Source of the DNA: a virus
Reading direction: 5' to 3' (one strand)
Length of the DNA stretch: 22,976 nucleotides
Virus record (IMG/VR): IMGVR_UViG_3300025508_000163
Span: 1 to 22,976 of that record
The notes under the pieces are model-generated. The model did not search any database. It had not been told where the DNA came from and was given only the letters and a program-made list of their open reading frames with translations. Each line of letters begins with the position of its first letter. Within the stretch, counting starts at the first letter, position 1. The translations under genes and the position numbers were made by a program. Below, piece by piece: positions 1-22,976 of the stretch.

Positions 1-1236
1 CTGGTTATTATTAATGATAGTGAAGTGATCTTTTACCCACTTGTATGCCTGCCTACGCTGTGCATATGTCATATCCCCAACCTTTCGGTCAGCAGCGAAT
101 TGCATTAGTTGCATCTTCACCGAGGCGGTCCTATTCTCCGAGGAGTATATCACCCACTTCCAATCATGGCGTATCGCTGAGTTGGCAATAAGGTACAAAG
201 CCGTTGTGGTCTTACCCACGTTGCTGTGTCCATTCATGATGACAAACTCCTTTTTGTATAGGAAATACTCGTCCAGCTGTGGATCCCCCGTGTCTAATCC
301 CACCTCTATCTTACCTTGAGAGAAGTCGTCTATCCATCTAAAGTCCTCATCGTCAGAGGATATGAATGACATATCCCCATCGTTAACGAGCATATCACGC
401 TTTGCTGACTTCTCATCGTCTATAAGCTCCCTAATAGGTGCATCCTTACCTACTTGAATCATATCAACTATAGTAGCCTTGGCTTGTTCGTCAGAATCTA
501 TATCTCTCTTGGAAATCTCACGGAACAATATGCGGACCGCCTCATCTTCCTCCATGCGTCCCGCAGCTATATATCCACCGCACAAACGCGAAGCCTTTAC
601 AAGGGCTCTGTGCTTGTCTCCCTCCTCGGCTGACCGTATGATCCTTGCCGCTAGGTTAAGCTTCATATAGTCTGTATAGTCGTAAGCCTCGTTCGTAGGT
701 GTCTGAGCCTCGGCATGCTCACTAGAGAATGCCCCGAACTTCTTCCATTCGTCCTTTATTATTATGTCTTCGTCATAGGATTCAAAACACGCTCGTGACT
801 CGTTAATACCTGACTCATCTACCTCCAGAGTATACTGTTTGTTAAAATATGTGGTTAGCGCCCTGAAGTGATCCCTATGCCTCTCGGTATTAGTTACCTG
901 AACAAGCGCTTTAATCCCATCACCAGACGGTGATACCCAGCAAGAATGTACATAATCGTCCGTAGCCAGAGCCGTCTTCGTTGCCTTAACATCAACGTGA
1001 TCGAAATCCAGAACAATGAATCCCGAATGCTCGAACAGCGAGTCGTCAGCCCTCGAAGAAAACTCTCCGCTAAAGCATACAACGGGAAGCTTTTTCTTTT
1101 TTTCTTTGTTTCCTGCACGTACTTCATCTATTAAGTCCTTACTCTTTCCCTCCTGAATACGAGACAGGGCCGTCACCAGCTGTATGTGATGTGGTGCTTC
1201 CTTCTCGTATACGTTTTTGAATATCGTTACTTTCAT
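1..1236 (-). CDS. Primase-helicase with BT4734/VirE-like N-terminus, 3' end cut by window edge
   Basis: Probable replication protein joining a primase-like N-terminus to a RecA/DnaB-type helicase ATPase. The frame is open from the ATG at 1236 to base 1, giving 412 visible residues with no stop. Residues 1-12 (MKVTIFKNVYEK) and the D77-F-D79 motif after a beta strand fit the BT4734-like/VirE N-terminal family common in Bacteroidota. Residues about 190-300 are helical linker. A Walker A motif lies at 336-344 (GHSNVGKTT), followed by sequence like DnaB-type ATPases. The start follows an A-rich stretch and matches the family N-terminus although it overlaps the upstream gene by 98 bases. It closes the recombination/replication cluster. 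The family name is from memory of motifs; the ATPase call is firm, the primase role is inferred. Walker B and later motifs lie outside the window. Confidence 0.8.
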   Translation of the reverse strand, partial: MKVTIFKNVYEKEAPHHIQLVTALSRIQEGKSKDLIDEVRAGNKEKKKKLPVVCFSGEFSSRADDSLFEHSGFIVLDFDHVDVKATKTALATDDYVHSCWVSPSGDGIKALVQVTNTERHRDHFRALTTYFNKQYTLEVDESGINESRACFESYDEDIIIKDEWKKFGAFSSEHAEAQTPTNEAYDYTDYMKLNLAARIIRSAEEGDKHRALVKASRLCGGYIAAGRMEEDEAVRILFREISKRDIDSDEQAKATIVDMIQVGKDAPIRELIDDEKSAKRDMLVNDGDMSFISSDDEDFRWIDDFSQGKIEVGLDTGDPQLDEYFLYKKEFVIMNGHSNVGKTTTALYLIANSAIRHDWKWVIYSSENRTASVKMQLMQFAADRKVGDMTYAQRRQAYKWVKDHFTIINNNQ

Positions 1237-1489
1237 TTTCTTTTGCAATGATTAGCAAGATGATATATCCTGCGATGTCTATTAATGTGTCTTCTGTGTC
1301 TTCAACTAAACCAGCGTTAGCTATTCTTTTCAGCTTGTCATCAAGCCTGATCTTTATACCAGACGAAGCGCTAGCAGAAGAAAAAACGCCTAAAGGGTCC
1401 AAAGCGGAGTCCCCGTAGGCGTCGTTCTTTCTAACTAACAGATCTTCAAGCTGACGACATTTTAATTTTATGTTGTCTTTTGTGTTCAT
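1139..1489 (-). CDS. MazG/DUF1599 (Nmad1)-like small protein
   Basis: 116 residues. The core (residues about 8-85) has the pattern KNDAYGDSALDPLGVFS, then KIRLDDKLKRI, then EDTEDTLIDIAGYIILL. That resembles DUF1599, also called nucleotide modification associated domain 1, an all-helical MazG-like fold whose acidic residues would bind metal and nucleotide. A housekeeping role on nucleotides fits its place beside replication genes. Its start lies inside the 3' end of the upstream gene (44-base overlap). The last 33 codons overlap the 5' end of the primase-helicase gene in another frame and look non-domain (Ser/Gly/Thr-rich). Family assignment is by motif memory; catalytic activity is not established. 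Confidence 0.65.
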   Translation of the reverse strand: MNTKDNIKLKCRQLEDLLVRKNDAYGDSALDPLGVFSSASASSGIKIRLDDKLKRIANAGLVEDTEDTLIDIAGYIILLIIAKENESNDIQKRIREGSTTSHTAGDGPVSYSGGKE

Positions 1490-1745
1490 CTAATGTTAAT
1501 TTTGAATGTGTTAATTCTACCACCTCTAATATCTCGCGCACTATAAGCTCCTTATCTTTAGCTTTCTTGGTGAAGATAGCTCTTTGCATTTGTTCTATAG
1601 CTCGTTTAGAATAGCGCATAATATCAGCGGGGGTGTCAAACACTGTAACTATCCACATATCGCGCTCGTGCACACGTTTAGATTTTTTAAACGCGACACG
1701 AACACGCATGTATTTAACTAAAGGTTTATTAGAATGGCATGTCAT
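1446..1745 (-). CDS. Hypothetical basic protein, 99 aa
   Basis: Unrecognised. 99 residues, rich in Lys/Arg, with no membrane segment; the middle (about 40-80) should be helical (RAIEQMQRAIFTKKAKDKE). The ATG at 1745 lies 17 bases inside the end of the upstream SSB-like gene, which suggests coupled translation; a second ATG at residue 13 (MRVRVAF) is also possible. It overlaps the DUF1599-like gene downstream by 44 bases. Its position between a putative ssDNA-binding protein and a nucleotide enzyme suggests a DNA-metabolism accessory, but nothing in the sequence shows a function. Confidence 0.55.
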   Translation of the reverse strand: MTCHSNKPLVKYMRVRVAFKKSKRVHERDMWIVTVFDTPADIMRYSKRAIEQMQRAIFTKKAKDKELIVREILEVVELTHSKLTLDEHKRQHKIKMSSA

Positions 1746-2031
1746 CAGACACCGCCTCTACCTTAGCGGCTTTCTCAGCGCGCTTAGCTTTAGCAGCTTC
1801 GCTATTCGGATCGAAAACCGAGCAGCAAGGCTTGCCATTTTTAGACATGAACAATTTTACGTAAACGTTCCCACCCTGCCCTTCGGCATTGCGCGTCGTC
1901 GCATATTTGTCCATCATTTCCTTTAGTTCGCTGTCTTTAAACTTGACAGACCAACTAGATAATTGTCCCTCGTACATACGGGGCTCTTCTGTGTACCCAA
2001 CGAGTACTGAATCATAACTTTGATCGCTCAT
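1729..2031 (-). CDS. Putative ssDNA-binding protein with SSB-like acidic C-terminal tip
   Basis: 100 residues ending in SDDMPF, closely matching the DDxPF tip by which bacterial SSB recruits partners. The body (GNVYVKLFMSKNGKPCCSVF at about 53-72) is beta-rich and could be a small OB-like fold, followed by a charged Lys/Ala linker, but it does not look like classical SSB. The start chosen is the ATG at 2031 (MSDQSY), preceded by AACATC, a context shared by several leftward genes; an in-frame GTG at 2088 would add 19 residues of poorer quality. It sits directly downstream of the exonuclease gene, as expected for a recombination/replication SSB. The tip is seen; the function is inferred. Confidence 0.6.
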   Translation of the reverse strand: MSDQSYDSVLVGYTEEPRMYEGQLSSWSVKFKDSELKEMMDKYATTRNAEGQGGNVYVKLFMSKNGKPCCSVFDPNSEAAKAKRAEKAAKVEAVSDDMPF

Positions 2032-2103
2032 GATGTTATAAAATTTATAAATAAAAAATGTAATGCGTAGATTATTAGTAGGTTCCACGCAACCTTCAAT
2101 ATT

Positions 2104-2886
2104 TTATACAGTAAATTCCGCATAGCTTGTTTGTGTAGGACTACCCTCCTTCAACCATCTTTCTATATTTTCAACAGCTTGATGGAACTTCATCTCTCCT
2201 CTGAAAAGTGTTTCGTCTGAACACTTAACTAAAGCAGGGTAGTAGGGGAAGGTCTTCTCTTGAACTACCCAATAGTAGTCTTTGATGTCAAACACCTTAG
2301 TATATATGTATGCTTGTATGTCATAGCTCCAGCTGTTTACATCGTAGCGAAATTTCTCTACACTACGTGCGCTCTTGCTGTCCGTTATAAAGCCATCGCC
2401 TAAGCAATCAAGGAAACCTTTGACAGGTACACCATCAATCTCTTCATTAAACTCAACCTGATATTTACCCTTAAGGTAACTATTGGTAAGTCCGCAAGCG
2501 TCTAATCGCTCGATCATATCGTTGGCTTTTTTCCAATCCTCACCAGACACTAGCGTTCTGCCTTTGGCTTTAGCATCAGATTCCATTAAAGACTTAGCCT
2601 CTTTGTATTCTTTCGTTAAGTGAGGACTCTTAGAGTCTTGCGTTTTCTGAGAACAATTACAAAGTATTTGATCAGAGTCAACAACTGTGTATTTCTCCAT
2701 AGCCTCCTTGCGCTCAAACAATAGCATATCGTACAGAGTACCAAACACTAGAGCATCGGAGGTGTACTTAATCTCATTCTTCATCTTCATCTCCCAAAGA
2801 CGCATGTCTCCGAGAGCGTATTTGATAGAAGAGTAGGACAGATGCCCCTTACCTACCTTTTCGGTTAGTTGCTCCCTTAAACTCAT
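2104..2886 (-). CDS. RecE-like PD-(D/E)XK exonuclease
   Basis: 260 residues. The pattern fits the PD-(D/E)XK exonucleases of the RecE C-terminal/DUF3799 type, which resect 5' ends of dsDNA to leave 3' tails. Visible landmarks: LVFGTLYDMLLFE near residue 47 (the conserved G-x-x-x-H/D-x-L segment), an E-rich strand then GFLDCLGDGFITDSKSA at about 157-173 holding the D...DxK catalytic core, and YDIQAYIYTK at about 188 (the Q-x-x-x-Y motif). The stop side follows a short gap; the start overlaps the stop of the annealing-protein candidate by four bases (ATGA), so the two are probably co-translated. Exonuclease plus annealing protein is the standard phage recombination pair. High confidence in the fold, moderate in exact family. 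Confidence 0.82.
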   Translation of the reverse strand: MSLREQLTEKVGKGHLSYSSIKYALGDMRLWEMKMKNEIKYTSDALVFGTLYDMLLFERKEAMEKYTVVDSDQILCNCSQKTQDSKSPHLTKEYKEAKSLMESDAKAKGRTLVSGEDWKKANDMIERLDACGLTNSYLKGKYQVEFNEEIDGVPVKGFLDCLGDGFITDSKSARSVEKFRYDVNSWSYDIQAYIYTKVFDIKDYYWVVQEKTFPYYPALVKCSDETLFRGEMKFHQAVENIERWLKEGSPTQTSYAEFTV

Positions 2887-3470
2887 CGTACAAACTTCTT
2901 GATACCTTCGATTTGCTTCTCGGTAAGTTGGTCACCCTTCTTTTCCATGAAGAATGCAAAGGCTTTTGCTTTGTCTGTTTGTGATTTAATGTAGTCGATA
3001 GCCTTACTCATAAGGTCTGGGTCTTTAGCAGCTGCCTTAGTGCTTCGGGTAGACTTAGCAGCTCCTTTACTGGGAGTGGCCTTAGCGGGTTTTGATGATA
3101 GTGACGTGTCACCCTGCTTAGCAATAGCTTCGTTAACCTCGTTAGCGGAGGCAATAGATGTGTCTATCCCTATACCCATCATAGCTAAGGCTCTACCTAT
3201 AGCTGATGTCTCGCAGTTCTCAACATAGCTTGTCTTGTTAATGTTGCTACTACCTTGCGTTTCATGTGCATGTCCACTCGCTATGATACGCTGTTCGGGG
3301 TTAGCTACAATAGCTTTACAGACACACATGTCTGAATCTAATGCCGTGAACTCTGTCGATAGAGTCCAGTTCTTGTACTCCTCTTCCTGACGGAAGAACT
3401 TGATACGCTCGTTTACCTCAACGTACTGTTTGCCACGTATGTTCGTGGTCTTGAATTTGTAATTACTCAT
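2883..3470 (-). CDS. Putative single-strand annealing protein (Rad52/Sak/Erf-like group)
   Basis: 195 residues. The N-terminal 110 residues carry a pattern met in many phage recombination genes: KNWTLSTEFTAL, then IIASGHAHE, then SYVENCETSAIGRALAMMG and IASANEV. The middle (about 120-150) is a Lys/Ala/Ser/Thr-rich linker, and the last 45 residues form a small helical domain (AKAFAFFMEKKGDQLTEKQ). Such proteins anneal complementary single strands exposed by the partner exonuclease, which is encoded next with a four-base overlap. A TATATTTG box lies 23 bases upstream of the ATG, making this the likely first gene of a sub-transcript. The assignment rests on the TSAIGRAL motif and the neighbour; the precise superfamily is uncertain. 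Confidence 0.6.
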   Translation of the reverse strand: MSNYKFKTTNIRGKQYVEVNERIKFFRQEEEYKNWTLSTEFTALDSDMCVCKAIVANPEQRIIASGHAHETQGSSNINKTSYVENCETSAIGRALAMMGIGIDTSIASANEVNEAIAKQGDTSLSSKPAKATPSKGAAKSTRSTKAAAKDPDLMSKAIDYIKSQTDKAKAFAFFMEKKGDQLTEKQIEGIKKFVR

Positions 3471-3492
3471 AATGTATTAAATTTAATTATTG

Positions 3493-3500
3493 CAAATATA
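3493..3500 (-). promoter_or_regulatory. Bacteroidota-type -7 box (TATATTTG)
   Basis: TATATTTG on the minus strand fits TAnnTTTG, the -7 element of Bacteroidota sigma-A promoters, in the 55-base AT-rich gap before the annealing-protein gene. The -33 position reads TTAG rather than TTTG, so that half is weak. The predicted leader is only about 15-20 bases. Confidence 0.5.
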
Positions 3501-3525
3501 CTGTTTATTAATGATTTATCCTAAT

Positions 3526-3924
3526 TTATTCTACTAAATAGTAGTGTCCTTTCACCTCTTCATGTAACTCTATGTACTTGATGAGTGCGTTGAATAGATC
3601 TACCGATCCTTCTTTCATACCTGATAAGGCACGTTTATAATCTATGCGCTCGGTCTGATTAGAGCCTAGTAGTTCGTCTATTATGTCCTCACCCGCAGCC
3701 TTCCCTATGATTTCATTCATAAGGTCGCTGAGCGTATCGTCTGCCACGTTGCGGAACAGATGTATTATCTCAAAACTAGACCACTCCACCCAATCGTCAA
3801 CACCAAATGATGCTAGATCTATCATGCACATATGTAGTGCAACGTCCACCACCTTGTCATCTTCACCATCAAGGTAGTCTATTATTATTTGAACCGCTTC
3901 TTCACTCGTCATCTGTCCATCCAT
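3526..3924 (-). CDS. Hypothetical acidic protein, 132 aa
   Basis: Unrecognised. Strongly acidic and helical throughout, with no Cys pairs and no membrane segment. ATG at 3924 gives MDGQMTSEE; the ATG four codons on (3912) would overlap the upstream stop by 11 bases, as several neighbours do, and is equally likely. It overlaps the end of the 76-residue gene upstream and is followed by the promoter gap at 3471-3525. Acidic small early proteins in phages are sometimes host-factor inhibitors, but nothing specific supports that here. Confidence 0.6.
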   Translation of the reverse strand: MDGQMTSEEAVQIIIDYLDGEDDKVVDVALHMCMIDLASFGVDDWVEWSSFEIIHLFRNVADDTLSDLMNEIIGKAAGEDIIDELLGSNQTERIDYKRALSGMKEGSVDLFNALIKYIELHEEVKGHYYLVE

Positions 3925-4132
3925 AAAGGTTACACTCTTTGCGGAATATATCCATAGAGTTTATAAAATTAAAATGATCCACTGAATTAGTCTTGTCATG
4001 TCTATGCTTATCGTAAGCGTTGATAAACAAATTGATTAAATGCATAGCATCTAAACATCTGCTCTGGGTGTATGATCTAACCTCAGGATCGTCACTCATA
4101 GGGTTGAACTTTACTTTACTCTCATTATGCAT
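3902..4132 (-). CDS. Hypothetical protein, 76 aa
   Basis: Unrecognised. 76 residues, helical, with a His/Asp-rich centre (YDKHRHDKTNSVDHF at about 40-54). Its ATG at 4132 overlaps the TAA of the membrane micro-ORF upstream by eight bases, and its own end overlaps the next gene, so it sits in a chain of coupled cistrons. No signal peptide or known motif. Confidence 0.55.
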   Translation of the reverse strand: MHNESKVKFNPMSDDPEVRSYTQSRCLDAMHLINLFINAYDKHRHDKTNSVDHFNFINSMDIFRKECNLYGWTDDE

Positions 4133-4229
4133 TTGTTTTGAGGTTTATGTAGGTTAATATTATTATACTGAATAGCCATATCATGGCGGTTATTATTTTT
4201 GCCCTTCGGCTGCTTGGGTTAGTTATCAT
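4125..4229 (-). CDS. Micro-ORF, 34-aa predicted single-pass membrane peptide
   Basis: 34 residues: a short basic N-terminus (SSRRAK) then about 18 hydrophobic residues (IITAMIWLFSIIILTYI) and a polar tail. The positive charge before the helix predicts N-in, C-out insertion. The ATG at 4229 overlaps the stop of the upstream membrane micro-ORF by 11 bases, and its TAA overlaps the ATG of the 76-residue gene by eight. This exact nesting on both sides argues for a real gene. Function unknown; small phage membrane peptides include holins, superinfection-exclusion and host-modifying factors, and no lysis gene lies beside it. Confidence 0.5.
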   Translation of the reverse strand: MITNPSSRRAKIITAMIWLFSIIILTYINLKTNA

Positions 4230-4299
4230 GCTTCATGCTTTGGTGTTCTAAATAGCACCCAAGAACTGTAGCAACTATAACTATAATTACTATTGACAC
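4219..4299 (-). CDS. Micro-ORF, 26-aa predicted membrane peptide with GTG start
   Basis: 26 residues, nearly all of the first 17 hydrophobic (SIVIIVIVATVLGCYL), ending in a short charged tail. The GTG at 4299 is three bases after the TAA of the HTH gene, and the stop overlaps the next micro-ORF. VLGC resembles a weak lipobox, so a tiny lipoprotein is possible, but position -2 is Leu and this is only suggestive. Too short for standard gene callers. Function unknown. Confidence 0.4.
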   Translation of the reverse strand: MSIVIIVIVATVLGCYLEHQSMKHDN

Positions 4300-4302
4300 G
4301 GC

Positions 4303-4725
4303 TTAGTATTTCCACTCAACAGCACCCCATAATATGCTAATGCCTTTTTGTGTTTGGGGCTGTCTTGTTTTAGTTTCGATTGTTGTTGACTTTATGTTTT
4401 TTGTACGAGCTTTAGGGGTGGGTGTATTTTTCTTATTTTGACTCTTTCTACCATGTATAGCTCTGGCTACTGTAGAAGCAGAGCAATGCAGTGTCTTTGC
4501 TATTTTGCCGTGTGTTAAACCTGTCCTTGACAACTCTTTTATAAGAGAGTCTCTTTCTTCTTTTGTTTTAATTAAATTTTTCATGTTGTTCTTTTTATTT
4601 ATTATTTCTTGTACTGTTTGTATGTTTAGTTTATATGTTTCTGCTATATCTTCAATCGTTATGTTCCTATTGTGCAACCTTCTTATAGCTGTATCTATAT
4701 CTGGGGCGGAGATGTTTGGTGTCAT
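4303..4725 (-). CDS. DNA-binding protein with two helix-turn-helix motifs
   Basis: 140 residues. Two helix-turn-helix segments are visible: NITIEDIAETYKLNIQTVQE at about 20-39 and THGKIAKTLHCSASTVARAI at about 71-90, each with the spacing of resolvase/homeodomain-like HTHs that read DNA major grooves. A basic, Thr/Lys/Gln-rich tail follows. This is most likely a phage regulator or a DNA-binding accessory, acting in the cytoplasm. It follows the 157-residue gene by one base and precedes the membrane micro-ORFs, so it is in the leftward operon. No catalytic domain is present, so a recombinase is unlikely. Confidence 0.65.
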   Translation of the reverse strand: MTPNISAPDIDTAIRRLHNRNITIEDIAETYKLNIQTVQEIINKKNNMKNLIKTKEERDSLIKELSRTGLTHGKIAKTLHCSASTVARAIHGRKSQNKKNTPTPKARTKNIKSTTIETKTRQPQTQKGISILWGAVEWKY

Positions 4726-4726
4726 T

Positions 4727-5200
4727 TCATTGTGTTAATTGTTTTGTTTTAATTGTTTCGTTTTTATTTGCTACGCTGTGTTTCTCACCTATGTAGTAGT
4801 TCCAATAGGCTTTAACACTACACACATCTTTGTATCTGTCGGGCATACACTGCGGAGGGTTTGTAAAAAACCCATCAGGCATACCATGAGGAGGTAGAAG
4901 CAGTGCTTCTTTGCATTTAGTTATTGTTAAATGCACCTTGTCATATCGTCTTGTGTATTCTTCACCTAAAGCAATCATATGGTTATACAGCCAATAGTAT
5001 TGAGGCTTATTAGCCCTAGCCCACACAGTAGACGGATGATTGTAGTGAGCCTTCTTGTATGGCACATTATCTCCGTTGTCATAGTGGTGGTGCGCTGTGC
5101 ATAACATCTGTGCTGACTCAAGGATCATCTTGACTACATGCTTATCGTATTGATACTCAGCAGCTTTCTGTGGGTCTTTGTGTAAGTAAAATATATTCAT
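4727..5200 (-). CDS. Conserved phage protein of unknown function, 157 aa
   Basis: 157 residues with an aromatic- and His-rich pattern recurring in phage genomes: MNIFYLHKDPQKAAEY at the start, DKHVVKMILESAQMLCTAHH at about 19-38, NHPSTVWAR at about 54-62, EEYTRRYDKVH at about 80-90, and PPQCMPDRYK near 114-123. The clustered His, Asp and Tyr residues hint at a metal or nucleic-acid site, but no activity is known to me. The reading frame begins 15 bases after the tRNA-like structure at 5215-5330, so it is the first cistron behind that element. The family is recognised only as a recurrent phage protein. Confidence 0.7.
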   Translation of the reverse strand: MNIFYLHKDPQKAAEYQYDKHVVKMILESAQMLCTAHHHYDNGDNVPYKKAHYNHPSTVWARANKPQYYWLYNHMIALGEEYTRRYDKVHLTITKCKEALLLPPHGMPDGFFTNPPQCMPDRYKDVCSVKAYWNYYIGEKHSVANKNETIKTKQLTQ

Positions 5201-5214
5201 GTTAAATTAATTAG

Positions 5215-5330
5215 TGTGAGTGGGGGGAATCGAACCCCCCTGCTAAACCATATAAAACAGTCGGTCATATAGTACACAACTATGTAAAGGACATCACCCC
5301 TCTACAGGAAGACCGAATCCAGACACTCAC
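5215..5330 (-). ncRNA. tRNA-like structure 1 (116 nt), acceptor stem plus T-arm plus extra hairpins
   Basis: On the minus strand GTGAGTG (5330-5324) pairs perfectly with CACTCAC (5222-5216), a 7-bp acceptor-like stem, with A at the discriminator position and no encoded CCA. A T-arm GGGGG-TTCGATT-CCCCC directly precedes the 3' acceptor strand at the exact tRNA spacing. Near the 5' side, GGA-TTCGGTCT-TCC resembles a D-arm with the GG pair in its loop. In between are an 8-bp hairpin (TGTAGAGG/CCTTTACA) and a 5-bp hairpin (ATAGT/ACTAT); TCGGTC can also pair with GACCGA. If GAGGG/CCTTT is read as an anticodon stem the loop would show GAT (Ile), but about 45 bases then remain before the T-arm, far too many for a variable arm. 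It lies exactly between the stop at 5337 and the ATG at 5200. Confidence 0.6.
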
Positions 5331-5336
5331 TAAGGG

Positions 5337-5525
5337 TTAGAACGGTAGCCCTTCTAGTATGTCCATAGCTTTACTAATGGCATAACTACGTTGTTGTATT
5401 GATGTGCCACATGTCTGTGGTGTAGGTAGGGACAAGGAGGCGTTGTCATAGGTGTACGTTGTTGCCCCTCGTTGGATAGCATCAGCTATCTGATTCGAGT
5501 GTTGTATCTTCTGCTGTAGTGTCAT
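5337..5525 (-). CDS. Hypothetical protein, 62 aa
   Basis: Unrecognised. 62 residues with helical ends (QQKIQHSNQIADAIQR and SYAISKAMDILEGL) around a Ser/Thr/Tyr-rich middle. It overlaps the upstream gene by 44 bases and its TAG stop is six bases before tRNA-like structure 1. No membrane segment or Cys motif. Confidence 0.5.
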   Translation of the reverse strand: MTLQQKIQHSNQIADAIQRGATTYTYDNASLSLPTPQTCGTSIQQRSYAISKAMDILEGLPF

Positions 5526-5691
5526 CGTCTGTTTCTTTTAGTTTGTTTATCTGCATTTGTAAATTCTCTGCCATTATACGCCATGACATAGCCGCTTTGA
5601 GTAAGCTCGTTTTGGTGTTGGCTTTGAGGGCTGACTTAATCTGATCTTTAGACCAGTGCTCTAGTGGGTTAAAATCTTTTTCTTCACTCAT
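5482..5691 (-). CDS. Hypothetical protein, 69 aa
   Basis: Unrecognised. Starts MSEEKDFNPL at 5691; this ATG overlaps the upstream TGA by four bases (ATGA), so it is preferred over the in-frame start at 5712. Residues 10-55 are helical and amphipathic, perhaps a short coiled coil (LQMQINKLKE), followed by an acidic Asp/Thr tail. Confidence 0.55.
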   Translation of the reverse strand: MSEEKDFNPLEHWSKDQIKSALKANTKTSLLKAAMSWRIMAENLQMQINKLKETDDDTTAEDTTLESDS

Positions 5692-5870
5692 GCTGTTGTT
5701 TTTCTGCCCCATAACATATCACGTGGCATCTCATCGAATACCACCATGCTATCTTTCTCGCTAGGTGCGTTTTGTACTAAGGTCATTGCCTCTTCTCTTG
5801 TTAGGTCTGTGAATAGAATCTCCTTGTCGAAGTTATCTCTATGCACTCGGTATACTGCGTAATCTTTCAT
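5688..5870 (-). CDS. Hypothetical protein, 60 aa
   Basis: Unrecognised. Starts MKDYAVYRVHRDNF at 5870, where the ATG overlaps the TGA of the 56-residue upstream ORF (ATGA). The in-frame ATG at 5897 would add nine residues read from inside that gene and is less likely. Small alpha/beta protein with an LTREEAMTLVQ helix. Coupled by ATGA overlaps at both ends. Confidence 0.55.
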   Translation of the reverse strand: MKDYAVYRVHRDNFDKEILFTDLTREEAMTLVQNAPSEKDSMVVFDEMPRDMLWGRKTTA

Positions 5871-6037
5871 TGTATTTTGTTTTGTATTTCTTTCCATGTT
5901 GTTGGGTAATCGTCTATCAGTATGCGCTTGAGTTGTTGTAACTCACTCCACATATCCTTGATTACCTTAGCTTGGTTCTTAATTGTTTTAGCTCTGTCTA
6001 TTCTTTCTCTGTTTTTAGCTCGTTCTTGTACTCCCAT
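5867..6037 (-). CDS. Hypothetical basic helical protein, 56 aa
   Basis: 56 residues, starting MGVQERAKNRERIDRA at 6037; almost wholly helical and rich in Lys/Arg/Gln, probably a coiled coil. Its TGA overlaps the next ATG at 5870 as ATGA, which supports both the gene and the downstream start. Too short for a 60-residue cut-off. Function unknown. Confidence 0.55.
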   Translation of the reverse strand: MGVQERAKNRERIDRAKTIKNQAKVIKDMWSELQQLKRILIDDYPTTWKEIQNKIQ

Positions 6038-6143
6038 TTGGTTATGCTATTAGGTGAGTTGATTCACTTATCTATTCGGCTCATGTTCATTTTTTTACCC
6101 TCGTTGGACAGATGTGGGTAATGTGTCCATCTTATTACTCTCG

Positions 6144-6290
6144 TTATATTTCGTCACCGTTCATTAGTTTACATATGTTACGTCTTAGTCTACCTACTTT
6201 GAGCTCATACATATTTACTCTTGCTGAATAAGCAAGTATGGTTTCTTGTAGATGTTTGTTCTTTTCTGTTAGTTTTTCTATATCAGTCAT
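6144..6290 (-). CDS. Hypothetical small helical protein, 48 aa
   Basis: 48 residues (MTDIEKLTEKNKHLQE...), with a leucine-spaced helical N-terminal half suggesting a coiled coil and a basic end (VGRLRRNICK). The ATG at 6290 overlaps the upstream TGA by eight bases. The next 106 bases (6038-6143) hold no convincing gene, only an inverted repeat TGGACA/TGTCCA at about 6106-6130. Confidence 0.5.
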   Translation of the reverse strand: MTDIEKLTEKNKHLQETILAYSARVNMYELKVGRLRRNICKLMNGDEI

Positions 6291-6444
6291 GTTTTCTTAT
6301 TTCATTTAATTGTCTGCCTATATCGAGTATGTTCTCACCCTCTGCCATACCTAAGTCATAGTGTTGCCTCCATGCATCGCATGAAAGGAAGTTGTTGAAC
6401 CAATCGAGATACATAGATTCTATTTGTGTGTTAGTGTAGTTCAT
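6283..6444 (-). CDS. Hypothetical protein, 53 aa
   Basis: 53 residues, starting MNYTNTQIESMYLDWFNNF at 6444, with a Trp/Tyr-rich helical pattern. It overlaps the upstream gene by 14 bases and the downstream one by eight. Composition (WFNNFL, DAWRQHYDLGMAEG) looks like a real compact protein. Function unknown. Confidence 0.5.
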   Translation of the reverse strand: MNYTNTQIESMYLDWFNNFLSCDAWRQHYDLGMAEGENILDIGRQLNEIRKHD

Positions 6445-6631
6445 CTTTGTATTTTAGTATTGTTCCGCATATAACCTCCCCTATCATTTCCATTATGTAT
6501 TCGTTATCCTCAAACGTAGCCATGAGTATGCTCTCGGCTTCCTCTTCGGTTAAGTCTATGTCTAAATCTGTTGCTCGTCTGAGGACATCCTCAGCACTCC
6601 ATTTGAGTTCGTTTCCGTTGTAGTATTTCAT
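6431..6631 (-). CDS. Hypothetical acidic protein, 66 aa
   Basis: Unrecognised. 66 residues, acidic and helical (DLTEEEAESILMATFEDNEYIMEMIGEVI). ATGA overlap with the gene upstream (start 6631) and a 14-base overlap with the gene downstream. One of a run of short acidic proteins in this transcript. Confidence 0.6.
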   Translation of the reverse strand: MKYYNGNELKWSAEDVLRRATDLDIDLTEEEAESILMATFEDNEYIMEMIGEVICGTILKYKDELH

Positions 6632-6879
6632 ATTCGTGGTAAAAAGTGTTCGTCTTTATTAAGCAGTCCCCTTATGTCGTGTACTATATCATTAGTAAAC
6701 AGCAGGTTAGTACGCTCTACCTCTATCAATCGTTCAGACCAATCCTCATGATCTATGCACGTTTGTATAACAAGCCATAAGTTCTCTCTAAACCATTCGG
6801 GTAGGTTTTCTCTCACCACGCTTATAGCTTGTGTTGTTACGTCTGTGTTAGGTATTCCTTCTAATGTTTCTTGATTCAT
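6628..6879 (-). CDS. Hypothetical acidic protein, 83 aa
   Basis: Unrecognised. 83 residues, acidic, with Trp-rich helical stretches (ENLPEWFRENLWLVIQ; HEDWSERLIEVER). Begins one base after the upstream stop and overlaps the next start as ATGA. No metal or nucleic-acid motif. Confidence 0.6.
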   Translation of the reverse strand: MNQETLEGIPNTDVTTQAISVVRENLPEWFRENLWLVIQTCIDHEDWSERLIEVERTNLLFTNDIVHDIRGLLNKDEHFLPRI

Positions 6880-6880
6880 A

Positions 6881-7135
6881 TTAACAGTATAATGATGTTG
6901 GTATATTCTCTTGTAATTCTCGGATCTTTTCGATGTGCTTAAACCATGTGTTTGTAGTCTCCGCTTTCTCTACCATATCCTCCCAATCTATTTCGTTTCT
7001 GCATTCAGACATACAAGCATCTAATCCTTGTAGTTGGTATAGCATCTCGTCGTTGTAGTCATACCCTCCGTATTCGTGGAAAATATCCCAGCATTCTCCG
7101 CTGAGTTTGTTTGTTTTTTCTTTGTGTATATTCAT
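6881..7135 (-). CDS. Hypothetical acidic protein, 84 aa
   Basis: Unrecognised. 84 residues with four Cys spread out (no ribbon spacing) and an acidic Trp/Tyr-rich sequence (CWDIFHEYGGYDYNDEML; IDWEDMVEKAETTNTWF). The ATG at 7135 is preceded by AAACATC, the start context shared by several leftward genes. Similar in size and acidity to the two genes that follow, possibly old paralogues, though I see no firm alignment. Confidence 0.6.
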   Translation of the reverse strand: MNIHKEKTNKLSGECWDIFHEYGGYDYNDEMLYQLQGLDACMSECRNEIDWEDMVEKAETTNTWFKHIEKIRELQENIPTSLYC

Positions 7136-7147
7136 GATGTTTGGTTT

Positions 7148-7342
7148 TTAAAATGTAACTGAATGTGTAAGCTCGGTGTCGTTCATGACCTCCGCTTCCT
7201 TAAGGAAAGCTAATGCCATGTTGACTGTTCCACCTTTGCTACACACATGGGTAATAAACTTGTTTGCCTCTATTAGACGCTCACTCTCGTTCAATCCCTC
7301 GAACTTCTTGCGACAAGATATTAATGCTGATTCTTTTGACAT
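7148..7342 (-). CDS. Hypothetical protein, 64 aa
   Basis: Unrecognised helical protein (MSKESALISCRKKFEGL...). The ATG at 7342 is chosen because the longer in-frame reading from 7402 would run through a promoter; the context is ATACATC-ATG as at other leftward starts. First gene behind the promoter at 7389-7420. Confidence 0.6.
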   Translation of the reverse strand: MSKESALISCRKKFEGLNESERLIEANKFITHVCSKGGTVNMALAFLKEAEVMNDTELTHSVTF

Positions 7343-7388
7343 GATGTATGTATTAAATGGTTTGTGATTCTGATGTTGGAATCGACAG

Positions 7389-7420
7389 CAAAGATATAAC
7401 AAACTTTACCAAATTCCAAA
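7389..7420 (-). promoter_or_regulatory. Bacteroidota-type promoter TTTG-N20-TATCTTTG
   Basis: Minus-strand TTTG at 7420-7417, a 20-base AT-rich spacer, then TATCTTTG at 7396-7389. This matches the -33/-7 arrangement of Bacteroidota sigma-A promoters. It lies in the 98-base gap between two genes and gives a leader of about 40 bases for the 64-residue gene at 7342. Confidence 0.65.
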
Positions 7421-7440
7421 TTTATTTTGTAAGTCGTTGA

Positions 7441-7725
7441 TTAGTATAGTTTTACCAAGTCCATATTCAACTCCCTTGCAACGTAATTCACATGCTTCTG
7501 TGTTGTGGTGCTATGCCATTGCTCTTGCATCAGCTTACCGCCTTCGAGTCCAGTAGCCACAAGCGTTTCGTAGCTGAATACGTTGATGTGATAGTCGCTG
7601 CCTAATTGCTCACGTGTTACCGTAAGATTTGCTTTGTACTTGTCGAGTTGGATTATTTCGTTGTTCATCCACGCCTCATCGCGCCTCTCTTCGTACATTT
7701 CGTCTGCTCTGTCTAAATAGTTCAT
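7441..7725 (-). CDS. Hypothetical protein, 94 aa
   Basis: Unrecognised. Starts MNYLDRADEMYEERRDEAW at 7725, two bases after the TAA of the membrane micro-ORF. A longer in-frame start at 7782 would read through that micro-ORF with Asn-rich sequence of poor quality. Mixed alpha/beta, ending HVNYVARELNMDLVKLY. Confidence 0.6.
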   Translation of the reverse strand: MNYLDRADEMYEERRDEAWMNNEIIQLDKYKANLTVTREQLGSDYHINVFSYETLVATGLEGGKLMQEQWHSTTTQKHVNYVARELNMDLVKLY

Positions 7726-7727
7726 TG

Positions 7728-7796
7728 TTAATTTGTTGAAATTATTGATATTGCTATTGCTAAGGTGCATATTATCCCCCATGCTAGTAGTTCCAT
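7728..7796 (-). CDS. Micro-ORF, 22-aa predicted membrane peptide
   Basis: 22 residues, MELLAWGIICTLAIAISIIS plus two, essentially one transmembrane helix. Start context ATAACAAC-ATG resembles other leftward genes; it follows the 44-residue ORF by four bases and precedes the 94-residue gene by two. Third membrane micro-ORF in the leftward transcript. Function unknown. Confidence 0.45.
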   Translation of the reverse strand: MELLAWGIICTLAIAISIISTN

Positions 7797-7800
7797 GTTG

Positions 7801-7935
7801 TTATAATTTAGATAGTTGCTCGTTTATTATTCTTAATTCTTGGATTGCATAGAAACTTAAGTGAGCATCATTTGCATCCACCCACCTGAATAAGCTTTCC
7901 TTATCCTTCGTTAATTCTTCTTTAGTTTTATTCAT
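7801..7935 (-). CDS. Hypothetical small protein, 44 aa
   Basis: 44 residues (MNKTKEELTKDKESLFRWV...), wholly helical and charged, with a Trp/Phe face in the middle. It is preceded by an AT-rich gap of 17 bases after the 49-residue gene. Below the usual length cut-off; the tight packing supports it. Confidence 0.5.
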   Translation of the reverse strand: MNKTKEELTKDKESLFRWVDANDAHLSFYAIQELRIINEQLSKL

Positions 7936-7952
7936 ATTATATTGTATTTCAG

Positions 7953-8102
7953 TTAGTTATGTGGTATTATATCAAGTTCTGCTTTAAGGCAGAAGGCATC
8001 CGCTACCAAGCGCACCGCCTCCCAATGTTCGTTGTACGTGAACAACTCGTATGCTAGTTCCAATTCTTGGAAACTTAGGTCTATGTATGGGTTATTTTTC
8101 AT
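7953..8102 (-). CDS. Hypothetical small acidic protein, 49 aa
   Basis: 49 residues (MKNNPYIDLSFQELELAYEL...), acidic and helical with well-placed aromatic residues. Its ATG at 8102 overlaps the upstream gene's end by 11 bases. Function unknown. Confidence 0.55.
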   Translation of the reverse strand: MKNNPYIDLSFQELELAYELFTYNEHWEAVRLVADAFCLKAELDIIPHN

Positions 8103-8511
8103 CTTTGATGTATATGTTTTTTTGTGCTAGGATGTCGAAGTATGCTTTCTCGCCACGTTCAACGCACATGTCAACAGCATCTTGCTCATTCTCAACGTAT
8201 TCAACAATGTCGAAGTAAACTCTACCTTCGTCAACCCATGTACCTATGCCTAGCGTTCTGTATGATGTATGTGCATCTAGATTGTCTAAGTATATGTCGT
8301 GTGCTTTGATGACAATTATATCTAGCTTGTTTAGGTATATGTCGAACAGCTCAGCAAATCTAGTTGATGCCTCTGCAAGGCAGTCAGCCTCAGTACACAC
8401 ACCACCTACAACGTAGCCTTTCAACCTAGTTTTTTCGTCTTTCCATAGCGTATATCCGCCATCCATTAGCGTAGTTCCGTACGCTAGTCGTGTTAGTTCG
8501 TGTTTATTCAT
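8092..8511 (-). CDS. Hypothetical protein, 139 aa
   Basis: Unrecognised. 139 residues, mixed alpha/beta: a beta-rich first part (YGTTLMDGGYTLWKDE; LKGYVVGG), helices at about 42-70, then strands (GRVYFDIVEYVENEQDAVDM). The last part recalls small phage proteins that report row/column-like beta sheets, but no family is recognised. The start overlaps the 60-residue gene upstream by eight bases. Confidence 0.65.
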   Translation of the reverse strand: MNKHELTRLAYGTTLMDGGYTLWKDEKTRLKGYVVGGVCTEADCLAEASTRFAELFDIYLNKLDIIVIKAHDIYLDNLDAHTSYRTLGIGTWVDEGRVYFDIVEYVENEQDAVDMCVERGEKAYFDILAQKNIYIKDEK

Positions 8512-8686
8512 AGCTTCTAACTTTGTTTAGTATATCCGTTAATTCATCAGCGGTTTGGAACCTTTCCACCTGCATATCATACACGTCATCTGAGTTAGGC
8601 GGTGATATACCTACCTCAGGTGTGACGATGTATTCGTTCTTGTCTATTATGGATACTGTGTATCCGTTGCTAAATGTTAGTTTCAT
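8504..8686 (-). CDS. Hypothetical beta-rich protein, 60 aa
   Basis: 60 residues: an N-terminal beta hairpin (KLTFSNGYTVSIIDKNEYIV) and a C-terminal helix (TADELTDILNKVRSY). Starts two bases after the stop of the 52-residue gene (TAA-CC-ATG). Function unknown. Confidence 0.6.
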   Translation of the reverse strand: MKLTFSNGYTVSIIDKNEYIVTPEVGISPPNSDDVYDMQVERFQTADELTDILNKVRSYE

Positions 8687-8688
8687 GG

Positions 8689-8847
8689 TTACCCTATTAA
8701 ATCTTCGATTGTCATTTGCTCGTCACATGTGAGTGCATCCCACTCGCTTGTAGTCGTAGCTTGGCTAAATGTTAAGCCGTCAAAAAGTTGCTTTGCCGCT
8801 TGGATGCGGAGGTCGTGTGCTAACGCACTTGTGTTGATGTTTTCCAT
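8689..8847 (-). CDS. Hypothetical protein, 52 aa
   Basis: 52 residues (MENINTSALAHDLRIQ...), helical and acidic at the end. The ATG at 8847 is preceded by CAACATC, the shared leftward start context, and the stop is two bases before the next ATG. Function unknown. Confidence 0.55.
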   Translation of the reverse strand: MENINTSALAHDLRIQAAKQLFDGLTFSQATTTSEWDALTCDEQMTIEDLIG

Positions 8848-8889
8848 GATGTTGGATTTTATGGTTTTTGATGTTACTAAGATGGTTTG

Positions 8890-8925
8890 TATAATATATC
8901 TTCATAAATGAAGAGATATATTATA
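8890..8925. terminator. Long AT-rich hairpin, possible terminator or RNA-stability element
   Basis: TATAATATATC (8890-8900) pairs with GATATATTATA (8915-8925), 11 bp; after a two-base bulge, TTCA pairs with TGAA around a TAAA loop. It is AT-only in the outer stem and lacks a clear U-run, so it may be a processing or stability hairpin rather than a classical terminator. It lies between tRNA-like structure 2 and the gene starting at 8847. Confidence 0.45.
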
Positions 8926-8947
8926 CTAAACCTTCTAAGAGGATTAG

Positions 8948-8994
8948 AACATAGTGGGGAATCGAACCCCAATCGCACCCTGTGTGCCTATGTT
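8948..8994 (-). ncRNA. tRNA-like structure 2 (47 nt), acceptor, D-like arm and T-arm, no anticodon arm
   Basis: On the minus strand AACATAG (8994-8988) pairs perfectly with CTATGTT (8954-8948), a 7-bp acceptor-like stem. Inside are a 4-bp hairpin GCAC-ACAGG-GTGC whose loop holds GG like a D-loop, then GATT, then a T-arm GGGG-TTCGATT-CCCC (5 bp counting the flanking T-A pair) joined directly to the 3' acceptor strand. This is the layout of a tRNA elbow, or of the tRNA-like domain of tmRNA, without an anticodon arm. No CCA is encoded. It begins nine bases after the TAA of the gene at 9004 and precedes the long hairpin. Too short for a functional decoding tRNA. Confidence 0.6.
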
Positions 8995-9003
8995 GGTGAG
9001 GTT

Positions 9004-9438
9004 TTACAGAGTAGCCTCGAACTCAGCCATCGCAAGTGCCTCTGCATCTTGCATGCGCTTGGTGCGAAGTTTTGCCATTGCCATCTCAACTGTCTCTCCT
9101 TCGGAGAGCGTGTATGCCTCCCGACGTGGGGCTTTGTAGTTTTCGACAACCTCAGGCTTCAGGTATGATGTGCATACGTTGTCCTTAGCTTGCTGACGTT
9201 CTAACCTTTGGTTACGGCTCTTCGGCCTACCTGCAGATGCCTTACGGGCTAAGGGGTTGGATTTGCTCGGCTTGGCCTTAGCTTTGGTAGCTTTCGGGGC
9301 AACCTCTTCGAGGTTAGAGACCGCATCCATTAACTCCGTAAGGAGTTTGAGTGCTTGTGCCTTGCGCTCTGCGGTTGGCATGTACTTTGCTTGGTTCACT
9401 GCCTTACGGCAGTCTTTGAGGTTGATGTCGTGTGACAT
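9004..9438 (-). CDS. Basic Lys/Ala-rich protein, first gene of leftward transcript
   Basis: 144 residues. A helical N-terminal third (MSHDINLKDCRKAVNQAKYM; AERKAQALKLLTELMDAV) is followed by a Lys/Ala/Ser/Arg-rich segment (about 47-83) likely to be disordered and nucleic-acid binding, then an acidic-helical end. The ATG at 9438 has the ATACATC-ATG context; in-frame starts at 9516 and 9552 would put a hydrophobic stretch in front and read through a candidate promoter. As first gene it may be an early regulator or a DNA-coating protein, but this is inference. Its stop is nine bases before tRNA-like structure 2. Confidence 0.6.
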   Translation of the reverse strand: MSHDINLKDCRKAVNQAKYMPTAERKAQALKLLTELMDAVSNLEEVAPKATKAKAKPSKSNPLARKASAGRPKSRNQRLERQQAKDNVCTSYLKPEVVENYKAPRREAYTLSEGETVEMAMAKLRTKRMQDAEALAMAEFEATL

Positions 9439-9482
9439 GATGTATGGTTTAATTCTCAGCGACGTTGCCGAGATGATGCCGA

Positions 9483-9490
9483 CAAAGGTA
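9483..9490 (-). promoter_or_regulatory. Candidate -7 box (TACCTTTG) for the leftward transcript
   Basis: TACCTTTG on the minus strand fits TAnnTTTG, 45 bases before the ATG at 9438. No TTG/TTTG is found about 20 bases upstream, so the promoter is weak or needs an activator. The leader shares TTAAACCATACATC-ATG features with the other promoter-proximal leftward genes. Confidence 0.35.
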
Positions 9491-9704
9491 AGGATAACTT
9501 TTGCAAGTTTCGACATAACATTTGAAATTAATTTGTAACTGACTGAACACAAGCAAGATACAAACGTTATTAATAATCATTCTAAATAAGGATGGAAAGC
9601 CCTAACACATGCGCGTAGGTGTGTGAACGGGTGCGTGTCGCGTCCGTGCGATACATGTGCGCATGACAGGCGCATGAGGTGAGTGAGATTTGTATTGGTA
9701 ATTC

Positions 9705-9777
9705 AATTGTCAATAGTAAACTGATTACGTAGTAAACACTGAGGAAATAATATCAATAGTAAACGTGGAATTGTCAA
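9705..9777 (+). repeat. Iteron-like direct repeats (TAGTAAAC x3, AATTGTCAA x2)
   Basis: TAGTAAAC occurs at 9714-9721, 9730-9737 and 9757-9764; the first and third are extended to TCAATAGTAAAC. AATTGTCAA occurs at 9705-9713 and 9769-9777, framing the cluster. Similar words (AGTAAA) recur in the dyad at 10321-10333 before the first late gene. Such spacing suits binding sites for an initiator or regulator. Confidence 0.5.
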
Positions 9778-9792
9778 CAACAAAACCCCTTA

Positions 9793-9900
9793 TGCGGGTG
9801 AGCGCAGAAGGACGCTATGACGTAGGAGGGATTGTCCTATGCTGATAGTCAACGACTTAGACTACAAGTCTTCACGTAATGCATGCACCATTCACCCGTA
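9793..9900. other. Predicted cloverleaf: three hairpins closed by a 9-bp stem
   Basis: TGCGGGTGA (9793-9801) pairs with TCACCCGTA (9892-9900), nine pairs with one G-T. Inside are a short hairpin GCG/CGC (9802-9815), a 7-bp hairpin with TAGGA/TCCTA core and 7-base loop (9821-9841), and GACTT/AAGTC with a 7-base loop (9854-9870). It could be a small RNA or a cruciform at the origin; lacking a T-arm or a U33-type anticodon loop, it is not a tRNA. Strand unknown. Confidence 0.35.
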
Positions 9901-10161
9901 ACGCACTGGCTACGAGTCTGTAAATGTATGCGGAATTCTAAACTTTGTTTAGGGGAGGGGGGTAAAAGATTGCGTTTCCGTTTACGTATCGTAACGCGTG
10001 TATATGTATATAATCCCCATTCCAAACATTACTCATAAATTTTTTTAGCCGAATTTTTACGTCCTCACGGGTCTTTCTTACCTTGTGTTTTACCATTTAC
10101 ATTCTCTAAAGCATTGAGAGGCGGTTAATTAGCACTGTTTGCTTAAAGTGTAGGTTTAATC

Positions 10162-10192
10162 TTGACTTTTCAATTTTTTTGTTATAACTTTG
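10162..10192 (+). promoter_or_regulatory. Rightward promoter TTG-N20-TAACTTTG
   Basis: TTG at 10162-10164, a 20-base T-rich spacer, then TAACTTTG at 10185-10192, the Bacteroidota -33/-7 pattern. It points at the late operon, leaving a leader of about 155 bases that contains a GCTTCT/AGAAGC dyad (10215-10251). Confidence 0.6.
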
Positions 10193-10311
10193 CTATATAT
10201 CTTTAAAGAACAAAGCTTCTCTATATATTTTTTGTGTGTACACTAAGAAGCATTATAGAATATTAAGATGTTATATACGGGATAGCTGTGCGGTGTTATG
10301 AATCGGTCCCT

Positions 10312-10349
10312 CTACTCTGATTTACTGAGTAAAAAAAGTAGTATATTTG
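10312..10349 (+). promoter_or_regulatory. Second -7 box (TATATTTG) with nested dyad upstream
   Basis: TATATTTG at 10342-10349 lies eight bases before the first late ATG. Immediately upstream, TTTACT-G-AGTAAA (10321-10333) is nested inside CTACT/AGTAG (10312-10316, 10337-10341). With no -33 TTG, the dyad may be an operator or activator site in its place. Confidence 0.4.
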
Positions 10350-10356
10350 CTACTGC

Positions 10357-10893
10357 ATGGAGTTACTAAAAAACATAAAGAAAAGCTTAAACTTCCAGGA
10401 CAGGTATTCTGAGATGGAGGGTGCTGGGGATGGGTTTGATCGAGGTGAGCTTAAACGTCTTAAGAAAATAAAGAAAGGTGGGGGTAGGGTAGATCAAGAC
10501 AGGTTAGATTACTTAGAGACTATCAGGAATGAAAGAGCTAGAGCTATAGGGACGGGGGCGTCTGCAGTAGGGGGGACCGCTTTAGGTATTGCAACGGGTA
10601 ACCCAATGCTAATAAAAGGATCTTTAGGTATGGGGGCTCAGTACTTGAGTGGTGAGGTAGGAGAGTTAGATGGGGCGAATGATGGTGTTGGTCAGCAGCT
10701 GGGCATGGAAGATGCTTTACGTGCTGCTAGCCCGTTTCTATCTAGCATAGGAGGAGGTAATAGAGATATGGGGTTAGATCCAGCTCTAGCGGAAGGGGTT
10801 GACTTCAACAGCGCTTTTATGAAACAAGGTGGTAAGCTTAGGTACAACCCACGCAAATATGACTATATAAAAGGTAATACCTTTGGACTCTAA
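10357..10893 (+). CDS. Hypothetical late protein, 178 aa, with Gly/Ala-rich hydrophobic centre
   Basis: 178 residues: a basic N-terminus (about 1-65, RLKKIKKGGGRVDQDRL), a Gly/Ala-rich weakly hydrophobic stretch at about 65-100 (IGTGASAVGGTALGIATGNP), then a soluble end with MKQGGKLRYNPRKYDY near residue 155. The centre resembles small virion or membrane-interacting proteins injected with DNA, but no family is recognised. First gene of the late block. The GGKL motif recurs in the gene at 11325. Confidence 0.6.
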   Translation: MELLKNIKKSLNFQDRYSEMEGAGDGFDRGELKRLKKIKKGGGRVDQDRLDYLETIRNERARAIGTGASAVGGTALGIATGNPMLIKGSLGMGAQYLSGEVGELDGANDGVGQQLGMEDALRAASPFLSSIGGGNRDMGLDPALAEGVDFNSAFMKQGGKLRYNPRKYDYIKGNTFGL

Positions 10894-10902
10894 AATAATA
10901 CT

Positions 10903-11328
10903 ATGGCAATTTTAACTGTATCAATAAAAGAAGAACTCACTCTCAACGGCACCGATCACGGTGGCGAGTATGTTATGTCTGAGTCAGTAACTCAGGTATA
11001 CAAGAGAATTATTACGTGTACAACTACAGAACAATCGGTTCTCCTATTTGCAGCAGCAGACGCAGCGGGAACTTTAAAGGACGCTACAGCGGACTATATA
11101 CGTATAACCAACCTAGATTCTACTAACTTTGTACAGCTACGTATAGTAGGTGCGGCAACACAATACTATGTGAAACTAGAAGCTGGAGACAGCTGGATAG
11201 GTGGAAACTCACTTATGTATGCTGATGCTACTGGTACAGCCGCTACGGAATCTTTTATTAATATTGACACAATACATGCAGATGCGGATACCGCCTCTTG
11301 TGATGTAGAAATTTTTGCAGCACTATGA
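10903..11328 (+). CDS. Putative virion structural protein, 141 aa, beta-rich
   Basis: 141 residues, Thr/Ala/Ser/Val-rich, beta-strand pattern throughout (ADYIRITNLDSTNFVQLRIV; YYVKLEAGDSW), nearly no Lys/Arg in the second half. This composition is usual for small phage virion proteins such as decoration or tail components. Its stop overlaps the next ATG as ATGA. The specific role is not visible; soluble accessory protein is the alternative. Confidence 0.6.
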   Translation: MAILTVSIKEELTLNGTDHGGEYVMSESVTQVYKRIITCTTTEQSVLLFAAADAAGTLKDATADYIRITNLDSTNFVQLRIVGAATQYYVKLEAGDSWIGGNSLMYADATGTAATESFINIDTIHADADTASCDVEIFAAL

Positions 11329-11612
11329 AGCTAAAGTATAGACATGGAGGAAAATTATCACCTACTGATAGTCTATTAAAGGTGTTAAAGGGATATAGCA
11401 ATAGAGAAAAAGGAAGTAACATGAAACCTGAAGATCAAGCATCTTTAGACTACATAAACAAGATAATGCAAAAAATGAAAGGTGATGTTAGTTCGGAAGA
11501 GTACGGTAAGAATGTTATGGCTATAAATGAAGCTAAGTTGGAATCAAAAAACGACCCAGAAGGATTAGAAAAAATTGCTGCTAGCCTTTATAGAACTTTA
11601 AAAAAGATTTGA
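11325..11612 (+). CDS. Hypothetical small late protein, 95 aa
   Basis: 95 residues, starting MKLKYRHGGKLSPTDSLL; residues 35-95 are helical and charged. The HGGKLS motif resembles the QGGKLR of the gene at 10357, hinting at a shared recognition or processing signal in late proteins. Coupled to the previous gene by ATGA. Function unknown. Confidence 0.6.
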   Translation: MKLKYRHGGKLSPTDSLLKVLKGYSNREKGSNMKPEDQASLDYINKIMQKMKGDVSSEEYGKNVMAINEAKLESKNDPEGLEKIAASLYRTLKKI

Positions 11613-11740
11613 ACAAATTCTACTTTAACCCAATAAAGAAAAGAAAAGACCACGCCAAAGAAGCCGAGAAAATAAAACTTAATAAAATAAAAAATGAAAC
11701 TAGAAGTAATAAGGTTCAACAAAGGGAAAGACTCAACTAA
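11609..11740 (+). CDS. Possible small basic ORF, 43 aa, TTG start
   Basis: Open frame from a TTG that overlaps the previous TGA (TTGA), reading NKFYFNPIKKRKDHAKEAEK, strongly basic and helical, to a stop 47 bases inside the DUF5675 gene. It fills an 81-base gap otherwise empty. The rare start and overlap make it uncertain. Confidence 0.3.
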   Translation: MNKFYFNPIKKRKDHAKEAEKIKLNKIKNETRSNKVQQRERLN

Positions 11741-12209
11741 CGGAATACTATTTGATATAAGCAATCGTGAAAGAAAATTTTTATGTTATACTCTCGAAGA
11801 TGAGAGCCGCGCCAAAAAGGTGCCAGGAGAAACTTGTATCCCTGAAGGGGAATATAGCCTCGGATTTAGAAGAGAGGGTGGCTTCGATGCCAAATACGCC
11901 CATAGGTTTTCTGATGTGCATATGGGGATGCTTGAAGTGTGTGATGTCCCAAATTTTAAATATATTCTTATTCATTGTGGTAATACTGATGAGGACACTG
12001 CGGGATGTTTACTACTGGGCGATACGCAAGAGAACAACAATATCAAAGAAAACGGATTTATAGGGAGAAGCACCCACGCGTACTACAGAGTCTACCAAGA
12101 AATCGCGGAAGCGCTCCAAAAAGAAGAAGTAACGATTACGTATAGAGATTTTGCGAAGTGCTTAATACTCTCCCCAACAGAGGTAAGTGAGTTTTTTGAC
12201 CATTGCTAA
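11694..12209 (+). CDS. DUF5675 family protein (YkuD-like motif)
   Basis: 171 residues. The family pattern is clear: MKLEVIRFNKGKDSTNGILF, CYTLEDE, VPGETCIPEGEYSL, MLEVCDVPNFKYILIH, then HCGNTDEDTAGC at 94-105. The H-x-G-N...T-x-G-C arrangement recalls the catalytic His/Cys of YkuD L,D-transpeptidases, so a role on peptidoglycan (lysis or entry) is an attractive inference, but DUF5675 has no established activity that I know. No signal peptide, as for many phage cell-wall enzymes that rely on a holin or sit in the virion. Its stop is two bases from the stop of the converging gene at 12212. Confidence 0.75.
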   Translation: MKLEVIRFNKGKDSTNGILFDISNRERKFLCYTLEDESRAKKVPGETCIPEGEYSLGFRREGGFDAKYAHRFSDVHMGMLEVCDVPNFKYILIHCGNTDEDTAGCLLLGDTQENNNIKENGFIGRSTHAYYRVYQEIAEALQKEEVTITYRDFAKCLILSPTEVSEFFDHC

Positions 12210-12211
12210 GG

Positions 12212-12634
12212 TCAACCTTCTAAATCCCTATAGACCCTCTGTACCAGTAGTCTAGCTTTCTGGGTTAAAGCGTACCTTACCCTGTAGTTGTATTTTGTTT
12301 CATCTCTAAAGAGGTGATCTTCATATGTGTCAGAAGGGGTTAACCTATCAAAGTGTTTGTATACGTAACCCACGTTAACTAACGGGAACACAACTCTTTC
12401 ACTTAGCTTCTTCTTACTCATACCATACTCCGAAGAGGCATAATCTAATGTCCAGAATTCCATATCATAAGCCCAAAGCATAAACATTATCTCTTTGGAA
12501 AACAAGTCGTAGCTGTCTTGTGTGGATAAAAGGACCTTTCTAAGGTTCTTTAGATGATTTCTTTTTACGTACCTTTGATTTAATCTAGACGAATCTCGAA
12601 ATAACTTTTTTTTAGGGACTTTACTTTTAGGCAT
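12212..12634 (-). CDS. Winged-helix-like DNA-binding protein, lone minus-strand gene in late block
   Basis: 140 residues starting MPKSKVPKKKLFRDSS at 12634, a basic N-terminus. Residues about 45-140 have the order of a winged-helix regulator: FSKEIMFMLWAYDMEFWTLD, YGMSKKKLSERVVFPLVNVG (turn and recognition helix), a Tyr/Asp-rich wing, then YALTQKARLLVQRVYRDL, which matches the final helices of MarR/PadR-like domains. Longer in-frame starts (to 12790) run through the divergent gene and are unlikely. It is convergent with DUF5675 and diverges from the gene at 12639 with four bases between starts, so its promoter must lie inside that gene. Likely a regulator or moron; target unknown. Confidence 0.6.
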   Translation of the reverse strand: MPKSKVPKKKLFRDSSRLNQRYVKRNHLKNLRKVLLSTQDSYDLFSKEIMFMLWAYDMEFWTLDYASSEYGMSKKKLSERVVFPLVNVGYVYKHFDRLTPSDTYEDHLFRDETKYNYRVRYALTQKARLLVQRVYRDLEG

Positions 12635-12638
12635 TGAA

Positions 12639-12962
12639 ATGAATTTATTACGTAAAGATATGGAAGAACAGGCCTTTTTCTTAGAAATACAACGTTTATC
12701 CATACAAATGGATGAAATTATACACAAGTATGGTATGCAGAGTAGGGTAGCCTCGATAATGGTTATGGGGTTAATAGACGAAGATATCATGGGGGATTCT
12801 AGACTTCAAGCCGTATATAGCTATAGCCTAGACTCGAAAGAAGAATTAAACAGTATATTAGAATTTATAAATAGCACCTGGGATGAGAGTGATGAAACAG
12901 ATTGGGAGACACCGCTTGATCTAAATGACTTACTAGACGGAACGGGAATAGAATTAGAATAA
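12639..12962 (+). CDS. Hypothetical acidic protein, 107 aa
   Basis: 107 residues, acidic, especially the last 35 (STWDESDETDWETPLDLND). The first part is helical (MNLLRKDMEEQAFFLEIQ). Starts four bases from the divergent winged-helix gene, so it shares its control region with it. Followed one base later by the next ATG. Function unknown. Confidence 0.6.
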   Translation: MNLLRKDMEEQAFFLEIQRLSIQMDEIIHKYGMQSRVASIMVMGLIDEDIMGDSRLQAVYSYSLDSKEELNSILEFINSTWDESDETDWETPLDLNDLLDGTGIELE

Positions 12963-12963
12963 A

Positions 12964-13203
12964 ATGGAAGGACTTATTAGAAAAATTGTGGTCGGAAGAG
13001 ACCCTAAAGACGGTATGGCTTATTATGTTGGTATGAGAGCTGGCGCAGGAAAGGTAAGTACAATAATACAAGATGATCGTCACCTATCTAAATATGGGAA
13101 GAATAGATATCTTGTGTATATGCAAGACGAAGAAGGGGCTCAAACGCTATGGAAAGCTATAGACGGGATGCCTTGTATGTTGGAGTTTGACTGCAACTTT
13201 TAA
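12964..13203 (+). CDS. Hypothetical small protein, 79 aa
   Basis: 79 residues, mixed beta and helix (MEGLIRKIVVGRDPKDGMAY; KVSTIIQDDRHLSKYGKNRY). Packed between neighbours (1 and 3 bases apart), so part of one operon. Conserved-looking but not recognised. Confidence 0.6.
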   Translation: MEGLIRKIVVGRDPKDGMAYYVGMRAGAGKVSTIIQDDRHLSKYGKNRYLVYMQDEEGAQTLWKAIDGMPCMLEFDCNF

Positions 13204-13206
13204 CTG

Positions 13207-13803
13207 ATGAGAACTTTTAATTTGTTTGTCGTTAAGCTTAAAGATAGGCTTAAGGATACTATTACCTCTGAATCTGGCTTCGAGTTATATGTAGACGCAA
13301 GGTTCGATGATTTTAAAAACAGAGTAACAGAGGGTCCCGTAGTGTGCGTACCTTTTAAATATGACACAGGGGTAGAGGTAGGAGATACATTATACTTCCA
13401 TCACCTGGTCGTTCTGGGTGGGGACAATAACGGGCAGATATTTACCGAGGAAGACAATACCTATATAGTAAACTACGATCCCAACCACGCAATTTCCAAT
13501 CAAGCCATAGCATATAAGAGCCAGAAGGACGGGAAGATACGGTGCCTAACGGGATGGTGTTTATTGAAATCAGTGGAGCAGGAGGAACTGACTCTTCAGT
13601 CCGATCTTATAGAGATAGTAGATTTGACGGAGAAACTCCCAACCAAAGCAGAGGTGGTATACACATGTAAAGAAGCCGACGAGATAGGCGTTCTACCTGG
13701 AGACGTGGTAGGGTTTAAACAAAACAGAGATTACCGTATAACTATAGACGGGGAGGAATATTTTCGAACCCGCGCAGAAGACCTTATGTATGTCGAAGTC
13801 TAA
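13207..13803 (+). CDS. Putative GroES-like co-chaperonin, 198 aa
   Basis: 198 residues. The last 38 (about 161-198: GVLPGDVVGFKQNRDYRITI, then DGEEYFRTRAEDLMYVEV) closely follow the Cpn10 end pattern VGDxV-F...I-I-DGEEY...R-x-DI. An earlier VEVGDTLYFHHLVV at about 57-70 repeats the GD motif, so the protein may hold two GroES-like halves, twice the usual 95-100 residues. Phage co-chaperonins (for example T4 gp31) refit host GroEL to fold capsid protein, which suits the late position. The mobile-loop motif that contacts GroEL is not clear, so an unrelated beta-barrel is possible. Confidence 0.5.
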   Translation: MRTFNLFVVKLKDRLKDTITSESGFELYVDARFDDFKNRVTEGPVVCVPFKYDTGVEVGDTLYFHHLVVLGGDNNGQIFTEEDNTYIVNYDPNHAISNQAIAYKSQKDGKIRCLTGWCLLKSVEQEELTLQSDLIEIVDLTEKLPTKAEVVYTCKEADEIGVLPGDVVGFKQNRDYRITIDGEEYFRTRAEDLMYVEV

Positions 13804-14080
13804 ATTTACCACAACGGGAGCAGCTACTAGACTTATGAAAAGTATGGAGGAAGCTATAAACAATATGATTGAAGAAATTCGTAAACCCGTAGACCCAGAG
13901 ATAAATGGGAGCGCTAGAAAAGCCGAATTACAATCAATAAAGCAAACAGCAACGGACTGTAAGGAACTGCTTATTGAAAGACAGAGGCTTGAACAAATGA
14001 TCAAAGACCTAAAAAGCAGCGGAGAGATAGAACAGGACGCAGATTACTCAGGTGGTTTTGCAGAAAGATTCTCAAAATGA
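13790..14080 (+). CDS. Helical protein upstream of terminase, possible small terminase or scaffold
   Basis: 96 residues, mostly helical with a likely coiled coil (about 45-75, CKELLIERQRLEQMIKDL) and a Gly/Phe-containing acidic end. Start overlaps the previous gene by 14 bases and its end overlaps the HNH gene as ATGA. Location a few genes before TerL and its size make TerS or an assembly factor plausible, but no HTH is evident. Function unproven. Confidence 0.5.
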   Translation: MSKSKFTTTGAATRLMKSMEEAINNMIEEIRKPVDPEINGSARKAELQSIKQTATDCKELLIERQRLEQMIKDLKSSGEIEQDADYSGGFAERFSK

Positions 14081-14532
14081 AGTGTTGTTATACATGCCAA
14101 AGACTTAAAGAAGAAGATGATTTCTACTCTTACGAAACAGGGCTTTATAAATCATGTAAGTCTTGTATTTCAAAAACCATAGCTTCTCAAAAACAAAAAA
14201 TATACAGTTGGGTAGATAACTATAAAGCGTCTCTGGGTTGTGGGCATTGTGGAAATAAAGATATGCGGTGCTTACAATTACACCATAAGGATTCTGAAAC
14301 AAAAAAACGTAGTGTAGCTCAACTTATAGGTAGCGGATATATATTTAAAACCGTTAAAGCCGAGGTAGAAAAGTGTGAGGTATTGTGTGCCAATTGCCAT
14401 TCTATCCATCACTACGAAGAAAGAAGATCTTCCACTTGGGGTAGGAGGGGTGAGGTTGAGGAAGAATTAGAAGACGAAATTAAACCTGTTGTTAAACAGT
14501 TAGAACTTTTCCTTAACTTTGTGGAAGGATGA
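14077..14532 (+). CDS. HNH endonuclease with zinc ribbon
   Basis: 151 residues. An N-terminal Cys knot (C4...C7...C27-x-x-C30) is followed by the HNH fold: C55-x-x-C58, LQLHHKD at 67-72 (catalytic His), and CEVLCANCHSIHH at 100-112 (metal-binding Cys pair, Asn and final His). HNH nucleases next to the terminase are common in phages and often needed for packaging or cos cleavage; homing is the alternative. The start overlaps the previous stop and the end overlaps the next start (ATGA). Fold assignment is firm, role inferred. Confidence 0.85.
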   Translation: MKCCYTCQRLKEEDDFYSYETGLYKSCKSCISKTIASQKQKIYSWVDNYKASLGCGHCGNKDMRCLQLHHKDSETKKRSVAQLIGSGYIFKTVKAEVEKCEVLCANCHSIHHYEERRSSTWGRRGEVEEELEDEIKPVVKQLELFLNFVEG

Positions 14533-14780
14533 ATCTAAAAAAAAGAGACTACAGGAAGGAATACGATAAGTTTCAATCTTCTCCAGAACAGAAGAAGAAT
14601 AGGGCTGCCAGGAATGGTCGCCGCATGAAACTTGTGAAGCAGGGGAAAGTGAAAAAAGGAGACGGAAAAGACATACACCACTATAGCGTTGGTGGCGTTA
14701 TAAAAACAAAAGTAATGCCAGCCTCAAAAAACCGAGGTATAGCAGAAAAATCTAGATTGCCAGGATCTAAACGTAAATAA
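14529..14780 (+). CDS. Small basic phage protein, 83 aa
   Basis: 83 residues, about one third Lys/Arg (KRDYRKEYDKFQSSPEQKKN; RNGRRMKLVKQGKVKKGDGK), then DIHHYSVGGVI and PASKNRGIAEKSR. The GKDIHH...NRG order recalls the core of HNH/NUMOD-like proteins stripped of catalytic parts. Likely nucleic-acid binding, near TerL. Overlaps the HNH gene as ATGA. Confidence 0.6.
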   Translation: MNLKKRDYRKEYDKFQSSPEQKKNRAARNGRRMKLVKQGKVKKGDGKDIHHYSVGGVIKTKVMPASKNRGIAEKSRLPGSKRK

Positions 14781-14791
14781 AATTTAATAAA

Positions 14792-14977
14792 ATGTCAAAG
14801 TATATATGCAACTGCTTAGATCACGAAGAAGAGATAAGCGAGGTAACAATATCGGTAAAAGACGGGGAGGTAGTAAGCTCTGCTCAATGTCCTTGTGGAC
14901 AAGCTATGGATCCTGCTAACCCTAAAACAGGATTCCCTTCCCTTGGGAGGATGAATAGGAACGGCAGCAGCTATTAA
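14792..14977 (+). CDS. Small zinc-ribbon-like protein, 61 aa
   Basis: 61 residues with C6-N-C8 near the start and C33-P-C35 after a beta hairpin (ISEVTISVKDGEVVSS), as in single zinc ribbons. Ends with a Gly/Pro/Asn-rich tail. Its TAA overlaps the ATG of the terminase gene by one base (TAATG), so translation is coupled. Function unknown; perhaps a packaging partner. Confidence 0.6.
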   Translation: MSKYICNCLDHEEEISEVTISVKDGEVVSSAQCPCGQAMDPANPKTGFPSLGRMNRNGSSY

Positions 14978-17097
14978 TGTCTTCTTTACTTGACGTAAAG
15001 GAATATGAAGAACCCGCTGTTAAGATTTGCCCCAACGGTACGGAAGGTGAGCTTATCGACCTCGGTGGGCTACTCATTTGCCTTCCTAAAAGGCCGCCGA
15101 AGAAAGACATTTTCGGATATAAAGAACCAAACGATCTGCAGCTGTGGAAAAGGGTATCTATGCCCAAGGAACTGTCTCGTATTCGTTCTATGGATGAGTG
15201 GTCGGAAATGCCGCGGGAATTCAGAGAAAAGTTTCGCCCATATGTCGAAGAGGAGTTTAAACGTAGGCGTGAAGGTTTTTGGTTTTATAACAACGGTACA
15301 CCTACATATATTACGGGGAGGCATTATATGATGCTTCAATGGACGAAGTTAGATGTTGGTTACCCTTACTTTTTAAATTTTCAACGTGAGATATTTTTAC
15401 ATATGGCTGCTTGCGAGGCTGATCCTCGTTGTATTGGTCAGCTTTATACTAAGTGCCGTCGTTCTGGGTATACCAATATATGCTCTGCTGTACTTGTCGA
15501 TGAAGGTACACAGGTTAAAGATAAACTTATGGGGATACAGTCTAAGACAGGAAAAGACGCCCAAGAAAACATCTTTATGAAGAAGGTGGTTTTTATGTTT
15601 AGAAACTACCCTTTCTTCTTTAAACCCATACAGGACGGTACCACCAACCCACGTATGGAGCTGGCTTTTAGAGAGCCATCAAAAAGAATTACAAAAAAGA
15701 ACAAAACCTCTCAAATGGGGGAAGCTCTTAACACCGTTATAAATTGGAAGAACACTACTAATAACGCATACGATGGGGAGAAACTCCATTTATTGTATTT
15801 AGACGAAGCAGGAAAATGGGAAAGACCTACAGACATAAGGGACGCTTGGAGGATTCAGAGGACGTGTTTGATCGTCGGAAGAAAAATCGTGGGGAAAGCG
15901 CTGGTGGGAAGCACCGTAAATCCAATGGACAAAGGCGGAAGCCAATACAAAGACCTATGGATGGATTCGAGTCCTTTGGAGAGGAACGCAAACGGTAGGA
16001 CGAGAACAGGTCTTTATAGGCTTTTTATCCCAGCGTACAATTCTCTAGAGGGTTTTTTTGATATTTATGGTCAGCCCGTTATTCAAGATCCACCAGAATC
16101 CGTTCCAGGAATAGATGGGGACCCCATAACCATAGGGTCAAAAACATACTTGAAAAACGAAAGAGAGTCTCTGAAAGACGACGCATCGGAATTAAATGAG
16201 GTTGTGAGGCAGTTCCCTTTTACCGAGGATGAAGCCTTTAGAGATAGTATTGAGGGTAGTTTGTTTAACATCGGGAAGATATACGCTCAGATACAATACA
16301 ACGATGAGCTTTTTCCGAACCCTGTAGTTCGAGGTAATTTTATCTGGAGGGATGGGGTGGCAGATACAGAGGTTGTTTTTTCCCCTAACGCGGAAGGTAG
16401 ATTTAGAGTGGCTTGGATCCCGCCCGAAGAAGTAAGAAACCAGAAAAGATCTAACCGAGGGAAAAGAGTAGCCCCAAACGATCATATAGGATGCGGGGGC
16501 GTTGACTCTTATGACCTAGATGCAACGGTAGATGGGCGGGGGTCAAAAGGAGCTTTACATCTTTATAATAAGTTTAACATGGAGTATCCTTCTAACACGT
16601 TTGTTTTGGAATATGCCTCTAGGCCTCCTCTGGCTAAGATATTTTACGAAGACGTCCTTATGGCCGCTGTTTTTTATGGTTACCCTATATTAATTGAGAA
16701 CAATAAGTATGGTATAGCAAGACACTTTGAGACAAGGGGTTATGATGGCTACCTAATGGATAGACCAGAACATTTAAGGGTTCCCAACGCTAAAATGAAG
16801 GTTAAGACAAAAGGGGTCCCTTCTAACTCTCAAGATGTTATACAGTCTCACGCCCACGCAATAGAGGCTTACATCCATGACCACATTGGTGTTAATGAAG
16901 ATTCTGGTGAACACGGGCGTATGTATTTTAACAAGACTTTAGAAGATTGGATAGGGTTTAAAATAGATGACAGAACAAAATTTGACCTTACTATAAGTTC
17001 TGGTTTAGCTCTTTTAGCGGCTCAAAAATCTAAGCCTAAAGCCAGAGCTAGTTTTTCAGAAAAGAAGTTTTTTAGGAAATATAATGTCTTAGGATGA
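14977..17097 (+). CDS. terL: Terminase large subunit
   Basis: 706 residues. Packages DNA into proheads with an ATPase and cuts with an RNase H-like nuclease. ATPase: deviant Walker A K159-CRRSG-Y-T166, Walker B with L275-D276-E277 (LLYLDEAG), coupling motif G311-S-T313. Nuclease: GVD508-510 with D510 and SYD at 511-513, E574 in ILIENN, and D670 in KFDLTISSGLAL as the third acid. An extended N-terminal part (about 130 residues) precedes the ATPase, giving a length above the usual 450-650. Start is the TAATG overlap; a promoter-like box follows the stop before the portal gene. High confidence. Confidence 0.9.
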   Translation: MSSLLDVKEYEEPAVKICPNGTEGELIDLGGLLICLPKRPPKKDIFGYKEPNDLQLWKRVSMPKELSRIRSMDEWSEMPREFREKFRPYVEEEFKRRREGFWFYNNGTPTYITGRHYMMLQWTKLDVGYPYFLNFQREIFLHMAACEADPRCIGQLYTKCRRSGYTNICSAVLVDEGTQVKDKLMGIQSKTGKDAQENIFMKKVVFMFRNYPFFFKPIQDGTTNPRMELAFREPSKRITKKNKTSQMGEALNTVINWKNTTNNAYDGEKLHLLYLDEAGKWERPTDIRDAWRIQRTCLIVGRKIVGKALVGSTVNPMDKGGSQYKDLWMDSSPLERNANGRTRTGLYRLFIPAYNSLEGFFDIYGQPVIQDPPESVPGIDGDPITIGSKTYLKNERESLKDDASELNEVVRQFPFTEDEAFRDSIEGSLFNIGKIYAQIQYNDELFPNPVVRGNFIWRDGVADTEVVFSPNAEGRFRVAWIPPEEVRNQKRSNRGKRVAPNDHIGCGGVDSYDLDATVDGRGSKGALHLYNKFNMEYPSNTFVLEYASRPPLAKIFYEDVLMAAVFYGYPILIENNKYGIARHFETRGYDGYLMDRPEHLRVPNAKMKVKTKGVPSNSQDVIQSHAHAIEAYIHDHIGVNEDSGEHGRMYFNKTLEDWIGFKIDDRTKFDLTISSGLALLAAQKSKPKARASFSEKKFFRKYNVLG

Positions 17098-17102
17098 TTC
17101 AC

Positions 17103-17110
17103 TATATTTG
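17103..17110 (+). promoter_or_regulatory. -7 box (TATATTTG) before the portal gene
   Basis: TATATTTG with following C, identical to the boxes at 10342 and on the minus strand at 3493, in the 39-base gap between TerL and portal. No TTG/TTTG about 20 bases upstream. Possible internal late promoter. Confidence 0.4.
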
Positions 17111-17136
17111 CATAAAGTAATTATACTTATTTTATA

Positions 17137-19554
17137 ATGATCAGCAATTCAAGCAATCGTACTGGTAAGTTTCCAGACCCTCTAGCGCCCAAGGATTTAA
17201 AAGATAATAAAGCCTATGGCCTAAAATATGCAAAAGCTATAGAGAGTCAGTGGAACTCAACAAACGAAGAAAATGCTCTTCAAAAGAAAAGAAGCAAAAC
17301 CTTTGAAAGGAACCGTGACTACGCTCAAGGCGTTCAAAACACAACGATATACAAAAGGCTCTTAAACTCTTTAGACCCTAATTCTGGGGACGGCAGCTTG
17401 CTAAACCTAGACTACACCCCTGTACCTATTCTTCCAAAATTTGTAAGGATAGTAGTAAACAAGATTCTATCAAGAGACCCCTACCCTAACTTAGAGGCCG
17501 TAGACCCTTTGTCTTCTTCAGAGAAGAATAAGGAGAAGAACCGCTTACGAATGCAGGTCCAAATGAAAGCTGAGCTTACTAAGCTTAAGCAGGATACTGG
17601 TGGGTTGGTCTTAGATAAAGACCCTGAAGCTTTACCCGACAGTTTAGATGAGGCTGAAATTTTCTTAGACACAAATATAAAAACAGACGCGGAGATAGCT
17701 GCTCAGATAGCTACAAACATTACGCTTTCGTGGAATAACTTTAATGACAATGTGTTTAGGCGTTGCGTTAATGATCTGGCCGCTTTAGGGATGGCTGTTG
17801 TCCACAGAACTAACGATCCTAACTACGGTATAAGAACAGAATACGTAGATCCAGCTAAGTTTATACATAGTTATACTGAGGACCCTAGCTTTGACGATCT
17901 TGTATATGGGGGTAGTATAAAAACAATACCTATACAGGAGTTAAAAAGATTAGCGGGGGACGAGCTTACAGAAGAGGACTTTGAAAAAGTAGCAAGGAAA
18001 TCTAGCGGTAATAGTATGTCCCCATACTCTTCTCACTATGACGCTTCTTCTAAGAAATCGGTCTATGGGTATGACGAGCATACGGTAGAGGTTTTAGACT
18101 TTGAATTCCTTTCAGTTGACTGTATGTACTTCGAGGAGAAGGATAATAGACACGGAAATACAAATTTTTTCTATCAGGGTCACTCGTATAAAGAACGTCC
18201 AGGCAGCGTGTTTGATCGCACCCCACATAAAATGGAGGTTACAACGGTGTACTCAGGTAAGTACATATTAGGTACGGATTACATTATAAATTACGGTCAG
18301 AAGACAAATGTACCAAAAAACATACACGACATAAGTAAAGCCACTTTGTCATACTCTGTTGTAGCTACGAACATAAGCCGAATGATGCCTAAGTCTATGG
18401 TTGACAGCTGTGTAGGTTTTGCGGATATGCTACAGGTTACTCACCTAAAGATTCAGCAAGCTATAGCAAAGGCAAAGCCAGATGGATTGATTATAGACGT
18501 GGAGGGTTTAGAGGGGGTTGAGATAGGTAAAGGGGGTGAGCTACAACCGTTAGATCTTCACGATATATACGAGCAGACGGGTGTATTCTACTATAGGAGT
18601 AAAAACCCAGAAGGCGGTCATCAAAATCCTCCTATTAGGGAGATTGGAAACAGCATAAGGAATATCAATGAGCTTATAGGTCTGTACAATCATTACTTAA
18701 AATTAATTCGTGATACGACTGGGATAAACGAAGCTATGGATGCTTCCTCCCCTAAAGGTGACGCTTTGGTTGGTGTAAGAGAACAAGCGATTGCTGCTGG
18801 TAACAATGCTATATATGATATAACTAATGCTTCTATGATCCTTTACAAAAAGGTTTGTGAGGATATAGTCAAGTGTTTGCAGATAATACCAGAAAAGTCG
18901 GCTTTACGGAATATATATGAAAATGCTGTGGGGTCTGAAAACATGAAGGTTTTGGCTTCTTTTGGTGATCTACCGATGTATAATTTTGGCGTCCAGGTCC
19001 AGAAAGAAATGGAAAGCTCGGACAAGCAGTACTTAGAACAAAGTTTACAAATAGCGTTAGGCCAAAAAGAAATTGATCTTGAGGATGCTATGATGGTTAG
19101 GTCGATGAAAGATGTGAACCAAGCGGAAAGACTCCTTATGGTTAAACGCAAAAAAAGACAAAAGTCTCAGCAAGCTATTGCCCAGCAGAACTCTCAAATG
19201 CAGTCGGAGCAGGCTCAGGCGGCGTCACAGGCGGCGTCACAAGCCAAGCAGCAAGAGATGCAGATGGAAGCCCAGCTTGATGCTCAGAGAATACAGATAA
19301 AAGCCCAAGCCGAAATACAAGTAGCTCAAGCCCTGCATGAGTTGCACAAGGAGATAGAGGTTATTAAAGCTCAGGCTACTCTAGGGTTTAAGACTGACGA
19401 TCAAGAGTTTAAAGAAAAGATAGAGGTTTTTAAAGAAAACCGTAAAGACGATAGGATTGTTAAGCAGGGTGAAGAGAAGAGAAAAACAACTCCTCAACCC
19501 CCAGCTGAAAGTCCAAACAATCAAGAGGTAATGAATACAACGCTTAATCAATAA
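17137..19554 (+). CDS. Portal protein with long coiled-coil tail
   Basis: 805 residues. The dodecameric portal ring is the DNA gate and head-tail connection point. Visible portal features: PILPKFVRIVVNKILSRDPY at about 97-116, an alternating beta/helix core with VVHRTNDPNYGIRTEYVDPA near 228-247, and the TTGINEAMDASSPKGDALVG segment at about 527-546 that is usual before the crown helices. From about 660 to 770 runs a Gln/Ala/Glu/Lys-rich coiled coil (QQAIAQQNSQMQSEQAQAAS), longer than in most portals and perhaps extending into the capsid or scaffold. Follows TerL by 39 bases, as expected. A 12-base tandem duplication lies in the tail. High confidence. Confidence 0.85.
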   Translation: MISNSSNRTGKFPDPLAPKDLKDNKAYGLKYAKAIESQWNSTNEENALQKKRSKTFERNRDYAQGVQNTTIYKRLLNSLDPNSGDGSLLNLDYTPVPILPKFVRIVVNKILSRDPYPNLEAVDPLSSSEKNKEKNRLRMQVQMKAELTKLKQDTGGLVLDKDPEALPDSLDEAEIFLDTNIKTDAEIAAQIATNITLSWNNFNDNVFRRCVNDLAALGMAVVHRTNDPNYGIRTEYVDPAKFIHSYTEDPSFDDLVYGGSIKTIPIQELKRLAGDELTEEDFEKVARKSSGNSMSPYSSHYDASSKKSVYGYDEHTVEVLDFEFLSVDCMYFEEKDNRHGNTNFFYQGHSYKERPGSVFDRTPHKMEVTTVYSGKYILGTDYIINYGQKTNVPKNIHDISKATLSYSVVATNISRMMPKSMVDSCVGFADMLQVTHLKIQQAIAKAKPDGLIIDVEGLEGVEIGKGGELQPLDLHDIYEQTGVFYYRSKNPEGGHQNPPIREIGNSIRNINELIGLYNHYLKLIRDTTGINEAMDASSPKGDALVGVREQAIAAGNNAIYDITNASMILYKKVCEDIVKCLQIIPEKSALRNIYENAVGSENMKVLASFGDLPMYNFGVQVQKEMESSDKQYLEQSLQIALGQKEIDLEDAMMVRSMKDVNQAERLLMVKRKKRQKSQQAIAQQNSQMQSEQAQAASQAASQAKQQEMQMEAQLDAQRIQIKAQAEIQVAQALHELHKEIEVIKAQATLGFKTDDQEFKEKIEVFKENRKDDRIVKQGEEKRKTTPQPPAESPNNQEVMNTTLNQ
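19216..19239 (+). repeat. 12-bp tandem duplication in portal coiled coil
   Basis: CAGGCGGCGTCA occurs twice in tandem, coding QAAS-QAAS within the Gln/Ala-rich tail. In-frame, so it lengthens the coiled coil without frameshift; locally GC-rich compared with the flanks. Confidence 0.7.
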
Positions 19555-19556
19555 TT

Positions 19557-19958
19557 ATGGCTAGTAAAGTTAATTTAGACGTATCAGAGAGGTTAGATAT
19601 AACGTGCCGTAAAGGTGATACGTTTTCTCTTACGGTAACATTAAAAGACTCCACGGGAACGGTGATTACTTTAGCTACCTCCTCATATACTTTCCTTATG
19701 GAGGTATGGAGCACTTCCAGAACCGCAACCGCACCTGTTATAGGGAGCACCACCTCGGCCCCGACTGGCGACGCTTCTTTTGAGACTTTTGTAACAGATG
19801 ACGTAGGTAATGTAACTATTTCAGCAACAGCGACTACGATGAAGACCGTTCCAGCGGGAGCATACAAGTATGATTTACAATACATGGTTGGGGATACGCA
19901 CACAACTATCTTACACGGGTCTTTTGTAGTTAATGACGATGTGTCTAAACATTCTTAA
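19557..19958 (+). CDS. Putative virion/tail protein with BppU-like N-domain, 133 aa
   Basis: 133 residues, beta-rich. The start (SERLDITCRKGDTFSLTVTL, then KDSTGTVITL) resembles the N-terminal Ig-like domain of baseplate upper (BppU) or fibre-attachment proteins that recur in phages, GDTF/GDT being the usual signature. A Thr/Ser/Ala-rich centre and VPAGAYKYDLQYMVGDTHTT follow. Two bases after the portal stop. Likely a small structural protein at the neck or baseplate; the assignment is by pattern. Confidence 0.6.
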   Translation: MASKVNLDVSERLDITCRKGDTFSLTVTLKDSTGTVITLATSSYTFLMEVWSTSRTATAPVIGSTTSAPTGDASFETFVTDDVGNVTISATATTMKTVPAGAYKYDLQYMVGDTHTTILHGSFVVNDDVSKHS

Positions 19959-19961
19959 AGG

Positions 19962-20135
19962 ATGAGTTTGGCGGTTACTATATCAGCAGGAAACAGCATA
20001 ACGGCTACGACAAATGACGGGAAGTCGGTTGGTTTTACCTCCAGTTCAACTTTAATTACGTACACCTCACCTGTAGCTCCTAGCCCTACTATAAATGAAA
20101 ACGCAGCTGAAACAATAAACGTTACAGTAACTTAA
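19962..20135 (+). CDS. Small Thr/Ser-rich virion-like protein, 57 aa
   Basis: 57 residues (MSLAVTISAGNSITATTNDG...), beta-rich, Thr/Ser/Asn/Val, almost no charge, ending TINVTVT. ATG four bases after the previous stop with AAAGG just ahead, one of few Shine-Dalgarno-like sites here. Shorter than a 60-residue cut-off. Probably a structural accessory like its neighbour. Confidence 0.55.
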   Translation: MSLAVTISAGNSITATTNDGKSVGFTSSSTLITYTSPVAPSPTINENAAETINVTVT

Positions 20136-20151
20136 AAGCATAACAGTAAAT

Positions 20152-22584
20152 ATGAAGAAACTATTATTCCTTTTATTCTTTTTACCAGTAACGGTATTTA
20201 CTCAAAACAGTTGGGTTAAAGTGGAAATGCAACCTGATCAGTACGCAGGTGAAACATCATGGGAGATATATAACGCAGATGGGGATACCGTAGCGGTTAG
20301 CCCTGTGTATACCTCTAATGTTTACCAGGAAGACATTATCCCATTAGACGCGGGGTTCTATAATCTCGTTGTACATGACTCGTTTGGTGATGGAATATGC
20401 TGTGATTTTGGTAGTGGTTGGTTTGGAGTAAGCAATGATTGCGGATTAAGCAACTATGTATATGACTTCAATTCAGTGCAAGCGGTTGTAGCATTTACTT
20501 TAGACGAATGCCTTTTGCCTGTAGCTGGATGTATGGATCCTGAGGCATACAACTTCAATCCTGAAGCAACAATAGAAAGCCCTGTTTGTGAATACGAAGT
20601 AACATTTAGATTAGACCTAAATGGACCGCATCCACCAATAGAGATACCTGAGGTTAATGGTGAGTTTAATGGATGGTGTGGTAACTGCTGGGCTATGTCA
20701 GACAATAATACTGATGGAGAATGGCAATACAGCGCAATAATACCCGAAGGTACTTACTTGTGGAAATTCTCAGCTGATACCTGGCTACAACAAGAGTTGC
20801 CTGTCGGTGTGTCTGAGTCCCCTTGCTTTTTATTTGATGCTAACGGATATGTGAATAGAACCTTAGTCGTAGATGGAAACATTACGCTACCCCCGTTCTG
20901 CTGGGAATCGTGCTTGCCGTGTGGAGCTGTAGTAGGATGTACAAATCCTGAAGCTACTAACTGGAATCCCTGGGCTAACTTTGACGAAGGATGTAACGTT
21001 GTAGAATCTGCTGACTGTGGACTTGGCTTTACTGAAATCTCTGTAACTATAGTCCCAGACAATTACCCCGCAGAAACGAGCTGGAACTTAATAAACAACA
21101 GCTTAGGTACATACATATACCAAGTGCCTGTAGGAAACTATGCTAATGCTCCTGTAGGCATTCCAATTACAACTAACGTTTGCACACCAGTAGGCAGTTC
21201 TGTAACATTTGAACTTAACGATACATACGGTGACGGACTTAACGGAGCTTTATGGGGAGGTCAGGACGGTGGAGCAATGGTTGCAGCCTGCTCTGAAACT
21301 TTATTTCTATTAGAGCCTAGCATGGTTAATTTTAACTATGGTTTATCAGAAAGTTTCAACGCACCAATATGCGAGCAGATAGATGATGTGCTCGGATGTA
21401 CAGACGAAAACTATGTAGAATACAACCCAGACGCTATAATCTCTATACCTACTATGTGTTTAACCGAGAAGGTTTATGGGTGTACAGATGAAGATTACTT
21501 TAACTACGACGAACTAGCCAACACCGAGGATCAAGTGGACTCATGTTTCTATACGCTTACGATAACAGACGGTGTAGGTGATGGATGGTTTGGTAGTTGG
21601 GTAGGCGTGCATCAAGATGGCTGGGTGTCACCTCAGTATCAGATGGGTCCTGATGACGGAGACGAACAATCTTTTGAGGTCTATCTTTCTTCCGAAGAAG
21701 AGATAGGGCTTTACTTCTTTACAACACCGCAGTCTCAGTTGTCTGCCGCGCAATGCGGGTTTATGCTTGAGGGGCCTACAGGAGATACGCTGCTACAGGT
21801 TGATCAGTGGGATGCGGTTCCATTCCCCTACACATACAGCGTTGCACCTTATTGTGGAAACAACTGTGAGCCATTTACGTATGGTTGTACTGACGAATCG
21901 GCTCAGAACTACAATGCTGACGCCAATACTAATGATAGTGAATGCTATTATTCTGCGGGGTGTATGCAGCCAGGCTATGTAGAATACTACAACCAGGGGT
22001 ATGAGGCTGACTTTGACGACGGTAGTTGTAACGAGTTAGCTGTCTTCGGATGTATGGATGAGCTGGCTTTAAATTATGATCCAGAAGCTAACGTGGATAT
22101 AGAAAGTTGTATTGAAGTAATACTTGATTGCACGGACCCTATTGCAGTGAATTACAACGAGTTAGCTAACACCCCTAATAATGAGTTGTGTTTATACGAT
22201 GCGGGATGTATTGGTGAGCCTGGTGAGCCGTACTACTTAAATGATTCGTGTTACGCCTGGATTATTGATATAGACTCGTACTGTTGTGAGGTAGCTTGGG
22301 ACGATGCGTGTGTTGATCTATATAGTTATTGTGAGCAGGGATGGCCTATGGGGGTCTCACAGGTTAATGATGGGCTTAGCGTCTACCCTAATCCAGTAAA
22401 CAGTGTACTTAACATACAAACCTCTCTAGACGTACTTACAGAGGTGTATAACGCATTAGGTCATTTGATAGTATCAGGCACTAAAGAAAAGAGGATTGAC
22501 CTGAGCGGGCTTCCTAGTGGGGTCTATCAGGTTGTTATAAACTATAACGGTAGGATTATTAATAAGAAGATTGTAAAGATATGA
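20152..22584 (+). CDS. Large secreted protein with T9SS type A sorting domain and Cys repeats
   Basis: 810 residues. Signal peptide at 1-18 (KKLLFLLFFLPVTVFTQ). The last 70 residues start LSVYPNPVNSVLNIQ (742-756) and end GVYQVVINYNGRIINKKIVK, the type A C-terminal domain that sends proteins through the type IX secretion system to the Bacteroidota cell surface. Between are about eight GC(T/M)D...NYN/NP...C repeats (from 126, 262, 415, 443, 578, 603, 633, 659), three DxxGDG turns (near 75, 358, 473) in recurring (A/P)AETSW...GDG modules common in marine Flavobacteriia, a stretch at about 147-212 (EFNGWCGNC...GTYLWKFSADTW) like AMPK/CBM48 starch-binding domains, and a DSYCCEVAWDDAC motif at 708-720. 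It would be exported and anchored outside the infected cell, perhaps for adhesion or exclusion. Same operon as virion genes; stop overlaps the next ATG. Confidence 0.85.
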   Translation: MKKLLFLLFFLPVTVFTQNSWVKVEMQPDQYAGETSWEIYNADGDTVAVSPVYTSNVYQEDIIPLDAGFYNLVVHDSFGDGICCDFGSGWFGVSNDCGLSNYVYDFNSVQAVVAFTLDECLLPVAGCMDPEAYNFNPEATIESPVCEYEVTFRLDLNGPHPPIEIPEVNGEFNGWCGNCWAMSDNNTDGEWQYSAIIPEGTYLWKFSADTWLQQELPVGVSESPCFLFDANGYVNRTLVVDGNITLPPFCWESCLPCGAVVGCTNPEATNWNPWANFDEGCNVVESADCGLGFTEISVTIVPDNYPAETSWNLINNSLGTYIYQVPVGNYANAPVGIPITTNVCTPVGSSVTFELNDTYGDGLNGALWGGQDGGAMVAACSETLFLLEPSMVNFNYGLSESFNAPICEQIDDVLGCTDENYVEYNPDAIISIPTMCLTEKVYGCTDEDYFNYDELANTEDQVDSCFYTLTITDGVGDGWFGSWVGVHQDGWVSPQYQMGPDDGDEQSFEVYLSSEEEIGLYFFTTPQSQLSAAQCGFMLEGPTGDTLLQVDQWDAVPFPYTYSVAPYCGNNCEPFTYGCTDESAQNYNADANTNDSECYYSAGCMQPGYVEYYNQGYEADFDDGSCNELAVFGCMDELALNYDPEANVDIESCIEVILDCTDPIAVNYNELANTPNNELCLYDAGCIGEPGEPYYLNDSCYAWIIDIDSYCCEVAWDDACVDLYSYCEQGWPMGVSQVNDGLSVYPNPVNSVLNIQTSLDVLTEVYNALGHLIVSGTKEKRIDLSGLPSGVYQVVINYNGRIINKKIVKI

Positions 22585-22976
22585 AGTACGTATTAGCCTT
22601 ACTATTGTCTACGCTGTGTATTAGCACAAGCGCACAAGCCCTAAAGAAAACCTTTAAGTTCGCTACGTTCTATACAGCCTTTAGCGGTGGGAACTCCATA
22701 GCGGATGACAACGTATACTCTGTAACAGGCGGTCTCCAAACAGATGTTGTTGCGACCCCGTTTGACTATTCGTTTACGGCTGGGGTTCGTAAGATAGCTA
22801 GATTTGGGTATGAGAACCGTGCCAATGCATTCTATAACGGGACGGAAAGATCGTATAGCGATGCCGCTACGGTGGGTAAAGTAAAAGGCTTTGAGTTTTT
22901 ATTCGAGGCGGACTGGCGTAGACAGCAAGGGACAAACTTCCTGGATCAAAATCATTTCCTAAGATACGTAGCTAAA
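22581..22976 (+). CDS. Secreted or outer-membrane protein, C-terminus cut by window edge
   Basis: 132 visible residues. Signal peptide MKYVLALLLSTLCISTSAQA with an AQA cleavage site after residue 20, then alternating polar/aromatic strands (FKFATFYTAFSGGN; FDYSFTAGVRKIARFGYE; GFEFLFEADWRRQQG) suggesting an outer-membrane beta barrel. ATGA overlap with the T9SS gene shows coupled translation. It may hold the exported partner or alter the host envelope. The barrel call is inference; the end and true family are outside the window. Confidence 0.6.
   Translation, partial: MKYVLALLLSTLCISTSAQALKKTFKFATFYTAFSGGNSIADDNVYSVTGGLQTDVVATPFDYSFTAGVRKIARFGYENRANAFYNGTERSYSDAATVGKVKGFEFLFEADWRRQQGTNFLDQNHFLRYVAK

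Follow-up and report, generated by a model that had tools for sequence, protein, structure and literature searches.

What does a 47-nt RNA that resembles a tRNA stripped of its anticodon arm do between two genes of a phage? Such an element is encoded on the minus strand of the window, by which we mean the whole 22,976-nt stretch of DNA that was analysed, and a preliminary description of it had offered three functions: recruitment of RNase P and RNase Z to cut the mRNA, capping of an RNA end, or a decoy for host tRNA enzymes. No close DNA homologues of the window were found among sequenced phages and plasmids.

The minus strand at 8948-8994 reads AACATAG-GCACACAGGGTGC-GAT-TGGGG-TTCGATT-CCCCA-CTATGTT, followed by CTAA, and is an anticodon-less tRNA-like structure (TLS) of 47 nt, hereafter TLS 1. 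Its minimum free energy (MFE) fold was exactly the proposed one, at -17 kcal/mol, and only 2 of 200 shuffled sequences did equally well or better. As in canonical tRNAs, an acceptor stem is combined with a 5-bp T-stem and a TTCRANY loop. All helices of the acceptor, elbow and T-arm arrangement described previously are present, and covariation in homologues strongly supports the arrangement, although some details required revision. The 7-bp acceptor helix exists, but its outermost pair, A8994:U8948, is probably N(-1):N73, leaving an acceptor of 6 bp. Similarly, the T-arm carries the TTCGATT loop on a stem of 5 bp (TGGGG/CCCCA) rather than on GGGG/CCCC, and the 4-bp D-like hairpin has the GCAC/GTGC stem with a 5-nt loop, ACAGG, that contains the reported GG. 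With a 6-bp acceptor (ACATAG/CTATGT) the tail becomes U73-C74-U75-A76, in line with the C74 of other TLS and of real tRNA genes. The element does begin nine bases past a stop codon, the TAA at 9004-9006. ARAGORN called no tRNA gene and no tmRNA in the whole window, and the Rfam tRNA model (RF00005) gave no match at 8948-8994, where the anticodon arm is absent from the sequence. The Rfam mascRNA-menRNA model (RF01684) scored TLS 1 at 24.6 bits (E 0.47), below its gathering threshold of 42.5.

The A+U-rich hairpin that adjoins TLS 1 co-folds with it, with a z-score of -5.7 for the joint stretch. By inspection, the arms of this hairpin co-vary and its loop CATTTATG is kept in four related phages (G003, G005, G007 and G085); the hairpin is absent from G048, G049 and G055. 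It is possible that it acts as a 5′ stabiliser of the downstream mRNA. The start sequence of the downstream 52-aa ORF is homologous in G003, G048 and G055. Elsewhere in the window, positions 20152-22584 of the plus strand encode an 810-aa phage protein with a signal-peptide-like start, whose C-terminus, judged by eye, resembles a type IX secretion sorting domain, which is unusual in a phage.

Coordinates of the TLS, their parts and their neighbours in the window, and of related elements in other loci (locus handles with L)
Feature	Position	Strand	Remarks
TLS 1 (class I, 47 nt)	8948..8994	-	sequence, MFE fold, covariation in homologues
TLS 1 acceptor	8988-8994 with 8948-8954	-	
TLS 1 D-like hairpin	8975-8987	-	GCAC-ACAGG-GTGC
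TLS 1 T-stem	8967-8971 with 8955-8959	-	
TLS 1 T-loop TTCGATT	8960-8966	-	
Predicted RNase P cut, TLS 1	8994/8993 (or 8995/8994)	-	
Predicted 3′ processing, TLS 1	at 8948 or just past	-	
3′ flank CUAA	8944..8947	-	C74-U75-A76 if 8948 is U73; no encoded CCA; from sequence
Gene upstream of TLS 1, ~145 aa, no family match	9004..9439	-	stop codon 9 nt before TLS 1
Long A+U-rich RNA hairpin, loop CAUUUAUG	8879..8936	-	directly 3′ of TLS 1
ORF downstream of TLS 1, 52 aa	8689..8847	-	ATG at 8847, 100 nt past TLS 1
TLS 2	5216..5330	-	7-bp acceptor GTGAGTG/CACTCAC, tmRNA-like D-loop CTGGATTCGG, extra hairpins
Gene upstream of TLS 2	5337..5525	-	stop 6 nt before TLS 2
Gene downstream of TLS 2, 157 aa, Pyr_excise-like, phrog_624	4727..5200	-	ATG 15 nt past TLS 2
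Class IV TLS	L101 2378-2476; L107 3984-4076; L109 2759-2827; L113 2462-2585; L115 82-159; L163 46-147 and 377-460		
76-nt tRNA-like element	L040 7564-7639; L059 9255-9330; L067 8850-8925; L069 6664-6739; L080 6463-6538		
tRNA-like element past GOLLD	L247, L254, L270, L277, L282, L288, L291, L299, L309, L413, L414, L417-L420, L424-L426, L428, others		
TLS and pseudo-tRNAs of Skunavirus (936 dairy phages)	L391 266-745; L397 536-1022; L399 538-989; L403 237-860		

The window holds a second TLS of 115 nt, TLS 2, which the preliminary description had missed. Its T-arm, GGGGG-TTCGATT-CCCCC, has the same T-loop as TLS 1, and its tail is A73-C-U-A. The Rfam tmRNA model (RF00023) matched it at 29.1 bits (E 2.3e-8), below the gathering threshold of 47, and the z-score of its fold was -2.7. 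Read from the sequence, pair 3:70 is G3:C70, not the G3:U70 alanine identity pair of tmRNA. TLS 2 is conserved in the sister phage G003, and, as expected of tRNA punctuation, both TLS 1 and TLS 2 lie between genes on the coding strand.

Elements combining a T-arm and an acceptor were more frequent in related contigs than chance allows. Over 21 such contigs (1.0 Mb) we counted 38 T-arms of tRNA type where a shuffled replicate gave 2.5, and 30 with a well-scored acceptor where it gave 0.05, counts that measure enrichment rather than an independent test since the descriptor was written after the first elements were known. The 30 include about four ordinary tRNAs, and ARAGORN calls four in these contigs. 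A fairer test than enrichment under a fixed descriptor is a pattern made of the loops only. Searched for in IMG/VR, the loop-only pattern AATGGTTAANNNNNGTTCGAYTC of the 40-nt class gave at least 120 matches, 82 of which were read; 78 of these had a full 5-bp T-stem, for which the pattern specified only the closing pair, and 75 also had an acceptor of 5-7 bp, which the pattern did not require. One class I pattern match, L405, was without stems and was rejected as chance.

Related Bacteroidota-phage contigs carry several TLS classes. Absence of stem covariation had been named beforehand as an observation that would count against a tRNA-like RNA at 8948-8994, and the stems of its homologues do covary. 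Among ten distinct sequences of class I, the window type, aligned by hand, the acceptor was paired in 70 of 70 cases with compensatory changes at five of seven pairs, and the T-stem in 50 of 50 with compensatory changes at three of five. A tool alignment of five of these sequences gave 100% pairing and double changes at 6 of 16 pairs, with all slid controls far lower. The D-like hairpin GCACAYAGGGTGC is invariant in most class I members; the longer element of G055 adds a second hairpin, GTAC-ATAGG-GTAC, in which one pair is changed and the loop is of the same type. Class V contains the smallest TLS, 40 nt comprising an acceptor, a AAUGGUUAA loop and a T-arm. MFE folding of isolated 40-nt forms was not significant, so the case for them rests on covariation: 77 of 77 cells were paired, 9 of 11 pairs were compensatory, and the covariation score was 1.02 vs 0.31 for shuffled sequences. 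Class II has the form AACTAG...CTAGTT, and class III TLS are 56 nt long. Class IV TLS (69-124 nt; GGGCGTG...CACGTCC) have G3:U70 and a variable insert, and they match the Rfam tmRNA model at E ~1e-10, below gathering. Judging from this tmRNA-domain-like sequence with its G3:U70 pair, class IV TLS may be charged with alanine. An amino-acid identity element common to all classes was rejected, as G3:U70 is common in class IV only and L104 has G3:C70.

Two further observations concern sequences of this kind. The motif GACAGTATCT occurs in TLS inserts at L138 2510-2606, L163 377-460 and L113 2308-2456, twice in two of them, and a 76-nt tRNA-like element (CCGCGAGTATCCCCTCAAGC...) that ARAGORN does not call lies upstream of a terminase gene.

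The scan of the related phages G051 and G062 found no TLS, and the examined stretches of the nearest annotated phages by terminase, Elemovirus (L240) and the Manatee Spring phage, held no T-arm. Thus TLS are not essential to the lineage. The R2 model gave 0 matches in 198 Bacteroidota genomes at E 1e-4, a weak negative from a search without a positive control. A search for relatives in Bacteroidota phages had been proposed; TLS do occur there, but also in phages of other hosts.

In relatives of the window, TLS share their strand with the small-gene cluster. Class I elements usually begin 6-14 nt past a stop codon, and over all classes both neighbours were co-directional in 19 of 28 cases according to a crude gene caller. 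The genes flanking class I, upstream and downstream, differ between phages, indicating that the element behaves as a module; a single conserved partner gene was therefore rejected. A 40-nt TLS in L241 and L281 begins 3 nt past the stop of a tail-protein gene (phrog_446), which in L281 we take, by eye, to encode T7-type tail tubular protein A and to lie upstream of the gene for the B protein. Several class V elements stand 55-120 nt from the upstream stop, and hence are not tied tightly to it. At 24 class V loci the upstream genes form a common family of ~76 aa, one member of which (L256) had no PHROG match when scanned; the upstream genes of other class V loci differ.

The loop pattern also matched at several sites just 3′ of GOLLD, a giant noncoding RNA. 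GOLLD loci were then chosen solely by an 18-nt motif of its 3′ end, which avoids selection by the TLS pattern. Six of 29 motif matches had no tRNA-like element and looked like coding DNA, and on this appearance of the sequence we did not count them as GOLLD (two of them, L422 and L423, gave no Rfam GOLLD match); in all 23 GOLLD-looking loci, which come from related phages and are not 23 independent events, a tRNA-like element lay 5-13 nt past the motif on the same strand. Rfam confirmed GOLLD in 14 of the 23. The adjacent element was a minimal TLS in 20 loci, with acceptors including TTATCAT/ATGATAG, TTTTCTC/GAGAAAG and TTTTTAC/GTAAAAG, and a full-size tRNA-Gly-like element in three: ARAGORN calls tRNA-Gly(UCC) in L419 and, for the degenerate element of L417, 'tRNA-???', and the element of L413 is not called and is tRNA-like by eye. 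The resemblance of the tRNA-Gly D-loop (TAATGGTA) to the minimal-TLS loop (AATGGTTAA) suggests that the minimal TLS could have arisen from tRNA-Gly by loss of the anticodon arm. The position of TLS past GOLLD fits 3′-end formation of the upstream RNA of the mascRNA type, and tRNA processing may generate the GOLLD 3′ end. The GOLLD structure paper contains no word 'tRNA-like' and does not name RNase P (PMC12286853).

Cultured phages carry TLS as well. In Gordonia phage Sephiroth, a 55-nt TLS begins 9 nt past gp132 and ends 32 nt before gp131, with a weak match to the mascRNA-menRNA model (25.9 bits; gathering 42.5), and a 98-nt candidate in Mycobacterium phage RedRock is probably a TLS. The Lactococcus phages bIL66, P008, 1W08F, ASCC284, MW18S, 30804 and CHPC958, all Skunavirus, have several tRNA-like elements (46-72 nt; at most four in one phage) within ~500-600 nt of largely unannotated DNA past the middle genes. 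Rfam scores some of these elements as tRNA; the rest score marginally or not at all. DNA resembling this stretch was found in 354 records. The genome paper on eight 936-type phages reported no tRNA (PMC6105707).

From these data we conclude that the RNA structure is conserved by compensatory change, that it occupies gene gaps on the coding strand as a module, and that it takes the same place past GOLLD as a tRNA-Gly-like element. C occupies position 74 in 92% of 52 class V elements, in 97% of 228 phage tRNAs and in 93% of 43 tRNAs from one Bacteroidota genome; the full CCA is seldom encoded. Bacterial RNase P cleaves hairpins consisting of only the acceptor stem, T-stem and T-loop (PMC11143913). 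Taken together with the C74 tail, this means that to maturation enzymes TLS resemble tRNA precursors without the decoding half. We consider it moderately probable that TLS are tRNA-derived processing signals at which host tRNA-maturation enzymes cut phage transcripts. A reduced tRNA, consisting of the acceptor, the D-loop/T-loop elbow and the T-arm, would be kept inside longer phage transcripts as a recognition and cutting site; host RNase P would cleave on its 5′ side, and its 3′ side would be finished by RNase Z or exonucleases together with CCA addition. Cutting would separate neighbouring mRNAs of a polycistronic transcript and, beside GOLLD, form the GOLLD 3′ end. Both cleavage by RNase P or RNase Z and cleavage as the selected function are inferred here. 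Of the three functions offered originally, processing akin to tRNA punctuation fits best because of the gene-gap position, the modularity, the tRNA-interchangeable place at the GOLLD 3′ end and the conserved C74 tail.

The main difficulty for processing is the Skunavirus arrays, in which TLS and pseudo-tRNAs lie in non-coding DNA with little to punctuate. These arrays leave room for a role in trans, in which the excised TLS would be a stable small RNA that acts as a decoy or regulator of the CCA-adding enzyme, EF-Tu, synthetases or tRNA-directed defence nucleases and, having no anticodon arm, would resist anticodon nucleases. Several TLS in a row, the strongly conserved loops with the invariant class I hairpin, and the G3:U70 alanine-identity pair of one related class are consistent with such a role. 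However, it leaves the position at gene borders and past GOLLD unexplained, acceptor sequences vary freely and the classes share no identity element, and we regard it as unlikely. Less likely still is a 3′-terminal cap, which after trimming and CCA addition would be retained on the upstream mRNA or on GOLLD and protect it, in the manner of plant-viral 3′ TLS. The frequent location of TLS a few nucleotides past stop codons and the GOLLD 3′ end agrees with a cap, but an acceptor and T-arm alone are an efficient RNase P substrate (PMC11143913), and a retained cap would therefore need protection from RNase P.

TLS might instead be decaying tRNA or tmRNA genes without function, given that a tRNA origin is likely, that tRNA-Gly and degenerate tRNA-Gly occupy the same post-GOLLD site, and that pseudo-tRNAs occur in Skunavirus. 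Compensatory change across the acceptor and T-stem, seen in many phages together with invariant D- and T-loops and C74, indicates purifying selection rather than decay, making this a very improbable explanation that we discarded on the covariation. Phage attachment (att) sites often carry tRNA 3′ ends, but we rejected as exceedingly improbable that TLS are integration sites or otherwise act as DNA that looks like the 3′ end of a tRNA: they also have the 5′ acceptor strand, which covaries, and a genome has several different copies, to which the R2 search adds its weak negative.

Returning to processing signals, TLS fit no described family: they fall below the mascRNA and tmRNA Rfam cut-offs and are not called as tRNAs by ARAGORN, which misses them because they have no anticodon. 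In the open-access literature we found no description of phage mini-tRNAs or anticodon-less tRNAs. The broadest form of our proposal, which we judge about evenly balanced between right and wrong, is that TLS constitute a widespread, undescribed class of anticodon-less mini-tRNAs of at least 40 nt in phages of Bacteroidota, Lactococcus, Actinobacteria and others, which descend from tRNA and are under selection as RNase P/RNase Z cutting signals, punctuating mRNAs and forming the GOLLD 3′ end. If so, DNA phages would, like mitochondria and MALAT1, turn the cell's tRNA-trimming enzymes to cutting RNA in general; TLS would be a natural minimal RNase P substrate, the origin of the GOLLD RNA 3′ end would be explained, and gene gaps that look empty in the 936 dairy phages and other well-studied phages would have a content. 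The predicted processing can be checked at single-nucleotide resolution in laboratory phage-host pairs.

Each known system shares part of this architecture. Phage-encoded tRNAs and the C4 RNA of phages P1 and P7 are processed by host RNase P (PMC11143913); unlike TLS, which have no anticodon arm, those RNAs decode or act as antisense RNA. The tRNA-like domain of tmRNA (RF00023) has an acceptor, a D-loop without a D-stem, a T-arm and a replaced anticodon arm, and TLS 2 and class IV score on its model, but they do so below gathering, the normal messenger domain does not fit, and TLS 2 has G3:C70 where tmRNA has G3:U70. Plant-viral 3′ TLS are viral mimics of the acceptor/T half of tRNA, with a pseudoknot acceptor at the genome end, whereas phage TLS are internal to the transcripts of DNA phages, have no pseudoknot acceptor and are not genome-terminal. 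Mitochondrial tRNA punctuation likewise uses tRNA-shaped intergenic elements as processing marks, although phage TLS are anticodon-less, non-decoding and located in phage operons. MascRNA and menRNA (RF01684; the 3′ ends of MALAT1 and MEN-beta) are also small tRNA-like RNAs with an acceptor, a short hairpin and a T-arm, lie 3′ of a long RNA whose 3′ end they help to form, and are matched weakly in Rfam by the window and Gordonia elements. They are animal rather than phage RNAs, and the Rfam model has 56 positions vs 40-47 nt in the smallest TLS classes; TLS stay below the Rfam threshold, occur between protein genes as well, and are cleaved only by prediction.

Follow-up and report, generated by a model that had tools for sequence, protein, structure and literature searches.

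A phage late operon encodes a predicted type IX secretion cargo within a four-gene envelope cassette found in uncultured phages

RESULTS

The late operon of an uncultured marine phage with a putative Bacteroidota host encodes a protein that is predicted to be exported by the type IX secretion system (T9SS) of the host. This cargo protein is the first member of a four-gene set (hereinafter, the cassette) that, judging from sequence searches, is phage-specific and present in hundreds of uncultured phages. Apart from the cargo, the cassette consists of genes for a 12-strand outer membrane barrel, a small membrane protein (TM94), and a secreted thioredoxin-like (Trx-like) protein without a CxxC motif.

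A phage gene with type IX secretion signals

The window, that is, the whole stretch of DNA analyzed here, is an IMG/VR record of 22,976 bases in which the terminase and portal genes are followed by the phrog_1084 gene, a 57-aa open reading frame (ORF), and the cargo gene (Table 1), an arrangement that agrees with an earlier note on this DNA, where the gene was placed in the late operon after the portal gene and two virion-like genes. The cargo ORF, read from the sequence as extending from an ATG start to a TAA stop, begins 16 nt past the 57-aa ORF, both in the portal operon, and its stop overlaps the barrel ORF by 4 bp (ATGA). The barrel ORF, which also starts with a signal peptide, is cut by the window end. 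A scan for promoters and terminators yielded no signal above chance. Elsewhere in the window, a phage co-chaperonin GroES (phrog_13932; 13207-13803) is encoded 5' of the terminase, and a DUF5675 protein (phrog_1501; 11694-12209) is possibly a lysis gene; a DUF5675 gene of the same family lies directly 5' of the cassette in L014, L015, and L150. A gap of ∼0.8 kb (∼9552-10357), where leftward genes switch to rightward ones, is possibly a divergent control region.

TABLE 1 Features of the window and the evidence for each
Feature	Coordinates	Strand	Evidence
Terminase large subunit (phrog_6681)	14977..17097	+	E 7.8e-203
Portal protein (phrog_6547)	17137..19554	+	E 4.7e-192
phrog_1084 gene, kept after the portal gene in the window's phage group	19557..19958	+	PHROGs match
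57-aa ORF separating the phrog_1084 gene from the cargo gene	19962..20135	+	Sequence reading
T9SS type A cargo protein, 810 aa, net charge ∼-107, 39 Cys	20152..22584	+	Complete ORF; TIGR04183/PF18962; AF2 model pLDDT 78.6
Sec signal peptide (residues 1-18, ..VFTQ) with Q close to the cleavage site, as known from Bacteroidota	20152..20205	+	Sequence; kept in homologs; Q-rule PMC5837995
Region with eight GCxDPxAxNYNPxA-type Cys repeat units, residues 126-675	20527..22176	+	Sequence
CBM20-like beta-sandwich, residues 147-252, optional in family	20590..20907	+	AF2 + VIA: Z 10.3 to 2z0b, 10.1 to 8x8k
T9SS type A C-terminal sorting domain, residues 744-809 (VYPNP...IVKI)	22381..22578	+	TIGR04183; fold match
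Outer membrane barrel gene, start only (132 of 345 aa; complete in L002:12430-13467)	22581..22976	+	ORF; AF2 12-strand barrel

The signal peptide, Cys repeats, CBM-like segment, and type A sorting domain that the earlier note had recognized in the cargo were all recovered from the sequence, the HMM searches, and the AF2 model. The N terminus has a K-rich start followed by a hydrophobic run and ..FTQ, a pattern kept in homologs; read directly from the sequence, the signal peptide is MKKLLFLLFFLPVTVFTQ, with N as the next residue. A glutamine after the signal peptide is the rule in Bacteroidetes (PMC5837995), and Porphyromonas phages have been observed to follow this Q-rule as well (PMC10367356).

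At the C terminus, the sorting domain scored above the curated cut-offs of both models suggested in the earlier note, TIGR04183 (54.5 bits; cut-off, 23) and PF18962 (47.8 bits; cut-off, 27). Residues 741 to 810 of the AF2 model superpose on the C-terminal domain (CTD) of NucA in the translocon (8glk_D; Z 9.2, rmsd 2.0), with further fold matches to 8gl8, 8glj, and the RgpB CTD. The sorting domain is present in all 83 cargo homologs longer than 300 aa, with the PNP motif in 80. The part of the earlier interpretation by which the late operon of a phage codes for a protein equipped for T9SS export in the host is supported as a prediction. Apart from the sorting and CBM domains, the matches of the whole-cargo model to the PDB were mostly uninformative and of the repeat type. 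An enzymatic cargo was rejected given that no catalytic family was found in Pfam or NCBIfam and that the PDB profile matches were confined to the sorting domain, all being T9SS C-terminal domains.

The Cys repeats have the consensus form GC(T/M)DPxAxNYNPxA, with DTYGDGLNG and DGVGDGW domains between them, and number up to 24 per protein in the cargo family. The CBM-like segment takes a fold like that of CBM20 starch-binding domains in the window's cargo but is not a constant feature of the family, with the motif present in 17 of the 72 homologs.

The cargo gene belongs to the phage genome

The combination of a signal peptide, Cys repeats, and a sorting domain is typical of flavobacterial secreted proteins, and this resemblance is what speaks for a recently captured host gene or an assembly join, an origin that the earlier note had considered. 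Such an origin is extremely improbable in light of the gene order around the cargo. At 100% protein identity, the cargo recurs in three more IMG/VR contigs, with the order portal, phrog_1084, cargo unchanged. One of these, of 62,292 bases, appears circular; its ends fall within the barrel gene, which is completed at the first bases of the contig. Past the barrel, this genome encodes TM94, the Trx-like protein, a LamG-type 919-aa protein, and small repeated virion-type genes; further on, there are a 368-aa scaffold-like protein, a 472-aa capsid-like protein (a relative of which matches phrog_13704), large virion proteins, and then the holin. Because scaffold and capsid genes follow in this apparently circular phage genome, position 20140 does not mark a junction between phage and host, and the location of the cargo between portal and capsid genes, which the earlier note had proposed to look for in other viral contigs, was indeed observed. 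Capture is further contradicted by the lack of barrel relatives in 84,980 genomes, where the cargo itself matched only one, likely mis-binned contig (see below). The "host-type" origin ascribed to the cargo features was not borne out because the homologs were found in phages, not in hosts.

The closest cultured phages by portal protein are Flavobacterium elemo phages and Cellulophaga phages (25 to 31% identity), and in those checked, structural genes come directly after the portal gene. The type A sorting domain was absent from one elemo phage, MW202828, phi38:1, and phi4:1. In related genomes, the slot after the phrog_1084 gene is empty or filled by fiber-like genes. The earlier note had regarded capsid genes right after position 20135 in related phages, together with an occurrence of the cargo gene only in host genomes, as a sign that phage sequence ends near 20140. 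Capsid genes directly follow the portal region in some related phages, but the cargo gene belongs to phages rather than to hosts.

The cargo is part of a conserved four-gene set

The same four genes surround nearly every homolog, with the order permuted in some. The cargo gene is adjacent to, and on the same strand as, 89 of the 91 distinct full-length barrel genes, the other two being near contig ends; TM94 accompanies 84 and the Trx-like gene 81 of these barrels, most of the gaps falling at contig ends, and a few large phages seem to lack both. The ATGA overlap recurs in 51 cargo/barrel pairs. Distance matrices of the four families are correlated (r, 0.45 to 0.70, versus a null maximum of ∼0.22 under permutation). 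Among 30 long phage records, 24 contain a type A sorting domain, with exactly one match each. The cargo is the most variable member, with a median identity of 42%, compared to 64 to 71% for the barrel and TM94.

Some loci depart from the common layout. In L137, L138, L139, and L140, a tandem duplication of the cargo (∼700 aa plus 411 to 521 aa) precedes the barrel. In L009 (9695-12382) and L011 (8249-10909), the cargo frame is open in the 5' direction into a basic phage protein (phrog_7595), which could reflect a fusion or an internal start; the sorting domain of these two cargos is the most diverged (IRPTV for YPNPT).

Barrel, TM94, and Trx-like protein

The 345-aa barrel protein has a Q-type signal peptide and about 12 strands in the AF2 model (pLDDT, 74; pTM, 0.67), with fold matches to KdgM, NanC, and autotransporter barrels (Z of ∼15). 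Q19, following the signal peptide, is invariant, and polar residues at positions 70 to 117 are strongly conserved. No Pfam match was obtained for the L002 and L171 barrels and no NCBIfam match for the L002, L020, and L171 barrels; there was likewise no barrel match in PHROGs and no match of the cassette to the PADLOC models of anti-phage and exclusion systems. Barrel enzymes similar to OMPLA or LpxR were considered as candidates (Z of 12.7 and 11.8, respectively), yet many unrelated 12-strand barrels score equally and the active site could not be mapped, so such activity is not claimed.

TM94 is a 94-aa protein with a single transmembrane (TM) segment, whose C-terminal flank is the more negative one (-4.6 versus -0.4). 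A motif similar to that in the C-terminal part of TM94 sits on a small lipoprotein in a 105-kb phage, L199 (11797-12033, - strand), where a second lipoprotein (7835-8149, - strand) lies between the cargo and the barrel; given this occurrence on a lipoprotein, the C-terminal part of TM94 is expected to be outside the cytoplasm. The sequence suggests that this tail forms a coiled coil. The Trx-like protein, ∼120 aa in length, is putatively secreted. CxxC is found in none of its 81 homologs and VPT, the candidate cis-Pro segment of a thioredoxin fold, in 80 of them, and matches to PF00085 were below the gathering score (E, 7.9e-5 to 0.0042).

Occurrence of the cassette

The barrel profile identified at least 557 relatives in IMG/VR viral contigs but not a single one in 84,980 genomes of bacteria and archaea, in a scan that requires exact degenerate patterns, such that very distant relatives could escape. 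The single match of the cargo profile in bacterial and archaeal genomes is a 3.8-kb contig of an archaeal metagenome-assembled genome (MAG) that itself carries the cassette (L187; CALBOT010000064.1, binned as Nitrosopelagicus) and is likely a mis-binned piece of a phage. A tblastn search of 50,697 phage records with three barrels, two TM94s, and one Trx-like protein returned no barrel or TM94 match and no specific Trx match, and no cultured phage with the cassette. The BFVD entry A0A516LKJ4 (E, 5.5e-22; 21% identity) is likely a distant relative. Cassette-bearing contigs reach 122 kb; some of their terminases are closely related to that in the window, and others very distantly or not detectably so.

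Mobility and proximity to lysis genes

The cassette moves as a unit. It occurs in several phage backbones, where it occupies the slot between the portal and capsid genes or lies beside unrelated lysis genes. In a quick tree of the barrels, the location (portal slot versus elsewhere) changed at least 8 times and the gene order at least 5 times on well-supported branches. A lysis-type gene lies within 3 genes of 38 of the 91 cassettes, including 36 of the 62 outside the portal slot, as compared with 1 of 40 portal, 1 of 41 terminase, and 0 of 21 capsid genes, in loci that were centered on the cassette; the lysis-type genes counted were the phrog_3427 holin, a two-TM holin-like gene, the Amidase_2 endolysin, and DUF5675, with a role in lysis only presumed for the two-TM and DUF5675 genes. 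In the window's phage, the cassette lies between the portal and capsid genes, far from the holin of this phage. In two relatives without the barrel and cargo, TM94 is still encoded next to the holin.

Alternative T9SS effectors

Two relatives with genomes of 64 to 65 kb lack the barrel and the type A cargo, so the cassette is not essential for lysis in this group; one of the two retains TM94 and the Trx-like gene beside the holin and, facing them, encodes an alternative pair of T9SS effectors, namely, a secreted M43 metalloprotease and a protein with a type B sorting domain recognized by TIGR04131 (40 bits) and CHU_C (2.8e-16). In the cassette-negative relative L194, this pair is located at 13173-16087 (+ strand) beside 16088-17171 (- strand). 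The same pair adjoins the cassette in L005 and L006, and CHU_C proteins are above the cut-off in 6 of 26 phage records. Thus, related phages encode a range of T9SS effectors. Outside these relatives, two huge uncultured phages of ∼0.64 Mb (LR745206.1 and LR756502.1; H27 and H26, respectively) also match the type B T9SS sorting domain.

DISCUSSION

To our knowledge, little has been established on how phages exit from Bacteroidota cells and alter the infected cell surface. In the mechanism that we propose, the four cassette genes would be expressed late in infection. The cargo would cross the inner membrane via Sec, and its C-terminal domain would then be recognized by the host T9SS translocon, which would deliver the protein to the cell surface. 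The barrel is predicted to reside in the outer membrane and TM94 in the inner membrane; the conserved tail of TM94 would project into the periplasm, where the redox-dead Trx-like protein is expected. With parts placed in the inner membrane, the periplasm, the outer membrane, and the surface, the set could span the envelope, and the four proteins might contact one another. Around the time of lysis, the cassette may remodel or weaken the outer layers of the infected cell and so act as a functional counterpart of spanins or outer membrane disruptors, whereas the exchangeable surface part may also mask receptors on cells and debris. Late, lysis-coupled envelope remodeling is the best reading of the directly supported features, namely, the genes, tags, folds, linkage, joint movement, and proximity to lysis genes, and has, in our estimate, an even chance of being correct. 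Several observations weigh against it: in the window's phage, the cassette is away from the holin; the two 64- to 65-kb relatives do without the type A cargo and its barrel partner; an o-spanin is a lipoprotein, which the barrel is not; and a hyperacidic, repeat-rich cargo with a carbohydrate-binding-like domain resembles a coat or an adhesin more than an outer membrane disruptor.

Such a coat is the alternative over which we favor lysis-coupled remodeling, and we regard it as possible, if on the doubtful side. The cargo would cover the cell and debris and mask receptors, so that rival phages could not adsorb (superinfection exclusion), as the earlier note had envisaged in part, or progeny would not be lost onto debris, with the other three genes serving as helpers for export and anchoring. 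The variability of the cargo is what one would expect of an exposed effector; its extreme acidity and many Cys repeats, the alternative effectors (M43 metalloprotease and type B cargos) in the same genome regions, and the optional, mobile nature of the module also fit, and the same idea has been put forward for Cryophage (PMC7468147). However, the genes are positioned late, not early, and a coat does not predict the repeated closeness to holin and endolysin genes. Lysis coupling is favored by the neighboring genes and a coat by the variable, acidic cargo, and both could be true. Adhesion of infected cells to particles, polysaccharide, or other cells, with progeny freed near new hosts, is suggested by the CBM20-like domain of the window's cargo, by the surface anchoring that the sorting domain implies, and by a marine Bacteroidetes virus whose curli genes have been proposed to cause aggregation (PMC7198788); yet it is unlikely considering the scarcity of the CBM-like motif among the homologs, and it leaves the inner membrane and periplasmic partners and the lysis-gene neighbors unexplained. 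We consider it highly improbable that the cargo is a virion component attached to particles as an adhesin: it is encoded among virion genes, and similar Cys repeats occur in a cyanophage virion structural protein, but the Sec signal peptide and T9SS domain would take it out of the cytoplasm, the site of head assembly, its partners are envelope proteins, and the cassette is found outside the head genes in other backbones.

Extending lysis-coupled remodeling further, we tentatively speculate that TM94, the redox-dead Trx-like protein, the barrel, and a T9SS-exported effector might form a phage-invented trans-envelope machine that takes over the host T9SS late in infection and breaches or re-coats the outer membrane, and that would be widespread, with exchangeable effectors, in uncultured Bacteroidota phages. 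A module linking phages to host type IX secretion in hundreds of uncultured phages provides a concrete, testable gene set, and it includes a phage family of 12-strand outer membrane barrels that is common in IMG/VR yet missing from Pfam, PHROGs, and PADLOC.

Comparison with known systems

With T9SS type A cargos (TIGR04183/PF18962), such as Flavobacterium johnsoniae NucA and RgpB, the cargo shares the signal peptide, the C-terminal Ig-like sorting domain with the PNP motif, and the multidomain layout of secreted proteins. In contrast to those proteins, it is encoded by a phage, and its gene neighbors the phage-specific barrel, TM94, and Trx-like genes; orthologs were not found in bacterial genomes. 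The idea of export is not new because phage T9SS cargos were already reported (PMC7468147 and PMC6949934); a phage cargo of this kind, which the earlier note called unusual, is uncommon but not unprecedented. The Cryophage cargos (Bellas et al., 2020; PMC7468147) are similarly phage-encoded proteins with type A sorting domains in a Bacteroidota phage, but they are endoglucanase, GH39, and PA14 proteins encoded by variable single genes, and a four-gene envelope cassette is not mentioned in the accessible part of that report. In cluster 2 of the gut BACON phages (2019; PMC6949934), proteins with T9SS sorting domains are also encoded near phage head genes; these differ in containing BACON repeats, and a linked module of barrel, TM94, or Trx genes is not described in the sections available. 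Within the literature searched, the conserved four-gene module seems to be new.

The juxtaposition of an outer membrane barrel gene and a T9SS cargo gene is shared with PorP/SprF and PorV, in contrast to which the cassette barrel lacks Pfam and NCBIfam matches and is modeled with 12 strands, like KdgM, NanC, and autotransporter barrels. PorP/SprF structures do not appear in the VIA match lists, but this carries no evidential weight. Spanins and outer membrane disruptors are likewise late genes near the holin and endolysin genes, with an inner membrane protein that has a periplasmic, probably coiled-coil tail and the potential to span the envelope. The topology of TM94 fits that of an i-spanin, and it lies beside the holin in some phages, though not in the window's phage. 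A small outer membrane lipoprotein of the o-spanin type is not the partner here, lipoproteins having been seen only in G051; unlike in spanins, the outer membrane partner is a 345-aa, 12-strand barrel, and the cassette further comprises a Trx-like protein of the periplasm and a surface protein of the T9SS type.
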